Shown here: positions 1-64,000 of the stretch, piece after piece
How the letters are laid out: the number at the start of each line of letters is the position of its first letter
How positions within the stretch are numbered: the stretch's first letter is position 1
NCBI RefSeq assembly: GCF_003751225.1
Contig: NZ_RJKE01000001.1
Location: 7,006,001 to 7,070,000 of the forward strand
Source of the DNA: Actinocorallia herbida
GTDB lineage: Bacteria > Actinomycetota > Actinomycetes > Streptosporangiales > Streptosporangiaceae
Direction: 5' to 3'
Length of the DNA: 64,000 bases
The notes under the pieces: generated by a model
What the model was told of the DNA's origin: nothing
Database searches by the model: none
What the model saw: the letters and a program-made list of their open reading frames with translations, nothing else
Made by a program: the position numbers and the translations under genes

Positions 1-1
1 C

Positions 2-493
2 GTGGGCGGCTCGCTCATGTCGGCCGACCCGGCGCTGCGCGAGGTGCTCGCCGACGTCTACGAGCGCTGCGTCGAGGGCAGCGGCCTGCACATCAGGTTC
101 CGCAGCGTCGAGGAGAACCTGACCCGCTACTACCTGACCGGCCGGATGCTGGAGGAGCTGGGCGGCGGCTACACCTCGCTGCTGCTGTCGCTCACCATGG
201 ACACCGGCCTCGCGGCGACCCGGCACGGCGCGGGCGGCGACGCCGCCTCGGTCCGGGCGCTGCTGCGCGCGCTGCACGAGTCCGCGGGGGCGGTCGCCAA
301 GATCGGCCCGCTGGTGGTCAGCCGGACCACCGACACCCTGGTCTGCGGGGTGCTCTCACACGTGCAGAGCGCCGAGTTCGAGCGGCGCGGATTGCTCGCC
401 GACCCCGCCTCGGCCACCGCCCGGCTGCGCGAGCTCGCCGTGCATCAGTTCTGGGATCTGACGGCCTGGGCCGTCCGCCCCGCCTCCGGATAG
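2..493 (+). CDS. Hypothetical protein, possibly 5'-truncated by the window edge
   Basis: An open frame runs from the left edge to a stop at 493. A GTG at position 2 could start it, but no upstream sequence is available, so it may be the C-terminal part of a longer gene. The 163 residues look mostly helical (leucine- and alanine-rich, ending in a Trp/Phe-containing helix) with no signal peptide or membrane segment. I do not recognise a family; the helical character would suit a regulator ligand domain, but that is only a guess. It converges with, and overlaps by 49 bases, the next gene on the other strand. Confidence 0.5.
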   Translation: MGGSLMSADPALREVLADVYERCVEGSGLHIRFRSVEENLTRYYLTGRMLEELGGGYTSLLLSLTMDTGLAATRHGAGGDAASVRALLRALHESAGAVAKIGPLVVSRTTDTLVCGVLSHVQSAEFERRGLLADPASATARLRELAVHQFWDLTAWAVRPASG

Positions 494-1056
494 GCCTGCA
501 CGACGACCCCGTCCCCGGTCATCCGGACCAGGAGCCGGGCGTGCGGCCTGCCCGTCTCGCGGTCGAGCTCCACGCCGAGGCCGAGGCCCTTCTCGTCGTC
601 GAGGAAGACCACGTCGCTCAGCGACTTCGCGGCCCGCACCGCCGAGCCCGCCGTGTCCGCGTCGTGCGGGTCGAACAGGGTCTGGTAGGTCAGCCTGCGG
701 GCGTAGGCGGTGAGCGAGGCCGCGTCGACGACGCGGCTGCCGACCGCGGCGTACGGGCCGCGGATGGCGATGCCGGTGAGGCGGCCGCGGTCGCCGCGCA
801 CGAAGATCTCCCGGTCCACCTCGCGCCGCGCGACGCCGCGCGGGAACTGGAAACCGAACCCGCTCGCGTCGGCGAAGACCGGCGCGGGCCCGGGGCGGGA
901 GGAGAACCGCACGTCACCGGGCACGGGCTTGTGCCCGGGCAGGTACAGATCCAGGCTCTTCACCAGCAGCTTCCACACGGCACGGCCCGCCAGTTCCGTA
1001 CGGAACGCCTCCTGTGCCTCGTGCGGACCGGAACCCGGACTATGACCCATGGTCAC
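445..1056 (-). CDS. Hypothetical protein, about 200 residues
   Basis: A 203-residue frame with codon use like its neighbours. The N-terminal third has a helix (about residues 13-36, Trp-Lys-Leu-Leu-Val-Lys), followed by beta-rich sequence with alternating charged and hydrophobic residues (Asp-Arg-Glu-Ile-Phe-Val-Arg). There is no signal peptide, membrane segment or recognised catalytic motif. I do not recognise the family. Its 3' end overlaps the convergent gene to its left, which is mildly unusual and could mean that one of the two stops is mis-set. ATG at 1050 is an alternative start. Confidence 0.55.
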   Translation of the reverse strand: MTMGHSPGSGPHEAQEAFRTELAGRAVWKLLVKSLDLYLPGHKPVPGDVRFSSRPGPAPVFADASGFGFQFPRGVARREVDREIFVRGDRGRLTGIAIRGPYAAVGSRVVDAASLTAYARRLTYQTLFDPHDADTAGSAVRAAKSLSDVVFLDDEKGLGLGVELDRETGRPHARLLVRMTGDGVVVQAYPEAGRTAQAVRSQN

Positions 1057-1162
1057 CTATCGTGGGGTCAACGGCGGCTCCCGCACAAGACTTACCGCGG
1101 CACACCCCGCCCGGAGACTTCCTGACCGGTGATCAGCGGGCCGCGCCCGTCCGCCCTCCCCG

Positions 1163-1375
1163 TCAGGCCCTGCCGCGGATCTCGAGCCGGTCGAGCAGCA
1201 CCGCCGTGGCCTCGGCCACGGCCGCCACGGCCTCCTCGAAGGCCGCGGCGTTGTGCGCGGCGGGCTGGCGGAACCCGGAGATCTTGCGGACGTACTGGAG
1301 GGCGGCGGCGCGCACGTCGTCCTCCGTGGCGTCCTCGGTGAACGGCGGCCTCAGCGTCTTGATGCTCCTGCACAT
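1163..1375 (-). CDS. DUF2277 family protein
   Basis: A 70-residue protein starting Met-Cys-Arg-Ser-Ile-Lys-Thr-Leu. It contains the segment Arg-Ala-Ala-Ala-Leu-Gln-Tyr-Val-Arg-Lys-Ile-Ser-Gly-Phe, which is the signature of the small DUF2277 family, and has the family's usual length. Function is unknown in the family. The ATG at 1373-1375 was chosen because family members begin MCR(N/S)IK; a longer frame continues upstream but lacks family similarity. It is followed on the same strand after 56 bases by the PP2C-like gene, so the two may be co-transcribed. Confidence 0.85.
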   Translation of the reverse strand: MCRSIKTLRPPFTEDATEDDVRAAALQYVRKISGFRQPAAHNAAAFEEAVAAVAEATAVLLDRLEIRGRA

Positions 1376-1431
1376 ACCTCCATCATCGCCCCTTCGCCGC
1401 GCTGCCCGCCTCCCTCGCCCGAGGGAGGACG

Positions 1432-2148
1432 TCACAGGACGCAGAGCACGGCCGTGGCGTCGTCGTGGCGCTTGGCGCGGGGCCAGCGCTGGCAGTCGGG
1501 GTCGGCGTCCTCGGCCGAGCGGGTCTGGTCGATGAGGGCCTCGGGACCGTCGGCGACAAGCAGGGTCAGCAGCTCCTGCCAGCCGAGGATCTTGAAGCGG
1601 TCGGCGAGGCGGGACGCGCCGTCGGTGAGCAGCGCGGCCCTGCGCAGCGCCCCCGGCGGCCGGGCACCGGTGATCGCGCGGGCCGCCGCGGCCGGATCGG
1701 CGGCGGCGTAGGTGCGGGCGTACTCGCGGGAGACGACCTCGACGCTGTCGCCGGAGTCCAGCAGCAGCACCGAGTCGGCGAGCACCAGGTACTCCACCCC
1801 CTCCGGGCGCTCGCGCAGCGCGAGGACGGTCGCGGCGGGCGTCGCCGGATGGCGGAGGTCGCAGGTGCCGGCGTGGCGCTGCGCGACCGCCTCGATCGCG
1901 TCCGCCAGGCAGGCTCGCAGCGCGTTGCCGCGATCCATCGGGGCCACCGGGGGTTCCAGCATCCGGCCCAGCAGGTCGAGGCCGAGCGTACGGGCGTACC
2001 ATGCGGTTCCGTGCCGGCAGCCGAGGTCGGTGCCCGGCGGGAGGCTGCACCCGTCGAGCACCACCACCGCCCCGTCCGCCGCGGCGACGAAGTCCTCGTT
2101 GGGCCAGTCCCTGTTCGGAACGGCCCGAGTCGCCCAACTCACCTTCAT
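1432..2148 (-). CDS. PP2C-like protein phosphatase domain protein
   Basis: A 238-residue soluble protein. Near the N terminus it has Asn-Glu-Asp-Phe (17-20), then a Leu-Asp-Gly at 31-33; later come Leu-Thr-Asp-Gly-Ala-Ser-Arg and, close to the C terminus, His-Asp-Asp-Ala-Thr-Ala-Val. This series of Asp residues matches the metal-binding motifs of PP2C (PPM) Ser/Thr phosphatases. It is the compact bacterial version with no sensor domain. ATG at 2146-2148 was picked because the PP2C fold begins right after it. The substrate is unknown; no kinase is adjacent. It diverges from the PLDc_N gene. Confidence 0.75.
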   Translation of the reverse strand: MKVSWATRAVPNRDWPNEDFVAAADGAVVVLDGCSLPPGTDLGCRHGTAWYARTLGLDLLGRMLEPPVAPMDRGNALRACLADAIEAVAQRHAGTCDLRHPATPAATVLALRERPEGVEYLVLADSVLLLDSGDSVEVVSREYARTYAAADPAAAARAITGARPPGALRRAALLTDGASRLADRFKILGWQELLTLLVADGPEALIDQTRSAEDADPDCQRWPRAKRHDDATAVLCVL

Positions 2149-2238
2149 GGATGCCTCCCGGTCCCCGCCGGACGCCCACCGGACGTCCATTGTTCGACTA
2201 CCGTTTTCACCGACCCGTCTTCGGAAAGGACGAGACCC

Positions 2239-2565
2239 ATGCTCCTGCTCTTCGGTGGCTTCGGGCTGATCCTGCTCGCGTTCTGGATCTTCTGCATCTT
2301 CGATGTGCTCACCACCGACGCGCAAGAGACCCGGGCGCTCCCGAAGCTCTTCTGGCTGGTGATCGTCCTCCTGCTGCCCGACATCGGCTCGATCCTGTGG
2401 GTGCTGTTCGGCAGGCCCCGTCCGCCGTGGGAGCTGTGGCGGCGGCCGCCCGCGACCGTCGCCTCGGCGCCGGACGACGACGAGGACTTCCTGCGCGGCC
2501 TCCAGGCCCGCGTCGAGGAGCAGCGCCGCAAGGCCCGCGAGCAGCAGCAGGGCGACGACACCTGA
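2239..2565 (+). CDS. PLDc_N domain membrane protein
   Basis: A 108-residue protein with two transmembrane helices (about 1-23 and 37-58) and the pattern Pro-Lys-Leu-Phe-Trp-Leu-Val-Ile, followed by Leu-Leu-Pro-Asp-Ile-Gly-Ser and Trp-Val-Leu-Phe-Gly-Arg. This is typical of the short PLDc_N (phospholipase D nuclease N-terminal) family found alone in actinobacteria. The C-terminal third is a charged cytoplasmic tail rich in Glu, Arg and Gln. The Shine-Dalgarno-like GGAAAGGA lies just upstream. No catalytic HKD motif is present, so an enzymatic role is not implied. Confidence 0.8.
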   Translation: MLLLFGGFGLILLAFWIFCIFDVLTTDAQETRALPKLFWLVIVLLLPDIGSILWVLFGRPRPPWELWRRPPATVASAPDDDEDFLRGLQARVEEQRRKAREQQQGDDT

Positions 2566-2674
2566 CCGGTCGACGGGCACGGCGCGTCACCGGTCCCCGG
2601 GCCTGATCGTCCTCGGCCGCCGCGTGCTCCCCAGCCGCCCGCCCCGGGCCTTCCCCGACCGGCCTCCCGGGGGC

Positions 2675-4279
2675 TCAGCCCGACGTGACGGGCAGCAGCA
2701 CCGTTGACGGGTGCGCGGGCCCGTGCAGGATCTCGTGGCGCTGCCTGACCAGCCTGGTGGCCGTGCCGAGGGGTTCGCCCGTGCCGGGGTTTCGGGAGAA
2801 CCGGGGGTGCGAGCCGCCCGCGACGTGGACCCGGATCCGGTGGCCCGCGCGGAAGCGGTGGGCCGTCGGCCAGAGGTCGAGGTCGGCCTCGTGCGGACCG
2901 GGGCCTTCGAGGACGAGCCTGCGCAGGCCGTCGCAGACTCCGGTGGAGCGGCCCGCGCGGTCCACGTCGCAGACCCGGACGAGCAGGTCGGTGTGCGCGG
3001 TGTCGGACCGCAGGTGGATCCGGGCGCGGACCGGGCCGACGACGTCGAGGTCGCGGGCGAGCGGCGGCGAGGTGAAGACCAGGACGTCAGAGCGGGTCTC
3101 GACCGCGCGCTGGTCGCGCGGCCCGCCTCCCGAGCCGAGCAGCGGGCCGCCCTCTCCCGGAGTCGGGTCCGAAGGGTCATAGGTGAAGGACGAGGACGAA
3201 GGCTCGGTCGAAGGCTCGTCCCGCAAGGTGCCGTCGCCTTGGAGGTGGAAAGCACGAGGTTCGGCGGGCGGCGGCCAGGAGGCGTAGCCCCGCCACTCAT
3301 CGGCGCCCTGGAGGTAGAGCCGCACGGGGTCGCCCTCGGGAGGCAGGCCGCGCAGGTGCGCGCCGAACCAGTCGAGGGCGTCGCGCGCGGCCGCGCCGAA
3401 CAGCGCGGGCGAGGTGTGCCGCCACGGGCCGATCGTCAGCCGGGTCGTCCGGCCCGCCGCGGCGAGCGCCTCGTGGTCGGCGAGCTGGGACTGGAGGAAG
3501 ATGTCGTGCCAGCCGGTGACCAGCGTCGCGGGGGCGGTCACGTCGGCGACCGTCGCGCGGTGGTCGCGCGAGCCCGTCCAGTAGGCGTCACCGGGCTCCG
3601 CGTGCGCGAGCCACTGCCGGTACCAGCCGATCGGGACGCCCGCGGCGGCGACGTCCGCGTCCGCGAGGGGCAGCGTCGCGTAGGCGCGGGCCAGGCGCCG
3701 GGCCGACCCCGGCCGGCGGGGCGCCGCGCCGGTCCGCCGGGCCATGCCCGCCGCCCATGACAGGCTGCCGCGCAGCGTGAACGCCTCACCGAGGTAGGTC
3801 TGGTCGCGGAACTGCGAGGCGCTGGCGAACGGCGCGATCGCGGCGAGCCTTCCGCCCGCCTCGGCGGCGATCGCCCACTGCGCGAGGCCGAGGTAGCTCG
3901 GCCCGAACGTCACGGTCCTGCCGTTCCACCAGGGCTGCTGCTCCACCCAGTCGAGCGCGGCGAGGCCGTCGCGGCGCTCGTCGAACGGGCTGAACTCGCC
4001 TGCTGAACCGTCCGTCCCGCGCACCGCCTGGACGACGACCTGGTAGCCGCGCTCGGCGAACGGCCAGGCGGTCGCCTGCGCGACCCATCCTCGCCGCCCG
4101 TAGGGGCTGCGCACGAGGACGGTCGGCGCGTCCGGCACCCGGCGCGGCAGGTAGACGTCGGCGCGGAGCACCGTGCCGTCGAACGACGGCACGGGCACGC
4201 CCCTGCGCACCTCGATGTCGCGGGAGAGCGCGGGGGGCAGCCCGAGGACGCGGGCGGCGACGCGGCTGAGCGGCGGCAT
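2675..4279 (-). CDS. CocE/NonD family hydrolase (X-Pro dipeptidyl-peptidase S15-like)
   Basis: A 534-residue alpha/beta hydrolase of the CocE/glutaryl-7-ACA acylase/S15 group. Visible elements: the N-terminal Arg-Ala-Asp-Val-Tyr-Leu-Pro and Ser-Pro-Tyr-Gly segments, the nucleophile region Gly-Pro-Ser-Tyr-Leu-Gly, the acid-residue region Gly-Trp-His-Asp-Ile-Phe, the His region Gly-Pro-Trp-Arg-His, and a C-terminal jelly-roll-like half with Arg-Ala-Arg-Ile-His-Leu and Asp-Leu-Leu-Val-Arg-Val-Cys-Asp-Val. Such enzymes cleave acyl or peptide esters; the substrate here is not predictable. It is cytoplasmic, with no signal peptide. The start sits 6 nt after a TAGGCT -10 element, suggesting a leaderless mRNA. 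Confidence 0.85.
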   Translation of the reverse strand: MPPLSRVAARVLGLPPALSRDIEVRRGVPVPSFDGTVLRADVYLPRRVPDAPTVLVRSPYGRRGWVAQATAWPFAERGYQVVVQAVRGTDGSAGEFSPFDERRDGLAALDWVEQQPWWNGRTVTFGPSYLGLAQWAIAAEAGGRLAAIAPFASASQFRDQTYLGEAFTLRGSLSWAAGMARRTGAAPRRPGSARRLARAYATLPLADADVAAAGVPIGWYRQWLAHAEPGDAYWTGSRDHRATVADVTAPATLVTGWHDIFLQSQLADHEALAAAGRTTRLTIGPWRHTSPALFGAAARDALDWFGAHLRGLPPEGDPVRLYLQGADEWRGYASWPPPAEPRAFHLQGDGTLRDEPSTEPSSSSFTYDPSDPTPGEGGPLLGSGGGPRDQRAVETRSDVLVFTSPPLARDLDVVGPVRARIHLRSDTAHTDLLVRVCDVDRAGRSTGVCDGLRRLVLEGPGPHEADLDLWPTAHRFRAGHRIRVHVAGGSHPRFSRNPGTGEPLGTATRLVRQRHEILHGPAHPSTVLLPVTSG

Positions 4280-4291
4280 GCCGCGAGCCTA
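4280..4291 (-). promoter_or_regulatory. Leaderless-type -10 element for the CocE-like gene
   Basis: On the minus strand TAGGCT (4291 to 4286) is followed by six bases and then the ATG at 4279. This TANNNT-N6-start layout is the usual arrangement for leaderless transcripts in actinobacteria. No Shine-Dalgarno is seen. Confidence 0.5.
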
Positions 4292-4299
4292 GCCGCCGG

Positions 4300-4863
4300 T
4301 CAGCCGCCGGGCTGTACCGAGATCTGGTCGCCGCGCACCACGATGGTCACACCGGGCTCGAGGTCCTTCACGGTACCGGTCTTGGTGGTGGTGACCGTCG
4401 TCTGGTCGCCGATCTGCACCTTGACGGTCCGGCCGTCGGCGGTCTTGACCTCGACGGTGTTCCCGGAGACCTTCCCGACGGTCCCCATGGTGACGTTGCC
4501 GCCCCCGAACCCGCCGCCCCCGAACCCGCCGCCTCCGCCGGTCTGGCCGCCCGGCCTTCCCTGGCCGTTCTGCCCTCCGCCCATCTGGCCTCCGCCGGGG
4601 AAACCGCCTTGGCCTCCGCCGGGAAAACCGCGCTGCGGCCCCTGCGCGACGGTGGACGCGTCGGCTCCACCCCACTGCTTGTCTGCGTAGACGCCGCCGA
4701 TGAAACCGACGACGGCCACCACACCCGCCCCGAGGACGAGGGTCGCCACGGGCAGCTTGGCCCGGGGCGGGTGCGCGGCGAGAGCCTCTTCAAGCGTCTC
4801 CTCGTACGGGGACGTCTCCAGCAGTTCCTGCGGGCTCATGGGCTCGGACATGGGTGGCAGCAT
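4300..4863 (-). CDS. One-pass membrane protein with Gly-rich linker and DUF5666-like domain (copy 2)
   Basis: The 187-residue protein has an acidic cytoplasmic N-terminus, one transmembrane helix (about 39-59), a long Gly/Gln linker with repeats of Phe-Pro-Gly-Gly-Gly-Gln, and a C-terminal beta domain of about 70 residues (Gly-Thr-Val-Gly-Lys-Val, Val-Glu-Val-Lys-Thr-Ala-Asp-Gly-Arg-Thr-Val-Lys-Val). The last domain resembles DUF5666/OB-like domains and would face outward. It is a paralogue of the 6211-6816 product, with the same N-terminal Phe-Ile-Gly-Gly-Val helix end. It is the last gene of the exporter operon. An in-frame ATG at 4851 is an alternative start. Confidence 0.7.
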   Translation of the reverse strand: MLPPMSEPMSPQELLETSPYEETLEEALAAHPPRAKLPVATLVLGAGVVAVVGFIGGVYADKQWGGADASTVAQGPQRGFPGGGQGGFPGGGQMGGGQNGQGRPGGQTGGGGGFGGGGFGGGNVTMGTVGKVSGNTVEVKTADGRTVKVQIGDQTTVTTTKTGTVKDLEPGVTIVVRGDQISVQPGG

Positions 4864-4913
4864 CGGGCCGCCGTCTGGGTGATCGGTGAGGCTCCGATGA
4901 GAGAACGATGAGA

Positions 4914-5765
4914 TCAGCCGGTGGTGACCTCCACCGTCACCGGCATGCCGGTGCGGATCTTCGCGGGCAGCGACGACAGCGACACCAGCACCTCGTAGCG
5001 CACCACCGTGGTCGACGACTGCTGGAAGCCGCCGCCCCCCGCGGTCGTGCTCTCCGCGCTGACCGGGGTCGGCGCGACGGTCGTCACCTTGCCCTTGACG
5101 GTCTTGCCGAGCGAGTCGAAGGTGATCGACGCCTTCTGGCCCGCCTTGAGCAGGATCGCGTCGGCCTCGGTGAAGTCCGCGGTCACCCGCAGGTCCTTCA
5201 TGTCGGTCAGCGTGATCATCGCCGAGCCCGCCGACGCCTCGGCGTCGACCACGGCGGTCACCGAGGTGACCGTGCCGGAGAACGGCGCGTAGATCTTGGT
5301 GCCGTCCACCTCCCGCTGGGCCTTCCGGTAGGTGTTGCGCGCCTGGATCATCGAGGCGTACAGCTGCTTCTTCTGGTCCTTCTCGGCGTCCGCGTAGCTG
5401 TCCTGCGCCGCGACGTACGCGGTGTAGGCGGCGTTCAGGGACTCGGTCGGGACGGTCGCGTCCACGGTCGCCAGCAGGTCGCCCTTGGCGACCTTCCTGC
5501 CGGCCTTCGTGTCGACGTCGGCGATGATGCCGCCCGTCGCGAAGGAGAGCGAGGTGACGCGGGCGCTCTCGACGGTCCCGGAAGCCGAGACCGTCCCTTC
5601 CGCGGCCGCGTCGGCCGGCGCCGCGGGGGACGCCGAGGCGCTCGCCGACGCCGCGGGCTCGGCCGCGTCCGCGCCGTCGCCGTCACCGGAGCAGCCGGTG
5701 AGGCCGCCCGCGAGCAGGACGCCGAGAACGCCGAGCGCGGCTGCCGTGGTCTTGTCGAACTTCAT
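4914..5765 (-). CDS. HlyD/MacA-like membrane-fusion lipoprotein (second adaptor)
   Basis: A lipoprotein signal ends in Leu-Thr-Gly-Cys, followed by an Ala/Ser-rich linker. The rest has the adaptor plan: a lipoyl-like half (Gly-Thr-Val-Glu-Ser-Ala, Val-Ala-Lys-Gly-Asp-Leu-Leu-Ala-Thr-Val-Asp), a helical hairpin (about 120-165), then Ile-Tyr-Ala-Pro-Phe-Ser-Gly-Thr-Val and a beta-barrel ending Arg-Thr-Gly-Met-Pro-Val-Thr-Val-Glu-Val. It is shorter than the operon's first adaptor (283 residues from ATG at 5765) and lacks the membrane-proximal tail. It follows the lipoprotein gene by 5 bases, with GAGG as ribosome site, so it is certainly co-transcribed. Confidence 0.8.
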   Translation of the reverse strand: MKFDKTTAAALGVLGVLLAGGLTGCSGDGDGADAAEPAASASASASPAAPADAAAEGTVSASGTVESARVTSLSFATGGIIADVDTKAGRKVAKGDLLATVDATVPTESLNAAYTAYVAAQDSYADAEKDQKKQLYASMIQARNTYRKAQREVDGTKIYAPFSGTVTSVTAVVDAEASAGSAMITLTDMKDLRVTADFTEADAILLKAGQKASITFDSLGKTVKGKVTTVAPTPVSAESTTAGGGGFQQSSTTVVRYEVLVSLSSLPAKIRTGMPVTVEVTTG

Positions 5766-5770
5766 GGTCC

Positions 5771-6199
5771 TCAACTGCCGTTCTGGTCGCCGCCGCCTTG
5801 GCCGCCGTCGCCGCCGCCCTGACCGCCTTCACCGCCCTGGCCGCCGCCGGGGAAGCCCCCGCCGCCACCGCCCTGCGGCATCAGCGAGGAGCACTCCTGG
5901 AAGGCCGCCTGCTGCTCGGCCGACATCGACGGCCGACCCGTCGGCTGGCCGCTCGGCATGTCGGTGGGCCGGTCGGAGGGCCGGCCGGTCGGCGCGCCCG
6001 AGGGCCGCTGGCCGCCCCCGCCCATGCCGCCGCCCTGCGGCATCGAGACGCCGTTCTTCTCCAGGCACTCCTGGAAGGCGGTGAAGTCCCCGCCGTTCTG
6101 GGTGCCGCCGTCCGTCGCCTCGTCACCGCCGCAGGCCGCGGTGCAGGCCAGGACCCCGGCGAGCGCGAGGCCGCCGGCGATACGCACGATCTTCTTCAT
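5771..6199 (-). CDS. Small Gly-rich lipoprotein
   Basis: The 142-residue protein has a signal peptide ending Cys-Thr-Ala-Ala-Cys (lipobox). It has two short similar segments: Ala-Phe-Gln-Glu-Cys-Leu-Glu-Lys-Asn-Gly and Ala-Phe-Gln-Glu-Cys-Ser-Ser-Leu-Met. Each is followed by Met/Pro-Gln-Gly-Gly-Gly, and between them are Pro-(Ser/Thr)-Gly-Arg/Gln-Pro repeats. The two Cys in the repeated segments could pair. The C-terminus carries the Gly-Gly-Phe-Pro-Gly-Gly-Gly motif shared with other proteins of this operon. I do not recognise a family. It lies inside the exporter operon. Confidence 0.75.
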   Translation of the reverse strand: MKKIVRIAGGLALAGVLACTAACGGDEATDGGTQNGGDFTAFQECLEKNGVSMPQGGGMGGGGQRPSGAPTGRPSDRPTDMPSGQPTGRPSMSAEQQAAFQECSSLMPQGGGGGGFPGGGQGGEGGQGGGDGGQGGGDQNGS

Positions 6200-6210
6200 G
6201 GGGGGTCTCC

Positions 6211-6816
6211 TCAGTTTCCGCTGGGTGCCTGCAGGCCGCCACCGCCGCCGGGGAACCCGGACGTGCCGGACCCCTCGCTGACGGACGTGGCGGTGACCGT
6301 GCCGTCCTCACCGGTCTCGCCCCGCACGACGACGCTCGCGCCGGACTTCAGGTCGGCCGCCTCGCCGTTCTCGCTGAGCGTGATCGTGGTGTCGCCGCTG
6401 GTCTTGACCTCGACGCTCTCTCCGTCGGACGTCTTCAGCGTGATGACGCCGTCCTTCACCTTGGTGACGGTCCCGGCGGTGACCCCGCCGCCGAAGCCAC
6501 CGCCACCGAAACCGCCGGTTCCGCCGCCCTGGCGCTGCCCGGACGCGGTCGGCATGCCGCCCGTCCCGGTCTCCTCGGCGCCCCAGGTCTTGTGCGCCTG
6601 GACGCCGCCGATGAACCCGGCGACCGCGATGATCCCCGCGACCAGGTAGGTCGCGGGCCGCGGCTTCGCGCGGCCCGGCTTGGCCGCGAGGTCGGCTTCG
6701 AGGTCGCCCTCGAAGGGGCTGCCGTCGAGGACCGCCGGTCCCGTCTCCACGACGGGTGCCGCGTCGGTCCGGGTCGCGGACGGGTCGCCCTCGCCCGCGC
6801 GTCGTGCCTTGCTCAT
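6211..6816 (-). CDS. One-pass membrane protein with Gly-rich linker and DUF5666-like domain (copy 1)
   Basis: The 201-residue protein has an acidic N-terminus with Asp-Leu-Glu-Ala-Asp-Leu-Ala-Ala-Lys-Pro, one membrane helix (about 55-74) ending Phe-Ile-Gly-Gly-Val-Gln-Ala, a Gly-rich linker, and a beta domain (Gly-Thr-Val-Thr-Lys-Val-Lys-Asp-Gly, Glu-Ser-Val-Glu-Val-Lys-Thr-Ser-Gly-Asp-Thr-Thr-Ile). It ends Ser-Gly-Phe-Pro-Gly-Gly-Gly-Gly. Domain order and the helix sequence match the 4300-4863 product, so the pair arose by duplication. It starts 10 bases after the permease stop. Confidence 0.7.
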   Translation of the reverse strand: MSKARRAGEGDPSATRTDAAPVVETGPAVLDGSPFEGDLEADLAAKPGRAKPRPATYLVAGIIAVAGFIGGVQAHKTWGAEETGTGGMPTASGQRQGGGTGGFGGGGFGGGVTAGTVTKVKDGVITLKTSDGESVEVKTSGDTTITLSENGEAADLKSGASVVVRGETGEDGTVTATSVSEGSGTSGFPGGGGGLQAPSGN

Positions 6817-6826
6817 GATCCGTCCT

Positions 6827-8101
6827 CTACTCGTGTCGCAGGGCTTCGATGGGCCGCAGGTTGGCCGCGCGGTTGGCGGGGTAACTGCCGAAGAAAAGGC
6901 CGATCGCGACCGAGACGCCGAGCGCGAGCGCGACCGACGACGGCATGATCACGGGCTTGACCCCGACGATCTCGAACCGGCTGCCGACCACCCCGACGAC
7001 GACGCCGAGGATCCCGCCGAGCACCGAGAGGATCGTCGCCTCGGCGACGAACTGCCCGAGGATCGCGCTCTTGGGGGCGCCGATGGCCTTGCGGATGCCG
7101 ATCTCGCGGGTCCGCTCGGTGACCGTGACGAGCATGATGTTGGTGACGCCGATGCCGCCGACGAGGAGGCTGATCGCCGCGACCGCCGCGAGCAGCACCG
7201 TGAAGGTCTTGCTGGAGTCGGCGACGGCGTCCTGCGCGGAGGCCTGGTTGTAGACCGTGAAGTCCGCGGTGGAGCCGGTGATCTCGTGCCGCTGGTTGAG
7301 GATCTCGGTGATCTCGCTCTGCGCGGCGTCGACCACGTCGGCGTTCTTGGCCTGCACGACGATCTGGCTGAGCGAGCCGTAGCTCGTCAGGCTGCCCTGC
7401 ACCGCGGTGATCGGCGCGATGGCCACGTCGTCGGCGTCCTGGAAGCCGGTCGAGGACGAGCCCGACGCGGCGAGCACCCCGATGACGGTGAAGGTGGTGC
7501 CGTCGACGTTGATCTTCTTGTCGAGCGGGTCGACCGTGCCGAACAGCTCATCGGCGACGGTCTGCCCGATGAGGACGACCTTCGCGCGGGCGTCCACCTG
7601 GGCCTGGGTGAATCCGGCGCCCTTCTCGACGGTCTTGTTCGCCGCCTTGAAGTAGCCCGGGTAGGTCCCGATGAACTGGCTGATGTCGTGGCTCGTCGTC
7701 TCATAGGTGGTGGTGACGGAGTTCGCGTTCACCACCGGGGAGGAGCTCTCCACGCTCGGGGCCTTGTCGGGGTCGACGAGCGCCTTGGCATCGTCGATCG
7801 TCAGCTGCTTGGCCTGGGTGCGCGGGCCGCTGGACGTCGAGGACTGGCCGCCGCCGGGGAACCCTCCGCCACCGCCACCGCCACCGCCACCGCGTCCCGT
7901 CGTGGACGAGGAGACGGTCAGGGAGCCGGCGCCGAGGGAGCTGATGCTGCTCTTGATCGCCTCCGAGGAGCCGTTGCCGACCGCGACGAGCAGGATGACC
8001 GAGGCGACGCCGATGAGGATGCCGAGGGTCGTCAGACCGCTGCGCAGCTTGTTGGCGCCGAGGCCGCGCAGGGCGAACCGCAGGACTTCGTAGAACTTCA
8101 C
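6827..8101 (-). CDS. MacB-like ABC transporter permease
   Basis: A 424-residue permease: N-terminal helix (about 20-45), a large extracytoplasmic domain, and three C-terminal helices with the FtsX core. The FtsX core includes Arg-Thr-Arg-Glu-Ile-Gly-Ile-Arg-Lys-Ala-Ile-Gly-Ala and Gly-Gly-Ile-Gly-Val-Thr-Asn-Ile-Met-Leu-Val. This is the MacB/YknZ plan for a mechanotransmission exporter, not a channel importer. An uninterrupted run of about ten Gly followed by Phe-Pro-Gly-Gly-Gly is inserted near the start of the outer domain. The GTG start overlaps the ATPase stop (GTGA at 8098-8101), indicating translational coupling. The substrate is unknown; antimicrobial peptide or lipid export is typical. 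Confidence 0.9.
   Translation of the reverse strand: MKFYEVLRFALRGLGANKLRSGLTTLGILIGVASVILLVAVGNGSSEAIKSSISSLGAGSLTVSSSTTGRGGGGGGGGGGFPGGGQSSTSSGPRTQAKQLTIDDAKALVDPDKAPSVESSSPVVNANSVTTTYETTSHDISQFIGTYPGYFKAANKTVEKGAGFTQAQVDARAKVVLIGQTVADELFGTVDPLDKKINVDGTTFTVIGVLAASGSSSTGFQDADDVAIAPITAVQGSLTSYGSLSQIVVQAKNADVVDAAQSEITEILNQRHEITGSTADFTVYNQASAQDAVADSSKTFTVLLAAVAAISLLVGGIGVTNIMLVTVTERTREIGIRKAIGAPKSAILGQFVAEATILSVLGGILGVVVGVVGSRFEIVGVKPVIMPSSVALALGVSVAIGLFFGSYPANRAANLRPIEALRHE
7868..7891. repeat. Hexanucleotide repeat (GCCACC)x4
   Basis: Four perfect head-to-tail copies of GCCACC lie inside the MacB-like permease gene, where they encode part of a Gly run. Gain or loss of a unit would add or remove two Gly without a frameshift. 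Confidence 0.85.
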
Positions 8102-8832
8102 CGGGCTCCTCCGGCCAGCAGGGCGGGCGGCGGACCCTGGACGGGCGCCTGGCGCCGGTCCTCGATGATGTCGCCGTCCACGAGCTTCAGGACCCGCTTG
8201 GCACGCGCGGCGACCTCGTCCTCGTGGGTGATGATGGCGATGGTCCGCCCGGCGTCGGACAGCCGGTCGAGGATGTCCAGGACGTCCTGGGTCGAGCGGG
8301 TGTCCAGGTTGCCGGTCGGCTCGTCGGCGAGCAGCAGCGACGGCGAGGTGCCCAGGGCGCGGGCGACGGCGACGCGCTGCTGCTGGCCGCCGGACAGCTC
8401 GTTCGGCTCGTGCCCGATGCGGTCGGAGAGACCGACCATCTCCAGCGCGGCCAAGGCGCGACGGCGCCTTTCCGCGGGCTTCACGCCGCCGTACGCGAGG
8501 GGAAGCTCGACGTTGGCAAGCGCGCTCATCCGGGGGATGAGGTTGAACGACTGGAAGATGAACCCGATCTTGCGGTTGCGCAGGATCGACAGCTGCGCCT
8601 CCTGGAGCACGCCCACGTCGGTGCCGTCCAGCAGGTAGCGGCCCGCGGTCGGCACGTCGAGGCAGCCGAGGATGTTCATCAGCGTGGACTTGCCGGACCC
8701 GGACTGGCCCATGATCGCCACGTAGTCGCCGCGCTCGACCTGGAGGGTGACGCCGCGCAGCGCGTGCACGGTCGTCTCGCCCTGGCCGTAGACCTTGGTC
8801 ACGCCCCGGACGTCGAGGACAGGGGGGGTCAT
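8098..8832 (-). CDS. MacB-type ABC transporter ATP-binding protein
   Basis: A 244-residue ATPase with Walker A Gly-Gln-Ser-Gly-Ser-Gly-Lys-Ser-Thr, Q-loop Phe-Gln-Ser-Phe-Asn-Leu-Ile, signature Leu-Ser-Gly-Gly-Gln-Gln-Gln-Arg, Walker B Leu-Leu-Leu-Ala-Asp-Glu-Pro and switch His (Ile-Thr-His-Glu). The Asn-Leu-Asp-Thr after Walker B is characteristic of the LolD/MacB subfamily. It pairs with the overlapping downstream permease and is itself overlapped by the upstream adaptor stop (ATGA at 8829-8832). Confidence 0.92.
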   Translation of the reverse strand: MTPPVLDVRGVTKVYGQGETTVHALRGVTLQVERGDYVAIMGQSGSGKSTLMNILGCLDVPTAGRYLLDGTDVGVLQEAQLSILRNRKIGFIFQSFNLIPRMSALANVELPLAYGGVKPAERRRRALAALEMVGLSDRIGHEPNELSGGQQQRVAVARALGTSPSLLLADEPTGNLDTRSTQDVLDILDRLSDAGRTIAIITHEDEVAARAKRVLKLVDGDIIEDRRQAPVQGPPPALLAGGAR

Positions 8833-9980
8833 CGGCCGCCACCGCCGCCGAATCCACCGGTGCCGCCGCCACCGAAGCCGCCGGTGCCGCCGCCGGGGAA
8901 GGTGCCGCCGCCGGGGAAGCCGCCGGTGGTGGTGGAGCCGGTGGTCGTGCTGGTCACCTGGATCTGGTCGCCCTCTTCGACGCCCGACGTGATCTCGGTG
9001 CCCGAGGTGCCGGTGACGCCCGTCTCCACCGTGACGATGGACGTCTGCCCGTCCTTCACGACGGTCACCGTGCTCTGGCCGCCCGCGGTGCTGATCGCCG
9101 CGGCCGGGACGTACAGCACGTCCTTGGCCTCTGACGTGACCACGGTGACGGTCGAGGTCTGGCCGATGCGGACCTTCGCGGGCTTGGAGGTCAGCGTGAT
9201 CGTCACGGAGAAGGACACGACGTTGTTGGTCGTGGTCGGCTCGGTGTCGATCGCGGTGACCTTGCCCTCGGCGGTGACGTCGCTCAGCGCGTTGAAGCTG
9301 ACGGTCGCGCTCTGGCCGACCTTCATGTCGGTCGTGTCGGACTCGGTGAAGCTGCCTTCGACCTTGAGCTTGCTGGGGTTGGCGATCTCGATGAAGCCGG
9401 AGGAGGAGGTCGAGCCGGTCGAGCCGGCCGTCCCGGAGGAGGAGCCGGACGAGCCCGAGGACGAGCCGCCCTCCTCGCCGTTGACGGCGGTGACGGTGCC
9501 CTTGAAGGGCGCGTAGATGATCGTGCCGTCGAGGGCGCGCTGGGCGCTCTGCACGGAGTTCTTGGCCTGGACGTACTGGGCGTAGCCCTGGGTGGAGTCG
9601 GTGTCGCCGTCGGCGGCCACCGCGAGGTTGGCCTGGGCCGCCTCAAGGTTCTCCAGCGCCTCGGTCTGGTCCAGGACGGCGAGCTTCTCGCCCTTGGCGA
9701 CCTTCTCGCCGACCTTGACGTAGATCTCGTCCACGGTGCCGGAGCCGGAGAAGGACAGCGCGCTCGACTTGGCGCTCTCCACGGAGCCGGACGCCGACAC
9801 CGACGCCGTCAGGTCGCCGCGCGAGACCGACACCGTCCGGGTGGTCGCCGCCGCCGGCTCGTCCTCTCCGAATAGCGCTCCATCCCCGAGGGAGAGATAG
9901 GCGACGCCCACACCGCCGACCAGCAGCACGCCCAGCGTGCCGTTGACCACGACGGCCCGGCGCTTGATGAGGGATTTCAT
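8829..9980 (-). CDS. MacA/HlyD-like efflux adaptor (first adaptor)
   Basis: A 383-residue membrane-fusion protein: N-terminal anchor helix (about 9-27), lipoyl halves with Lys-Val-Gly-Glu-Lys-Val-Ala-Lys-Gly-Glu-Lys-Leu and Ile-Tyr-Ala-Pro-Phe-Lys-Gly-Thr-Val, a short helical hairpin (about 100-140), and a Ser/Gly-rich insertion. It continues with a beta-barrel (Val-Glu-Gly-Ser-Phe-Thr-Glu-Ser-Asp) and a membrane-proximal domain (Leu-Tyr-Val-Pro-Ala-Ala-Ala-Ile). It ends in repeated Phe-Pro-Gly-Gly-Gly and Gly-Gly-Phe-Gly-Gly-Gly-Gly. The ATG at 9980 was chosen because it starts directly before the anchor helix. It is the first gene of the operon that runs to 4300. Confidence 0.88.
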   Translation of the reverse strand: MKSLIKRRAVVVNGTLGVLLVGGVGVAYLSLGDGALFGEDEPAAATTRTVSVSRGDLTASVSASGSVESAKSSALSFSGSGTVDEIYVKVGEKVAKGEKLAVLDQTEALENLEAAQANLAVAADGDTDSTQGYAQYVQAKNSVQSAQRALDGTIIYAPFKGTVTAVNGEEGGSSSGSSGSSSGTAGSTGSTSSSGFIEIANPSKLKVEGSFTESDTTDMKVGQSATVSFNALSDVTAEGKVTAIDTEPTTTNNVVSFSVTITLTSKPAKVRIGQTSTVTVVTSEAKDVLYVPAAAISTAGGQSTVTVVKDGQTSIVTVETGVTGTSGTEITSGVEEGDQIQVTSTTTGSTTTGGFPGGGTFPGGGTGGFGGGGTGGFGGGGGR

Positions 9981-10119
9981 GAGAGCCGAGGCTGCCGAGG
10001 TCTTCTGGGCCGCCGGTGATCCCCACGTGAGAGTCAGATGAGATCCACCGCCGCACACTCATCTAACGTCCGATTTCCGGTTAAGAAATGACTCATCCGG
10101 GTAAGCCACCGTCCTTGGC

Positions 10120-10890
10120 ATGATTCCGCCCATTGTGCTGTCGGCGGTGCTCGCTCTGGGGCAGGTGACGGGGATGAACACCGCGGCGGGCCTCACGGCC
10201 AAGCTCAACGCCTACCTCGCGGACCGCTCCGGAACCGTGTCGGCCGCCGTCACCGATCTGGAGACGGGGCAGACCTACCGGTACCACCCGAAGGTCCGCA
10301 CGGCCACCGCGAGCATCGTCAAGCTGGACATCCTCGAGACCCTGCTCCTCAAGGCCCAGGACGCCGACCGCGCCCTGACGTCCGGGGAGGAGGCCCTCGC
10401 AAAGAACATGATCACCCTCAGCGACAACACCGCGGCGACGTCGCTGTTCACCTCGGTGGGCGGGGCGGCGGGCCTCGCCGCGGCCAACCGAAGGCTCGGC
10501 CTCACCCAGACGACGCCTTCCTCCGCGTGGGGCGCGACCACCACGAGCGCCGACGACCAGGTGCGGCTGCTCACCTCGCTCGTCTCCCGGACGAGCAGGC
10601 TCACCAAGACCAGCCGCTCCTACGCGCTCGGCCTCATGGGGGACGTCACGGCGAGCCAGGCCTGGGGCGTCAGCGCGGCCGCCAGGACCGGGGACAAGGT
10701 CGCGCTCAAGAACGGATGGCTCCCCCGGCCCGTGCACGGCGGCCTGTGGACCGTCAACAGCGTGGGCCGCGTGACGGGCCACGGGCACGACTACCTGATC
10801 GCGGTGATCTCCGAGCGGAGCACCTCGATGCCGGAGGGGATCGCCACGGTCGAGCACGTCGCGCGCGCCGTGGCCCGGGGGATCGCCTGA
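10120..10890 (+). CDS. Class A beta-lactamase-like serine hydrolase
   Basis: A 256-residue protein. Ser65-Ile-Val-Lys68 is the SxxK nucleophile motif, Ser101-Asp-Asn103 the SDN motif, and Lys-Asn-Gly-Trp near residue 200 stands where KTG is usual. A short hydrophobic N-terminus could act as a signal. The KTG-to-KNG change and the absence of a clear Glu166 omega loop make true beta-lactamase activity uncertain; these actinobacterial proteins are often just annotated serine hydrolases. It is divergent from the exporter operon, so co-regulation is possible but unproven. Confidence 0.8.
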   Translation: MIPPIVLSAVLALGQVTGMNTAAGLTAKLNAYLADRSGTVSAAVTDLETGQTYRYHPKVRTATASIVKLDILETLLLKAQDADRALTSGEEALAKNMITLSDNTAATSLFTSVGGAAGLAAANRRLGLTQTTPSSAWGATTTSADDQVRLLTSLVSRTSRLTKTSRSYALGLMGDVTASQAWGVSAAARTGDKVALKNGWLPRPVHGGLWTVNSVGRVTGHGHDYLIAVISERSTSMPEGIATVEHVARAVARGIA

Positions 10891-10931
10891 GCCGGGGGCC
10901 TCCCTGGGAACGTTCCCATCGGAGGGGGCGT

Positions 10932-11354
10932 TCAGCCCTTCGGGGCGTCGCGGAGCATGCAGCTGAGCCGCGACGTGCAGACGCGCCGGCCGGCGTCGTC
11001 GGTGATCACGATCTCGTAGGTCGCCAGGCTCCTGCCGCCGTGGACCTTGGTCGCCACGCCGATGACGAAGCCCTCGGTCGCCGACCTGTGGTGCGTCGCG
11101 CTGATCTCGATGCCGACCGCGATCCGGCCCTCGCCCGCGTGCAGCGCCGAGCCGACCGACCCCAGCGTCTCGGCCAGGACGACGGACGCGCCGCCGTGCA
11201 GCAGACCGTAAGGCTGCGTATTGCCCTTCACCGGCATCTTCCCGACCACCCGGTCGGGCGAGGCCTCCAGGATCTCGATGCCCATCTTGTCGCCCAGATC
11301 TCCGCCGCCCCTGGCGAAGAAGGCCTCCAGCGACCCCGTTGTCTCAGCGTCCAC
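10932..11354 (-). CDS. PaaI-family hotdog thioesterase
   Basis: The 140-residue single hotdog protein contains the helix motif Leu-Leu-His-Gly-Gly-Ala-Ser-Val-Val-Leu-Ala-Glu-Thr, with the HGG and Glu typical of PaaI/YbdB thioesterases. It continues with Gly-Ile-Glu-Ile-Ser-Ala-Thr-His-His-Arg-Ser-Ala. It should hydrolyse aryl- or acyl-CoA in the cytoplasm. It is divergent from polA across a 71-base promoter region; a thioesterase next to polA is a familiar actinobacterial arrangement. Confidence 0.88.
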   Translation of the reverse strand: MDAETTGSLEAFFARGGGDLGDKMGIEILEASPDRVVGKMPVKGNTQPYGLLHGGASVVLAETLGSVGSALHAGEGRIAVGIEISATHHRSATEGFVIGVATKVHGGRSLATYEIVITDDAGRRVCTSRLSCMLRDAPKG

Positions 11355-11413
11355 CGCGTTGAACTCCCGCCGCTCGGTTCCGGCCGTTGCCGGAAACTGT
11401 CACCGGTCGAGAC

Positions 11414-11425
11414 TAGGCTCTGCAC
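11414..11425 (+). promoter_or_regulatory. Leaderless-type -10 element for polA
   Basis: TAGGCT at 11414-11419, six bases, then GTG at 11426, with no Shine-Dalgarno. It is the same -10 hexamer as before the CocE-like gene and pyk. Confidence 0.5.
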
Positions 11426-14104
11426 GTGGCTATCGCGGAACCGACCCCTCAGACCCTGCTCCTGCTCGACGGGCACTCCCTGGCGTACCGGGCGTTCTAT
11501 GCCCTTCCGGTGGAGAACTTCTCGACGACCACCGGGCAGCACACCAACGCGGTGTTCGGCTTCACCTCGATGCTGGTGAACGTGCTGCGGGACGAGAAGC
11601 CCACCCACGTCGCCGTCTGCTTCGACCGCTCCGAGCCGACGTTCCGCCACACCGCCTACGACGAGTACAAGGCGGGCCGCGCCAAGACGCCGGACGAGTT
11701 CCGCAGCCAGGTCCAGCTGATCCAGGAGATGCTCGACGCGCTGCGCATCAGGCACCTGTCGGTGTCCGGATTCGAGGCCGACGACCTCATCGCCACCCTG
11801 GCCACCCGCGCGTCCGGTGAGGGGATGCGCACCCTGATCGTCACCGGCGACCGGGACGCCTTCCAGCTCGTCGACGCCAACACGACGGTGCTCTACCCCG
11901 TCAAGGGCGTCTCGGTGCTGGCCCGGATGGATCCCGAGGCCGTCGAGACCAAGTACGGGGTCTCCCCGCAGCGGTACCGGGAGCTCGCCGCGCTCGTCGG
12001 CGAGACCAGCGACAACCTGCCGGGCGTGCCCGGCGTCGGCCCCAAGACCGCCGCCAAGTGGCTGGCCGCCTACGACGGGCTGGACAACCTCATCGCCCGG
12101 GTCGACGAGATCAAGGGCAAGGCCGGCGAAAGTCTCCGCGAGCACCTCGGCGAGGTCATCCGCAACCAGCAGATCAACAAGCTGGACACCGAGGTCGAGC
12201 TCGACGCCGCCCCGGCCGAGCTCACCATCGGCGACTGGGAGCGCGCGGAGATCCAGGCCCTGCTGGACACCCTGGAGTTCCGCGGCGAGCTGCGCGAGCG
12301 GCTGTTCAACACCATCTCCGAGAACGTGGTCGAGGCCGAAGAGGGCTTCACCGTCGAGCTGGCCGACCTCTCGCCCGGCGCCCTCGGCGATTGGCTCGCC
12401 GCCCGCTCCGGCCGCGTCGGCGTCGCGGTGGCGGGGCGCTGGGGCCGCGGCGGCGGCGATCTCACCGCGATCGCCCTCGCCGACGTCGAGGGCGCGGCGG
12501 TCCACTTCGACCCCGCCGGGCTGGCCCCGGAGGACGAGCGGGCCCTCGCCGCCTGGCTCGCCGACCCGGCCAAGCCCAAGACCATGCACGACGCCAAGGG
12601 GCCCGGCCTCGCCTTCGCCGCCCGCGGCCTCACCCTGGCCGGGGTCACCGACACCGGGCTCGCGTCCTACCTCGTCGCCCCCGACCAGCGCTCCTACGAG
12701 CTCGGCGAGCAGGTCCTGCGCTTCCTGCACCGAGAGCTGCGCGAGGAGGCCGAGCAGTCCGGCCAGCTCACCCTCGACGGCTCCGACGAGGACGACGCCG
12801 CCCAGGAGCTCGCGGTCCGCGCCCGCGCGGTGGTGGACCTCGCCGAGGCGCTCGACGGCGAACTCGAGCGGCGCGGCGCGGCCCGGCTGCTGGCCGAGCT
12901 GGAGCAGCCGCTGGTCCCGATCCTCCTGGGCATGGAGCGCGCGGGCATCGCGATCGACCACGAGCACCTGGCGAACCTGTCGGCCACGCTCGGCGGGCAG
13001 GCCAAGGAGGTCGAGCAGAACGCGTTCGACGCCGTCGGCCACGAGTTCAACCTGGGCTCCCCCAAGCAGGTGCAGCAGGTCCTGTTCGACGAGCTGGGCC
13101 TGCCCAAGACCAAGCGCACCAAGACGGGGTACACCACCGACTCCGAGGCCCTCACCGGCCTGCTGGAGAAGAACGAGCACCCGGTGCTGGAGCGCATCCT
13201 GCGCTGGCGCGAGGTGTCGAAGCTCAAGTCCATCGTGGACTCGCTGATACCGCTGGCCGACGACACGGGCCGCATCCACACCACGTTCAACCAGACGGTC
13301 GCGGCCACCGGCCGGCTCTCGTCCACGGACCCGAACGTGCAGAACATCCCGACCCGCACCGACGAGGGCCGCCAGATCCGCGAGGCGTTCACCGTCGGCC
13401 CCGGCTACGAGTGCCTGCTCACCGCCGACTACAGCCAGGTCGAGCTGCGGATCATGGCGCACCTGTCCGGCGACGAGGCGCTCATCGAGGCGTTCGCCTC
13501 CGGCGCGGACTTCCACACGATCACCGCGGCCAAGGTCTTCTCCGTCGATCCGGCCAGCGTCACGCCGGAGCTGCGCAGCAAGATCAAGGCGATGAACTAC
13601 GGGCTGGCCTACGGCCTGTCGGACTTCGGCCTGTCCCAGCAGCTGCGGATCAGCCCCGGCGAGGCCCACGGCCTCAAGGAGGAGTACTTCGAGGTGTTCG
13701 GCGGGGTGCGCGACTACCTCGCCGAGGTCGTCGCCGACGCCCGCCGCGACGGCTACACCGAGACCATCCTCGGCCGCCGCCGCTACCTGCCCGACCTCAA
13801 CTCCGACAACCGGCAGCGCCGCGAGATGAGCGAGCGGATGGCGCTGAACGCCCCCATCCAGGGCTCGGCCGCCGACATCATCAAGGTCGCGATGATCCGG
13901 GTGGACGAGGCGCTGCGCTCCTCCGGCCTGTCCTCGCGGATGCTGCTCCAGGTGCACGACGAGCTCATCTTCGAGGTCGCCCCCGGCGAGACCGACGCCC
14001 TCCGGGAACTCGTCCGCACCCAGATGGACGGGGCCTACGCGCTGCGCGCCCCCCTGGCCGTCTCCATGGGCACCGGCCGTACCTGGTTCGACGCCGCCCA
14101 CTGA
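11426..14104 (+). CDS. polA: DNA polymerase I
   Basis: An 892-residue family A polymerase for Okazaki fragment processing and repair. The N-terminal 5'-3' exonuclease begins Asp-Gly-His-Ser-Leu-Ala-Tyr-Arg-Ala-Phe and contains Gly-Phe-Glu-Ala-Asp-Asp-Leu-Ile-Ala-Thr. The central segment corresponds to a degenerate 3'-5' exonuclease domain without the DEDD residues, as usual in actinobacteria. The polymerase core has Asp-Tyr-Ser-Gln-Val-Glu-Leu-Arg (motif A), the O-helix region Lys-Ala-Met-Asn-Tyr-Gly-Leu-Ala-Tyr-Gly (motif B) and Gln-Val-His-Asp-Glu-Leu (motif C). The GTG start at 11426 fits the leaderless promoter. Confidence 0.97.
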   Translation: MAIAEPTPQTLLLLDGHSLAYRAFYALPVENFSTTTGQHTNAVFGFTSMLVNVLRDEKPTHVAVCFDRSEPTFRHTAYDEYKAGRAKTPDEFRSQVQLIQEMLDALRIRHLSVSGFEADDLIATLATRASGEGMRTLIVTGDRDAFQLVDANTTVLYPVKGVSVLARMDPEAVETKYGVSPQRYRELAALVGETSDNLPGVPGVGPKTAAKWLAAYDGLDNLIARVDEIKGKAGESLREHLGEVIRNQQINKLDTEVELDAAPAELTIGDWERAEIQALLDTLEFRGELRERLFNTISENVVEAEEGFTVELADLSPGALGDWLAARSGRVGVAVAGRWGRGGGDLTAIALADVEGAAVHFDPAGLAPEDERALAAWLADPAKPKTMHDAKGPGLAFAARGLTLAGVTDTGLASYLVAPDQRSYELGEQVLRFLHRELREEAEQSGQLTLDGSDEDDAAQELAVRARAVVDLAEALDGELERRGAARLLAELEQPLVPILLGMERAGIAIDHEHLANLSATLGGQAKEVEQNAFDAVGHEFNLGSPKQVQQVLFDELGLPKTKRTKTGYTTDSEALTGLLEKNEHPVLERILRWREVSKLKSIVDSLIPLADDTGRIHTTFNQTVAATGRLSSTDPNVQNIPTRTDEGRQIREAFTVGPGYECLLTADYSQVELRIMAHLSGDEALIEAFASGADFHTITAAKVFSVDPASVTPELRSKIKAMNYGLAYGLSDFGLSQQLRISPGEAHGLKEEYFEVFGGVRDYLAEVVADARRDGYTETILGRRRYLPDLNSDNRQRREMSERMALNAPIQGSAADIIKVAMIRVDEALRSSGLSSRMLLQVHDELIFEVAPGETDALRELVRTQMDGAYALRAPLAVSMGTGRTWFDAAH

Positions 14105-14160
14105 CGGTGACGGCCGGGGCCGCCGGACGGTCCCGGCGTCACTGTCCGTCCATTTTCACC

Positions 14161-14174
14161 GTGTCGCAGGTCAC
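14161..14174 (+). promoter_or_regulatory. Crp-like box GTGTCGCAGGTCAC
   Basis: This 14-mer fits the form GTG-N6-GNCAC that I recall for Streptomyces Crp. The identical 14-mer occurs at 32788-32801. Here it lies upstream of the lipoprotein gene and just after polA. Confidence 0.35.
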
Positions 14175-14317
14175 CCTTGCGTCACCGCCTTTGCGCGGAC
14201 CCACCCCGCTCGCTACCGTTGACCAACGGGCCTGGAACGCCGAGTAGAAAACGCATGAACATGCGGTCCCAAAGGCGTCTCCAGGCCCCAACTCCTTCTC
14301 CCCCTCGGGAGCCCGCC

Positions 14318-14860
14318 TTGCGCCGCTCTCCCACCCTGGCCCTCCTCGCCGCCGCCGTGGCTTCCGCGGCCTGCTCCGGGCCCGCGCCGACGAAGCCGTC
14401 CCCGGCGTTCTACGACATCACCCCCGCCCCCGCGCGGTCCGGCGAGACCGTGCTGCGGGGCGTCTCGGGCACCAGCGGCGACGAGCACTTCCAGCTCCTC
14501 GGCTACACCGCGGGCATGCCCGCCACCCCCGGCAGCCACATCGAGGTCCCGGCCGTGAACGGCCAGTACGTCCGCCTCCACCTCCTGGTCACCAACACCG
14601 CCAGGACCTCCGCCACCCTCCCCCTGGCCGCACAGCGCGTCGAGACCTCCGACGGCACCGCCTACTCCCCCGACCTCCCCACCATGTCCCTCAAGCGCCA
14701 GCCCCTCACCCCCGACCTCTACGCCCAGTCCCGCCTCGAATTCGACCTCTGGTACGACATCCCCGCCGCCGCCGTCCCCGTCAAGGCCGTCCTCCAGGGC
14801 ACCACCCCCTACTCCACCACCCCGCCTCCCGCGGTCCACCTCGCCCTCCCGCCTGCTTGA
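14318..14860 (+). CDS. Lipoprotein of unknown function
   Basis: From the TTG at 14318 the product starts with Arg-Arg, a hydrophobic stretch and the lipobox Ala-Ser-Ala-Ala-Cys, giving a mature extracytoplasmic domain of about 160 residues. That domain has beta-rich sequence (Tyr-Val-Arg-Leu-His-Leu-Leu-Val-Thr-Asn-Thr) resembling the DUF4352-type immunoglobulin-like fold. TTG was chosen over in-frame ATG at 14255 because it places the signal peptide at the N terminus and has GGGA upstream. A partner is not evident. Confidence 0.65.
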   Translation: MRRSPTLALLAAAVASAACSGPAPTKPSPAFYDITPAPARSGETVLRGVSGTSGDEHFQLLGYTAGMPATPGSHIEVPAVNGQYVRLHLLVTNTARTSATLPLAAQRVETSDGTAYSPDLPTMSLKRQPLTPDLYAQSRLEFDLWYDIPAAAVPVKAVLQGTTPYSTTPPPAVHLALPPA

Positions 14861-14890
14861 TCCGTTCTCGGGGTGGAATTCCCACATTCC

Positions 14891-15043
14891 GGATGCCAGG
14901 GCTCGGGCATCGTGATCGGCGGGAAGGTCTTCCGCGGCGCCCACGGGGCGGCGGGCGAGATCGGCCATCTGCGGGTGCGGAGCGAGGGTTCCTACCGCCT
15001 GTGCGGCGGACGCGGATGCCTGGAGACGGTCGTGGGCTTCTAG
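14891..15043 (+). pseudogene. Remnant of a ROK-family sugar kinase/regulator gene
   Basis: A 50-codon frame encodes Gly-Ser-Gly-Ile-Val-Ile-Gly-Gly-Lys-Val, then Gly-Ala-Ala-Gly-Glu-Ile-Gly-His-Leu, then Cys-Gly-Gly-Arg-Gly-Cys-Leu-Glu-Thr, ending in TAG. These are the consecutive ROK motifs: the nucleotide-binding Gly loop, the GEIGH His and the zinc Cys cluster. The first two-thirds of a ROK protein, the rest of the C-terminus and the third zinc Cys context are missing, so this is an internal fragment of a decayed gene. The rest of the 470-base gap to the P450 gene shows nothing I can name. Confidence 0.7.
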
Positions 15044-15331
15044 GTCTCCCACCGCGAGGTATCACGCACCCGATGTTCTCCACGGTGGCGGTGCCGCACA
15101 CCCGCTCCGCAAAACAGTTGCATTTCGGATCGGCCCTCCCCTGGTGACGCGGCGGCCCGGGGAGGCGCCGCACCCCCTCCCTGCCGGGCCGGCACCGGAC
15201 CTGAGCCTTCTGGACGGTCCGGAAAGGGCGGTTTCCGGGGAAGTAATTCTCAAGGGTGGAAGCTCGGGTGGGCTGCTGCGAGCATGTGAGCGGATTGTTG
15301 ATCTGGTCCTCCGACCCCCGGGGAGTGGCGT

Positions 15332-16528
15332 ATGCGGGAGATCGAGTTCAGTCCGTTGGCGGGCGGGTGCCCGGTGGGGACGAGTGCGGGGGTGTTCGAC
15401 GGGCTGCGGGAAGGGCAGGACGCGTTCTACTCCACGTACGGCAAGGGGTTCTGGGTTCTGACGCGGTACGCCGACGTCCAGGCGGCGTTCCAGGATCCCG
15501 GGCTGTTCTCCAGCGCGTCGGTGAACGCGCTGGATCCGGAGCCGCGGTACCGGTGGATTCCGGAGATGCTGGATCCGCCGGAGCACACCGGATGGCGGCG
15601 GCTGCTGGCGCCGCATTTCACGCCGGCGGCCGTGAAGGCGCGGGAGCCTCGGGTCCGGGAGCACTGCCGGGCGCTGATCGACGCGATCGCGGCGCGCGGG
15701 GAATGCGATTTCGTGTCCGACTTCGCGACGCCGTTCCCGTCGGTGATCTTCCTTGAGCTGATGGGGCTGCCCGTCGAGCGGCTCGAGGAGTTCCTGACGT
15801 GGGCACGGGCCATCCTGCACGGGCCGCCCTCCACCAACCCGGGGCGGATGGCCGCGATGGGCCGGGTCACCGCCATGTTCGCCGAGCTCATCGCCGAACG
15901 CCGCGCCGACCCGCACGGCGGCCGTCTCCGCGACGGCCTCCTCAGCGACGCCCTCACCTGGACCCTGGACGGCGCGCCGATCCCCGACGACGACCTTCTG
16001 GCGTTCTGCCTCCTGCTCTTCATGGCGGGCCTGGACACCGTGACGTCCCAGCTGTCCTACGCGGTCTGGCATCTGGCCGCGCATCCGGCCGACCAGCGGA
16101 CGCTCCGGGACGAGCCCGGCCTCATCCCGTCGGCCGTCGAGGAGTTCCTGCGCGCCTACCCCGTGGTCCTGCCCGGCCGGAAACTCACCCGTGACGCCGA
16201 GTTCGCGGGCTGCCCGATGAAGGAGGGCGACATGGTCATGCTGCCCCTACCGTCGGCCAACCGGGACCCGGCCGCCTTCCCCGACGCCGCCACGGTCGAC
16301 CTGCGCCGCTCCCCCAACCGCCACCTCGGCTTCGCCGCCGGCCCCCACCGCTGCCTCGGCTCCCACCTGGCCCGCGCCGAACTCCGCATCGCCCTGGAGG
16401 AATGGCACCGCGCCATCCCCTCCTACCGCCTCCCCCACCCCGACGCCCCCCGAGAACACACCTTCGGCCTCCTAGGGCTGGACACCCTCCCCCTCACCTG
16501 GGAGCAGCCGGCCGACGGGGTCGAGTGA
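15332..16528 (+). CDS. Cytochrome P450
   Basis: The 398-residue soluble bacterial P450 has the I-helix Leu-Phe-Met-Ala-Gly-Leu-Asp-Thr-Val (the usual second Thr replaced by Val), the K-helix Glu-Glu-Phe-Leu-Arg (ExxR), and the heme loop Phe-Ala-Ala-Gly-Pro-His-Arg-Cys-Leu-Gly-Ser-His-Leu-Ala with the Cys ligand. It would hydroxylate an unknown substrate using ferredoxin-delivered electrons. No ferredoxin gene is adjacent, and no biosynthetic genes touch it, so its role is open. The ATG has GGGGAG upstream. Confidence 0.93.
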   Translation: MREIEFSPLAGGCPVGTSAGVFDGLREGQDAFYSTYGKGFWVLTRYADVQAAFQDPGLFSSASVNALDPEPRYRWIPEMLDPPEHTGWRRLLAPHFTPAAVKAREPRVREHCRALIDAIAARGECDFVSDFATPFPSVIFLELMGLPVERLEEFLTWARAILHGPPSTNPGRMAAMGRVTAMFAELIAERRADPHGGRLRDGLLSDALTWTLDGAPIPDDDLLAFCLLLFMAGLDTVTSQLSYAVWHLAAHPADQRTLRDEPGLIPSAVEEFLRAYPVVLPGRKLTRDAEFAGCPMKEGDMVMLPLPSANRDPAAFPDAATVDLRRSPNRHLGFAAGPHRCLGSHLARAELRIALEEWHRAIPSYRLPHPDAPREHTFGLLGLDTLPLTWEQPADGVE

Positions 16529-16532
16529 CGGG

Positions 16533-17330
16533 TCAGAGGACCTTGGAGAGGAACTCCTGGAGGCGGGGGTGCGAGGGGGAGGCGAGGAGGGTGGCGGGGT
16601 CGCCCTGCTCCAGGATGACGCCTTCGTCCATGAAGACGAGGGTGTCGGCGACCTCGCGGGCGAAGCCGAGTTCGTGGGTGACGACGATCATGGTCATGCC
16701 GTCGCGGGCGAGGGTCTTCATGACGTCGAGGACCTCGCCGACCAGTTCGGGGTCGAGGGCGCTGGTGGGCTCGTCGAAGAGCATGAGGTCGGGCTCCATC
16801 GCCAGGGCGCGGGCGATGGCGACGCGCTGCTGCTGGCCGCCGGACAGCTGCGACGGGTAGTGCCCGGCCCGGTCGGCCAGGCCGACGCGGTCGAGGAGCG
16901 CCGCGGCGGCGGCCCGGACCTTGTCCTTGGGCAGGCGCTTGACCTTGCGGGGCGCCTCCATGACGTTCTCCAGCGCCGTCATGTGCGGGAAGAGGTTGAA
17001 GCGCTGGAAGACCATGCCGATCCGGCGGCGTTGCGCGGCGATCTCCCGGACCGGGAGTTCGTGCAGTTTGCCGCCCTTCTCCCGGTAGCCGATGAGCTGC
17101 CCGGCGACCGACAGCCGGCCTGAGTTGATCTTCTCCAGATGGTTGATGCAGCGCAGGAACGTCGACTTGCCCGAGCCCGACGGCCCGATGACGCACATCA
17201 CCTCGCCGCGGTCCACCGCCAGGTCGATGCCGCGCAGCACCTCGGTCCGCCCGAAGCTCTTGTGCACGCCCTCGGACAGGACCATGGGCCCGTCCTGCGC
17301 CGCCTCGGGCGGGGCCCCCTCGTCTGACAT
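16533..17330 (-). CDS. Amino-acid ABC transporter ATP-binding protein (GlnQ-type)
   Basis: A 265-residue ATPase with Walker A [10 protein letters not shown], Q-loop Gln-Arg-Phe-Asn-Leu-Phe, signature Leu-Ser-Gly-Gly-Gln-Gln-Gln-Arg-Val, Walker B [14 protein letters not shown] and Thr-His-Glu-Leu-Gly-Phe-Ala. The Ser-Ala-Leu-Asp-Pro-Glu and Glu-Leu-Gly-Phe-Ala segments mark the polar amino-acid (PAAT) family. It is the last gene of a three-gene operon and overlaps the permease stop by one base (TGATG). Confidence 0.92.
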
Positions 17331-18271
17331 CAGTGGTCCTTTCCGAGGATGCGCAGCCGCGTCCTCGCCTGCCCCGTGCGGGAGTGGCCCCGGGAGAAGC
17401 GGCGTTCGAGGAAGTACTGGCCGACCATGAGGACGCTGGTGAGCACCAGGTACCACAGGCAGGCGGCGACCAGCATCTGGAACGGCCGGAACTCCCGGTT
17501 GCCGATCGCCCTGAGCTGGAAGAAGAGCTCGTTCGTCACCGGTACGGCCGCGAGGATCGCGGTGTCCTTGAGCATCGCGATCGTCTCGTTGCCGGTCGGC
17601 GGGATGACGACGCGCATCGCCTGCGGCAGCACGATCCGCCGCATCAGCAGCGGCCGGGACATGCCGAGCGCCTCGGCCGCCTCGGCCTGCCCGGGGTCGA
17701 CCGACTGGATGCCCGCGCGGATGATCTCGGCCATGTAGGCGGCCTCGGACAGCGCCAGCGCGAGCAGGCCCGCGAAGAGCGGCGCGAGGAGCGTGTTCGC
17801 GTCGACGGAGAACAGCGTCCCGTCGAGGTCGACGCCGAGGAAGTCGGCGATCTGCCCGGAGAACGGCAGGCCGAGCGTGTAGTGGGCGTACAGGACGCCC
17901 ATGTTGCCGAACAGCACCGCGAGCACGATGCGCGGGACCGCCCGGAAGAACCACGTGTACAGCCAGGAGACGCCGCTGAGGATCGGGTTGTCCGACAGCC
18001 GCATCACCGCGAGGAGCACGCCCAGCAGGATGCCGAGCACCATGGCGCCGACGGTCAGCCGCAGCGTGGTCCAGACGCCCTCCAGGACCGGAGGGGTGAA
18101 GGCGTGGTCGTAGATGTAGCCCCACATGAACTGCTCGTTCGTGAGGAGCATGTGCACGAACTGGGCGCCGAGGACGAGGAGGATCGCGATGGCGACCCAG
18201 CGTCCCGGGCGCCGGACGGGCACGGCCTTGATGGCTTCGGGCCGGGCCCGTCCGTCACCTGGGTTCGTCAT
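17330..18271 (-). CDS. Amino-acid ABC transporter permease (HisM/GlnP family)
   Basis: A 313-residue permease with a membrane anchor near 25-45 and the family features Val-Trp-Thr-Thr-Leu-Arg-Leu-Thr-Val, Tyr-Thr-Trp-Phe-Phe-Arg-Ala-Val-Pro, [11 protein letters not shown], and the EAA loop Glu-Ala-Leu-Gly-Met-Ser. The single permease probably forms a homodimer. Its ATG overlaps the stop of the binding-protein gene by one base, so all three genes are coupled. Confidence 0.92.
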
Positions 18272-19167
18272 CAGGAGGCCGGGTCCACCGCCGGGTCGGT
18301 GATGCCGCCGCCCTCGACGCCCCACTCGGACAGCACCTTGGTGTAGGTGCCGTCGGCGATGAGCGCCTTCGTGGCGTCGGCGAGGACCTTCCCGAAGGGC
18401 GAGCCCTTCTTCACGACGTAGCCGTAGGGGGCGGCGTCGTAGATCTCACCGAGGAGCTGCAGGCCGGGGGCCTTGCTGACGGCGTAGGCCGCGATCGGGG
18501 AGTCGGCGAGGCCCGCCTCGTCCTTGCCGGACACGACGGCCGCGGTGGCCTCGTCCTGGCCCTGGTACTGGTCGATCGTGATCTCGGGCTTGCCCGCGTC
18601 CTTGCACGCCTTCGACTTCGCCTCGATGTCCTCCACCTGGACGGTGGAGGCCTGGACGGCGATCTTCTTGCCGCAGGCGTCGTCGGGCGAGATGGTCGCG
18701 CCCGCCTTGCCGAACCACTGGGTGCCGGCGCTGAAGTAGCTCACCATCGAGGCGGCCTGGAGCCGTTCGGGGTTGATGGTGAAGGAGGAGACGCCGACCT
18801 CGTACTTGCCGGAGCCGATGCCGGGGATGATGCCGTCGAAGCTGCTGCTGACCCATTCGGTCTTCAGCCCGATCTTGGCGGCGACGGCGTCGAACAGGGC
18901 GACGTCCCAGCCGGTGACGGTCTTGCCGTCCTCGTCGAGGAACTCGTTGGGGGCGTAGGAGGAGTCCACGCCGATGACGATCTTGCCGTCGGCCTTGACG
19001 TCGGCGGGGACGGCGTCGGCGAGGGCCTTGTCGGCGGCCAACGCGGCCGCCGGGGGCGTGTCGGTGGGGGCGGTGTCGGTGTCGTCACCGCAGGCGGTGA
19101 GGCCGACGGCCGCGGCCAGGACGACGGCCCCGGCGGCTACGGTACGGCGGCTGGTGGAGGATCTCAC
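18271..19167 (-). CDS. Amino-acid ABC transporter substrate-binding lipoprotein
   Basis: The 298-residue protein has a signal with lipobox Leu-Thr-Ala-Cys and the family 3 solute-binding pattern (Gly-Val-Asp-Ser-Ser-Tyr-Ala-Pro-Asn-Glu-Phe, Gly-Trp-Asp-Val-Ala-Leu-Phe-Asp-Ala-Val). It ends in Val-Leu-Ser-Glu-Trp-Gly-Val, typical of glutamine/cystine-type receptors. The ligand cannot be read from sequence. It is first in the operon. The GTG start has AAGGAG about 10 bases upstream. GTACTACGTAC at 19191-19201 is a palindrome in the promoter region. Confidence 0.92.
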   Translation of the reverse strand: MRSSTSRRTVAAGAVVLAAAVGLTACGDDTDTAPTDTPPAAALAADKALADAVPADVKADGKIVIGVDSSYAPNEFLDEDGKTVTGWDVALFDAVAAKIGLKTEWVSSSFDGIIPGIGSGKYEVGVSSFTINPERLQAASMVSYFSAGTQWFGKAGATISPDDACGKKIAVQASTVQVEDIEAKSKACKDAGKPEITIDQYQGQDEATAAVVSGKDEAGLADSPIAAYAVSKAPGLQLLGEIYDAAPYGYVVKKGSPFGKVLADATKALIADGTYTKVLSEWGVEGGGITDPAVDPAS

Positions 19168-19224
19168 GGCGCGCTCTCCTTGAGGGGTAGGTACTACGTA
19201 CGACGGGGACTTGGAACGTTCGAA

Positions 19225-19246
19225 GGGGCCGCCCGGAGGCGGCCCC
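19225..19246 (-). terminator. Intrinsic hairpin after livF
   Basis: GGGGCCGCC and GGCGGCCCC form a perfect 9-bp stem with a 4-base loop, directly after the livF stop. There is only a short T run after it, as is usual in high-GC actinobacteria. It may also serve as insulator for the downstream amino-acid operon. Confidence 0.7.
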
Positions 19247-19250
19247 GCCT

Positions 19251-20018
19251 TCAGGCCTGCTCAGGCGCCTCGGCCGTCGCGGCCTCCTCTTCGTCGGCCG
19301 ACAGCTCGCCGCCCAGGTACGCGGCGCGCACCTCGGGGTCGTCGAGCAGGTCGGCGGCGGGCGCGGACTTCACGACCTTGCCGGTCTCCAGCACGTACGC
19401 GCGGTGGGCGAGCTTCAGCGCCTGCTGGGCGTTCTGCTCGACCAGCAGCACCGTCGTGCCGCGCCGGTTGATCTCCTCGATGATCGAGAAGATCTGCTGG
19501 ACGAGCATGGGCGCGAGGCCCATCGACGGCTCGTCGAGCAGCAGGACCTTGGGCTTGGCCATGAGGGCGCGGCCGATGGCGACCATCTGCTGCTCACCGC
19601 CCGACATGGTGCCGCCCATCTGGTCCTTGCGCTGGGCCAGCCGCTCGAACAGCTCGTAGACCTCGGCGAGGTCCTTGGCGGTCTCCTTGGCCTGCCCCCG
19701 CTTGCGCGTGTAGGCGCCCATGAGGAGGTTGTCCTCGACCGTCATGCCGGGGAAGACGCCGCGACCCTCGGGCGCCTGCCCGATGCCGGCGAGCACCCGC
19801 TTGTGGCCGGGCATCTTGGAGATGTCGGCGCCGTCGAAGCGGACCCGCCCCGCGGACAGCTTGCGCAGCCCCGAGATGGTCTTCAGCGTGGTCGTCTTGC
19901 CCGCGCCGTTGCCGCCGATGAGGGTGACGATCTCCCCCTCGCCGACCTGGAGCGAGATGCCCTTGAGCGCCTCGACCTTGCCGTAGTGGACGCGGATGTC
20001 GTCGATCTCAAGAAGCAT
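19251..20018 (-). CDS. livF: Branched-chain amino-acid ABC transporter ATP-binding protein LivF
   Basis: A 255-residue ATPase. Walker A is Gly-Gly-Asn-Gly-Ala-Gly-Lys-Thr-Thr-Thr; it also has Ala-Pro-Glu-Gly-Arg-Gly-Val-Phe-Pro, signature Met-Ser-Gly-Gly-Glu-Gln-Gln-Met and Walker B Leu-Leu-Leu-Asp-Glu-Pro-Ser-Met-Gly-Leu-Ala-Pro. Those two last motifs are specific for LivF-type proteins. A short acidic Ala/Glu C-terminal tail follows. It overlaps livG by 11 bases and is the last gene of the liv operon. Confidence 0.95.
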   Translation of the reverse strand: MLLEIDDIRVHYGKVEALKGISLQVGEGEIVTLIGGNGAGKTTTLKTISGLRKLSAGRVRFDGADISKMPGHKRVLAGIGQAPEGRGVFPGMTVEDNLLMGAYTRKRGQAKETAKDLAEVYELFERLAQRKDQMGGTMSGGEQQMVAIGRALMAKPKVLLLDEPSMGLAPMLVQQIFSIIEEINRRGTTVLLVEQNAQQALKLAHRAYVLETGKVVKSAPAADLLDDPEVRAAYLGGELSADEEEAATAEAPEQA

Positions 20019-20811
20019 CGGCGGGAGCTCCCAAATACGCCTCGATGACCCGGGGGTCGTCCTGGACCTCGCGGGGCAGGCCCTCGGCGATCTTCGTGCC
20101 GAAGTCCAGCACCGCGAGGCGGTCGCTGATGCCCATGACGAGGCGCATGTCGTGCTCGATGAGCAGGACGGTGACGCCCGAGTCCCGGATCTTGCGGATG
20201 AGGTCCTGGAGGGCGACCTTCTCGGCCGGGTTCATGCCCGCGGCCGGCTCGTCCAGGAGCAGCAGTTTCGGCCGGGTCGCCAGCGCGCGGGCGATCTCCA
20301 GCCTGCGCTGGTCGCCGTACGGAAGGTTCTTGGCCGCCTCGTGGCTGCGCCCGCCGATGCCGACGAACTCCAGGAGTTCGGCGGCGCGGGCCCGGCCGTC
20401 CCGCTCCTCCCTGCGGTGCCACGGCAGGCCGAGGCCCGCGCCGGCGAGCCCCGTCCTGTGGTGGGCGTCCGCGCCGACCATGACGTTCTCGGTGGCCGAC
20501 ATGTTGTGGAAGAGCCGGATGTTCTGGAACGTCCGGGCGACCCCGGACTTGGTGACCTGGTAGCGCTTCTTGCCGGTGAGCTGCTTCCCGGCGAAGTCCA
20601 CCTGGCCCGCGGTGGGCTGGTAGACACCGGTGATCACGTTGAACACCGTCGTCTTGCCCGCGCCGTTCGGGCCGATCAGCGCGAAGATCTCGCCGGCGGT
20701 GACGGTGAGGTCGAGCTTGTTGATCGCGGTGACGCCGCCGAACTGCATGAGGACCTCACGCATCTCCAGCAGTGGCGCGGGCGCGGGGGCCCCGAGGGAC
20801 TTCTCGGTCAT
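20008..20811 (-). CDS. livG: Branched-chain amino-acid ABC transporter ATP-binding protein LivG
   Basis: A 267-residue ATPase: Walker A Gly-Pro-Asn-Gly-Ala-Gly-Lys-Thr-Thr-Val-Phe-Asn-Val-Ile-Thr-Gly, Arg-Thr-Phe-Gln-Asn-Ile-Arg-Leu-Phe, and Pro-Tyr-Gly-Asp-Gln-Arg-Arg-Leu-Glu-Ile-Ala-Arg-Ala-Leu in place of the usual LSGGQ, as in all LivG. Walker B is Leu-Leu-Leu-Asp-Glu-Pro-Ala-Ala-Gly-Met-Asn-Pro. The ATG overlaps the livM stop (ATGA). Confidence 0.95.
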   Translation of the reverse strand: MTEKSLGAPAPAPLLEMREVLMQFGGVTAINKLDLTVTAGEIFALIGPNGAGKTTVFNVITGVYQPTAGQVDFAGKQLTGKKRYQVTKSGVARTFQNIRLFHNMSATENVMVGADAHHRTGLAGAGLGLPWHRREERDGRARAAELLEFVGIGGRSHEAAKNLPYGDQRRLEIARALATRPKLLLLDEPAAGMNPAEKVALQDLIRKIRDSGVTVLLIEHDMRLVMGISDRLAVLDFGTKIAEGLPREVQDDPRVIEAYLGAPADAS

Positions 20812-22018
20812 TTCTGCACCTCGATCTCCACGTCGGCGCCGCCGGGTCCGCCGACCTCGGCGCCCAGCGACCCCATGCCGCCCGAGCCCTCGGACAGTTC
20901 GGCCTTGCGCTGCCGGGACGGCAGGATGCCTTCCGGCCGCAACGCCATCATGATCACCAACGCCGCGCCGAACACCAGGACGCGGTACTCGCCGACGCCG
21001 CGGACCCGCTCGGGGATCCAGGCGATGAGGAACGCGCCCAGCATGACGCCGGGGATGTTCCCGGAGCCGCCCAGGACCACCGCGGCGAGGATCGTCGCCG
21101 ACAGGATGAAGGGGAAGTCCTCGGGGATGATCGACGTCGCCTGCGAGCCGTACATGACGCCCGCGAGGCCGCCGAACGCGGCGCCGATGGCGAAGGACGC
21201 GAGCTTGAACTTGAACGTCGGGACGCCCATCAGCTCGGCGGCGTCCTCGTCCTCGCGGATCGCGGCCCACGCGCGGCCGACCCGGCTCTTCTCCAGCCGC
21301 TTGGCGAAGACGATCGTGAGGACGATCGCCCCGACGAGCAGGTAGTAGTACGGGCGTGAGTCGAGCGCGCCGTACGTGAAGGGGGTCATCCCGTCGAGGT
21401 CGAGGGCCTCGGTCAGCGCGTTGGTCGGGACCGCCCAGTCCGTCAGGTTCGGCGGGTGCGGGATGCCCGCGATGCCGTTCGGGCCGCCGATCGCGTCGGT
21501 GTTCGTCGCGGTGATCCGGATGATCTCACCGAAGCCGAGGGTGACGATCGCCAGGTAGTCGCCGCGCAGCCGCAGCGTCGGGGCGCCCAGCAGGATGCCC
21601 GACAGGGCCGCCAGGAGGATCCCGATGACGATGATCTCCCAGAACGTCCAGCCGTAGATCTTGCCGAGGACGGCCATGGTGTAACCGCCGACCGCGAAGA
21701 ACGCGACGTAGCCGAGGTCGAGCAGGCCCGCCTGCCCGACGACGACGTTCAGGCCGATCGCCAGCAGGATGTACCCGCCGATCGGGTAGAACAGGATGCT
21801 CTGCCAGTCCGAGTGCGGCGACATGAACTCGCCGAGGCCCGCGTGCGGGAGCAGGAGCGCGCCGACGATGAGCGCGGCGTAGACCGTCCAGCGGATCGCG
21901 CCCGGCTGGGCGTCCCACCAGTCGCGGATCCCGTCGAGCACGTCGCCGACGGCGCCCCGGGCCCTCCGCAGAGGCTGCTGCTTGCCCTTGCCGGCGGGCT
22001 CGGCCTTTTCGTAAGTGC

Positions 22019-22022
<4 letters not shown>
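20808..22022 (-). CDS. livM: Branched-chain amino-acid ABC transporter permease LivM
   Basis: A 404-residue permease with about nine hydrophobic segments. Gly-Leu-Asn-Val-Val-Val-Gly-Gln-Ala-Gly-Leu-Leu-Asp-Leu-Gly-Tyr-Val-Ala-Phe is the LivM signature, and Gly-Arg-Ala-Trp-Ala-Ala-Ile-Arg-Glu-Asp-Glu is the ATPase-contact loop. The N-terminal cytoplasmic stretch of about 45 residues and the Gly-rich C-terminal tail are typical of the actinobacterial version. ATGA overlaps link it to livH and livG. Confidence 0.94.
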
Positions 22023-22993
<971 letters not shown>

Positions 22994-23006
22994 ACCTTCG
23001 TGAGGA

Positions 23007-23043
23007 AGGGGCGGGAACCCGGGGTCACCGCGTTCCCGCCCCT
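23007..23043 (-). terminator. Inverted repeat between livK and livH
   Basis: AGGGGCGGGAAC and GTTCCCGCCCCT form a perfect 12-bp stem with a 13-base loop. On the minus strand it follows the livK stop (23065) and precedes livH. It probably acts as a partial terminator or mRNA-stabilising element so that the binding protein exceeds the permeases. Confidence 0.7.
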
Positions 23044-23064
23044 ACACGTGCCGATGCCGGACTG

Positions 23065-24240
23065 CTACTCGTCCTTGGCAGTCTTGGCGTTGCCCAGCAG
23101 CGGCAGGGTCTCGCCGGTGACCTTGTAGATGTAGACGTCGTCGGCGGCGATCTCACCGTTGGCCTGGAACTTGATCTGCTTGCTCACACCGGGGAAGTCG
23201 GCGGAGGAGATCCAGGTGTTGATGTCCTCGGCGGTGACGTTGCCGGCCTTGATCGCGTTGATGAAGGTCGACGCGGCGTCGTAGGCCTCGGCCGAGTAGA
23301 TCGCGGTCGGGGAGCTGAACGCGGCCTTGTAGGCGGCGGCGAACTTCTTGCTCGCCTCGCCCGCGGAGCCCTCGGGGTCGATCAGGCAGGGGCAGCCGAT
23401 GAGCGCGCCGTCGGCGTTGGTGCCGCCCGCGCCCTTGGCCAGGCCCGGGTCGAGGGAGCCGTCGGCCGACAGGAACTTGGCGTCGACGCCGGCCTCGCGG
23501 AGCTGCTTGATCAGCTTGCCGCCCTGGGCGTAGTAGCCACCGAAGAAGATCGCGTCGGGGGCGAACGCCTTGGCCTTGTTGACGGTCGAGGAGTAGTCCG
23601 AGGCCTTGGCGTCGATCGAGTCGGTCTCGGTGGTCGCGCCACCGGACTCGACGGCCGACTTCACGGTCGCCGCGAGGGGCTGGCCGTAGGTCGACTTGTC
23701 GTCGATGACGAAGACCTTCTTGGCGGCCAGGCCCGTGGCGATGAAGCCGCCGATGCCGGCGCCCTGGACGTCGTCGTCGGCGATGACGCGGTGCCAGTAC
23801 TTCCAGCCGCTCTCGGCGAGGTCGGCGTTGGTGGCGGAGGCCGAAACGCTCGGCACCTTCGCCTCCTCCAGGACCGGGCCGACGGAGGCGGACTCGCCGG
23901 AGAACGCCGGGCCGATCAGGCCGACGATCTTGTCTTCCTTGACGGCCTGCTTGGCCAGGGCGACGGCCTGCTCGGGCTTGGCCTGGCTGTCGTAGTCCTT
24001 GAGGACGATCTTGACTTCGGGGTTGGTCGCGTTGTACTCGTCGACGGCGAGCTTCGCGGCCTTCTGGATCGGGATGACGATGCCGGAGTTCTCCCCGGTG
24101 AGGTCGCCCATGATCCCGATCGTGACCTCAGAGACATCGCCACCACCGCTGGAGTCGTCACCGCCGCCGCAGGCGGTGAGAGCGAGGCTCGCGACACCGG
24201 CCACCGCGATGAGGCGGAGAGCTGACGTTCCAAGTTTCAT
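23065..24240 (-). CDS. livK: Branched-chain amino-acid ABC transporter substrate-binding lipoprotein LivK
   Basis: A 391-residue type I periplasmic-binding-fold lipoprotein with signal ending Leu-Thr-Ala-Cys-Gly-Gly. It contains Val-Thr-Ile-Gly-Ile-Met-Gly-Asp-Leu-Thr-Gly, Ala-Lys-Leu-Ala-Val-Asp-Glu-Tyr-Asn, Leu-Ile-Gly-Pro-Ala-Phe-Ser-Gly-Glu-Ser and Tyr-Ala-Gln-Gly-Gly-Lys-Leu-Ile-Lys-Gln-Leu. It is the first gene of livKHMGF. The 194-base gap before it separates it from the ANTAR regulator and should contain the operon promoter; no clear operator was seen. Confidence 0.94.
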   Translation of the reverse strand: MKLGTSALRLIAVAGVASLALTACGGGDDSSGGGDVSEVTIGIMGDLTGENSGIVIPIQKAAKLAVDEYNATNPEVKIVLKDYDSQAKPEQAVALAKQAVKEDKIVGLIGPAFSGESASVGPVLEEAKVPSVSASATNADLAESGWKYWHRVIADDDVQGAGIGGFIATGLAAKKVFVIDDKSTYGQPLAATVKSAVESGGATTETDSIDAKASDYSSTVNKAKAFAPDAIFFGGYYAQGGKLIKQLREAGVDAKFLSADGSLDPGLAKGAGGTNADGALIGCPCLIDPEGSAGEASKKFAAAYKAAFSSPTAIYSAEAYDAASTFINAIKAGNVTAEDINTWISSADFPGVSKQIKFQANGEIAADDVYIYKVTGETLPLLGNAKTAKDE

Positions 24241-24434
24241 GCCATTGGCTCCTTCACCGGGCCGGCGCGCAGCGACGACCCACGTGGGACTGATTGGCGG
24301 AAACGTACTGAACGCCGATCAGGAACACCAGGCCAGAGCCGTTTCCCATCCGTCGTGATGCACAGTCGTGACCTCACCGCTACCAACGGCAAATATCCGA
24401 AACCGGGATGTAACACCGCAAAAGTGGCGATTAG

Positions 24435-25037
24435 CTATTCCTTTGTTTCCACATCCGACTCGACCGCGCTCTCCAGCACCGCTTCGGCGACTTTGCGCAT
24501 GGTCAGACGGCGGTCCATGGACGTCTTCTGAATCCAGCGGAAAGCCTCCGGTTCCGTCCAGCCGTGCTGGGTCTGGAGGCGGCCTTTGGCGCGATCCACG
24601 ACCTTCCGCGTCTCCAGGCGATCCTTCAACGTGGTCACCTCGGACTCCAGCTGGCGGATCTCGTCGTACCGGGACACGGCCATCTCGATCGCGGGCACCA
24701 GGTCCGCCTTGGTGAAGGGCTTCACCAGGTAGGCCATCGCCCCCGCGCTGCGCGCCCGCTCGACCAGCTCCCGCTGGGAGAACGCGGTCAGCATGACGAC
24801 CGGGGCCACCCGCTCCCCCGCGATCCGCTCCGCGGCCGAGATGCCGTCGAGGATCGGCATCTTCACATCCAGGATGACCAGATCCGGGCGCAGCTCCGAA
24901 GCGAGCTTCACAGCCGTCTCCCCGTCACCGGCCTCTCCCACCACAAGGTAGCCGTCCTCCTCCAGCATCTCCTTGAGGTCGAGCCGGATAAGGGCCTCAT
25001 CTTCGGCGATCACAACTCGCTTGGCACTCTCGCTCAC
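24435..25037 (-). CDS. pdtaR: ANTAR-domain response regulator (PdtaR-like antiterminator)
   Basis: A 200-residue protein: an N-terminal receiver with Glu-Asp-Glu-Ala, phospho-acceptor Leu-Asp-Val-Lys-Met-Pro and Lys-Pro-Phe, a linking coiled helix (about 125-150), and a C-terminal ANTAR RNA-binding domain (Arg-Ala-Lys-Gly-Arg-Leu-Gln, then Ala-Phe-Arg-Trp-Ile-Gln-Lys-Thr-Ser-Met). PdtaR proteins bind paired stem-loops to prevent termination. No cognate kinase is adjacent, as in mycobacteria. GTG at 25037 begins the usual SESAKRVVIAEDEALIR; GTG at 25043 is an alternative. Confidence 0.9.
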   Translation of the reverse strand: MSESAKRVVIAEDEALIRLDLKEMLEEDGYLVVGEAGDGETAVKLASELRPDLVILDVKMPILDGISAAERIAGERVAPVVMLTAFSQRELVERARSAGAMAYLVKPFTKADLVPAIEMAVSRYDEIRQLESEVTTLKDRLETRKVVDRAKGRLQTQHGWTEPEAFRWIQKTSMDRRLTMRKVAEAVLESAVESDVETKE

Positions 25038-25138
25038 GCGCACGAGACTACCGGGAACCTGTACCCTGGTGCCTGTCCCGGGTCGGCTAGACCCCGGTGC
25101 CGGACATCGCACCATCTGGCCGGCTCCGCCCGACACCC

Positions 25139-25212
25139 GCCTCGGTATCCCAATTGGCAGAGGAGACGGATTCAAAACCCGTTTGTTGTGGGTTCGACTC
25201 CCACCCGAGGCA
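25139..25212 (+). tRNA. tRNA with anticodon CAA (Leu by codon), class I shape
   Basis: Acceptor stem 25139-25145/25205-25211 pairs fully, with A at the discriminator (25212). The T arm has GTGGG/CCCAC with loop TTCGACT (25088-type layout at 25188-25204). The anticodon arm is 25166-25182 with CAA at 25173-25175 and one A-C mismatch at the top of the stem. The variable loop is only 5 bases (25183-25187). The D stem is weak (three pairs). CCA is not encoded (CC then G). Anticodon CAA reads UUG, but bacterial tRNA-Leu normally has a long variable arm, so this is atypical. Confidence 0.75.
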
Positions 25213-25218
25213 CCGACG

Positions 25219-25251
25219 AGAACCGCCGCCCCCGCAGGGGACGGCGGTTCT
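25219..25251 (+). terminator. Hairpin downstream of the tRNA
   Basis: AGAACCGCCG pairs perfectly with CGGCGGTTCT, and the loop itself contains CCCC/GGGG. It starts 6 bases after the tRNA and lies before the convergent pyk 3' end. It probably ends the tRNA transcript and may act in both directions. Confidence 0.8.
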
Positions 25252-25318
25252 GCGTTTCCGGCCCCCGGAACACCGGCCCGCGCCCCGCCGGGCGGGCGGC
25301 GGGGCGGGCGCGCGGCGG

Positions 25319-26746
25319 CTATCTGTGGGCGATGGCGTCGCCGATGCGGTGGACGCGGAGGGCGTTGGTGGAGCCGGTGGTGCCGGGAGGGGAGCCGGCG
25401 ACGATGACGACCTTGTCGCCCTTCTGGCAGCGGCCCAGCTCCAGGAGCGCCTGTTCGACCTGGGCGACCATCTCGTCGGTGTGGTCGACGTGCGGGACGA
25501 GGAAGGTCTCGACGCCCCAGGAGACGGCCAGACGGTTGCGGACCCGTTCCACCTCGGTGAAGGCCAGGAGGGGGATGGGGCTGCGGTAGCGGGCCAGGCG
25601 GCGGGCGGTCTCGCCGGACATGGTGAAGGCGACGAGGGCCTTCGCGCCGACGATGGCGCCGACCTCCGCGGCGGCGCGGGCGATGGCGCCGCCCGTGGTG
25701 GTGGGCTTGCGGTCCAGGGAGTGGGCGGCGTAGAGGTGGGCCTCTTCGGCGGCGGCGGCGATCCTGGACATCGTCTCGACGGCCTCGATCGGATACTGGC
25801 CGACCGCGGTCTCCCCCGACAGCATGACGGCGTCCGCGCCGTCGAAGATCGCGTTGGCGACGTCGCTGGCCTCCGCGCGGGTGGGCCGCGGCGCGCTGAT
25901 CATCGACTCCAGCATCTGGGTCGCGACGATCACCGGGTGGGCCTTGTCGCGGGCGAGTTCGATCGCGCGCTTCTGCACGATCGGGACCTGCTCCAGCGGG
26001 AGCTCCACGCCCAGGTCGCCGCGGGCGACCATGATGCAGTCGAACGCGTCGACGATCTCGGGCAGGGCGGCGACGGCCTGGGGCTTCTCGATCTTGGCGA
26101 TGAGGGGGACGCGCACGCCCTCCTCGTCCATGATCCGGTAGCACTCCTGGGCGTCGGCGGCGTTCCGCACGAACGACAGGGCGACCATGTCGACGCCGAT
26201 GCGCAGCGCCCAGCGGAGGTCGGCCTCGTCCTTCGGGGTCAGGGCGGGCACGCTGACGGCCACGCCCGGGAGGTTCAGGCCCTTGTTGTCGGACACCATG
26301 CCGCCGACGACGACCTCGGTGCGCACCCGGACGCCTTCGACCCCGAGCACCTTGAGGGACACCTTGCCGTCGTCGACGAGGACGTAGTCGCCCTCGCTCA
26401 CGTCGCCGGGCAGCCCCTTGTAGGTGGTGGAGACCTCCTTGCGGGAGCCGGGCACCTCCTCGGTGGTGATCGTGAACTCGTCGCCCACGTTGAGCCGGAC
26501 CGGGCCGTCGGGGAACCGGCCGAGGCGGATCTTGGGGCCCTGGAGGTCGGCGAGGATGCCGACGCCCCGCCCGGACGACTCCGCCGCGTCACGCAGGAAG
26601 CGGTAGACCTCCTCGTGCTGCTCGTGGCTTCCGTGGGACATGTTCAGCCGGGCCACGTCGATGCCCGCCTCGACAAGGGCGAGGATCTGCTCGCGGCTGG
26701 AACACGCTGGTCCGATGGTGCTGACTATCTTCGCTCGACGACTCAC
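25319..26746 (-). CDS. pyk: Pyruvate kinase
   Basis: A 475-residue pyruvate kinase making pyruvate and ATP from PEP and ADP. It has Lys-Ile-Val-Ser-Thr-Ile-Gly-Pro-Ala, Ala-Arg-Leu-Asn-Met-Ser-His-Gly, Asp-Leu-Gln-Gly-Pro-Lys-Ile-Arg, the catalytic Ile-Ala-Lys-Ile-Glu-Lys-Pro, Met-Val-Ala-Arg-Gly-Asp-Leu-Gly-Val-Glu and Ala-Thr-Gln-Met-Leu-Glu-Ser-Met, plus the C-terminal allosteric domain. The length is normal. GTG at 26746 follows a TAGGCT -10 element by 7 bases, suggesting a leaderless message. Confidence 0.97.
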   Translation of the reverse strand: MSRRAKIVSTIGPACSSREQILALVEAGIDVARLNMSHGSHEQHEEVYRFLRDAAESSGRGVGILADLQGPKIRLGRFPDGPVRLNVGDEFTITTEEVPGSRKEVSTTYKGLPGDVSEGDYVLVDDGKVSLKVLGVEGVRVRTEVVVGGMVSDNKGLNLPGVAVSVPALTPKDEADLRWALRIGVDMVALSFVRNAADAQECYRIMDEEGVRVPLIAKIEKPQAVAALPEIVDAFDCIMVARGDLGVELPLEQVPIVQKRAIELARDKAHPVIVATQMLESMISAPRPTRAEASDVANAIFDGADAVMLSGETAVGQYPIEAVETMSRIAAAAEEAHLYAAHSLDRKPTTTGGAIARAAAEVGAIVGAKALVAFTMSGETARRLARYRSPIPLLAFTEVERVRNRLAVSWGVETFLVPHVDHTDEMVAQVEQALLELGRCQKGDKVVIVAGSPPGTTGSTNALRVHRIGDAIAHR

Positions 26747-26759
26747 GGAGTACAGCCTA
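26747..26759 (-). promoter_or_regulatory. Leaderless-type -10 element for pyk
   Basis: On the minus strand TAGGCT (26759 to 26754) is followed by seven bases and the GTG at 26746. There is no ribosome site. Confidence 0.5.
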
Positions 26760-26799
26760 GGTAGTTACCCGACAGTAGGTGCAAAACAGCAGCTAGACA

Positions 26800-28050
26800 T
26801 CACCGTCTGTTCATCAAGGACTTCGTGGAGTGGTCTAGACCAACGGTTTCCGGACCGGTTTCCGCGGGGTCCGCCGGGCGCGCCGCCAGATGTGCCCGGC
26901 GGCACACGACGAGGACCGCGGCGAGGCCGACCGTGACGGGAGGGAGCAGGAAGGCCGTCGAGGGGCCGAACCGGTCGGCGAGCTGTCCGCCGAGGGCCGC
27001 GCCCGCCGCGATGCCGAGGCCCGTCCCGCCCGTCAGCCAGGTGTAGCCCTCGGTCTTGACGTGCGCGGGCACCAGGCCGTCCAGGACGGTGTAGCCGGTG
27101 ATGAGCGCGGGCGCGACGACGAGCCCGGCCGCGCCCGCCGCCGCGTACAGCGGACCGGTGGACGAGGCGAGCGGAGGCAGCAGCAGGGCGACCGCGAGCG
27201 CCCCCAGCAGGACCGCCAGACGGCCCGGGGCGGCGCCCCGCAGGCGCAGCGCCCCGAAGGCGAGGCCGCCCAGGAGGCTGCCCGCGGAGAACGTCCCGTA
27301 GATGGTGCCCGCAGCGCCCGGATCGCCGATCTGCGCCGTGTAGGAGGTGATCGCCACCTGGAGGGCCCCGAACACCGTGCCGACGCCCAGCAGCGCCCCA
27401 GCGACGACCGCGACGCCGCGCATCGCGAGCACCCGGGTCCCGCCCGACACCGCCGCGGGCGCCGGTTCCGGCCTGCCGGTCCGGACCGCGGCGAACACCA
27501 GCGTCCCGGCGATGACGAGCACGAGGGCCCCGGTCAGCGCCCACACCGGGCTGGCCGCGGTCGCGACCGCGAGCAGCACGACCGGCGCCAGGGTGAACAT
27601 CAGGTCGTCGGTGACCGCCTCGACCGCGAACGCCGTGCTCGTCCTGCCGCGCGGCAGCAGATGCGCCCAGCGCGCCCGGACCATCGACCCCACCTGCGGC
27701 ATCGTCGCCCCGGCGAGGCCGGAGAGCGGCACGAGCCAGACCGGTGGCAGGCCCGTCTGCGCGGCGACCAGCAGCGCGCCGAGCGCGACCGCGTGCACCA
27801 GCACCTGCGGCACCAGCACCGCCCGCTGCCCGTACCGGTCGGCCAGCCGTCCGGTCTGCGGCGCCGCGACCGCCTGCGCGACGGCCGCGAAGGCCGCCGC
27901 GAGCCCGCCCCACCCGTAGGACCCGGTCGCCCATTCGACCAGCAGCAGGGTCCCGATCTGCAACATCGCCTGCGGCAGCCGGGCACAGATCCCCGGCAGC
28001 AGGAACCGCCACGCTCCAGCCGTTCCCAGAACCGCAACATACGCCCGCAA
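26800..28050 (-). CDS. MFS transporter
   Basis: The 416-residue protein has twelve predicted helices. Gly-Arg-Leu-Ala-Asp-Arg-Tyr-Gly-Gln-Arg between helices 2 and 3 is the MFS loop motif, and Gly-Gly-Gln-Leu-Ala-Asp-Arg-Phe-Gly echoes it in the second half. It looks like a drug/metabolite exporter. TTG at 28050 with GGAGGGG upstream is the best start; no ATG fits. It follows the PEP-synthase-like gene by 122 bases on the same strand without an obvious terminator, so it could export a product of that locus; this is inference. Confidence 0.88.
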   Translation of the reverse strand: MRAYVAVLGTAGAWRFLLPGICARLPQAMLQIGTLLLVEWATGSYGWGGLAAAFAAVAQAVAAPQTGRLADRYGQRAVLVPQVLVHAVALGALLVAAQTGLPPVWLVPLSGLAGATMPQVGSMVRARWAHLLPRGRTSTAFAVEAVTDDLMFTLAPVVLLAVATAASPVWALTGALVLVIAGTLVFAAVRTGRPEPAPAAVSGGTRVLAMRGVAVVAGALLGVGTVFGALQVAITSYTAQIGDPGAAGTIYGTFSAGSLLGGLAFGALRLRGAAPGRLAVLLGALAVALLLPPLASSTGPLYAAAGAAGLVVAPALITGYTVLDGLVPAHVKTEGYTWLTGGTGLGIAAGAALGGQLADRFGPSTAFLLPPVTVGLAAVLVVCRRAHLAARPADPAETGPETVGLDHSTKSLMNRR

Positions 28051-28172
28051 AGCCCCGACCCCTCCGTCTCGACGACACTGAGACCGGGGTAGATACCGCC
28101 CGAGAACCGGGAACGGCCGCCATGCGGTCGGGGGTGATTTTACGGGGACGATCCGGGTTCGCCCTTTTCCCG

Positions 28173-30767
28173 CTACTTCAGGATGCGGATGAGGCCCGTG
28201 GTGCCGTCGACGGAGAGGGTCATCCCGTCCTTGATCCGGGTGGTGAGCTCGGGGACGCGGACTATCGCGGGGATGCCGAGTTCTCGGGCCACGGTGGCGG
28301 CGTGGGTGAGCGGGCCGCCGCGTTCGATGAGGAGCGCGGCGGCGGTGGGCAGCGCGGCGACCCAGCGCGGGTCGGTCCGGCGGGCGACGATGACGCCGCC
28401 TTCGGCGTCGGCGGGGGCGTCCAGGAGCCGGGCCACCCCGGTGACGATGCCGGGGGCGCACGGGATGCCGCGGAGGACGTCGCCGGAGGGGTCGCCGGGG
28501 TCGGGGCTGCGCAGGCTCCAGTAGACGCTGCCGCGGGTGGTGAAGCGGGGCGGCGGGGCGGGCATGAGGCGCTGCCGGGACTGCTGGTCGCGGCGCAGCT
28601 CGGCCAGGGGCCGCAGCTCGCGGTGATCGAGGGTGCCCGCGTAGGCGGCCCGGATCTCCTCCAGCTTGAGGAAGAACACCTCGCGGCGGTCGCCGAGCGC
28701 GCCGACCGACTCCAGGTCGCGGCCGATCGCCTGGAACATGCGCCGGGCCACGCCGAACACGCGGACGCGGGCGTGCCTGACCCGCTCGCGTTCGCGCAGC
28801 GCCTCGCGGACCTTGGTGCGGACGAGGTGGTAGACGAACCGCTTGGGGCCGCTCAGATGGGCGGCGAGGTAGGCGTCCGCCTCCGCTCGGCGGCTCGCGG
28901 AGGCGACGGCCTCCTCGGCGGCTCCCGCGACGCCCTGGAGCGCTTCCTGGAGCAGCGCCATGAGCCGCGCGGGGTCCGCGTGCAGATCGGGCTCCTCGAG
29001 GTTCAGCGAGCCGCTCGCGACGTGCCCGAACTCGGCGAGGTAGTCGCTGAGGGCGGCGCGCAGCCATGCCGCGTCGTCGCCGCGCGCGTCGGTGAGCCAC
29101 CCGGCCAGGTCGGCGGCGGGGCGTGCGGCGATCTCGACGGCCAGGCGCTCGCGCCCCGCGAGGTCCGCGGCGATCGCGGCGAGCCGCGCGGCGGGCGGGG
29201 GCGCCTCCGCGCCGGGCTGGACCGCCTCCCACACGACCCAGGGCGGCGCGTCGGGCAACCAGCGCTGGTTGAGGCTCTGGAGCACGCCGAAGGAGAGCAT
29301 CAGGACGTTGTCGAGGACCGCGGTCGGGCCCCATCGGGTGAGCAGCCGGTCCTCGAGCCGGTACAGCTCCCGGTTGACCTCGTGCCCCGGCAGGTCCGCG
29401 TAGTCGACCTCCTCGAACGCCGCGGACGCCTCCGCGAAGTCGTCGACGAACGCGGCGACCGAGCGCCGCGCCCCCATGAACATCCGGACGAACCGGGCGG
29501 CGACCCGGAACCGGACCAGCCGCTGCCGTCCCGCGGAGCCGATCGGGTGCTGGGCCTCGGCCAGCTCGTCGGAGGTCTCCCGCACCCCCAGCGCCCGCTC
29601 CAGGACCCGCCGGTGCAGCTTGTACCCCGGGAGCAGCCGGATGACCTTGTACCAGTTGAGGACGTTGTAGTAGACCCGCCCGTCGAAGTAGCCCAGCATG
29701 TCGCCGAACCACTCGTCCATCCGGGCGATGTCGCTCTCCGGGACGCCCAGCGCGCGTACGTGGTCCCGGTACACCTTCTGGTAGGCGAGGCGCGCGAAGC
29801 TGAACGTCAGGGGCGCGGTGACCTCGCCGAAGTCCTCGTCGATGTCGGCGCTGTCCCACACCCGCAGCTCGCCCTCGGCCTCCCGGAGCGTGGTGATCGG
29901 CCGGGCCTGCAGGACATGGAAGGCGCCGTCGTGCAACGCCCACTCGATGTCCTGCGGGCAGCCGAACAGCCGCTCCACCCGGGCGCCGAGATCGCCGAGG
30001 TCGCCCACCTGCTCGTTGCTGAGCGCGAACCGCACGCGGTGGTGGCTCGAGACCCGGCTGAGCACGGGACCGCCCGGGCCCGGGTCGAGCCGCTCGGCCT
30101 TCTCCCCGATGACGGCGTCGCCGACGACCCCGCTCGTGCGGTCGAGGGTGAGGGTGTCGGGGTCGACCGCCCCGGACGAGAGCGTCTCGCCCAGCCCATA
30201 GACACAGCTGATGAGCGCCTGGTCGCGGTCCCCGGTGACGGGATGGGCCGTGAACATCACCCCGGACACCTCGGCCGGGACGATCCGCTGCACGATGACG
30301 GCGAGGTCGATCCGGTCGGTCGGCAGCCCGTGCAGCCACCGGTAGACCAGGGACCGGGCGGAGTAGGCCGACGCCCAGCATTCCCTGACGTGCTCGGCGA
30401 CGGCGTCGAACCCGCTCAGCCCGAGGAACGAGGAGTACTGCCCGGCGAACGACACATTGGGCAGGTCCTCGTCTGCGCCGGAGGACCGGACCGCGACGGT
30501 GCCCTGCCCGACCGCGTCGTAGGCCCGCCAGATCGCCGACAGGGCCGCGCCGTCCAGCGGGGTCACCGAGAACGCCTTGGCGATCCGCTCCGCGGTGTCG
30601 TAGGCGGTGTCGGGATTGAGCCCGGTGAGCAGGGCGGCGATCTCGGCGTCGAGCCCGGACCGCAGCCGGAAGTCGCGCAGCACGTCGAGGCCGAGGACCG
30701 ACCACTCGGGCACGCTGAAGCCCGCGTCGGCGAGCCGGCGCAGGTGTGCGGCCTTACCGCCGATCAC
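28173..30767 (-). CDS. PEP-synthase-like phosphotransferase (PEP/pyruvate-binding, Rph-like architecture)
   Basis: A predicted 864-residue enzyme with three parts. The N-terminal ATP-grasp domain (1-320) has Gly-Gly-Lys-Ala-Ala-His-Leu, Ala-Val-Arg-Ser-Ser-Gly-Ala-Asp-Glu-Asp, Ser-Phe-Ala-Gly-Gln-Tyr and Asp-Ile-Glu-Trp-Ala. A long helical middle (320-760) follows. The C-terminal swivelling phosphohistidine domain has Arg-Gly-Gly-Pro-Leu-Thr-His-Ala-Ala-Thr-Val-Ala-Arg-Glu-Leu-Gly. The PEP-synthase C-terminal PEP-binding barrel is absent, so the plan is that of rifampin phosphotransferase and relatives. It should move phosphate from ATP via His to a substrate held by the middle domain; the substrate is unknown. 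The GTG start overlaps the AfsA-fusion stop (GTGA). Confidence 0.85.
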   Translation of the reverse strand: MIGGKAAHLRRLADAGFSVPEWSVLGLDVLRDFRLRSGLDAEIAALLTGLNPDTAYDTAERIAKAFSVTPLDGAALSAIWRAYDAVGQGTVAVRSSGADEDLPNVSFAGQYSSFLGLSGFDAVAEHVRECWASAYSARSLVYRWLHGLPTDRIDLAVIVQRIVPAEVSGVMFTAHPVTGDRDQALISCVYGLGETLSSGAVDPDTLTLDRTSGVVGDAVIGEKAERLDPGPGGPVLSRVSSHHRVRFALSNEQVGDLGDLGARVERLFGCPQDIEWALHDGAFHVLQARPITTLREAEGELRVWDSADIDEDFGEVTAPLTFSFARLAYQKVYRDHVRALGVPESDIARMDEWFGDMLGYFDGRVYYNVLNWYKVIRLLPGYKLHRRVLERALGVRETSDELAEAQHPIGSAGRQRLVRFRVAARFVRMFMGARRSVAAFVDDFAEASAAFEEVDYADLPGHEVNRELYRLEDRLLTRWGPTAVLDNVLMLSFGVLQSLNQRWLPDAPPWVVWEAVQPGAEAPPPAARLAAIAADLAGRERLAVEIAARPAADLAGWLTDARGDDAAWLRAALSDYLAEFGHVASGSLNLEEPDLHADPARLMALLQEALQGVAGAAEEAVASASRRAEADAYLAAHLSGPKRFVYHLVRTKVREALRERERVRHARVRVFGVARRMFQAIGRDLESVGALGDRREVFFLKLEEIRAAYAGTLDHRELRPLAELRRDQQSRQRLMPAPPPRFTTRGSVYWSLRSPDPGDPSGDVLRGIPCAPGIVTGVARLLDAPADAEGGVIVARRTDPRWVAALPTAAALLIERGGPLTHAATVARELGIPAIVRVPELTTRIKDGMTLSVDGTTGLIRILK

Positions 30768-32608
30768 GCGCGCACCACCTCGGCGGTGACCGCGCAGACC
30801 TCGATGCCGTCCTGGGCGAAGGAAACCGCGACCGCGACCTTGCCGCCGCGGTCGGCGACGATGCGCGCGGTGCAGCTGAGCGCGGTGTCGAGCTCGCCGA
30901 CGCCGGGGTGGCCGCTGTCGAGCACGATGACGGCGAGCTGGCCCGCGGGCAGCGCGAGATGCCGGGAGGTCGCCCACAGCGCGGCCTGGCGCGCCGCCTC
31001 CATGAGCGCGACGCCGGGGACATGGTCCTGCGGCTGGTCGAAGAGCCCGGGGTTGGCCGGGTCGACGACGACGCGGGCGGTCATCGTCCCGGGCCGCCAG
31101 AGCGGGTCGGCGAGCACCACGTTGTCGTCGTGGCTGCGGCCGACGGCGCGGGCCGAGGGGAACGTCCCGCTCATGTCGGGCACACCGATCTCGGCGCCGA
31201 GCCCGTGCCTGGCCCGGCCCTCGAGGCGTTCCGCCTGCCACGCGGACTCGCTCATCCAGGAGAACGACAGGGTCGCGGTCGCCAGCGGGACGCCGTCGGC
31301 GCCTTCGTCGAGGCCGAAGAACCCGAAAGCCAGGTCCAGGCCGTCGCGGCGGGCCTCGGTGACGGTCGCCTCGATGCGGACGCGCCGGTGCGCGCAGGCG
31401 CCGGGGACCAGCGCGGCCCGCAGCCCGCGCAGGGCGAACCGCGCGTCGTCGGGCGCGCCGTGGTGGGCGTGCGCGAGGACGTAGGCGCTCTGCCCGGCGA
31501 GTTCCAGGATCGGCGCGAGGTCGAGGCCGGAGCCGGAGCGCGGCACGTCGTTGAGGTAGCGGTGCGCGGTCGGCAGCTCGCCGGCGAGCAGCACCGCCCC
31601 GTCGGGCGCGGCGACCTGGTCGGTGAGCAGCACGCCCGCGGGCCCCGCCTTGTGGACGAGCCGGTAGGGCAGGGTCCGGTCGAAGCGCAGCGGGCGCCAC
31701 GGCTGGGCCTTCAGATGCTCCCACTGCGCGGTGGTCACGCCGGTCACCAGCGGCGCCTTGTCCGAGAGGCACGGGGTCGCCGCGGCGCCGCCGAGGACGA
31801 CTCCGTCCCAGGGGCCGGCGGGGGTGCCGAGTTCGGCGCGCTCGCGTGCGGCGGTGCGGGAGAGGTCGTCGGCGGGGGTGCGCCGGTACAGGTCGGCGAT
31901 GAGGGCGCGCGCCTCGGTCTCGCGGTCCCGCCCGGCGACGAGGTCGGCGTAGACGCGGCGGCGGTCGGGCCCGTCGAGGAGGATGCCGAACTCGCGGACG
32001 AGGTCGGCGGGCTCGTCGGCGGTGTGCGCGAAGGTGACGAGTCCGCTGACCGGCTCGCCCAGTCCGGCGAGGAGGTGGCGGAGCTGCCAGCGTTCGCGCC
32101 GGGAGGGGTCGGCGCTGCCTTTGCGCTGGCTGATCCGCAGCGTCGCCGGGATGGGCGCGCGCGGCAGCCTGGCGACGAGCAGGAGGCTCTCGCCCGCGGT
32201 GGCGAGGAGGTCGGTGAGGGCGCGGTGCTCGCGGGTGGCGACGTTCCACTGGTACCACCACAACGCGCGGGTGCTGTGCCGGTCGAGCCGCAGCGCCTCG
32301 GCGGCGACGACGACCGCGTCCTGCGCGAGCAGCCAGTCGAGTGCGGCCTCCAGTCGGCGTCCCGCGACGGCGTCGGGGGTGAGCAGCACCGTGGCGTGCA
32401 CGTCGAGGAGGGTCCACGGGTCGGGCGCGGTCGCCATCAGGTCGTCCCAGCCGTCGCGGAAGTAGCTGTCGACGGCGAACAGCGCGCGCTTGCCGGGGAG
32501 CGCGGACAGCGCGGCGGGGACGGGTTCGGCGTGCTCCCCGCCGATGGTCATCTCGGGTGCCTCGGCGGGTGCTTCGCTCGCCCCGGCCAGTGCGGTCGTC
32601 CCGGTCAT
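30764..32608 (-). CDS. NDP-kinase-like domain fused to AfsA-type double hotdog (gamma-butyrolactone synthase-like)
   Basis: A 614-residue protein. Residues about 70-215 resemble nucleoside diphosphate kinase: Thr-Val-Leu-Leu-Thr-Pro-Asp-Ala-Val (73-81) for the TFVLIKPDAV strand, but with Thr for the conserved Lys. Phe-Ala-His-Thr-Ala-Asp-Glu-Pro-Ala (193-201) then aligns with the catalytic-His NxxHxSDS segment, His195. Residues 310-614 are AfsA hotdogs: Val-His-Lys-Ala (317-320), Val-Leu-Leu-Thr-Asp, and in the second half Asp-Asp-Asn-Val-Val-Leu-Ala-Asp-Pro, Asp-His-Val-Pro-Gly-Val-Ala-Leu-Met-Glu-Ala-Ala-Arg-Gln (527-540). AfsA condenses a beta-ketoacyl thioester with glycerone phosphate. 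The AfsA part is secure; the NDK part is my alignment by eye. Confidence 0.8.
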   Translation of the reverse strand: MTGTTALAGASEAPAEAPEMTIGGEHAEPVPAALSALPGKRALFAVDSYFRDGWDDLMATAPDPWTLLDVHATVLLTPDAVAGRRLEAALDWLLAQDAVVVAAEALRLDRHSTRALWWYQWNVATREHRALTDLLATAGESLLLVARLPRAPIPATLRISQRKGSADPSRRERWQLRHLLAGLGEPVSGLVTFAHTADEPADLVREFGILLDGPDRRRVYADLVAGRDRETEARALIADLYRRTPADDLSRTAARERAELGTPAGPWDGVVLGGAAATPCLSDKAPLVTGVTTAQWEHLKAQPWRPLRFDRTLPYRLVHKAGPAGVLLTDQVAAPDGAVLLAGELPTAHRYLNDVPRSGSGLDLAPILELAGQSAYVLAHAHHGAPDDARFALRGLRAALVPGACAHRRVRIEATVTEARRDGLDLAFGFFGLDEGADGVPLATATLSFSWMSESAWQAERLEGRARHGLGAEIGVPDMSGTFPSARAVGRSHDDNVVLADPLWRPGTMTARVVVDPANPGLFDQPQDHVPGVALMEAARQAALWATSRHLALPAGQLAVIVLDSGHPGVGELDTALSCTARIVADRGGKVAVAVSFAQDGIEVCAVTAEVVRA

Positions 32609-32699
32609 GCCCGCCCTCTCCCCACGGCGTCCCCGGTCCGGACGCGCAGTGCACCGGACCGATCACGAACCGTCCTGAAATATCCCTCCAAGAAAGGCC

Positions 32700-32728
32700 A
32701 TAGAAGATGATCTGATCTTTGTTGTCAA
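32700..32728 (-). promoter_or_regulatory. Candidate promoter with palindromic spacer for the AfsA-fusion operon
   Basis: On the minus strand a perfect TTGACA (32728-32723) and TTCTAT (32705-32700) are 17 bases apart. The spacer holds the imperfect palindrome AAGAT-N6-ATCTT (32719-32704). The start codon is about 90 bases downstream, with GGGGAGAGGGCGGG before it. The AT-rich sequence is unlike its surroundings. A repressor bound here would block RNA polymerase. The rest of the 399-base gap holds a Crp-like box and the terminator of the XRE gene. Confidence 0.5.
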
Positions 32729-32787
32729 ATCGACACAGGCGACGTCGCCGACGTTCACACACCTTTAACAGGGCGTCCCATTCGGGA

Positions 32788-32801
32788 GTGTCGCAGGTCA
32801 C
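32788..32801. promoter_or_regulatory. Crp-like box GTGTCGCAGGTCAC (second copy)
   Basis: Identical over 14 bases to 14161-14174. It fits GTG-N6-GNCAC on both strands. It lies about 60 bases upstream of the TTGACA at 32723-32728, so it could serve as an activator site for the AfsA-fusion operon. Confidence 0.4.
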
Positions 32802-32962
32802 TGCACCGCCGAGAATCCCTGCCTGGTAAGGGATCTCGCTCTGCCAACTGGAGTCAACATGACATTTCGGACCGCAGTCAACACACCCGGTGAATTGCGC
32901 AACAACGCCATTCTCTTTTTCCCCGGCCCCAGGCGGCACCCCCTCCCCCCGGCAACGCGGAA

Positions 32963-32996
32963 CGCCCGGCCGCAGGTCACAGGACCGGGCCGGGCG
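32963..32996 (-). terminator. Hairpin after the XRE/DUF5753 gene
   Basis: CGCCCGGCC (32963-32971) and GGCCGGGCG (32988-32996) form a 9-bp stem with a 16-base loop just past the stop at 33008. Confidence 0.6.
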
Positions 32997-33007
32997 CTCG
33001 AAGGGCG

Positions 33008-33904
33008 TTACAGCTCGTTGCGGATGGCGGTCAGAACATCGGCGGTGGCCGAGACGGGCTCGGCCTCGACGCACAACTGGTCCATCACCGCGAGATAGCG
33101 TTCGACGTCGTCGCGCTTGTCCAGATACAGCGCGCTGGTGAGCTGCTCCAGATAGACGATGTCGGGCAGGTCGGGCTCGGCGAAGCGCAGGATGCTGAAC
33201 GGGCCCCCGGCCGCGGCGTGGCCGCCGCGCGCGAACGGCACGACCTGGACCGTCACCCCGGGCGCCTCCGACAGCTCGATGAGGCGCGCGAGCTGCTCGC
33301 GCATCACCGTGCGGCCGCCCAGCGGACGGCGCATCGCCGCCTCGTCGACCACGGTCCACACCTGGGGCGCGTCCTCGCCCGTGAGCAGGCCCTGGCGCTG
33401 CATCCGCATCTCCACCCGGCGCTCGATCTCCTCGGCGGGCGCGGCGCTGTGGCCGAGGAGGGTGACCGCGCGGGCGTAGGCCTCGGTCTGGAGCAGGCCG
33501 GGGACGAACTGCACCTCGTAGGAGCGGATGCGGCTCGCCGCCTCCTCCAGGCCGATGTAGTTCTCGAACCATTTGGGCAGCACGTCGTTGTAGCGGTGCC
33601 ACCAGCCGTTGCGGCTGGCCCGCCGGGCCAGGCTCAGCGCCTTGGCCCTTTCCTCCTCGTCCTGGACGCCGTAGAGCGTCAGCAGGTCGGCGACGTCGCG
33701 CTCCCGGAAGGACACGCGGCCGAGCTCCAGACGGCTGATCTTGGAGTCCGAGGCGCGGATCGCGTATCCGGCGTCATCGCGGGAGATGCCCTTGGCCTCG
33801 CGCAGCCTGCGCAGCTGCGCGCCCAGCAGGATGCGCAGCACGGTGGGCCCGCCGCCGGCCGATGCCGAGATGTCCAACACGGTGGCGGGTGCGGGTGGGA
33901 CCAT
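33008..33904 (-). CDS. XRE-family regulator with DUF5753 domain
   Basis: A 298-residue protein. The N-terminal helix-turn-helix (about 28-85) has Leu-Arg-Arg-Leu-Arg-Glu-Ala-Lys-Gly-Ile-Ser and Ser-Lys-Ile-Ser-Arg-Leu-Glu-Leu-Gly-Arg. The DUF5753 domain starts Trp-Phe-Glu-Asn-Tyr-Ile-Gly-Leu-Glu-Glu-Ala-Ala and includes Val-Pro-Gly-Leu-Leu-Gln-Thr-Glu-Ala-Tyr-Ala. These regulators act with small DUF397 proteins and RsbW-like ATPases in streptomycete development and antibiotic control. ATG at 33904 has AGGGAG seven bases upstream. The DUF397 gene lies 206 bases upstream on the same strand. Confidence 0.92.
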   Translation of the reverse strand: MVPPAPATVLDISASAGGGPTVLRILLGAQLRRLREAKGISRDDAGYAIRASDSKISRLELGRVSFRERDVADLLTLYGVQDEEERAKALSLARRASRNGWWHRYNDVLPKWFENYIGLEEAASRIRSYEVQFVPGLLQTEAYARAVTLLGHSAAPAEEIERRVEMRMQRQGLLTGEDAPQVWTVVDEAAMRRPLGGRTVMREQLARLIELSEAPGVTVQVVPFARGGHAAAGGPFSILRFAEPDLPDIVYLEQLTSALYLDKRDDVERYLAVMDQLCVEAEPVSATADVLTAIRNEL

Positions 33905-34110
33905 CCAGGGCTCCCTGATCCATGGGTCTTCCGAAAGGCTGAGGCATAGGGCCCGAGAGGTCCGATACGCCGGAACACGCGAGTATCCCACGGCACACCG
34001 GCGCGTTCCACCCATCCCTATTTCGGACATGAGTAACCGCTCCGAACGGTCCGACCGCGGTGACGGGGCCGGGCGCCGCCGAACGGCGCCCTTCGTGTGC
34101 CCCGCGACTC

Positions 34111-34347
34111 CTAGGCGACTAGATGGTCGAAGTCACCGTCCTTGGCCCCTCCGATGAACGCCTCTATCTCCGCGCGCGTGTACACGAGCACGGGGCCGTC
34201 CGGATGCCGCGAGTTGCGCATGGCGATCTCCCCGGTGGGCAGCTCGCTCAACTCGACGCAGTTGCCGCTGGGGTTGCTCCGCCGGCTCTTCAGCCAGCCC
34301 CCGGGCGCCTGTCCGTGAAGGGACGGCTTCAGTGCGTGTTCCCCCAT
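34111..34347 (-). CDS. DUF397 protein
   Basis: The 78-residue protein carries the DUF397 core Trp-Leu-Lys-Ser-Arg-Arg-Ser-Asn-Pro-Ser-Gly-Asn-Cys-Val-Glu-Leu. Val-Leu-Val-Tyr-Thr-Arg-Ala-Glu-Ile-Glu-Ala-Phe-Ile follows and completes the family domain. Family members antagonise their partner XRE/DUF5753 regulators (WhiJ-type systems). ATG at 34345-34347 gives the usual length. It is upstream of its presumed partner XRE gene and divergent from the RsbW-like ATPase gene, the standard three-gene set. Confidence 0.9.
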   Translation of the reverse strand: MGEHALKPSLHGQAPGGWLKSRRSNPSGNCVELSELPTGEIAMRNSRHPDGPVLVYTRAEIEAFIGGAKDGDFDHLVA

Positions 34348-34394
34348 GACTTTGCTCCGTTCCAACAACGATCTTTCTGTGCCGCAAGGGCAGA

Positions 34395-34422
34395 TGCACG
34401 TGCAGAAGCTCTTGCACCTGCA
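34395..34422. promoter_or_regulatory. Repeated TGCAC motif in the DUF397/ATPase divergent promoter
   Basis: TGCACGTGCA (34395-34404, perfect palindrome) and TGCACCTGCA (34413-34422) are 18 bases apart centre to centre, with AGAAGCTCT between. Such TTGCAC-type repeats are plausible binding sites for the XRE regulator; the site lies in the 139-base gap between the two divergent genes. Confidence 0.4.
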
Positions 34423-34486
34423 CGCGTCGAAGGGAAAGATAGCGGACACCCACCCGACGCATCATCCGGTCGTGACAGGACATTCC

Positions 34487-35014
34487 ATGACCCTTCAGCG
34501 GGCTCCTCGCATGATCCACAGCCGTCGGCTCTCCTGCGCCGACGAGGGCAGATGGCCTGCGATGCTGCCGACACTCGAAGCCGCGCACTGGCCCACGCCC
34601 CCCTCCTCGGGCACCGACCGGCTCGTCAGGCGCCCGCTCAGCAGTGATCCGGGATCGCCGGGCTCCGCCCGCGAGTTCACCCGGGAGACACTGCGCGGCT
34701 GGAACCTCTCGTGCGTCTTCGGCGACGCGGCGGTGGTGGTCTCCGAACTCGTCACCAACGCGGTCCGCTACGGCCTGCCGGGACGGCACCGGGTGGCGCG
34801 CGCGCCGATCCAGCTGATCCTCATGGCCCAGGAGCGGCGGGTGCTCGCGATAGTCACCGACCCCAACCCGGAGCCGCCGGTGCTCGCCGAGCCCGAGGAC
34901 TTCGCCGAGAGCGGCCGCGGCCTCCAGGTCGTCGCGGGCCTCGCCGAGGCCTGGGGCTGGGCACCGCTGTCGACCGGCGGCAAAGCGGTCTGGTCGTCGT
35001 TCGCCCTCGTCTGA
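34487..35014 (+). CDS. ATP-binding protein, anti-sigma factor (RsbW/HATPase_c) type
   Basis: A 175-residue protein with the N-box Val-Val-Val-Ser-Glu-Leu-Val-Thr-Asn-Ala-Val-Arg-Tyr-Gly (motif N with Asn), Val-Thr-Asp-Pro-Asn-Pro-Glu in the G1 position and Glu-Ser-Gly-Arg-Gly-Leu-Gln-Val-Val in the G2 position. This is the compact single-domain ATPase common in streptomycetes near XRE/DUF397 pairs. It lacks a membrane part. ATG at 34487 has AGGA seven bases upstream; an earlier in-frame ATG (34346) lies inside the divergent DUF397 start and is unlikely. Confidence 0.85.
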   Translation: MTLQRAPRMIHSRRLSCADEGRWPAMLPTLEAAHWPTPPSSGTDRLVRRPLSSDPGSPGSAREFTRETLRGWNLSCVFGDAAVVVSELVTNAVRYGLPGRHRVARAPIQLILMAQERRVLAIVTDPNPEPPVLAEPEDFAESGRGLQVVAGLAEAWGWAPLSTGGKAVWSSFALV

Positions 35015-35148
35015 CCCGTATTCTCCTCCCCGACCGCCACCCGGGTCCGCACGGCCCCGGGAACAATCGACGATCTCCCCTCCGTTCTGTGCTATGAGCG
35101 ACGCCGCACGGCGCCGCGCACACGGACGGGACCAGGAGGAGTCGGGGG

Positions 35149-35238
35149 ATGCCGAAACCGCCCTTTCCCGAGTCAGCCCGACCTACTGTGGGTAAACAGG
35201 AAAGCAGGTCAGAGTTCCGGGGCGGTGAGGGCACATGA
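35149..35238 (+). CDS. Candidate small ORF, 29 codons
   Basis: ATG at 35149 is preceded by a perfect AGGAGG (35134-35139) nine bases upstream and runs to TGA at 35236-35238. The peptide is basic and Pro/Arg/Ser-rich with no signal peptide. It ends 28 bases before the next gene's ATG. It could be a leader peptide or a small protein, or the ribosome site could be chance. The rest of the 252-base gap shows nothing else. Confidence 0.3.
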   Translation: MPKPPFPESARPTVGKQESRSEFRGGEGT

Positions 35239-35252
35239 CCGATACATCCGCC

Positions 35253-35266
35253 TATATTCTCGCGCC
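35253..35266 (+). promoter_or_regulatory. Leaderless-type -10 element for the propeller-like gene
   Basis: TATATT/TATTCT (35253-35260) sits six to eight bases before ATG 35267. There is no Shine-Dalgarno at this start. Confidence 0.4.
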
Positions 35267-36133
35267 ATGAACGTCGGGGGACCTGTCGCCGCGGCGCGGA
35301 CGGTGCGCGGGGCCGCAGCACGGCGCGAAGCCGACGGCTTCCACCGCACGCCGGTCCCCGATCCCGGCGGCGACTTCATTCTGCACGCGGTGTCCGAGCC
35401 CTACGCGGTCGGCGCCCGCGGCCACGGCCCGCTGGTCCTCGTCTGGAACGGGACGGCGTGGACCACCGAGGCCCTGCCTCCCCTTGACGCGGCCCTGCAC
35501 GGCGCCGTGCTCACCGCGGTCGACGGCACGGTCGCGGCGGGCGGCGCGTTCGACCGGCTCCGCCTCGCCGAAGTCCCCCTGCTGCTGCGCCGCGGCCCCT
35601 CCGGATGGCACGACGACGATCCGCCCGAACTCGGCTTCCCCTACGTGCTGACGGGCGTGCGCGGGCCCTGGGCGGTCGGCCACGGCTTCCCCGCGAACGT
35701 CGTCCTGCGCCATGACGGCGCGGTCTGGAAACCCGTCGAGGTGCCCGGCCGTCCCGCCAAGCTGCTGACCCTCGCCGTCACGGGTGAGAACCTGCTCGCC
35801 GCCGGCGCGCGCGATCGCGAGGGCCTGATCCTGCACCACGACGGCCGCACCTGGCGCGAGTGGCACACCCGCACCGGACCCGTCACCGCGCTGGCGTGCT
35901 GGCGCGGCACCGCCTACGCCGCCGCCGGAGACGCCCTGCTGCACTGGACGGGCCGCAAGTGGGCCCGCGAGCAGGCGCCCCTGCGCGTCAACGCCCTGGC
36001 CCCGGACCGCACCGGCGTGCAGTGCGCGGGCGCGGACGGCGTCGCGGTGTTCGACGGACGCCGCTGGACCTCCACCCCCCTGCCCGGCACCTGGCTCGGC
36101 GCCGACCCCGACTGGCTCGTCGGCACGTCCTGA
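35267..36133 (+). CDS. Beta-propeller-like protein of unknown function
   Basis: A 288-residue protein with six repeats of about 40 residues, each containing a Gly/Asp-Gly-x-x-Trp turn: Asn-Gly-Thr-Ala-Trp, Pro-Ser-Gly-Trp, Asp-Gly-Ala-Val-Trp, Asp-Gly-Arg-Thr-Trp, Thr-Gly-Arg-Lys-Trp and Asp-Gly-Arg-Arg-Trp. Several are followed by a Pro. This is the periodicity of a beta-propeller. There is no signal peptide. I do not know its function; it may be a binding scaffold. An in-frame GTG at 35225 is an alternative start. Confidence 0.7.
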   Translation: MNVGGPVAAARTVRGAAARREADGFHRTPVPDPGGDFILHAVSEPYAVGARGHGPLVLVWNGTAWTTEALPPLDAALHGAVLTAVDGTVAAGGAFDRLRLAEVPLLLRRGPSGWHDDDPPELGFPYVLTGVRGPWAVGHGFPANVVLRHDGAVWKPVEVPGRPAKLLTLAVTGENLLAAGARDREGLILHHDGRTWREWHTRTGPVTALACWRGTAYAAAGDALLHWTGRKWAREQAPLRVNALAPDRTGVQCAGADGVAVFDGRRWTSTPLPGTWLGADPDWLVGTS

Positions 36134-36151
36134 GGCCCCCGCCCGCCGGGC

Positions 36152-36823
36152 TCAGGGCTCGACGAGGCCCGCGCGGATCGCGTACCTGGCGAGTTCGAGG
36201 CGGTCGCGCATGCCGAGCTTGGCGAGGATGTTCGAGCGGTGCCGGTCGACCGTCTTGACGCTGATGAACAGCGTCTCGGCGATCTCCTTGGTGGAGTTGC
36301 CCTCGGCGATCAGCTTGACGACCTCCTCCTCACGCGGCGTGAGGATGCTGTCGGGCAGCCGCTCCCCCTGCCTCTCGCGCTGGAGGTAGTCCCGGATCAG
36401 CGCGGTCATCGCGCCCGGGTAGAGGAAGGGCTCGCCGCGCATCGCCGCCCGGCACGCCTCGATGAGGTCCTGGTCGGCCGCCGATTTCAGGACGTACCCG
36501 CTCGCGCCGCTCTTCAGCGCCTCGAAGAAGTACTGCTCGTTGTCGTACATCGACAGCATGATGATCCGGACCTGCGGAGCCCGCCGGGAGATCTCCCTGG
36601 CGGCCTGGAGGCCGGTCATCCGGGGCATCGCGATGTCCAGCACCGCGAGGTCCACCCCGCCCGGCTCCGCTCCCCCGCCGCAGACGGACTCCACCGCCTC
36701 GGCCCCGTCGGCCGCCTCGGCGACCACCGCGAGGTCGGGCTCGGAGTCGAGGATCATGCGCAGGCCCTGGCGGACGAGGGCGTGGTCGTCGGCCAGCAGG
36801 ATCCGGGTGGTCTCCACGGTCAC
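36152..36823 (-). CDS. NarL/FixJ-family response regulator
   Basis: A 223-residue regulator: receiver with [10 protein letters not shown], phospho-Asp in Leu-Asp-Ile-Ala-Met-Pro and the conserved Lys in Tyr-Val-Leu-Lys-Ser. The C-terminal LuxR helix-turn-helix is [10 protein letters not shown] with [11 protein letters not shown]. GTG at 36823 overlaps the kinase stop (GTGA at 36820-36823), so kinase and regulator are coupled. Likely targets include the divergent CBS/ArsB-NhaD promoter region. Confidence 0.93.
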
Positions 36824-37845
36824 TTCTCTTTCCCGGCCTCGACGGCCTGTCCTGGCACCGTCAGGGTGACGCGGGTGCCTCCCTGCGGGCGGGCCGCCAC
36901 GGTCAGCCGGGCCCGGATCAGCCCGGCCCGCTCCCGCATGCCCCGGATGCCCGCGCCCTCGACGTGCTCGCCGCCCCTGCCGTCGTCGGCGATCGACAGC
37001 ACGATGTCGCGTCCGCGCAGGGTCAGGCCCATCTCCACCCGAGACGCCCCGGCGTGCCGCATCACGTTCGTCAGGCTCTCCTGGGCCACCCGGTACAGCA
37101 CGAGTTCGACGTCCTGGCCGAGGTCCTCGGGCAGCTCTGGGTCGATCAGCCGGGTCACGGGCAGGCCGCTGGTCCGGGAGAAGTCGCTGATGAGGGACTT
37201 GAGGGCGCTGCGCAGGCCGAGGTCCTCCAGGACGCCGGGCCGCAGCCGGTGGGCGATCCGCCGGACCTCCTCCAGACTGGCCCGGACGCCCTCCTGAACG
37301 GTGTGCAGGTCGGCCACGAGCTCGTCGGGGGCCCGGTCGACGGTGCGCTTGAGCCCGAGCAGGACGACGGTCAGGCTCTGCCCGATCTCGTCGTGCAGCT
37401 CGCGCGCGATGCGCATCCGCTCGGCCTCCTGGGCGGCGAGGGTGCGGCCCGCGCTGGCCGTCCGCTCGGTCTCCAGCCGGTCGAGCATCCGGTTGAAGGT
37501 GTCGATCAGGTGCGCGAGGTCGCCGTTGCCCTGGTCGGGCAGCCGGTCGCCGCCGCGCAGCAGGTCGACCCGCTGCATGACGGTCGCGAGCTGGTCGAGC
37601 GGGGCGAGGCTGCGCCGCAGGAGGAACCCGTTGAGCGCGAGGATCAGCGCGAGCCCGACCAGCAGGACGGGCACTTCCCTCCACACCACCGGGGCGGATA
37701 CCGTGGCGGGCGACAGGGCGAGGACCAGCGTCCCGCCCGCGAACACCAGGCCGTTGCTGAGGAAGAGCCGCCAGAACAGCGACTGTCCCGGTCCCCTCAC
37801 CTCACGCGCTCGCTCCGCCCAACGGCGGCCCTGTCCTCCCGGCAT
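36820..37845 (-). CDS. NarL-partner sensor histidine kinase (HisKA_3)
   Basis: The 341-residue kinase has two membrane helices (about 25-45 and 52-70) with almost no sensor loop between them. A HAMP domain (about 72-125) and the dimerisation helix [17 protein letters not shown] with phospho-acceptor His follow. The HATPase part has [11 protein letters not shown] and Asp-Asp-Gly-Arg-Gly-Gly. The very short outer loop suggests sensing within the membrane. Start: ATG 37845 or GTG 37848. Confidence 0.92.
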
Positions 37846-37880
37846 CACTCCAGCGTCCTCAGGCTCCGCGGGTCGGTCAA

Positions 37881-37952
37881 TCGGGTCCGGCCCCCATTTC
37901 GGCGGGCCGACATGGGGGTGCGCCCCCATCCGAATCTGGGGGTCCGGCCCGA
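37881..37952. promoter_or_regulatory. Four alternating CCCCCA/TGGGGG boxes
   Basis: CCCCCA at 37891-37896 and 37923-37928 alternates with TGGGGG at 37913-37918 and 37937-37942. The central pair forms ATGGGGG-TGCG-CCCCCAT. The outer arms TCGGGTCCGG and CCGGCCCGA make the whole block a large imperfect palindrome. It lies in the 156-base divergent region between the two-component pair and the CBS gene and is a likely regulator site. Confidence 0.5.
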
Positions 37953-38001
37953 TGGTGAGATTGTCCTTTTCGTCCCAAAATGGAGGGGCGAGGAGGTCTT
38001 T

Positions 38002-38499
38002 ATGACCATGAGAATCACTCTGGATGGTGGAATGCGAGCGCGCGACATCACCGCGAACCTGCCCACGGTAACGGTGCACGACTCGGTGATGCGTGCGGTG
38101 CAGCTCATGGCCGTGCGCCAGCTCCCGGGCCTGATCGTGGTGGACGACCGGGGGAAGCCCTGGTCGGTCCTGCCGGGCACCCAGGTGCTCCGGCTGGCCA
38201 TCCCGGGAGCCTACCGGGAGACCCCGGCGCTCGCCCGCACCGTCGACGAGGCCCACGCCGACCTGTTCTGGCAGGAGCTCGGCGAGCGCACCGTCGGCGA
38301 CTGCCTCCCCGAGGCGCCGACCCGTCCCACCACCGTCACCCCCGACACCAACCTGCTCGAGGTGGCGGCGCTGATGGCACGGACCCGCAGCCCCCTGGCC
38401 GCGGTCGTGGACGAGCGCGGCGTCCTCATCGGGGCGATCACCCTTGACCGGCTGCTCACCAGCCTTGCCGTCCTCGGACCCGGCGACACCGGCGAGTAA
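38002..38499 (+). CDS. CBS-domain protein
   Basis: The 165-residue protein is a tandem CBS pair: [15 protein letters not shown] in the first, [12 protein letters not shown] and Ile-Thr-Leu-Asp-Arg-Leu in the second. CBS pairs bind adenine nucleotides and gate partner proteins. A textbook AGGAGG (37991-37996) precedes ATG 38002. The transporter gene follows after 144 bases on the same strand, so the CBS protein may regulate that transporter; similar CBS-ArsB/NhaD pairs occur in actinobacteria. Confidence 0.88.
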
Positions 38500-38511
38500 G
38501 AGGACCCGGGC

Positions 38512-38529
38512 GGCGGCGTGACCGCCGCC
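38512..38529 (+). terminator. Hairpin after the CBS gene
   Basis: GGCGGCG and CGCCGCC with a TGAC loop, 12 bases past the stop. The 144-base gap also holds an AT-rich stretch with GTCCTA/TAGGAC (38572-38577/38605-38610), perhaps the transporter promoter; no riboswitch class was recognised. Confidence 0.5.
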
Positions 38530-38643
38530 TTCGGCGTGTCCCCACCTTTCCTCAATACTGGGAGATCTGATGTCCTACTATCTCGACTTTCCATGCCTGA
38601 AAAATAGGACTTCGGAAGGCGCCGGACCCCCGGGGTACGCCCG

Positions 38644-39930
38644 GTGACCGGAATCGTCGCACTCTCCATCTTCACGATCGCCATCGGGCTGATCGCCAGC
38701 GAGAAGGTGCACAAGGTCAAGGTCGTCCTCGTGGCGGCCGGCCTGATGGTCGTGCTCGGGATCATCCCCGGCTCCGAGGTCTTCTTCTCCGAGCACGAGG
38801 GGATCGACTGGAACGTCATCTTCCTGCTCTTCGGCATGATGATCATCGTCGGGATCATCAAGCAGACGGGACTGTTCGACTTCCTGGCGATCTGGGCGGC
38901 CAAGAAGTCCGAAGGCCGGCCCTACAAGCTGATGGTCATGCTCATGGGGCTGACCGCGATCGCCTCGCCGTTCCTGGACAACGTCACGACCATCATGCTC
39001 GTGGCGCCCGTGACGGTCGTGGTCTGCGACCGGCTGAGGATCCCGGCGCAGCCGTACCTGATCGCCGAGATCCTCGCGTCGAACATCGGCGGCGCGGCCA
39101 CCCTGATCGGCGACCCGCCCAACATCATCATCGGCAGCCGCGCGGGCCTGACGTTCAACGACTTCCTGGTGCACATGGCGCCGATCGTCGTGATCATCTT
39201 CGTGGTGTTCGTGCTGCTCACCCGGGTGATGTTCCGCAAGTCCTTCGAGTACCACCCCGAGCACGTCGCGGCGGTGATGGCGCTCAACGAGAAGAAGGCG
39301 ATCACCGACCGCAAGCTCCTCGTGCGCAGCCTCGTCGTGCTCGGCTTCGTGATCGCCGGGTTCTCCCTGCACTCGGTGTTCCACGTCGAGCCGTCGATCG
39401 TCGCGCTCGTCGGCGCCGGGGTGATGCTGCTGGTGTCCAGGACCGACGTGAACGACGTGCTGGCCGAGGTCGAATGGCCGACGCTGGTGTTCTTCATGGG
39501 CCTGTTCGCGATGGTCGCCGGGCTCGTGCACACCGGGGTCATCGCCACCATCGGCGAGTGGATCTCCGCGACGTTCGCCGACGACACCTTCGCGGCGGCC
39601 AGCGTGCTGCTGTGGGGCTCCGCCGTCTTCGGGGCGTTCTTCGACAACATCCCGTACGTCGCCACCGTCGCCCCGATCGTCGAGCAGATGGTCGCGGCCA
39701 CCCCCGGCGACGGCGAGATGCTGTGGTGGGCGTTCGCGCTCGGCGCCGACTTCGGCGGCAACGGCACCGCGATCGCCGCCAGCGCCAACGTCGTGGCGAT
39801 CGGCATCGCCGCGCGGACCGGGCACCGGATCAGCTTCTGGCAGTTCACCAAGTACGGCCTGCTGGTCACCCTGATGACCACCGCGATGGCCTGGGCGTAC
39901 GTCTGGCTCAGGTACTTCGTGCTCGCCTGA
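38644..39930 (+). CDS. ArsB/NhaD-family ion transporter (SLC13-like)
   Basis: The 428-residue protein has about eleven helices. Visible family motifs are Pro-Phe-Leu-Asp-Asn-Val-Thr-Thr-Ile-Met-Leu, Glu-Ile-Leu-Ala-Ser-Asn-Ile-Gly-Gly-Ala-Ala-Thr-Leu-Ile-Gly-Asp-Pro-Pro-Asn and, in the second half, Phe-Phe-Asp-Asn-Ile-Pro-Tyr and Gly-Ala-Asp-Phe-Gly-Gly-Asn-Gly-Thr. The two Asp-Asn loops and the GDPPN turn identify the ion transporter superfamily. Substrate could be Na+/H+ or an oxyanion. The start is GTG. Confidence 0.9.
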   Translation: MTGIVALSIFTIAIGLIASEKVHKVKVVLVAAGLMVVLGIIPGSEVFFSEHEGIDWNVIFLLFGMMIIVGIIKQTGLFDFLAIWAAKKSEGRPYKLMVMLMGLTAIASPFLDNVTTIMLVAPVTVVVCDRLRIPAQPYLIAEILASNIGGAATLIGDPPNIIIGSRAGLTFNDFLVHMAPIVVIIFVVFVLLTRVMFRKSFEYHPEHVAAVMALNEKKAITDRKLLVRSLVVLGFVIAGFSLHSVFHVEPSIVALVGAGVMLLVSRTDVNDVLAEVEWPTLVFFMGLFAMVAGLVHTGVIATIGEWISATFADDTFAAASVLLWGSAVFGAFFDNIPYVATVAPIVEQMVAATPGDGEMLWWAFALGADFGGNGTAIAASANVVAIGIAARTGHRISFWQFTKYGLLVTLMTTAMAWAYVWLRYFVLA

Positions 39931-40032
39931 CCCGCTCGGGCGGTCCGGCGGGGCCGGGCGGGACCGGCGTCCCACCCGGCCCTTTTGCCGCACCCGTCCC
40001 GGAAGCTGACAGTCCGCATATCCGGCACCGGG

Positions 40033-40045
40033 GATACTCCTGGAA
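40033..40045 (+). promoter_or_regulatory. Leaderless-type -10 element for the flippase-like gene
   Basis: GATACT (40033-40038), seven bases, ATG at 40046; no convincing ribosome site. Confidence 0.4.
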
Positions 40046-40945
40046 ATGGAGGCGGTCATCGCGGCGCTGCGGGCGATGCACTGGGGCGTCGTCCCGGTGC
40101 TGGTGCTGCTCGCCGTCCTGCACTACGTGTTCGAGGCCACCGCCCTGCGCGCCGCCGCGGGCCGTCCGCTGGGGCTCGGCCGGACCACCCTCACCCAGTT
40201 CACCGCCGCCGCGGCGGCCCGGATCACCCCGGGCGGCCTCGGCGGCATCGCGGTGAACGCCCGCTATCTGACGGTCTGTGGGATGGCCCTGCCCGCCGCC
40301 GCGACCGCCGTCACCGCCTACGCCGCGGGGCTCGGAATCGGCCGGATCCTCGTCGTGCTCGCGGTGATCGCGCTGACCGGGGACCTCGAGGCGCTCGACG
40401 GGGTGGCCGACCGGATCGGGGGGTTCGCGGCGGGGCTCGCCGATCCGCGGATCGCGCTCGCGGCGGGGGCCGTCGCCCTCGCCATCGCGGGGGCGGGGGT
40501 CTGGGCGGTGCGCAGGGCGCGTCGGCGAGGCGGGAAGACGCCGCGCGAGACGCTGCGGGAGTCCTGGGAGGCGCTGCGCGACCTCGCCCGGCGGCCCCGC
40601 GACCTGTTCGGCGTGCTCGCCTCCTCGGTCGCCGTGGCCGTGGTCCTCGCGCTGGCCTTCGGCCTGTCCGTCCTCGCGGTGCCGGGCACCGAGACCGACG
40701 CGGAGCAGTTCGGCGTGCTGGTCGGGGCCTATTTCGTCGGCAGTTTCGTGGGCGCGGCGGTGCCCGTGCCGGGCGGGGTCGGCACCACCGAGGCCGCGTT
40801 CACCGGGACGCTCGTCCTGCTCGGGATCGCCGCGCTGCCCGCCCTCCAGGCCGTCCTGGTGTTCCGGCTGATCACCTACTGGGCGCCCGTGCCGGTCGGG
40901 ATCGCCGCGTCGCGGCTGGCGCTGACCCGTCGGCAGGGCGGCTGA
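40046..40945 (+). CDS. Lysylphosphatidylglycerol synthase TM-region/UPF0104-like membrane protein
   Basis: The 299-residue protein has about eight helices. Ala-Ala-Arg-Ile-Thr-Pro-Gly-Gly-Leu-Gly-Gly-Ile-Ala-Val-Asn-Ala-Arg-Tyr and, later, Val-Pro-Val-Pro-Gly-Gly-Val-Gly-Thr-Thr-Glu-Ala are the paired Pro-Gly-Gly motifs of the MprF flippase domain/UPF0104 family. A charged linker (about 155-185) splits the two halves. It probably moves or senses lipids, but the substrate is unknown. No synthase domain is attached. Confidence 0.82.
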   Translation: MEAVIAALRAMHWGVVPVLVLLAVLHYVFEATALRAAAGRPLGLGRTTLTQFTAAAAARITPGGLGGIAVNARYLTVCGMALPAAATAVTAYAAGLGIGRILVVLAVIALTGDLEALDGVADRIGGFAAGLADPRIALAAGAVALAIAGAGVWAVRRARRRGGKTPRETLRESWEALRDLARRPRDLFGVLASSVAVAVVLALAFGLSVLAVPGTETDAEQFGVLVGAYFVGSFVGAAVPVPGGVGTTEAAFTGTLVLLGIAALPALQAVLVFRLITYWAPVPVGIAASRLALTRRQGG

Positions 40946-40951
40946 CCGGGA

Positions 40952-41626
40952 TCAGACGGGCTGGGCCGTGTTCACCTTGATCCCGGCCTCGGCCAGCGGG
41001 CGGATCGCCGCGGGCTCCGGGCGCTCCACCCCGAGGAAGTCCACCCGGGACAGCTCACCGCCGAGGCCCGCCAGCAGGGCGGACAGCTCGGGCGTGGGGG
41101 CGGTTCCCGAGAACGTCAGGGTGCCCAGGTACGGAAGCTGCGCCAGCGTGGTGAGGCGTTCGACGTCGAGGCGCGGCAGCCGCAGGTAGAGCATCCGGAC
41201 GCCGAGCGGAAGCCAGCCCAGACCGTCGCCGGTGGCCGTGTCCGACGACCAGCGGACCACGCGCAGGTCCGGGTAACGGCCGACCAGCCTCAGCGACCTG
41301 TCTTCCAGGGCCGCGCCGCTCAGCGACATGACCCGCAAGGGACTGTCGGGCGGGGTGAACTCGCCCTCGATCCGATCGGAGTCGAGCCACAGGTCGAACA
41401 GTTCGCGCAGGCCCGTCAGGCGCCGCACGCCCTCGTCGGTGAACGGTCCGCGCGCCTTCAGCACCCGCAGCCAGGTCATCTCGGCGACCTCGCCGAGGAC
41501 CGCGTCATCGGCGTCGGCGAGGTCGAGTTCACGGAACATCCGCTGGCCGCGCAGGCCGCTCATCCAGACACCGGTGTAGGCGAGCTCGGCGTCCGCCGCC
41601 AGCTCCACGCTGTGCATCTCCCCCAT
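40952..41626 (-). CDS. Leucine-rich-repeat-like hypothetical protein
   Basis: A 224-residue cytoplasmic protein. From about residue 50 it shows spaced Leu motifs (Leu-Arg-Val-Leu-Lys-Ala, Leu-Arg-Glu-Leu-Phe-Asp-Leu-Trp-Leu, Leu-Arg-Val-Met-Ser-Leu-Ser-Gly, Leu-Arg-Val-Val-Arg-Trp-Ser, Met-Leu-Tyr-Leu-Arg-Leu-Pro, Leu-Gly-Thr-Leu-Thr-Phe-Ser-Gly) about 22-25 residues apart, i.e. irregular leucine-rich repeats. No enzymatic motif. ATG 41626 lies 6 bases after TAGGGT, a leaderless layout. Function unknown. Confidence 0.65.
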   Translation of the reverse strand: MGEMHSVELAADAELAYTGVWMSGLRGQRMFRELDLADADDAVLGEVAEMTWLRVLKARGPFTDEGVRRLTGLRELFDLWLDSDRIEGEFTPPDSPLRVMSLSGAALEDRSLRLVGRYPDLRVVRWSSDTATGDGLGWLPLGVRMLYLRLPRLDVERLTTLAQLPYLGTLTFSGTAPTPELSALLAGLGGELSRVDFLGVERPEPAAIRPLAEAGIKVNTAQPV

Positions 41627-41638
41627 CCCCTCACCCTA
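41627..41638 (-). promoter_or_regulatory. Leaderless-type -10 element for the LRR-like gene
   Basis: On the minus strand TAGGGT (41638 to 41633), six bases (GAGGGG), ATG at 41626. The GAGGGG is adjacent to the ATG, too close to act as a normal ribosome site. Confidence 0.45.
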
Positions 41639-41742
41639 GGTCACCTTCCGGGAGCGGATCCGGAATCTCCGGTGACCGGCGGTCGAACAATCTCCCCGAC
41701 TTCGGCGAGTGGATCACCAGGTACCGGGCGTTCGGGGCGAAG

Positions 41743-42240
41743 TCAGAGACCGCCGAGCCGTCCTTCGAGGACGATCAGCAGCCGGGAGAGGTTGTCGGCC
41801 AGGTCGGCGCGGGTGCCGTCGTCGAGCGCGGACAGCACGGACGCCTCGTGGGCGAGCTGGGCGGGCAGCACCTCGTCGATCAGCGCGCCGCCCTCGTCGG
41901 TGAGGGACAGGTGGGCGACGCGGCGGTCCCTGGCGTCGGGGCGTCGGGCGACGAGGCCGCGCTCCTCCAGCGCCCGCACACGCTTGGTCACCGCGGCGCC
42001 GGACGCGAAGGTCTCGCGGGCGAGGCGGCCGGGGGTGATCTCGTGGTCGACCCGGCGCAGCGCGGTGAGGATGTCGAATTCAGGACGGGTCAGCCCGAAC
42101 CTGGCGAGCGGGGTCTCCTCGGCCTGCTGGAGCAGCAGCGCGCAGCGGTTCAGCCTGCCGATCACGCCCATCGGCTCGGGGTCCAGCTCAGGCCGGACCT
42201 CCCGCCACTGCCGCATCACCCGGGCCACGACGTCTTCCAC
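41743..42240 (-). CDS. MarR-family regulator
   Basis: The 165-residue protein contains the winged helix: Leu-Thr-Arg-Pro-Glu-Phe-Asp-Ile-Leu-Thr-Ala-Leu, recognition helix Ala-Val-Thr-Lys-Arg-Val-Arg-Ala-Leu-Glu-Glu-Arg-Gly-Leu-Val and wing Pro-Asp-Ala-Arg-Asp-Arg-Arg-Val-Ala-His-Leu-Ser-Leu-Thr. It is the usual MarR length. GTG at 42240 has GAGAGGGGGAG upstream. It follows the FUSC exporter gene by 23 bases and most likely represses the operon through the palindrome at 43820-43843. Confidence 0.92.
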   Translation of the reverse strand: MEDVVARVMRQWREVRPELDPEPMGVIGRLNRCALLLQQAEETPLARFGLTRPEFDILTALRRVDHEITPGRLARETFASGAAVTKRVRALEERGLVARRPDARDRRVAHLSLTDEGGALIDEVLPAQLAHEASVLSALDDGTRADLADNLSRLLIVLEGRLGGL

Positions 42241-42263
42241 CGGTCTCCCCCTCTCCTCCCGGG

Positions 42264-43805
42264 CTATTCCGGACGACCACCCGACTGTAGTGCGGCGAGC
42301 TCCCGGTGGCCTTCCCGTTCGGCGACCACGATGCGCTCCTCGGGCAGGCCGCCCCGCCACCATTCGCCGTGCGCGATGTCGGCGGCCTCGCGCAGCCCGA
42401 CCAGCGCCGAGGCGAGCTCGGCCGCGGCGGGCGCGGGCTCGGCCTCCGCAGCGTGGGCGCGGGCCTGGTCGACCCGCTCCAACGCGCTCTCGGTGCGCCG
42501 CGCCGCGCGGTGGTTGGTGACCAGCAGGCAGGCGACGAGCCCCGTGACGACCCCGACGACGGTGTCCAGCGCGCGGTCCAGGACCAGGACTCCGCCCGGC
42601 TCCTGTGCCGCGAACTCGGTCATGAGCAGGGCCATCGGGGTGACGAAGACGGTGCCGAGCCAGTAGTTGCGGGTGATCATCCCCTCGGTGACGAACTGGC
42701 AGGCGAGGATCAGCAGGACCAGGGCGACCGCGCCCGTCCGGCTGATCGGGAGCAGCAGGGCAAAGACCGCGAGGCCCGCGAAGTTCCCCCAGGCCCGCTG
42801 GAGCGCCCGCCGCCACGACAGGTCGGCGCTCGCCTGGCAGACCGCGGCCGCGGTGACCACCGCCCAGTAGGGGTGGCCGACGCCGAGCAGCAGCGAGATC
42901 CAGCCCCCGAGCACCGCCGAGACCAGCACCCGCAGCACCACCGGCCACAGCCCCTGGAGCAGCACGGACCGGGGCACGGCGGTGTGCCGCTCCGCGGCGA
43001 GCCCGGTGAGTTCGGCGACCTGCGCGTCGGACAGGCCCACCTCGGGCACGGTCCCGGCGCGCAGCCGACGGGCCAGGGAGTTCAGGCGGGCGGTCTCCGG
43101 CGCCTTGGACAGGGCCTCCTCGGCCTGGACGAGCAGCCTGTCCAGCCCGGAAGGCCGGGCGGCGAGGACGGCCCGCCAGGCGGCGTTCACGGCCGCGGCC
43201 GCGCGGTGCCGGGAAGGCGCGTCGGTGATCTGGGCGGCGGCCTCCAAGGCCGCGGCGACGGCCCGCCTCTCCGGCCCGTAAGGACGGACCAGGGCGGGCG
43301 CCATGACGACGGCCCAAGCGATGAGGGCGCCCAGCGCGGCGAGCGCGGTGTGCCCGGGGATCTGGCCCGTCTCCGTGGGAACGAAGGCGACGGCGGCGCC
43401 GATGAAGGTCAGGATGACATTGCCCGGAGCACCGATCTTGGCGGCCTCGCCGAAGAGCTTGTGGACCGCCGCCAGCAGCGCGGCGACCACGACGAGCACG
43501 ACCGCCGAGTCCGTCAGGGAGGCCGCCACGGCGGCGGCGCCCACGGTCGCGGTCATCGCCAGACCGATCCACGCGAGCACCCTGGCCCGTCGCGGATAGG
43601 GCAGCGCATGCGTGTAGAGCGCGCACATGGCCCCGGCGGAGACGTACATCGCCAGATCCAGCCGGCCGAGCGCGAGCAGCACCAGGTACGGCGCGCCCAG
43701 CGCGATCACCGCGCTGACCGACCGCTTCCACCAGATCTCGTCGACCCGCCCCACCCGGAACACCCCGGACAGCGGGAACCTCGGCCGCAACACTCCCAGA
43801 ACCAT
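42264..43805 (-). CDS. FUSC-family exporter (aromatic acid exporter-like)
   Basis: A 513-residue protein with the duplicated plan of the FUSC/ArAE family: about six helices (25-165), a cytoplasmic helical region (170-300), a second set of helices beginning Leu-Gly-Val-Gly-His-Pro-Tyr-Trp-Ala-Val-Val-Thr-Ala-Ala-Ala-Val, and a cytoplasmic tail. The GHPYWAV segment is the family signature. It should export aromatic or other toxic small acids. ATG at 43805 was chosen; it lies only 14 bases from a perfect palindrome that would cover the promoter. Confidence 0.87.
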   Translation of the reverse strand: MVLGVLRPRFPLSGVFRVGRVDEIWWKRSVSAVIALGAPYLVLLALGRLDLAMYVSAGAMCALYTHALPYPRRARVLAWIGLAMTATVGAAAVAASLTDSAVVLVVVAALLAAVHKLFGEAAKIGAPGNVILTFIGAAVAFVPTETGQIPGHTALAALGALIAWAVVMAPALVRPYGPERRAVAAALEAAAQITDAPSRHRAAAAVNAAWRAVLAARPSGLDRLLVQAEEALSKAPETARLNSLARRLRAGTVPEVGLSDAQVAELTGLAAERHTAVPRSVLLQGLWPVVLRVLVSAVLGGWISLLLGVGHPYWAVVTAAAVCQASADLSWRRALQRAWGNFAGLAVFALLLPISRTGAVALVLLILACQFVTEGMITRNYWLGTVFVTPMALLMTEFAAQEPGGVLVLDRALDTVVGVVTGLVACLLVTNHRAARRTESALERVDQARAHAAEAEPAPAAAELASALVGLREAADIAHGEWWRGGLPEERIVVAEREGHRELAALQSGGRPE

Positions 43806-43819
43806 ACCCAAAGCCTACC

Positions 43820-43843
43820 AAGTGTTTTACTAGTAAAACACTT
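43820..43843. promoter_or_regulatory. 24-bp perfect palindrome, MarR-type operator
   Basis: AAGTGTTTTACT is followed directly by its exact reverse complement. The AT-rich TTTACTAGTAAA centre stands out in GC-rich DNA and resembles known MarR-family sites. It lies 14 bases upstream of the FUSC start and 96 bases upstream of the divergent lipoprotein gene. Confidence 0.8.
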
Positions 43844-43939
43844 GAAACTCATGTGGCCCCCACCACCCCGACCCACCTACCCCCTTGTACGATTCATCCC
43901 TCTTTGACCTTTTCTTCTACCCTTAAGGCTCGGTGGCTG

Positions 43940-44476
43940 ATGCGCGTGCGGACGGTCTCCACGGCAGCGGCCCTCATCACCGTCGCCGCCCTGTCCTCCT
44001 GCACCGACGGATCGGGTCCCGCGCTACCGCGGGCAGCGCTCCCCGCCGCCGACCCCACCCCGACCCGCCCGCTGATCGAGCCGTGGCCCGTCCCCGCCCG
44101 TCGGGCCGAAGGCTGGACCACCCTCGTCCGCACCTCCCTCCGCACCGGCGACGCCCTGCTCGGCCCGATCCCCGTGCACGAGAAATGGGTCAGCTTCCAG
44201 CTCACCTGCGCCGGCAAAGGCGCCTTCCGCCTGACCCACTGGACTCGCGTCGACACCCGTGACGGCGGCTCCCGCGACCAGGGCGCCGGTACCGACACGA
44301 CCTCGCTCCCCTGCGCCAAGGGCCCCCTCCGCACCCGCCTCCGCACCAGCTCCCCCGACGGCGAGAACTTCCGCACCAACGCCCTGGGCACCGGCTCCCT
44401 CATGCTCGGCGTCAAGGCCCCACCCACCATGCGCTGGTACCTCCGCATGGACGAATCCCCCGTGAACACCCCCTGA
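43940..44476 (+). CDS. Lipoprotein of unknown function
   Basis: A 178-residue protein with a signal peptide and lipobox Leu-Ser-Ser-Cys at residue 21 or so. It has a Pro/Thr-rich linker, then a beta-rich domain with Trp-Val-Ser-Phe-Gln-Leu-Thr-Cys-Ala-Gly-Lys-Gly and Thr-Ser-Leu-Pro-Cys, two Cys likely paired. I do not recognise the family. It is divergent from the FUSC/MarR pair; no SD is clear, with GGTGG close to the ATG. Confidence 0.65.
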   Translation: MRVRTVSTAAALITVAALSSCTDGSGPALPRAALPAADPTPTRPLIEPWPVPARRAEGWTTLVRTSLRTGDALLGPIPVHEKWVSFQLTCAGKGAFRLTHWTRVDTRDGGSRDQGAGTDTTSLPCAKGPLRTRLRTSSPDGENFRTNALGTGSLMLGVKAPPTMRWYLRMDESPVNTP

Positions 44477-44696
44477 CCCCGCCTACGCCCGGCCGCCCGC
44501 GCCCGTGCCGCGTCACCGATCGGGCTCCGGCCTCGGTCGCCGGCGTCGTCACCCGGATCGGATTTCGGCGCGGCCGGGCGGCTCGCAGTGGCCGTCGTCC
44601 GGATCCCGGGTGATCTGCGGGGATCGCCGGCGGGCTTCAGCGCGGTGCGTCGGCGGCTGGGCTCGGCCCGGGTGAAGGGCCTTGAAGGGGGTGGGG

Positions 44697-44771
44697 CGGC
44701 GAGGAAGGCGGGAGCGCTGCTGCATATCGTCCGAAGCGATGGGAGAAGGAAGCGCGCCCATGGCCTCGCCG
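44697..44771. repeat. Hairpin repeat unit 1
   Basis: Outer arms CGGCGAGG (44697-44704) and CCTCGCCG (44764-44771) pair. Inner arms near GGGAGCGC and GCGCGCCC continue the stem after an internal loop. The right half contains AGAAGGAAGCGCGCCC then ATGGCCTCGCC, shared with units 2 and 3. GATCACGTTAGCAGGG follows it. Confidence 0.8.
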
Positions 44772-44812
44772 CGGGATCACGTTAGCAGGGAGTTCTGGGC
44801 GGATTCCCGGGG

Positions 44813-44872
44813 CGGGCGAGGGAAGCGGGGGCGCTGAGTGGTGAGAAGGAAGCGCGCCCATGGCCTCGCCCG
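44813..44872. repeat. Hairpin repeat unit 2
   Basis: Outer arms CGGGCGAGG (44813-44821) and CCTCGCCCG (44864-44872): the extra G on the left is matched by an extra C on the right, a compensatory change relative to units 1 and 3. Right-half sequence AGAAGGAAGCGCGCCC is identical to unit 1. Confidence 0.8.
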
Positions 44873-44935
44873 CACGATCAGAGCGGCGGGTACGCCGGAG
44901 GCCGGACCCGGGCGCGAAGCCCGGGGCAGGCGGGG

Positions 44936-45010
44936 CGGCGAGGAAGGCGAGAGCGCTGCGATTTCATTTGCAAGGAAAGGGGAGAAGGAAGCGCTCTCAT
45001 GGCCTCGCCG
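44936..45010. repeat. Hairpin repeat unit 3
   Basis: Outer arms CGGCGAGG (44936-44943) and CCTCGCCG (45003-45010); inner arms GAGAGCGCT and AGCGCTCTC pair perfectly, whereas unit 1 has a different but still largely complementary pair. GATCACGGTAGCAGGGG follows as after unit 1. The 590-base gap 44477-45066 holds the three units and no gene. Confidence 0.8.
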
Positions 45011-45066
45011 TAGATCACGGTAGCAGGGGGAGATCTCCGGCGTCGTGGGGTTTTTGCGTGGTGGCG

Positions 45067-47241
45067 TCAGGTGGGGATCAGGGCGGCGAGGCGGTCGAGG
45101 GTGTAGGCGGTGGAGCCTTCCGGCAGGTGGTCGGGGCGCTCCAGGCCGATGTAGGTGACGGGGACCGCCGGGGTGGTGCCGTCGTCGACGGTGACGGTGT
45201 CCGGTGGGAGCAGGTCCAGCAGGGTGCGGACGGTGGTCTGGGCGCGGTCGGTGACTGCGCGGACGAGGGTCGCGGTGCTGACGCGGGAGTTCTCGACGGC
45301 GTTGGCGAACGGCATGCCCTTGAGGTGGAGGTGGAGCCACTTCGCGCGCCACGAGCCGTCGGCGTCGCGGAGGAACGCCAGGGGGAGCGCCACCCGGCCG
45401 CCGCCGCGCAGCTCCGACTTCATCCGGACGGTCGCCGGCTCGAACGGCAGGCCCTCCTGCGCCGGCTCGCGCAGCATGAACCCGAAGAACGACTCGGCGA
45501 CCTCGGCGAAGCCCTCGCCGTTGAAGATGTGCACCTGCGGGACGATCCGCGCGGCCTCGGTCCCGGCGAGGTCGATGTCGATGAACTCCGACGCGCCCTC
45601 CGGGGCCTCGGTCACGTCGCCCGAGTGGACGGATCCGCCGTCGGACAGGTTCGTGTAGGACACCCATGAGCCGTTCTCCCAAGCGGCGTCGAAGAACAGT
45701 GCCGACAGGTCGTAGTCGGTGTCCTCCTCGGCCTGCCGCCAGTAGGTGAAGAACCGGAGCAGCCCTGCGTCGACCTTCGACTCCGAGCCGCGCGGCAGCA
45801 CCCCGAACCCCGACGGGGCGGCCTTGCCGCTCAGCGGGAGCGCGACGTCGAGGATGTCGGGGTCCACCAGGACGGGACCGGCGATCGGGAGCCTGCCGCG
45901 GACCTCGTCGTCGAGGATCTCGCGGAGCCGGGCGACGGCCTCGGGAGGGAGCGGCGCCCGGTCCTCGGGGCGGACGTGCGCGCCGCCCTTCCGGTTGACG
46001 AACACGCGCCGCTCCAGCGCCCGCGGCCGGTTCACCAGGTGCTCGCGCACCCCGAGCAGCACCCTCCCCGAGACCCGGGGGGCCGCCTCGGCGACCGCCG
46101 CGACGACGGCGTCGACCATGGCGCCCTCGCCACCGACGAGGTCGGCGGACGCGGCGGTGCGCACGAGCCGGTCGAGCGCGCGGAACAGCATGCCGGGAGC
46201 CGTGGACAGCACGGCGAGGGCGCCGGGGACATCGTCCGCGGCGAACGCGGCCTCCACCCGGCCCGCAAGGGAAGTGGCCCGCTTGTCCCCGCGGGCTACG
46301 GCGAACACGTCCTGCGCGTAAGGCCACTGCGGGAACTCGTGCGGGTGCAGCCGCTCGCCGAGGCGCTTCCACGGCTCCCGGTGGGCGTGCACGTCGCCGA
46401 GCTTGCCCGGCGCGGCGGAGACGATCGCGTCGAGCGCGGCGAGGAGGCCGCGCCGCGTCGCGCGCCGGAGGCCGTGGAACCGGGTCGGGGTCTCCAGGGT
46501 GACGTCGCCGTCGGACAGCGCGCAGGCGAGGCGCAGCACGTCGGTGACGGTGTCGGCGAGCAGCGGCAGCCCCTCGGCCAGCCGCACCCGGTCGACGACC
46601 GCGCGGTTCTCCCGCACGGGGATCGCCGCGGGCTGCGGCCCGGCGGCGCAGTGCACGGCGAGGAAGGCGAGATCGACGAGGTCGTCCTCATTGAGGGGGA
46701 CGGCGCTGCCCGCGAGCGCGAAGTACAGCTCCCGCGCCTCGTCCCGCGCGTCTCCCCCGAGGCGCAGGACGGTCAGGCGGTCGCCGGCCGAAGGCAGGAA
46801 CGCCGCGTGCGCCGCCACCATCTCGGTGTAATCGTGCTGATAGCGACCGTACTTCGGGAGCGCGAGGAGGTTCACTGCCTCGCCGACCATGAGCTCCTCG
46901 ACGGTGCGCGCGCCGAGCGCGTCGAGGACGCAGTCGAGCCAGAACTCGACGGTGTCCGGCACTCCGGCCGGAAAGTCCCGGAAGTACGCGTTGTGCGCCA
47001 CATGATCGCCGACCTCGCGCCGGACGACGTCGAGGATCTCGGCGCCCAGGTCGATGACGATCCCGTCCGCGAAGCCGCCCAGCCTCTCCAAGGCCTCCCC
47101 GGACAGCTTGAACCCCGCGGACATCAGCACCGCGTCGACCTGCCGCGCGGCGGCCCGGCCGTCTCCCGCGGGCGCGTCGGGCAGGAGCACGCGGCGCCGC
47201 TTGCGCAGCACCATCTCGGCGACCACATGATCACGACTCAT
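45067..47241 (-). CDS. Large TerD-domain protein (MXAN_6230/SCO0854-like)
   Basis: A 724-residue cytoplasmic protein. The first 480 residues are mostly helical. From about 510 there is a TerD-like beta-sandwich: Gly-Val-Leu-Pro-Arg-Gly-Ser-Glu-Ser-Lys-Val-Asp, Tyr-Asp-Leu-Ser-Ala-Leu-Phe-Phe-Asp, Ser-Tyr-Thr-Asn-Leu, His-Ser-Gly-Asp-Val-Thr, Ala-Ser-Glu-Phe-Ile-Asp-Ile-Asp-Leu and Phe-Gly-Phe-Met. The spaced Asp residues could bind Ca2+ as in TerD. I recall this layout from the MXAN_6230/SCO0854 family, but the N-terminal RING-like Cys cluster of that family is not visible here. Function unknown; the tellurite link is by domain only. Confidence 0.75.
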   Translation of the reverse strand: MSRDHVVAEMVLRKRRRVLLPDAPAGDGRAAARQVDAVLMSAGFKLSGEALERLGGFADGIVIDLGAEILDVVRREVGDHVAHNAYFRDFPAGVPDTVEFWLDCVLDALGARTVEELMVGEAVNLLALPKYGRYQHDYTEMVAAHAAFLPSAGDRLTVLRLGGDARDEARELYFALAGSAVPLNEDDLVDLAFLAVHCAAGPQPAAIPVRENRAVVDRVRLAEGLPLLADTVTDVLRLACALSDGDVTLETPTRFHGLRRATRRGLLAALDAIVSAAPGKLGDVHAHREPWKRLGERLHPHEFPQWPYAQDVFAVARGDKRATSLAGRVEAAFAADDVPGALAVLSTAPGMLFRALDRLVRTAASADLVGGEGAMVDAVVAAVAEAAPRVSGRVLLGVREHLVNRPRALERRVFVNRKGGAHVRPEDRAPLPPEAVARLREILDDEVRGRLPIAGPVLVDPDILDVALPLSGKAAPSGFGVLPRGSESKVDAGLLRFFTYWRQAEEDTDYDLSALFFDAAWENGSWVSYTNLSDGGSVHSGDVTEAPEGASEFIDIDLAGTEAARIVPQVHIFNGEGFAEVAESFFGFMLREPAQEGLPFEPATVRMKSELRGGGRVALPLAFLRDADGSWRAKWLHLHLKGMPFANAVENSRVSTATLVRAVTDRAQTTVRTLLDLLPPDTVTVDDGTTPAVPVTYIGLERPDHLPEGSTAYTLDRLAALIPT

Positions 47242-47282
47242 GCCCTGATGGTGGCATTCCGCCCTGCCCGGCGTCTCCCGAT

Positions 47283-48011
47283 TTACCGCGCCGACGCCCC
47301 GGGCAGCCCGGCCGCGACGGCGTCCAGGACGCCCTGGAGTCCCTGCTCGAAGCCCTCTTCCGGGCTGAGGTGCGGGGTATCGGCCTCCAAAACGACCCGC
47401 TTCATGAGCGGGTAGCGGCCGGTCGCCAGGAGCGTTGCGAGGTACGGGCCGTGGGCGCGCATCCACTCGCCCTCGGTGACTCCCGCGTCGGCGGCGCGGC
47501 GGGCGGAGGCGAGTTCCTGCCGGACGGCGCCCGTGGCGTAGGCGACGACCGTGGAGACGGCGTTCATCATCGCGTCCGCCGACAACCCCAGGCCGTCGAT
47601 GATCCCGTAGAGGTACTCGACGTACTCGATGCCGTGCGGGCTCAGGAAGAGGAACGGCGCGTCGGTCTGGGCGAGCCAGGGGTGGCGGTGGGTCTGGGCG
47701 CGGATCTGGTGGGCCAGCCAGCCGAGGCCGGTCCGCCAGTCGGGGTGGGCGGGCCGCGGGATCTCGGTGAGGACGATGTCCTTCATGATGTCGAGAAGGT
47801 CGTCCTTGGACTCGACGTACCGGTAGAGGCTCATCGTCCCGGTACCGAGTTCCTTGGCGAGGCGGCGCATCGTGAGCGCGTCGAGGCCCTCGGCGTCGGC
47901 GAGTGCGACGGAGGCCCGCGCGATCCGCTCGAGGGTGAGCGACGGGTTCGGGCCGCGCGTCGACCGGGCGGGCCTGGCCCAGATGATCTGCTTCGCCTTG
48001 TCCTCGCTCAT
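47283..48011 (-). CDS. TetR-family regulator
   Basis: A 242-residue protein: N-terminal helix-turn-helix Ile-Ala-Arg-Ala-Ser-Val-Ala-Leu-Ala-Asp-Ala-Glu-Gly-Leu with Met-Arg-Arg-Leu-Ala-Lys-Glu-Leu-Gly-Thr-Gly-Thr-Met-Ser-Leu-Tyr-Arg-Tyr-Val. This is the TetR_C/TetR class II type with an unrelated helical ligand domain. It is divergent from the DrrAB-like exporter over 87 bases that hold two near-identical 15-mers, so it very likely represses that exporter and itself. Confidence 0.92.
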   Translation of the reverse strand: MSEDKAKQIIWARPARSTRGPNPSLTLERIARASVALADAEGLDALTMRRLAKELGTGTMSLYRYVESKDDLLDIMKDIVLTEIPRPAHPDWRTGLGWLAHQIRAQTHRHPWLAQTDAPFLFLSPHGIEYVEYLYGIIDGLGLSADAMMNAVSTVVAYATGAVRQELASARRAADAGVTEGEWMRAHGPYLATLLATGRYPLMKRVVLEADTPHLSPEEGFEQGLQGVLDAVAAGLPGASAR

Positions 48012-48029
48012 TCCTGCATCCTTCCACTT

Positions 48030-48084
48030 GCGTACATCGTACCCAGTAACTACAGTCGGCCCTATAACTGCGTACCCCGTACCC
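48030..48084. promoter_or_regulatory. Paired operators for the TetR regulator
   Basis: GCGTACATCGTACCC (48030-48044) and GCGTACCCCGTACCC (48070-48084) match at 13 of 15 bases and are exactly 40 bases apart. Each has the core GTAC-N3-GTAC. They flank TATAAC (48063-48068), a candidate -10 for the exporter genes. Confidence 0.7.
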
Positions 48085-48098
48085 ATTTGGAGGGATCG

Positions 48099-49046
48099 AT
48101 GGACGACCCCGTCGTCATCGCCGAAGGACTGCACAAGCGCTACGGGGACACCCACGCCCTGCGCGGACTCGACCTGGAGATCGAACGCGGCCGCGTGTGC
48201 GGCGTGCTCGGGCCCAACGGCGCGGGCAAGAGCACCGCCGTCCGCATCCTCGCCACCCTCGCCGACCCGACCGAGGGGCGCGCCCGCGTCGCCGGATTCG
48301 ACGTCGTGCGCGAGTCCGCCGAGGTCCGCCGCAGGATCGGCCTCGCCGGGCAGGCCGCGGCCGTGGACGAGTACCTGTCCGGCCGCGAGAACCTGCACAT
48401 GTTCGGGCGGTTCCACCACCTGAGCCGGCGCGACGCCCGGCGCCGCGCCGACGAACTCCTGGAGCGGTTCGGCCTCGCCGACGCCGCCGACCGGCCCGTC
48501 GGCGGGTACTCCGGCGGGATGCGGCGCCGACTCGACCTCATCGCCAGCCTCGTCGTCCGGCCCGAGGTGCTCTTCCTCGACGAGCCCACGACCGGCCTCG
48601 ACCCCCGCAGCCGGGGCGAGATCTGGGACGCCGTCCGCGAACTCGTCGCCGACGGCACCACGGTCCTGCTCACCACTCAGTACCTGGACGAAGCCGACCA
48701 GCTCGCCGACGACATCGCCGTCATCGACCACGGGAAGGTGATCGCCCGCGGCACCCCCGACCGGCTCAAGGCGGAGATCGGCACCCGCCTCGACGTCGTC
48801 CTCGGCGACCCGGCCGACACCGCCCGCGCCGCCTCCCTGCTCGGTGCCTGGGCCGGATCCGGCGCTCCCGACGCCGACGCCGAGACGGGCCGGCTCAGCC
48901 TCCCCGTCGGCGCGGTGACCCTCCTGGAGGCCGTGCGCGAACTCGACGCCGCCGGCATCGCCGCCGCCGACGTCACGCTGCGCCGTCCGACCCTGGACGA
49001 GGTCTTCCTCAAGCTCACCGACCACCGCGAAGGAGTCCCCGCATGA
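48099..49046 (+). CDS. DrrA-type ABC exporter ATP-binding protein
   Basis: A 315-residue ATPase: Walker A Gly-Pro-Asn-Gly-Ala-Gly-Lys-Ser-Thr, Q-loop Gly-Gln-Ala-Ala-Ala-Val-Asp-Glu, Asn-Leu-His-Met-Phe-Gly, signature Tyr-Ser-Gly-Gly-Met-Arg-Arg-Arg-Leu-Asp, Walker B Leu-Phe-Leu-Asp-Glu-Pro-Thr-Thr-Gly-Leu-Asp-Pro-Arg-Ser and Thr-Gln-Tyr-Leu-Asp-Glu-Ala. This is the daunorubicin-resistance (DrrA) subfamily, with the typical Leu-Asp-Glu-Val-Phe-Leu C-terminal element. GGAGGG precedes ATG 48099. The permease overlaps by 4 bases. Confidence 0.94.
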   Translation: MDDPVVIAEGLHKRYGDTHALRGLDLEIERGRVCGVLGPNGAGKSTAVRILATLADPTEGRARVAGFDVVRESAEVRRRIGLAGQAAAVDEYLSGRENLHMFGRFHHLSRRDARRRADELLERFGLADAADRPVGGYSGGMRRRLDLIASLVVRPEVLFLDEPTTGLDPRSRGEIWDAVRELVADGTTVLLTTQYLDEADQLADDIAVIDHGKVIARGTPDRLKAEIGTRLDVVLGDPADTARAASLLGAWAGSGAPDADAETGRLSLPVGAVTLLEAVRELDAAGIAAADVTLRRPTLDEVFLKLTDHREGVPA

Positions 49047-49834
49047 CCGCCCTCGGCGCCGCGATCGGCGACGGCATGACGATGTTCGGCCGCCGGATCT
49101 CCCAGGTCCGCCGCCGGCCCGGCGAGCTCGTCGCGGGACTGATCGTGCCGATCGTCCTGGTCGTCCTGTTCGGGTATGTGTTCGGCAGCGCCATCCAGGT
49201 GCCCGGCGGGGGCGACTACCGCGAATACCTCATGCCGGGCATGTTCGGCATGGTGGCCTTCACCGCGGTCATGGCCAACACCATGTTCATGGCCACCGAC
49301 GCGACGAAGGGCGTCGTCGACAGGTTCCGCTCGCTGCCCATCGCCCGGTGGGCCATGCCGTTCGGGCAGTCCGCCGCCGACCTGGTCATCGCGCTGCCCG
49401 GGATGGTCACCCTCCTGTGCTGCGCGTTCGTCGTCGGGTGGCGCCCGCACGAAGGCGCCCTGCGGACCCTCGCCGGCTTCGGGCTGCTCCTGCTCATGCG
49501 GACCGCGCTCGGCTGGGCCGGGATCTTCTTCGGGCTCGCGGTCAAGGACGACAAGACCGCCGACGCGTTCGTGCCGCTCGTCTTCCCCGTCACGATGCTG
49601 TCGAACACCTTCGTGCCGACCGGGGGCATGCCCGCGTGGCTGCGGGTGATCGCCGAATGGAACCCGGTGAGCGCGCTGGTCGCCGCGTTGCGCCACCTGT
49701 TCGGCAACCCCGGGGCCCCCTCCTCCGCGTGGCCCCTTACCCACCCCGTCACCGCGACCCTCCTGTGGACGGGCGTACTCCTCGCCGTCTTCGTCCCGCT
49801 GTCCGTCCGCGCCTACAACCGCCGCGAACGCTGA
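49043..49834 (+). CDS. DrrB-type ABC exporter permease
   Basis: The 263-residue ABC-2 permease has six helices and the family segments Pro-Gly-Glu-Leu-Val-Ala-Gly-Leu-Ile-Val-Pro-Ile, Tyr-Leu-Met-Pro-Gly-Met-Phe and Asp-Arg-Phe-Arg-Ser-Leu-Pro-Ile-Ala. Near the C-terminal end are Phe-Val-Pro-Thr-Gly-Gly-Met-Pro and Trp-Asn-Pro-Val-Ser-Ala. It forms the membrane part of the exporter with the upstream ATPase (ATGA overlap at 49043-49046). The pair probably expels a hydrophobic drug-like ligand of the TetR regulator. Confidence 0.93.
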   Translation: MTALGAAIGDGMTMFGRRISQVRRRPGELVAGLIVPIVLVVLFGYVFGSAIQVPGGGDYREYLMPGMFGMVAFTAVMANTMFMATDATKGVVDRFRSLPIARWAMPFGQSAADLVIALPGMVTLLCCAFVVGWRPHEGALRTLAGFGLLLLMRTALGWAGIFFGLAVKDDKTADAFVPLVFPVTMLSNTFVPTGGMPAWLRVIAEWNPVSALVAALRHLFGNPGAPSSAWPLTHPVTATLLWTGVLLAVFVPLSVRAYNRRER

Positions 49835-49905
49835 CCCCTCGCCCGGCCGTCTCCCCGACGGCCGGGCCCTCCCGCCTTACGCTGGCACTGAGGAGAGGGG
49901 ACGCC

Positions 49906-50796
49906 GTGGCGATGTGGACGCCAGAAAGGGAGATCTCGGTAGAAAAGGCTCGACGGCTGCTCGTCGGGCGCTTCCCCGAGGTCGAGGCCCGCGACGTCGC
50001 GTTCCTGAACGCCGGATGGGACAACGCGGTCTTCTCGGTGGACGGCCGCTGGGCGTTCCGCTTCCCGCACCGACGGCTGGCCCTCGACCTGATGCGCAAG
50101 GAGATCGCCTTCCTTCCGGCCCTCGCCGGGAGGCTCCCCCTTCCCATCCCCTACCCGAGGTTCGTCGGCGAGGACGGCGGCGACCCGCCCTGGCCGTTCA
50201 CCGGCGGCCCGCTCATCGCCGGCCGAGAGTTCGTCCTCGCCGGACTCGGCGAGCGGGAGCGGGAGCGGGCCGCCGAGGGACTCGGCACGTTCCTCTCCAC
50301 GCTGCACTCCCTGACCCCTCCCCCGGGCCTCCCCCACGACCCGATGCGCCGCGCCGACCCCGTCTTCCGAGCCCGCATGGCCCGCGAGACCCTCACCGCC
50401 CTGGAGAAGCAGGGTCTCTACGAACCCGACCCCGCGGTGACGTCCCTCCTCGACTCCGCCCACGACCCCGGCGGCGAGACCCGCGTCCTCACCCACGGCG
50501 ACCTCCACCTCCGCCACCTCCTCGTCACCCCCGACGGCACCCCCACCGGCGTCATCGACTGGGGCGACCTCTGCACCGCCGACCCCTCCATCGACCTCTC
50601 CTTCGCCTACGCCGCCTTCTCCGGCTCCTCCCGCGCCGCCTTCTTCACCGCCTACGGCCCCATCACCCCCGCCCAGGAACACCGTGCCCGCGTCCTCGCC
50701 ATCACCCTGAGCTCCATCCTCGCCGCCTCGGCCTCCCCCGCCGCCCCCACCCAACGCACCGAATCCCTGACCGCCATCCCCCGCGCGACCCGCTGA
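49906..50796 (+). CDS. APH-fold small-molecule kinase (aminoglycoside phosphotransferase family)
   Basis: A 296-residue kinase: Leu-Asn-Ala-Gly-Trp-Asp-Asn-Ala-Val-Phe with Trp-Ala-Phe-Arg-Phe-Pro at the nucleotide site (the usual Lys replaced by Arg), Leu-Thr-His-Gly-Asp-Leu-His-Leu-Arg-His-Leu as Brenner motif and Gly-Val-Ile-Asp-Trp-Gly-Asp as the metal DFG-equivalent. GTG at 49906 has AGGAGAGGGG upstream. Phosphorylation target unknown; resistance to an aminoglycoside or macrolide is possible but not shown. Confidence 0.88.
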   Translation: MAMWTPEREISVEKARRLLVGRFPEVEARDVAFLNAGWDNAVFSVDGRWAFRFPHRRLALDLMRKEIAFLPALAGRLPLPIPYPRFVGEDGGDPPWPFTGGPLIAGREFVLAGLGERERERAAEGLGTFLSTLHSLTPPPGLPHDPMRRADPVFRARMARETLTALEKQGLYEPDPAVTSLLDSAHDPGGETRVLTHGDLHLRHLLVTPDGTPTGVIDWGDLCTADPSIDLSFAYAAFSGSSRAAFFTAYGPITPAQEHRARVLAITLSSILAASASPAAPTQRTESLTAIPRATR

Positions 50797-50849
50797 AACC
50801 CGAAGCGCCCGGCCCGCGCATCGGACCAGGCGCCTCACCGGCAGGGAGA

Positions 50850-51017
50850 TCAGAGCAGGAACTCTTCACCGGTCGCCGCATCCATCGCCCGCTCCAGCCG
50901 GACCTTCGGCCGCGCGACCTCCGCGCATCCCGGGATCCGAGCCCGGACCTCCTCGGCCCTGCCCTCGGCCTTGCCTCGGGCTTCGGATTCGGCGCGGTTG
51001 CGGGAGACGAGCGGCTC
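50850..51017 (-). pseudogene. C-terminal remnant of an Rpn-family (PD-(D/E)XK nuclease-like) gene
   Basis: A 55-codon frame on the minus strand ends in TGA (50850-50852). It reads Ala-Glu-Ser-Glu-Ala-Arg-Gly-Lys-Ala-Glu-Gly-Arg-Ala-Glu-Glu, then Val-Arg-Ala-Arg-Ile-Pro-Gly-Cys, then Arg-Ala-Met-Asp-Ala-Ala-Thr-Gly-Glu-Glu-Phe-Leu-Leu. This is the Ala-Glu-Gly-rich tail plus last helices of actinobacterial Rpn/transposase-like proteins. The nuclease domain is missing upstream, where the frame loses similarity, so this is a decayed copy. The rest of the 398-base gap 50797-51194 shows nothing else. Confidence 0.55.
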
Positions 51018-51194
51018 GGTGCCGGTGCCGGTGCCGACGGGCGTGCGACTACCGAGGGTGGCGTGACAGAAACACGACGACGAGTAGGCATCCAGGTTTG
51101 CAGATATCGGTAAGGCTTTAGAAGGGATTGTCCGGGAAATGCCGGGGCCCGGCTGACGGCGGTGTCGGCCGGGCCCCGGGGTGGAAAGAGGGGG

Positions 51195-52829
51195 TCAGTG
51201 GGGGGTGGCCTTTTCGGCGCCTAGGCCGGTGAGGGAGCGGACTTCCATTTCGGCGTATTTGGCGGCGCGGTGTTCCTTGCTGAGGATGGTGCCGAGGTAG
51301 CCGAAGAGGAAGCCGAGGGGGATGGAGACCAGGCCGGGGTTCTCCAGGGGGAACCAGGAGATGTCGATGTCGGCGGGGAGGAGGGACAGGGACTTGCCGT
51401 CGGGGGCGACGCCCTTGCCGGAGACGACCGGGGAGAAGATCACCAGGAAGACCGCCGAGCCGAGGCCGCCGTAGATGGCGGCGACGGCGCCCGCGGTGTT
51501 GAACCGCTTCCAGAAGAGGCTGTAGAGGATCGCGGGGAGGTTCCCCGAGGCGGCGACGGCGAAGGCCAGCGCGACGAGGAACGCGACGTTCAGGCGCTGC
51601 GCGAAGATGCCGAGCACGATGGCGACCGCGCCGATGACGAACGCGGAGATCTTCGCGACCCGGACCTCGTCCTTCTCGGTGGCGGTGCCCTTCTTGATGA
51701 CGTGCGCGTACAGGTCGTGCGCGACCGACGAGGACGACGCGAGGGTCAGGCCCGCGACGACTGCGAGGATCGTGGCGAAGGCGACCGCCGCGATGAACGC
51801 CAGCAGGATCGTGCCGCCGACGCCGCCGAAGAGGAGGTCGCCGATCTTCTCGGCGAGCAGCGGGGCCGCGGTGTTGCCCGCCGCGTTGGACTCCGCGATG
51901 GTCTTCGACCCGACGAGTGCCGCCGCGCCGAAGCCGAGGATGAGGGTGAGCAGGTAGAAGACGCCGATGATGCCGATGCCCCACAGCACCGACTTGCGGG
52001 CGTCGCGGGCGGTCGGCACGGTGTAGAAGCGGATGAGGATGTGCGGCAGGCCCGCGGTGCCGAGCACCAGGGCGAGGCCGAGGCTGATGAGGTCGAGCTT
52101 GCCGGCGAGGCCCTGCGCCTCGGTCCCGTACTTGAGGCCGGGCTCGAGGAACGCCTGCCCCTTGCCGCTCTGCTCTGCCGCGTCGCCGAGCAGGTTGGAG
52201 ACGTTGAAGCCGTACTTGCCGAGGACGAGCAGGGTGATCAGGGTGGCGCCGCCCATGAGCAGCACCGCCTTGACGATCTGGACCCAGGTGGTGCCCTTCA
52301 TGCCGCCGACGACCACGTAGACGATCATGAGGATGCCGACGCCGACGATGGTGAGCGCCTTGGCGGCCTCACTCGTCAGGCCGAACAGCAGGGCCACGAG
52401 GGCGCCCGCGCCGACCATCTGGGCGAGCAGGTAGAAGATCGACACGACGATCGTGGAGACGCCCGCGGCGGTGCGCACGGGCAGCGGCCGCATCCGGAAC
52501 GCCAGGACGTCGGCCATCGTGTACTTGCCGGAGTTGCGCATCAGCTCGGCGACCAGCAGCAGCGCGACGAGCCAGGCGACGAGGAAGCCGATCGAGTACA
52601 GGAATCCGTCGTAGCCGCTGAGCGCGATGATCCCGGCGATGCCGAGGAACGAGGCGGCGGACATGTAGTCGCCGCCGATGGCCATGCCGTTCTGCGCGGC
52701 GGAGAACGAGCGGCCTCCGGCGTAGAAGTCGGCGGCGTCCTTGGTCTGCCGGGAGGCGCGGATCGTGAGGAAGAGGGTGAAGCCGACGAAGAGGAGGAAC
52801 AGCACGATCGCGAGGGTGTGGTTGCTCAT
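51195..52829 (-). CDS. actP: Cation/acetate symporter (ActP-like SSS family)
   Basis: A 544-residue solute:sodium symporter with about thirteen helices. Phe-Tyr-Ala-Gly-Gly-Arg-Ser, Asn-Gly-Met-Ala-Ile-Gly-Gly-Asp-Tyr-Met-Ser-Ala-Ala-Ser-Phe-Leu-Gly-Ile-Ala-Gly, Gly-Gly-Met-Lys-Gly-Thr-Thr-Trp-Val-Gln and Leu-Pro-His-Ile-Leu-Ile-Arg-Phe are ActP hallmarks. It imports acetate or related monocarboxylates with Na+ or H+. It is coupled to the DUF485 gene (ATGA overlap at 52826-52829), as yjcH-actP in enterobacteria. Confidence 0.93.
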   Translation of the reverse strand: MSNHTLAIVLFLLFVGFTLFLTIRASRQTKDAADFYAGGRSFSAAQNGMAIGGDYMSAASFLGIAGIIALSGYDGFLYSIGFLVAWLVALLLVAELMRNSGKYTMADVLAFRMRPLPVRTAAGVSTIVVSIFYLLAQMVGAGALVALLFGLTSEAAKALTIVGVGILMIVYVVVGGMKGTTWVQIVKAVLLMGGATLITLLVLGKYGFNVSNLLGDAAEQSGKGQAFLEPGLKYGTEAQGLAGKLDLISLGLALVLGTAGLPHILIRFYTVPTARDARKSVLWGIGIIGVFYLLTLILGFGAAALVGSKTIAESNAAGNTAAPLLAEKIGDLLFGGVGGTILLAFIAAVAFATILAVVAGLTLASSSSVAHDLYAHVIKKGTATEKDEVRVAKISAFVIGAVAIVLGIFAQRLNVAFLVALAFAVAASGNLPAILYSLFWKRFNTAGAVAAIYGGLGSAVFLVIFSPVVSGKGVAPDGKSLSLLPADIDISWFPLENPGLVSIPLGFLFGYLGTILSKEHRAAKYAEMEVRSLTGLGAEKATPH

Positions 52830-53146
52830 CGCTGCGCCTCCTCCCGGATCCTCTCCGCCAGCGGGTCGAAGGTGGACCCGGCGTGCCTGGCGTAGAAGTA
52901 GGCGATGGCGAAGGTGGAGACGAACTGGAGGAGTCCGAACACCAGCGCGACGTTGATGTTGCCGACCAGCTGAACGGCCATGAAGTCGCGGGCGAAGGCG
53001 GACATCACCACGTACAGCAGGTACCAGGCGAGGAACGCGACGGTCAGGGGGAAGACGAAGGACCGGAACTTGTGTCTGAGCCGCACGAAGTCCGGGGTCG
53101 CCCGGACCTCCTCGTACACGCTGAATCCCTCGGGAGCCGTGCTCAT
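52826..53146 (-). CDS. DUF485 membrane protein (YjcH-like)
   Basis: The 106-residue protein has two helices (about 33-52 and 63-85) and the family pattern Phe-Val-Arg-Leu-Arg-His-Lys-Phe-Arg-Ser-Phe-Val-Phe-Pro-Leu, Tyr-Leu-Leu-Tyr-Val, then Ala-Ile-Ala-Tyr-Phe-Tyr. DUF485 proteins are the constant partners of ActP-type symporters. AAGGAGGT precedes ATG 53146. Two direct repeats 130-160 bases upstream (53277-53308) are likely response-regulator sites. Confidence 0.92.
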   Translation of the reverse strand: MSTAPEGFSVYEEVRATPDFVRLRHKFRSFVFPLTVAFLAWYLLYVVMSAFARDFMAVQLVGNINVALVFGLLQFVSTFAIAYFYARHAGSTFDPLAERIREEAQR

Positions 53147-53276
53147 GCGGGACCTCCTTGCCGATGTGATGGGGGTCACTGTGGGTGGACGCGCACACAA
53201 CGTAAGCCGCGCAGATGATCCCGAGGAGAGGTGTATCGGCGAGCCGCGTTCAGCCTGCGACCGTTCTAGATCGGCT

Positions 53277-53308
53277 GCGGTGAACGGTCGTTCTGAAGCG
53301 GTGAACGG
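53277..53308 (-). promoter_or_regulatory. LytTR-type direct repeats upstream of DUF485-actP
   Basis: GCGGTGAACGG occurs at 53277-53287 and again at 53298-53308, exactly 21 bases apart. On the minus strand each reads CCGTTCACCGC, close to the LytTR half-site (T/A)(A/C)(C/A)GTTN(A/G)(T/G). Two helical turns between half-sites is the classic LytTR spacing. GACCGTTC at 53259-53266 is a third, inverted match. Confidence 0.65.
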
Positions 53309-53321
53309 GGAGGCGCGCCCG

Positions 53322-54788
53322 TCAGATACGCCGGGGCCGCCAGTCACCGCGATCAAGCTCCACGCCCTCCGGGGTGTGCAGCCGGACCATCGTGCGCGCG
53401 GTGTGCGCCGGGCGCGCGGTGCGCCGGGAGACCGCGACCATCACCAGGAAGGTCAGCGGGACGGTCCACGCGCCGGGCTGGGCGACCCAGCCGTCGGCCC
53501 GCTCGGTCGCCACGGTCCACACGACCGCCCCGCCCGCGAGGATCCCACCGGTCGCCAGGCCCGCGAGGGCGCCCGCCGCGGTCAGGCCGCGCCACCAGAT
53601 GCCGAGGACGAGCAGCGGGCAGAAGGTCGACGCCGAGAGCGCGAACGCCAGCCCGACCATCGTCGCCACCGGCAGCGACGACGGGACCGCCAGGGCCAGC
53701 GCCAGCGGCACCCCGATCGCCACGACGGTCGCCGCCCGGAAGGATCGCACCCCGCCCCGGAACAGATCCTGCGCGATGACGCCCGCGACCGACACCGTCA
53801 GCCCCGAGGACGTCGAGAGGAACGCCGCGAAGGCGCCCGCGACGAGCAGGGCCCCGAGGAGTTCGCCGAGGGTCCCGCCGACGATCCGGCCGGGCAGTTC
53901 CAGCACCACGGTGTCGGTGTCGGGCGAGCCGCCCGCCGCGAGGTCGGCCGCGTAGATCTTGCCGAGTGCCCCGTAGGCGGCGGGCAGGAGGTAGAACAGC
54001 CCGAGCAGGCCGAGGACGACCGAGGTCGTGCGGCGCGCCGCGTTCCCGTCCGGGTTGGTGTAGAACCTGACGAGCACGTGCGGCAGCCCCATCGTGCCGA
54101 GGAAGGTCGCGAGGATGAGCGAGTACGTCGAGTACAGCCCGTCGTCGCCGGGCAGCAGCCAGGACGTGTCGGCGATGCCGGGGGCGCCGTCGCCGCGCCA
54201 CGCGGCCAGCAGGAACACCAGCGGGACGCCCAGCGCGGTGAGCTTCAGCCAGTACTGGAGCGCCTGGACGAGGGTGATGCTGCGCATTCCGCCCGCGACC
54301 ACGCCGAGGATCACGACCGCGGCCACCAGCGCGCCGCCCGCCCAGGGCGGCCCGCCCGTCACCGAGGCGAGCACCCGGCCCGCCGCCTGGAGCTGCGGCA
54401 GCAGGTACAGCCAGCCGATGAGCACCACGAGGAGGCTCGCCGCCCGCCGCACCGCCATCGACTCCAACCGCGCCTCGGCGAAGTCCGGCAGGGTGTAGGC
54501 GCCCGAGCGGCGCAGCGGGGCCGCGACCAGCACCAGCAGCACGAGGTACCCGCCGGTCCAGCCGACCGGCAGCCACAGCATGTCGACGCCGCCGGCCAGC
54601 ACGAGGCCCGCGATGCCGAGGAAGGAGGCGGCCGAGACGTACTCGCCGCCGATGGCCGACGCGTTCGCCAGCGGCGACACCCCGCGCGAGGCCACGTAGA
54701 AGTCCGAGGTGGTGCGCGAGAGGCGCAGCCCGTAGAAGCCCGCGAGGAGGGTCGCGACCGCGACCGCGGCGACGGCCGCGGCGTTCAC
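53322..54788 (-). CDS. Second SSS-family symporter
   Basis: A 488-residue symporter with Phe-Tyr-Val-Ala-Ser-Arg-Gly-Val, Ala-Ile-Gly-Gly-Glu-Tyr-Val-Ser-Ala-Ala-Ser-Phe-Leu-Gly-Ile-Ala-Gly, Gly-Gly-Met-Arg-Ser-Ile-Thr-Leu-Val-Gln and Leu-Pro-His-Val-Leu-Val-Arg-Phe. It is clearly related to the actP product but about 55 residues shorter and with Glu for Asp in the GG(D/E)Y motif. It starts at GTG 54788, 7 bases after the small membrane protein stop, within the LytS/LytTR operon. Likely a monocarboxylate carrier. Confidence 0.9.
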   Translation of the reverse strand: MNAAAVAAVAVATLLAGFYGLRLSRTTSDFYVASRGVSPLANASAIGGEYVSAASFLGIAGLVLAGGVDMLWLPVGWTGGYLVLLVLVAAPLRRSGAYTLPDFAEARLESMAVRRAASLLVVLIGWLYLLPQLQAAGRVLASVTGGPPWAGGALVAAVVILGVVAGGMRSITLVQALQYWLKLTALGVPLVFLLAAWRGDGAPGIADTSWLLPGDDGLYSTYSLILATFLGTMGLPHVLVRFYTNPDGNAARRTTSVVLGLLGLFYLLPAAYGALGKIYAADLAAGGSPDTDTVVLELPGRIVGGTLGELLGALLVAGAFAAFLSTSSGLTVSVAGVIAQDLFRGGVRSFRAATVVAIGVPLALALAVPSSLPVATMVGLAFALSASTFCPLLVLGIWWRGLTAAGALAGLATGGILAGGAVVWTVATERADGWVAQPGAWTVPLTFLVMVAVSRRTARPAHTARTMVRLHTPEGVELDRGDWRPRRI

Positions 54789-54795
54789 CCGGCCC

Positions 54796-55176
54796 TCACC
54801 CGCGCTGCACCATCTCGGCGAAGTCCCGCTCCGCGGCCTCGGCCTGCCGCCGGTACCACCAGCCGAGCCCGGCGAACACCGGGTAGACGGCCACCGCGAG
54901 CAGCAGCCACGGCAGGGGGACCCCGAACACCTGCGCCTCCCGCATCGGACGCACCAGCGCGAACGCCAGCGGCAGCCCCCCGACGAAGGCCACGAGCAGC
55001 ACGCACACCGACAGTGACAGCCTGAGCTGCGACCGTATCAGCGCGTCCATGTAGACCTCGCCGAGTCGCGTCTGTTCGTCGATCTCGCGGGTGCCGGGGC
55101 CGGGCCGCCTCCGCGGCACCGCGGTGCGCGGGCTGGTCACCGCCACCCGGGAGGGACGGCCGGAGCGCGCGGTCAC
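54796..55176 (-). CDS. DUF485-like small membrane protein
   Basis: The 126-residue protein has a basic N-terminal stretch (about 40 residues) and two helices (about 57-77 and 87-107). It ends in Trp-Trp-Tyr-Arg-Arg-Gln-Ala-Glu-Ala-Ala-Glu-Arg-Asp-Phe. Its place immediately before a symporter matches the DUF485/ActP arrangement next door, though similarity to DUF485 is weak. The GTG start overlaps the LytTR regulator stop (GTGA at 55173-55176). Confidence 0.75.
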   Translation of the reverse strand: MTARSGRPSRVAVTSPRTAVPRRRPGPGTREIDEQTRLGEVYMDALIRSQLRLSLSVCVLLVAFVGGLPLAFALVRPMREAQVFGVPLPWLLLAVAVYPVFAGLGWWYRRQAEAAERDFAEMVQRG

Positions 55177-55904
55177 GGGCGGGGCCTGCGCAGCAGGAGG
55201 TCGCGCAGCTGCCGGGTGTGGCGGCGGCTCACCGGCAGCTCGGTCCCGGCGACGACGACGGTGCAGCGCCCGGCGTCCAGGCGCAGTTCGCTGATGTGCG
55301 GGACCGCCACGAGGTGGCTGCGGTGGATCCGGACCAGTGCGGGCCACCGCTCCTCCAGGACGGTCAGCGGGATCCGCACGAGATGCGCCCCGGACGCGGT
55401 GTGCAGCCTGGCGTAGTCTCCGCGCGCCTCCACGAAGTGCACCTCCGCGGGGTGGACGAATCGGGTGACTCCCGACAGTTCCACCGGAAGCGGTTCGGGC
55501 TCGGGCAGGAAGGGCGCGGCCTCGTCGGCCGGGTCGCTGATCCGCCGGACGGTCTCGGCGAGCCGTTCCGGCCGCACCGGCTTGAGGAGGTAGTCGGCGG
55601 CCTGGACCTCGAACGCCTGGACCGCGTGCTCCTCGTGCGCGGTGACGTAGACGAGCCGGGGAGGGCACGCGAACTGGGCGAGGAGCCGGCCCAGCACGAT
55701 CCCGTCGAGGCCCGGCATCCTGACGTCGAGGAAGACCGCGTCGTAAGGGCGTTCGGCGGCGATGGCCCGGTCGAGGGCGCGGAGCGCCGCGGCGCCGTCC
55801 CGTGCGCCGTCGACGTCGGCCACGCGCGGGTCGGCCCGCAGCAGGAACACGAGATCGTCCAGGGCGGGCAGTTCGTCGTCCACGGCTAGCACGCGCATCT
55901 CCAA
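55173..55904 (-). CDS. LytTR-family response regulator
   Basis: A 243-residue regulator: receiver with Val-Asp-Asp-Glu, phospho-Asp in Phe-Leu-Asp-Val-Arg-Met-Pro-Gly and Leu-Leu-Lys-Pro. The C-terminal LytTR DNA-binding domain has Val-His-Phe-Val-Glu-Ala-Arg-Gly-Asp-Tyr, Ile-Pro-Leu-Thr-Val-Leu-Glu-Glu and Arg-Ile-His-Arg-Ser-His-Leu-Val-Ala. It pairs with the kinase upstream. By analogy with BtsSR/YpdAB it should control monocarboxylate (pyruvate or acetate) uptake genes. Confidence 0.93.
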   Translation of the reverse strand: MEMRVLAVDDELPALDDLVFLLRADPRVADVDGARDGAAALRALDRAIAAERPYDAVFLDVRMPGLDGIVLGRLLAQFACPPRLVYVTAHEEHAVQAFEVQAADYLLKPVRPERLAETVRRISDPADEAAPFLPEPEPLPVELSGVTRFVHPAEVHFVEARGDYARLHTASGAHLVRIPLTVLEERWPALVRIHRSHLVAVPHISELRLDAGRCTVVVAGTELPVSRRHTRQLRDLLLRRPRP

Positions 55905-55986
55905 AGCGTGACGACCATCACAAAGGATGTCAAAGGTCGACTTTCCCGATATTCGGCCGTTTTCGGACCCGGAGCGTCGCCGGCCC

Positions 55987-57126
55987 TCACCGCGCCGTCA
56001 CGCCGGGGTGGTACTTGGGCACCCTCAGGGTGATCTTCACACCGGCGCCCTCCGCGGTCTCCACGACGAGGCCGTACGCGTCGCCGTAGACCTGCCGTAG
56101 GCGGGTGTCCACGTTCGCCAGGCCTATACCCGTCCCGGTGGCGCCCTCCCCCGCGAGGACCTTGCGCATCTCCTCGGGCGCCATGCCCACCCCGTCGTCC
56201 TCGACGATCAGCCTGCACTCCGCCCCCGCGTCCTCCGCCAGCAGCGTGATCCTTCCCGGCCCGGGACGTCCCTCGATGCCGTGCCGCACCGCGTTCTCCA
56301 CCAGCGGCTGGAGGCACAGGAACGGGACGGCCACCGGCAGCACCTCCGGCGCGATCCGCAAGGTCACCCGCAGCCGCTCCTCGCCGAACCTGGCGCGGGC
56401 CAGCATGAGGAACCTGTCGATGTTGCGCAGCTCCTCGGCCAGCGTGGTGAACTCCCCGTGCCGCCGGAACGAGTAGCGCGTGAAGTCCGCGAACTCCAGC
56501 AGCAGCTCCCTGGCCTGCTCCGGATCGGTCCGGACGAACGACGCGATCGTGGTGAGGGAGTTGTAGATGAAATGCGGGGAGATCTGCGCCCGCAGCGCCC
56601 GGACCTCGGCCTCCACCAGCAGCTCCCGCGACAGGTCGAGCTCCGCCAGCTCCAGATGGGTCGCCACCCACCGGCCGACCTCCTCCGTCGCCCGCACCAG
56701 GCCCGCCGACGCCTGCCCGCCGAACGCCACGAGGGTCCCGGCCACCCCCGCGCCCGTCGCCAGCGGCACCACCACCGCGGCCCCGCCCCCCGGCAGCTCG
56801 ACGACCCGGGCCCGGCCCGTCTCCAGGGAGTGGGCCGCCAGCGCCATGACGCCGTCGCGCGGACCCGTCAGGACCTCCTCCCGGTCGGTGATCGCCAGGT
56901 CGTCGGCGTCCAGCAGCTCCCGTAGGTGCCGTGCCGCCTTCTCCGCTCCCGTCCGGGTGAGCCCTCGGCGCAGGGCGGGGGCGGCCAAGGAGGCCTTGTG
57001 CAGGGTCTCGAAAGCCGCCCGCTCGGCCGGACCGCCCAGATCACGGCGGCGCAGCCGGACCAGCAGGAGCACCGCGGCGGCGAACGCGACCGCGAAGAAG
57101 AGGAGGGCTGCTTCCACCCGATCCAA
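55987..57126 (-). CDS. LytS-type sensor histidine kinase
   Basis: The 379-residue kinase has one N-terminal helix (about 4-24) and a GAF-like central region (45-165). The His_kinase domain is Gln-Ile-Ser-Pro-His-Phe-Ile-Tyr-Asn-Ser-Leu-Thr-Thr with phospho-acceptor His, and the ATPase has Pro-Leu-Val-Glu-Asn-Ala-Val-Arg-His-Gly and Asp-Asp-Gly-Val-Gly-Met. It lacks the multi-helix 5TM-LYT sensor, so the signal is probably cytoplasmic. It starts with TTG at 57126, 32 bases from the divergent FGE gene. Confidence 0.92.
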   Translation of the reverse strand: MDRVEAALLFFAVAFAAAVLLLVRLRRRDLGGPAERAAFETLHKASLAAPALRRGLTRTGAEKAARHLRELLDADDLAITDREEVLTGPRDGVMALAAHSLETGRARVVELPGGGAAVVVPLATGAGVAGTLVAFGGQASAGLVRATEEVGRWVATHLELAELDLSRELLVEAEVRALRAQISPHFIYNSLTTIASFVRTDPEQARELLLEFADFTRYSFRRHGEFTTLAEELRNIDRFLMLARARFGEERLRVTLRIAPEVLPVAVPFLCLQPLVENAVRHGIEGRPGPGRITLLAEDAGAECRLIVEDDGVGMAPEEMRKVLAGEGATGTGIGLANVDTRLRQVYGDAYGLVVETAEGAGVKITLRVPKYHPGVTAR

Positions 57127-57145
57127 GGTATGGGGCGGACGCCGA

Positions 57146-57158
57146 TAATCTGGGAGTC
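57146..57158 (+). promoter_or_regulatory. Leaderless-type -10 element for the FGE gene
   Basis: TAATCT (57146-57151), seven bases, ATG 57159. On the other strand the same bases read AGATTA, so the divergent kinase promoter probably overlaps. Confidence 0.45.
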
Positions 57159-58058
57159 ATGACCGAAGTGCCTCCGTGCTGTGCCGCCTCCCGTCCCGCG
57201 TCGGAACCGACTCCGGTCACCCTGTCGCTGTCGCCGGCGCCTCCCGCCGCCCCCGCGGCGCAGCCCCCGAAGGGCATGATCTCGCTGCCCGGCGGGATCT
57301 TCCGGATGGGCAACGAGGACGAGAACGCCAACCCGCTCGACGGCGAGGGCCCGGTCCGCGACGTCGAGGTGGCCCCGTTCAGGATCGACCCGACCACGGT
57401 CACCAACGCCCAGTTCGCCAGGTTCATCAAGGACACCGGGTATGTGACCGAGGCCGAGACCTTCGGATGGTCGTTCGTCTTCTACGGCCTGCTCTCCCCC
57501 GAAGTGGCCGCCCGCACCCGGTCCCCCGAAGGCACCCCGTGGTGGCGGGCGATCGACGGCGCGACCTGGCGGACCCCGGAAGGCGAGGGCTCCGACATCA
57601 CCCGCCGCCAGAAGCACCCCGTCATCCACGTCTCCTGGACCGACGCCGCCGCCTACGCCGCCTGGGCGGGCAAGCGCCTCCCCACCGAGATCGAATGGGA
57701 GTACGCCGCCCGGGGCGGCCTCGACCAGGCCACCTTCCCGTGGGGGAACGAGCTGTACCCGCGCGGCCAGCGCCGCGCCAACATCTGGGAGGGCGACTTC
57801 CCCACCCACCACACCGGCCAGATCGGCCCCGTCGCCGCCGACTCCTTCCGCCCCAACGGCCACGGCCTCTACAACACCGTCGGCAACGTCTGGGAGTGGA
57901 CCGCCGACTGGTTCGACCCCGCCCAGGACCGCCGCGCCATGCGCGGCGGCTCCTACCTCTGCCACGACTCCTACTGCAACCGCTACCGCGTGGCCGCCCG
58001 CACCGCCAACACCCCCGACTCCTCCACCGGCAACATCGGCTTCCGCTGCGCGTATTGA
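57159..58058 (+). CDS. Formylglycine-generating enzyme (sulfatase-modifying factor)
   Basis: A 299-residue copper-dependent oxidase that converts the Cys of a sulfatase CxPxR motif to formylglycine. Visible: Ile-Ser-Leu-Pro-Gly-Gly-Ile-Phe-Arg-Met-Gly, Val-Thr-Asn-Ala-Gln-Phe, His-Pro-Val-Ile-His-Val-Ser-Trp, Arg-Leu-Pro-Thr-Glu-Ile-Glu-Trp-Glu-Tyr-Ala-Ala-Arg-Gly-Gly, Gly-Asn-Val-Trp-Glu-Trp. The catalytic Arg-Gly-Gly-Ser-Tyr-Leu-Cys268-His-Asp-Ser-Tyr-Cys273 has both Cys, distinguishing true FGE from EgtB-like relatives. No sulfatase gene is in the window. The N-terminal 38 residues are a Pro/Ala-rich extension. Confidence 0.95.
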   Translation: MTEVPPCCAASRPASEPTPVTLSLSPAPPAAPAAQPPKGMISLPGGIFRMGNEDENANPLDGEGPVRDVEVAPFRIDPTTVTNAQFARFIKDTGYVTEAETFGWSFVFYGLLSPEVAARTRSPEGTPWWRAIDGATWRTPEGEGSDITRRQKHPVIHVSWTDAAAYAAWAGKRLPTEIEWEYAARGGLDQATFPWGNELYPRGQRRANIWEGDFPTHHTGQIGPVAADSFRPNGHGLYNTVGNVWEWTADWFDPAQDRRAMRGGSYLCHDSYCNRYRVAARTANTPDSSTGNIGFRCAY

Positions 58059-58063
58059 ACTGC

Positions 58064-58080
58064 GCCGCCTCCGGCGGCGC
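58064..58080 (+). terminator. Hairpin after the FGE gene
   Basis: CGCCGCC, loop TCC, GGCGGCG, six bases past the stop. Confidence 0.6.
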
Positions 58081-58159
58081 GTGATCGGGCGCTTGAGATC
58101 CCGGCGCCACCCCTCCGGCCCCAGGGGGCCTACGGGGCGGCGCCGGGGCGCCCGATCAC
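58081..58159. repeat. Long nested inverted repeat
   Basis: GTGATCGGGCGC (58081-58092) pairs with GCGCCCGATCAC (58148-58159), and inside it CCGGCGCC (58101-58108) pairs with GGCGCCGG (58139-58146). It lies between convergent genes and may act as a bidirectional terminator. The remaining gap to 58296 shows nothing I can name. Confidence 0.7.
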
Positions 58160-58296
58160 CGGTCCTCGGTCCCTGGGGCCTGCGGCGTGCGACTTGCCCG
58201 ATGCGGTCTGGGCGCGGTTCTACCCCCTGCGGGACGTCGTGGGTTTCTGCGTGATCAAGGGGCGGCCTTTACGTAGTAAGTCTGGGTCGGTGTGGG

Positions 58297-59268
58297 TCAG
58301 GCGGTGAGGCGGGGCCAGTCTTGTTGCCAGTTACGGCCTTCGGCGTCTATGAAAGAGCCGGGTGGGGGCTGGAGGCCGTGGGCGCGGAGCCAGGTGCCGG
58401 GCGGGGTCTGGTTGCGGCGGGGGCGGCCGTCGGAGGGCATGATCTGAGGCGGGATGGGGGCCGGGGCCGGGTCGTGGTAGGTCTCCAGGCTCTGGTCGGC
58501 CAGGTCCTTCTCCTCGGCCATGCCGATGGGGCCTTCGCGGCGGGCGTTGAAGAACTGGTTCACGGCCGGGTCGCGGCTGGTGAGGATCATCTCGCGGGGG
58601 CCGAAGGCGACGAGGCCGCGGCGGAAGAGCAGGCCCATGTTGTCGGGCAGGACGCGGGCGGTGCCGATGTCGTGGGTGACGATCAGGATGGTCGCGCCGG
58701 TCTCGTGGTTGATGTCCACGAAGAGCTGGCTGAGGTAGGACGTCCGGACGGGGTCGAGGCCGGAGTCCGGTTCGTCGGCCAGGATGATCTCGGGGTCCAG
58801 GACGAGGGCGCGGGCCAGTCCGGCGCGCTTGCGCATCCCGCCGGAGATCTCCCCCGGAAACTTGTCCTCCGCGCCGGAGAGGCCGACCATCTCCATCTTC
58901 TCCAGGGTCTTGGCGCGGACCTTCGACTCCGAGAGCCGCGTGTGCTCGCGCAGCGGGAACGCGACGTTGTCGAAGACGCTCATCGAGCCGAACAGCGCGC
59001 CGTCCTGGAACAGCACGCCGAAGCGCCGCCGCATCTCGTACAGCCGGCGTTCGCGCAGCTCGGGAACATCCTGCCCGTCCACCCACACATGCCCTCGGTC
59101 GGGCCGCAACAGCCCGATGAGGTTCTTCAGAAAGACGGATTTGCCCGTTCCCGACGGCCCCAGCAGGGCCGAGATCTGGCCCGCGGGGACGGTGAACGAC
59201 ACGTCCTCCCAGATCACCTGGCGGCCGAACGACTTGCGCAGGCCCTCCACCCGGATCTCGACGCCCAT
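58297..59268 (-). CDS. Mce/Mla-type ABC transporter ATP-binding protein
   Basis: A 323-residue ATPase: Walker A Gly-Pro-Ser-Gly-Thr-Gly-Lys-Ser-Val-Phe-Leu-Lys, Q-loop Phe-Gln-Asp-Gly-Ala-Leu-Phe-Gly-Ser, Ile-Ser-Gly-Gly-Met-Arg-Lys-Arg signature and Walker B Ile-Ile-Leu-Ala-Asp-Glu-Pro-Asp-Ser-Gly-Leu-Asp-Pro-Val-Arg. Lys-Ser-Val and the GGMRKR form are typical of MlaF/MceG ATPases that energise lipid import. A Pro-rich C-terminal tail of about 70 residues is additional. No permease or Mce gene is near, so like mycobacterial MceG it may serve distant mce operons. Confidence 0.88.
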   Translation of the reverse strand: MGVEIRVEGLRKSFGRQVIWEDVSFTVPAGQISALLGPSGTGKSVFLKNLIGLLRPDRGHVWVDGQDVPELRERRLYEMRRRFGVLFQDGALFGSMSVFDNVAFPLREHTRLSESKVRAKTLEKMEMVGLSGAEDKFPGEISGGMRKRAGLARALVLDPEIILADEPDSGLDPVRTSYLSQLFVDINHETGATILIVTHDIGTARVLPDNMGLLFRRGLVAFGPREMILTSRDPAVNQFFNARREGPIGMAEEKDLADQSLETYHDPAPAPIPPQIMPSDGRPRRNQTPPGTWLRAHGLQPPPGSFIDAEGRNWQQDWPRLTA

Positions 59269-59377
59269 GGCGGCACTCCCCGCCGGGGCCGGGCGGCGGG
59301 CGGTCCCGCACAGTCTGAGACGGCCCCGCTGCCCGGAAGGTATGTCGGAACGAAAGATCTGAGAGGGCCCAAAAACC

Positions 59378-60121
59378 CTAGGCGGCGGGGATGCCGAGGG
59401 CCTTGTGGATCTCGGCGAGCACCTCGGGGAGCTGGTCGTTGAGGTAGAAGTGACCACCCGGGAACGCCCTGACCTCGCACGACGCCGTCGTCACCTCCGC
59501 CCAGCGGTACATCTCCTCCACCGTGACGTGCGGGTCGGCCTCGCCGGTGAGCGCGGTGAGCGGGCTGGCCAGCTTCGGCGCGTCCGGGTCCCGCCGGTAC
59601 CGCTCGATCGCCTTGAAGTCGGCCCGGACGTACGGCAGGACGAGTTCGCGCAGCTCCGGATCGGCCAGCGCGGCGGTGTCGGTGCCGCCGAGCTTCGTCA
59701 GCTCCGCGACGAGCCCGTCGTCGTCCCGCTCGGAGATCCGGTCCTCGGTGTCGGTCCGCCGGTGGATCGGCTTGGCGCCCGAGGCGAAGAAGTGGACGGG
59801 GGCGGCGCCCTTGGCCTGGAGGATCAGCGCGGTCTCATAGGCGACGAGCGTGCCCATGCTGTGCCCGAGCAGGGCGAGCGGCCGGTCGGTGAGCGGCGCG
59901 AGCGCGGCGGCGACGAGCCGGGCGGCCTGCTTCAGGTCGGTCATCACGGGCTCGCGCATCCGGTCGGCGCGGCCGGGGTACTGCACGGCGTGCACTTCGA
60001 GTGCCGGGCTCGCGGCCTTGCCCCACGGCCGGAAGGACACGGCGGAGCCTCCGGCGTGCGGGAAGCAGACGAGTCGGGTCGTCGCCCAGGGCCGGGGGTC
60101 GGGGCAGCGCAGCCAGCTCAC
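59378..60121 (-). CDS. Type II thioesterase of the NRPS cluster
   Basis: The 247-residue GrsT-like alpha/beta hydrolase begins Leu-Val-Cys-Phe-Pro-His-Ala-Gly-Gly-Ser-Ala. It has the nucleophile elbow Leu-Leu-Gly-His-Ser88-Met-Gly and the C-terminal His in Phe-Pro-Gly-Gly-His-Phe-Tyr. It clears mis-primed or stalled acyl groups from carrier domains. It is the last gene of the minus-strand NRPS group. The GTG start lies 41 bases after the GNAT gene stop. Confidence 0.92.
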   Translation of the reverse strand: MSWLRCPDPRPWATTRLVCFPHAGGSAVSFRPWGKAASPALEVHAVQYPGRADRMREPVMTDLKQAARLVAAALAPLTDRPLALLGHSMGTLVAYETALILQAKGAAPVHFFASGAKPIHRRTDTEDRISERDDDGLVAELTKLGGTDTAALADPELRELVLPYVRADFKAIERYRRDPDAPKLASPLTALTGEADPHVTVEEMYRWAEVTTASCEVRAFPGGHFYLNDQLPEVLAEIHKALGIPAA

Positions 60122-60162
60122 GGTCTTCCTCTTTCACTCGTCCGGGTCTCGCGGGTCCGGGC

Positions 60163-60786
60163 CTACTCGGCGAAGCCCGGCCGGATGCCGCGGGGGTCGT
60201 CGGGCAGGGGCCACGGCGCCACCCTGGGATCGGGCACCGCCTTCACCCCGGTCTCCTCCCGCGCGACGGAGAAGCCGCGCCGCAGATAGTTCGCCTTGGC
60301 GGTCGGATGATCGAGCGTACTCGTGCGCAGCCATACCCGCCGCGTCGGCCCCAGCCCGTCGCCCCACAGGCGGCCGCGCTGCCAGGCCCGCCGCACGCAC
60401 TGCTCGACGAGGTAGCCGCCGAACCCGCGCCCGACGAACGCCGGGACGAGGCCGACGAGGTGCACCTCGGTGTCGCCGTCGGGCTGCGCCTCGAGCTCGA
60501 AGTATCCCGCGACGGTCCCTTCGGCGAGCGCGAGCCAGGTCGCGAGTTCCGGGCGGTCCACCCATTTCGCCCAGTCGGCGTGCGTCCAGGAGAAGCGGTC
60601 GGTCCAGCAGACGCGCGCGCCGACGGCGGCGTACATCGCCCGGTTGAAGTCCGGCGACGGCACGCAGGCGAGGCTGAACGACACCTCTCCCGACGGGAGG
60701 GGGCCGGGCCGGAGGGCGCCGGGGTCGCGCATCTCCATGGCCCACTCGGTGACGGTGATCTCCCTCGGTTCCCCGGGGGCGGCCAA
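60163..60786 (-). CDS. GNAT acetyltransferase in the NRPS cluster
   Basis: A 207-residue GNAT: beta4 Val-His-Leu-Val-Gly-Leu-Val-Pro, then the acetyl-CoA loop Phe-Val-Gly-Arg-Gly-Phe-Gly-Gly-Tyr-Leu (Arg/Gln-x-x-Gly-x-Gly/Ala type), and Thr-Leu-Asp-His-Pro-Thr-Ala-Lys-Ala-Asn-Tyr. TTG at 60786 was preferred over ATG 60738 because the first beta strand (Ile-Thr-Val-Thr-Glu) lies upstream of that ATG; this is a judgement. It lies 2 bases after the mbtH-like stop. It may acylate the peptide or a precursor. Confidence 0.8.
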   Translation of the reverse strand: MAAPGEPREITVTEWAMEMRDPGALRPGPLPSGEVSFSLACVPSPDFNRAMYAAVGARVCWTDRFSWTHADWAKWVDRPELATWLALAEGTVAGYFELEAQPDGDTEVHLVGLVPAFVGRGFGGYLVEQCVRRAWQRGRLWGDGLGPTRRVWLRTSTLDHPTAKANYLRRGFSVAREETGVKAVPDPRVAPWPLPDDPRGIRPGFAE

Positions 60787-60788
60787 GG

Positions 60789-61001
60789 TCAGGCGTCCAT
60801 GGCGCGGGCGAGACTGCGCGGCCGCATGTCGGTCCAGTGCTCGGTGATGTGGTCGAGGCAGGCCTGCCGGGTGTCGGCGGCCTTCGCGACGGTCCAGCCC
60901 GCGGGGACCTCGGCGAACGTCGGCCACAGCGAGTACTGGCCCTCGTCGTTCACCAGGACAAGGTAGGTCGCTTCGTCGTTCTCGAAGGGGTTCGTGGCCA
61001 T
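60789..61001 (-). CDS. mbtH: MbtH-like protein
   Basis: The 70-residue protein has the family signature: Asn-Pro-Phe-Glu-Asn-Asp, [15 protein letters not shown], Val-Pro-Ala-Gly-Trp-Thr-Val and Trp-Thr-Asp-Met-Arg-Pro-Arg-Ser. MbtH proteins bind and activate NRPS adenylation domains. It follows the NRPS gene by 44 bases and is certainly part of the cluster. Confidence 0.97.
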
Positions 61002-61045
61002 CTCGGGGGATCCTTCCGGTCGGGGGTGAAGAGTGAGGATAGTGG

Positions 61046-64000
<2,955 letters not shown>

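Follow-up and report, generated by a model that had tools for sequence, protein, structure and literature searches.

AfsA/ScbA/BarX butenolide synthases carry two hotdog repeats (PF03756, NF041195), and passages of PMC7756379 and PMC5735094 describe their products as phosphorylated butenolides that are thought to require removal of the phosphate. The elaboration of such phosphorylated intermediates outside the gamma-butyrolactones (GBLs) is stated to be open in the part of PMC7756379 drawn on here, in which the gladiostatin polyketide synthase (PKS) terminates in an AfsA-like PBS domain, placing AfsA inside a larger protein and outside GBL signalling.

Rifampin phosphotransferase (RPH), in the sections of PMC4844700 used here, has an N-terminal ATP-grasp domain, an acceptor domain and a C-terminal phosphohistidine domain, with Arg666/Glu667/Lys670 and His825. 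The same sections place the His domain centrally in phosphoenolpyruvate (PEP) synthase and report that relatives of RPH are frequently misannotated as PEP synthase. The two-component small-molecule dikinase HpeHI shares the layout of RPH and, in the portion of PMC12167813 available, shows that the parts of a dikinase can be divided between chains. In the open-licence literature, within the text accessible to us, we recognised no paper that links AfsA to nucleoside diphosphate kinase (NDPK) or to PEP synthase/PPDK, or that connects NDPK to gene clusters or to butyrolactones.

Here we describe a locus in a 64,000-nucleotide stretch of the Actinocorallia herbida genome (the window) at which an AfsA double hotdog is fused to an NDPK-like domain. 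The fusion sets this protein apart from the ScbA/BarX synthases and also from the gladiostatin PKS, whose AfsA partner is a polyketide synthase module (PMC7756379, as excerpted). Linkage to AfsA and NDPK-like genes distinguishes the adjoining dikinase from both RPH and HpeHI as these are presented in the cited sections (PMC4844700; PMC12167813). A sequence-only reading of this DNA knew of no described AfsA protein with such a domain; we likewise found none with NDPK, but larger AfsA-containing proteins are known, as the gladiostatin PKS illustrates. We consider it fairly probable that an AfsA-type enzyme, an NDPK-like protein and an RPH-type dikinase form a conserved actinobacterial biosynthetic module that works as proposed below.

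Table 1. Features of the fusion locus, in window positions.
Feature	Position	Strand	Basis or remark
NDPK-like/AfsA fusion gene, 614 aa	30764..32608, stop codon 30764-30766 included	(-)	
NDPK-like domain, residues 32-225	31934..32515	(-)	predicted fold and alignment
His195 codon of NDPK-like domain	32024-32026	(-)	conserved His
Linker, residues 226-300	31709..31933	(-)	by-eye comparison with L124, L126, L127
AfsA double-hotdog part, residues 301-614	30767..31708	(-)	Pfam, alignment, model
GTGA, dikinase start over fusion-gene stop	30764..30767	(-)	
PEP-synthase/RPH-type dikinase gene, 864 aa	28173..30767	(-)	Pfam, NCBIfam, motif
Phosphohistidine (PEP-utilizers) domain, dikinase residues 789-858	28194..28403	(-)	absent in A. 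populi
MFS transporter gene, start uncertain	26800..27966	(-)	kept downstream in 3/3 Actinocorallia loci
HTH_31/DUF5753 regulator gene	33008..33904	(-)	upstream in 3/3 Actinocorallia loci; candidate operon member

The fused NDPK-like domain

As read from the sequence, the 614 codons of the fusion gene span 30767-32608 and are followed by a TGA stop. AlphaFold modelled residues 1-225 with a pLDDT of 88 and a pTM of 0.84 (residues 1-18 low), and Foldseek searches of the PDB with this model gave 221 matches at E<=0.001, of which the best 50 were all NDPK entries, with a probability of 1.00 and a TM of up to 0.83 by target length. The prediction confirms, at the level of a model, that the N-terminus of the product has an NDP-kinase fold, as had been proposed by eye, and not an unrelated one.

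Pfam NDK gave no match to the window fusion protein at E<=10, and none at its curated cut-off, and a phmmer search of PDB sequences with residues 1-213 returned a single weak match, to an unrelated protein (E 0.24). NDPK homology was instead established via relatives. The fused domain is a member of an NDPK-like family, and Pfam NDK recognises several of the stand-alone proteins in it: five stand-alone homologues scanned exceed its cut-off of 27 bits (30.7, 39.4, 45.3, 47.0 and 49.4).

As NDPK catalytic residues we take Lys12, Arg88, Thr94, Arg105, Asn115, His118 and Glu129, labels that we mapped on the genome's own Ndk. Three of the seven are kept in the window protein, as equivalents of Arg105, His118 and Glu129 (Arg177, His195 and Glu206). 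His195 was found within HTADEPADLVRE, the catalytic-type segment to which it had been assigned, and residues 73-81 read TVLLTPDAV, which bears out the TxLLxPDAV strand and its Lys-to-Thr change, with Thr77 at the Lys12 position. Across the family alignment the His118, Arg105 and Glu129 equivalents are present in 26/26, 26/26 and 25/26 members, Thr94 is changed in 21 of the 26 rows, and the Arg88 column is non-Arg in 25, a column that may be misaligned, with several rows carrying Arg one place on. Compared with nucleoside diphosphate kinase (PF00334), the family shares the fold and these three active-site residues; it differs in its N- and C-terminal extensions, in the loss of Lys12 and Asn115 in the fused clade, and in its varied, often biosynthetic-looking neighbourhoods. 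The stand-alone NDPK-like proteins have a C-terminal extension of which the linker, compared by eye, looks like a shorter version, with the elements LY..TP..., PW..VVLG... and a W close to the end.

The AfsA part and the dikinase

The C-terminal half is confirmed as an AfsA double hotdog, in agreement with the two repeats recognised earlier: Pfam AfsA matched it in two stretches (1.7e-24), giving two matches over the cut-off in one gene. The AfsA part was modelled alone, since in the full-length alignment the stand-alone rows had their first AfsA strand out of place; PDB matches of the model were mostly hotdog thioesterases, LnmK and dehydratase domains. The ScbA residues that we take from the literature are E78, E240 and R243. 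In the window protein E369, E537 and R540 are retained, Gly stands at the E325 and R372 positions, and the H525 and F567 positions are also changed. Of 22 positions that never vary across 35 non-fused rows, 18 have the same residue in the window protein, including E369 and E537. E325 and R372 belong to repeat 1, and E325 is lost in locus L002 as well. Two stand-alone AfsA partners, the only two scanned (L124 and L127), pass the NCBIfam ScbA/BarX cut-off with 211.9 and 214.4. In the AfsA tree, fused and NDPK-neighbour copies group weakly, alongside five other rows (77/88, long branches).

The dikinase gene starts with a GTG at 30767-30765, inside the stop codon of the fusion gene as had been noted, with GTGA common to both, and ends at 28173. 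Pfam places PPDK_N at residues 2-299 and PEP-utilizers at 789-858, which upholds the C-terminal His layout of RPH. His822 and R660-E661-x-x-R664 are retained in all eight rows aligned and correspond to the RPH motif and His by motif and spacing only. The score for NCBIfam RIF_Ptrans_rph, 313.6, lies far under the RPH equivalog cut-off of 999. The gene that follows was correctly read as MFS (MFS_1, 2.1e-18).

The same three parts as separate genes

Other loci were searched with gene calls and six-frame HMM searches; the calls came from a simple script, which missed the NDPK-like gene of L130, read directly. The NDPK-like family is present in 16 of 297 genomes of the window's family. In the class, its profile A1 matches at least 361 of 394 genomes at E<=1e-4, mostly, as far as they were inspected, at housekeeping-Ndk size and score; eleven class genomes exceed 100 bits, the G005 and G008 loci being left out. 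Weak matches in G141, G231 and G034:C2 (L038, L040 and L041) were dropped, as the family HMM did not confirm them. Most NDPK-like genes do not adjoin AfsA. None of 13 stand-alone NDPK-like loci in the window's family has AfsA next door, and AfsA is entirely absent at three of eight NDPK-like loci from other families and at all five plasmid loci searched.

Five genomes (G391, G326, G397, G299 and G444), which represent three further genera in two further families, encode a dikinase, an NDPK-like protein and an AfsA-like protein in one cluster. The NDPK-like gene lies directly upstream of the AfsA-like gene in all five (spacings of +11, -4, -4, +6 and -4 nt), and the Actinocorallia fusion gene looks like this adjacent pair joined. 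In these larger clusters the dikinase is several genes away from the pair; in both Actinocorallia relatives it adjoins the fusion gene. For the remaining genes of these clusters, BLAST found no relative beside the Actinocorallia operon.

Close dikinase relatives (>1200 bits) occur in six of the 394 class genomes, with NDPK-like and AfsA-like genes alongside in 6/6, a count that is biased because four of the eight sequences in the dikinase profile A2 came from loci located via the NDPK-like gene. Querying with the window dikinase alone gave matches at E<=1e-120 in five genomes of the 297 in the family, namely the three Actinocorallia, G191 and G292. About 66 kb at the G191 locus contain an NDPK-like gene and no AfsA, and about 60 kb at the G292 locus contain neither; a more distant relative in G554 (516 bits) has AfsA and no NDPK-like gene in 19 kb.

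We also observed linkage to a nucleotidyltransferase, which is absent from the Actinocorallia loci and was for that reason left out of the explanation. The window has a single ligase-like match, a weak one (41-43 bits) that lies some 28 kb off. Membrane proteins of the larger clusters are labelled UbiA-like on the strength of sub-cut-off Pfam matches (14.5 and 19.4 vs 34.2), and the evidence supports that the L141 membrane protein is related to theirs.

Proposed working and alternative explanations

The domains and their homology, the linkage of the genes, the constraint and the retained motifs are computed results; from these we infer the following substrates and order of steps as the most likely. 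In the Actinocorallia version the NDPK-like gene runs directly into the AfsA gene, and fusion, dikinase and MFS transporter gene make up the locus. There the AfsA part would condense a beta-ketoacyl thioester with a phosphorylated C3 unit, either dihydroxyacetone phosphate or one similar to it. The dikinase would pass the beta-phosphate of ATP via His822 to a pathway compound, at a hydroxyl or an enol. The NDPK-like domain, on the same chain as AfsA, would handle a phosphate of the AfsA product or substrate, by way of His195 if it is active; the product may then be exported. That the domain is an active phosphotransferase on a phosphorylated product or substrate of its attached AfsA unit seems to us rather unlikely; it could, for example, convert a monophosphate to a diphosphate or relay phosphate from the dikinase. 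In A. populi its His might replace the missing phosphohistidine domain of the dikinase as phosphate carrier.

Tentatively possible is a pseudo-enzyme, in which the fused domain holds an oligomer or positions AfsA and transfers no phosphate. The equivalents of Lys12, Thr94, Asn115 and Arg88 are gone in all three fused proteins, and Pro replaces Lys12 in three family members (L026_8453, L037_8805 and L027_10296), which fits such a role; against it, all three fused proteins keep the His118, Arg105 and Glu129 equivalents, five stand-alone proteins neighbouring AfsA retain these together with Lys12 and Asn115, and the domain is well constrained, its dN/dS (about 0.18, 0.32 and 0.25 across three species pairs) being the lowest of the parts measured in every pair except for the still lower 28-31-codon N-terminus. 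Decay of the locus in Actinocorallia, leaving it without present function, we regard as improbable: the fusion is open in all three Actinocorallia genomes examined, gene order is maintained save for one extra gene in A. populi, and dN/dS is 0.18-0.38 for the NDPK-like and ATP-grasp domains, even though the A. populi dikinase ends early at about 765 aa without its phosphohistidine domain, dN/dS reaches 0.63 in that domain (window vs L002) and up to about 0.85 in the fast-evolving AfsA repeat 1, and the window AfsA part carries R372G.

An ordinary GBL quorum-signal locus, whose AfsA merely carries an extra domain, is likewise improbable. The Pfam AfsA assignment and the phosphate removal thought to follow butenolide synthesis (PMC7756379 and PMC5735094, in the passages cited) speak for it; however, the fusion, at 123.5, stays under the ScbA/BarX cut-off of 200 (NF041195), no reductase or phosphatase family was found among five neighbouring window genes scanned (one had no match), and no ScbR/ArpA-type receptor exceeds the cut-off of 150 in the three Actinocorallia genomes (best 76, 78 and 66 bits in G000, G016 and G075), which makes a quorum signal less likely than another small molecule. 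In G391 receptors do exceed the cut-off, on contigs other than that of the cluster. A gluconeogenic PEP synthase that is a mere neighbour is, in our view, a highly improbable reading of the dikinase. The protein passes PRK06241.2-2 'phosphoenolpyruvate synthase' (886.5 vs 883), a label often misapplied to RPH relatives according to the sections cited of PMC4844700, whereas it falls below TIGR01418 (276.3 vs 739.75), its His domain is C-terminal and not central, and it is linked to AfsA and NDPK-like genes.

Collectively, the observation made in the sequence-only reading is confirmed and its interpretation partly supported: that phosphate-handling parts belong functionally with AfsA is supported by the five clusters, while a signalling-molecule pathway found no support, and a small molecule other than a quorum signal is the more likely product. 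The linkage of NDPK-like protein, AfsA and dikinase suggests a biosynthetic pathway, so far undescribed, that makes use of phosphate. An annotation as 'nucleoside-diphosphate kinase' can hide membership of a distinct family whose active site is changed. AfsA together with two phosphotransferases, once on the same chain, offers defined genes in several actinobacterial families for the open question of butenolide phosphates. Should the NDPK-like domain prove active on the phosphorylated substrate or product of its AfsA unit, an NDP-kinase-fold enzyme would act on a non-nucleotide natural-product intermediate and would define a new class of AfsA-dependent metabolites.

The fusion gene and its surroundings in Actinocorallia

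The genome containing the window is a single contig of 9.8 Mb (99.33% complete), and among the named relatives found, Actinocorallia sp. API 0066 and A. populi are the closest, at 78% and 62% identity over the fusion protein, respectively. The overlap between the fusion and dikinase genes and the adjoining MFS gene, as described by the sequence-only reading, are both seen on the minus strand. In the window, this set is preceded 5′ of the fusion by an HTH_31/DUF5753 gene and a DUF397 gene and followed downstream by a pyruvate kinase gene. The order HTH/DUF5753, fusion, dikinase, MFS, pyruvate kinase is common to both relatives, except that A. populi has one additional gene separating dikinase from MFS. 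This separating gene, on the opposite strand of the A. populi locus (region L003 9812-12905), looks by eye alpha/beta-hydrolase-like.

Genes of the fusion locus, in window positions
Feature	Position	Strand
Fusion gene, 614 aa	32608-30764	minus
Dikinase gene, 864 aa, GTG start inside the fusion stop codon	30767-28173	minus
MFS gene	after dikinase	minus

The N-terminal domain is NDPK-like

A direct profile search of the fusion N-terminal domain returned no NDPK match. Nevertheless, five stand-alone relatives scanned passed Pfam NDK, and structure prediction, which the sequence-only reading had suggested comparing with NDP kinases, gave a confident AlphaFold model whose best solved-structure matches are NDPKs (best 50 of 221). 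Judged from its relatives and predicted fold, the domain is NDPK-like, as had been claimed.

A confirmed relative was found in 16 of the 297 genomes of the window's family (two of 18 initial matches, G141 and G231, were not confirmed by a later search and were dropped). The AfsA fusion occurs in three of the 16, all of the window's genus; for the other 13, AfsA-like sequence was not found within the fetched 15-20 kb around the NDPK-like gene. In the class sample, the family profile exceeded 100 bits in 11 of 394 genomes, while at least 361, among the matches listed, were hit at E<=1e-4, for the most part with housekeeping-Ndk-like size and score, though not inspected one by one. Outside Actinobacteria, tblastn matched a hypothetical protein on an Enterobacter chuandaensis plasmid (NZ_CP097174.1, 84947-85576).

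The active site was compared, in NDPK residue numbering, in an alignment with eight housekeeping Ndks, the genome's own among them. Across 26 family rows (the incomplete row L035 excluded), His118 and Arg105 are kept in all and Glu129 in 25, the remaining one having Asp, followed by Asn115 (16/26), Lys12 (15/26), Thr94 (5/26) and Arg88 (1/26, with an Arg one place off in several rows). Lys12, Thr94, Arg88 and Asn115 are missing from all three fused proteins; Lys12, Asn115, Arg105, His118 and Glu129 are present in each of the five AfsA-neighbour proteins, and Thr94 in three of them. Because of these kept and lost residues, the stand-alone partners could be phosphotransferases, which is less certain for the fused form. 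Four loci carry two divergent NDPK-like genes each (L026 8453-10450, L027 9100-11546, L028 9108-10840, L034 1133-10478). Pro replaces the Lys in one copy each of L026 and L027 and in the sole copy found in L037, which suggests catalytic/non-catalytic NDPK-like pairs.

NDPK-like, AfsA-like and dikinase genes are linked in other families

We fetched eight NDPK-anchored loci from other families (L123-L130). Five of them (L124, L126, L127, L129, L130) carry a same-clade dikinase, an NDPK-like and an AfsA-like gene in one run, together with a nucleotidyltransferase-like domain, a thioester-reductase-like NAD-binding gene and a UbiA-like membrane protein; L123, L125 and L128 have neither AfsA nor dikinase within 20 kb. 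In L127 the nucleotidyltransferase-like domain is joined to an AMP-ligase in a single gene, as BLAST and HMM indicate also for L126, L129 and L130; in L124 it has a gene of its own. L126, L127 and L130 each have a called gene for a small carrier protein; L124 and L127 have a nitroreductase. By direct BLAST, the fusion matches the AfsA-like proteins of all five clusters (73-100 bits) and, for the four clusters in which one was called, the stand-alone NDPK-like protein (99-142 bits), the L130 gene being outside that set.

At E<=1e-150, seven class genomes out of 394 matched the dikinase profile. NDPK-like and AfsA-like partners are both present in each of the six strong ones, a count that is biased because the profile drew partly on NDPK-anchored loci; the weak seventh (G554) shows an AfsA-like gene but, over 19 kb, none of the NDPK-like kind. 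With the window dikinase as sole query, matches at E<=1e-120 came from five of 297 family genomes. Three of these have the fusion, G191 has an NDPK-like gene without AfsA, and G292 has neither. In G554 (L141 7774-13112), a distant dikinase relative (516 bits) adjoins the AfsA-like gene (Pfam 4.3e-19), and since no NDPK-like gene is seen in that stretch, AfsA and dikinase may have come together before NDPK did. A membrane protein next to them in L141, itself without a Pfam match, is a relative of the UbiA-like proteins in those five clusters (103-177 bits).

Of the 29 NDPK-bearing loci searched, 13 have a Pol-beta-type nucleotidyltransferase-like protein or domain within the fetched stretch (L026, L027, L028, L030, L031, L032, L037, L074, L124, L126, L127, L129, L130), and nine of these supplied HMM seed sequences. 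The same search found none in the three Actinocorallia loci; in L121 it occurs together with the dikinase, with no NDPK.

Origin and constraint of the fusion

NDPK-like and AfsA-like genes of the five clusters are spaced by +11, -4, -4, +6 and -4 nt, and by eye the fusion linker tracks the C-terminal extension of the L124, L126 and L127 proteins to its end. The simplest reading is that two genes, abutting or overlapping, became fused when the stop between them was lost. The NDPK-like tree places the fused clade with the AfsA-neighbour clade plus three other rows at 91/86, below the usual mark; a clade of fused and AfsA-neighbour proteins alone was neither recovered nor rejected (p-AU 0.125), and the AfsA tree is weak on the origin (77/88, long branches). 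A 2.35-kb gene on Streptomyces anulatus plasmid NZ_CP108693.1 (L076 11875-14226), annotated amidohydrolase family protein, contains an NDPK-like domain and is apparently a second kind of fusion.

For the pairs window-L002, window-L003 and L002-L003, the NDPK-like domain has Nei-Gojobori dN/dS values of about 0.18, 0.32 and 0.25. The corresponding values are about 0.50, 0.85 and 0.54 in AfsA repeat 1, 0.25, 0.41 and 0.32 in repeat 2, and 0.56, 0.61 and 0.65 in the linker. The fusion N-terminus (28-31 codons) is lower than the NDPK-like domain (0.16, 0.12, 0.12), with dS ~1.6 in two pairs. In the dikinase, the ATP-grasp part gives about 0.26, 0.38 and 0.37, the middle part 0.45, 0.56 and 0.60, and the phospho-His domain, measurable in the window-L002 pair alone, 0.63.

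The AfsA part is a predicted double hotdog (pLDDT 90) and retains 18 of the 22 residues invariant across 35 non-fused AfsA rows, including H319, H349, E369, Q373, H380, R461, R491, D528, H529, E537, Q541, E572 and Q599. The window and L002 have Gly in place of E325 and His in place of F567. At H525 the three fused proteins have Gln, Gln and Arg; the change of R372 to Gly is confined to the window, and L003 has Glu at D524. Dikinase His822 and R660-E661-x-x-R664 are present in all eight rows. The A. populi dikinase is without the phospho-His domain, its gene stopping at about 765 aa; by eye there is no trace of the domain in the three forward frames up to 700 bp downstream, and six-frame HMM searching across the 17.8-kb locus turned up no further dikinase fragment at E<=1e-5.

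A candidate small-molecule pathway

In the open-licence literature, judged mostly by title or abstract start, nothing apparently relevant was found on AfsA with NDPK, PEP synthase or PPDK, or on NDPK with biosynthetic gene clusters. The sequence-only reading had proposed a signalling-molecule pathway. No ScbR-family receptor passes the cut-off in any of the three Actinocorallia genomes, and a quorum-signal role is therefore not favoured. The parts, their homology and their linkage are computational observations. AfsA is described as condensing beta-ketoacyl thioesters with DHAP (PMC7756379), and RPH as transferring the ATP beta-phosphate, by way of a phospho-His, onto a small molecule (PMC4844700). 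From this known family chemistry it would follow that the parts together form a small-molecule pathway. The NDPK-like domain may act on the AfsA substrate or product.
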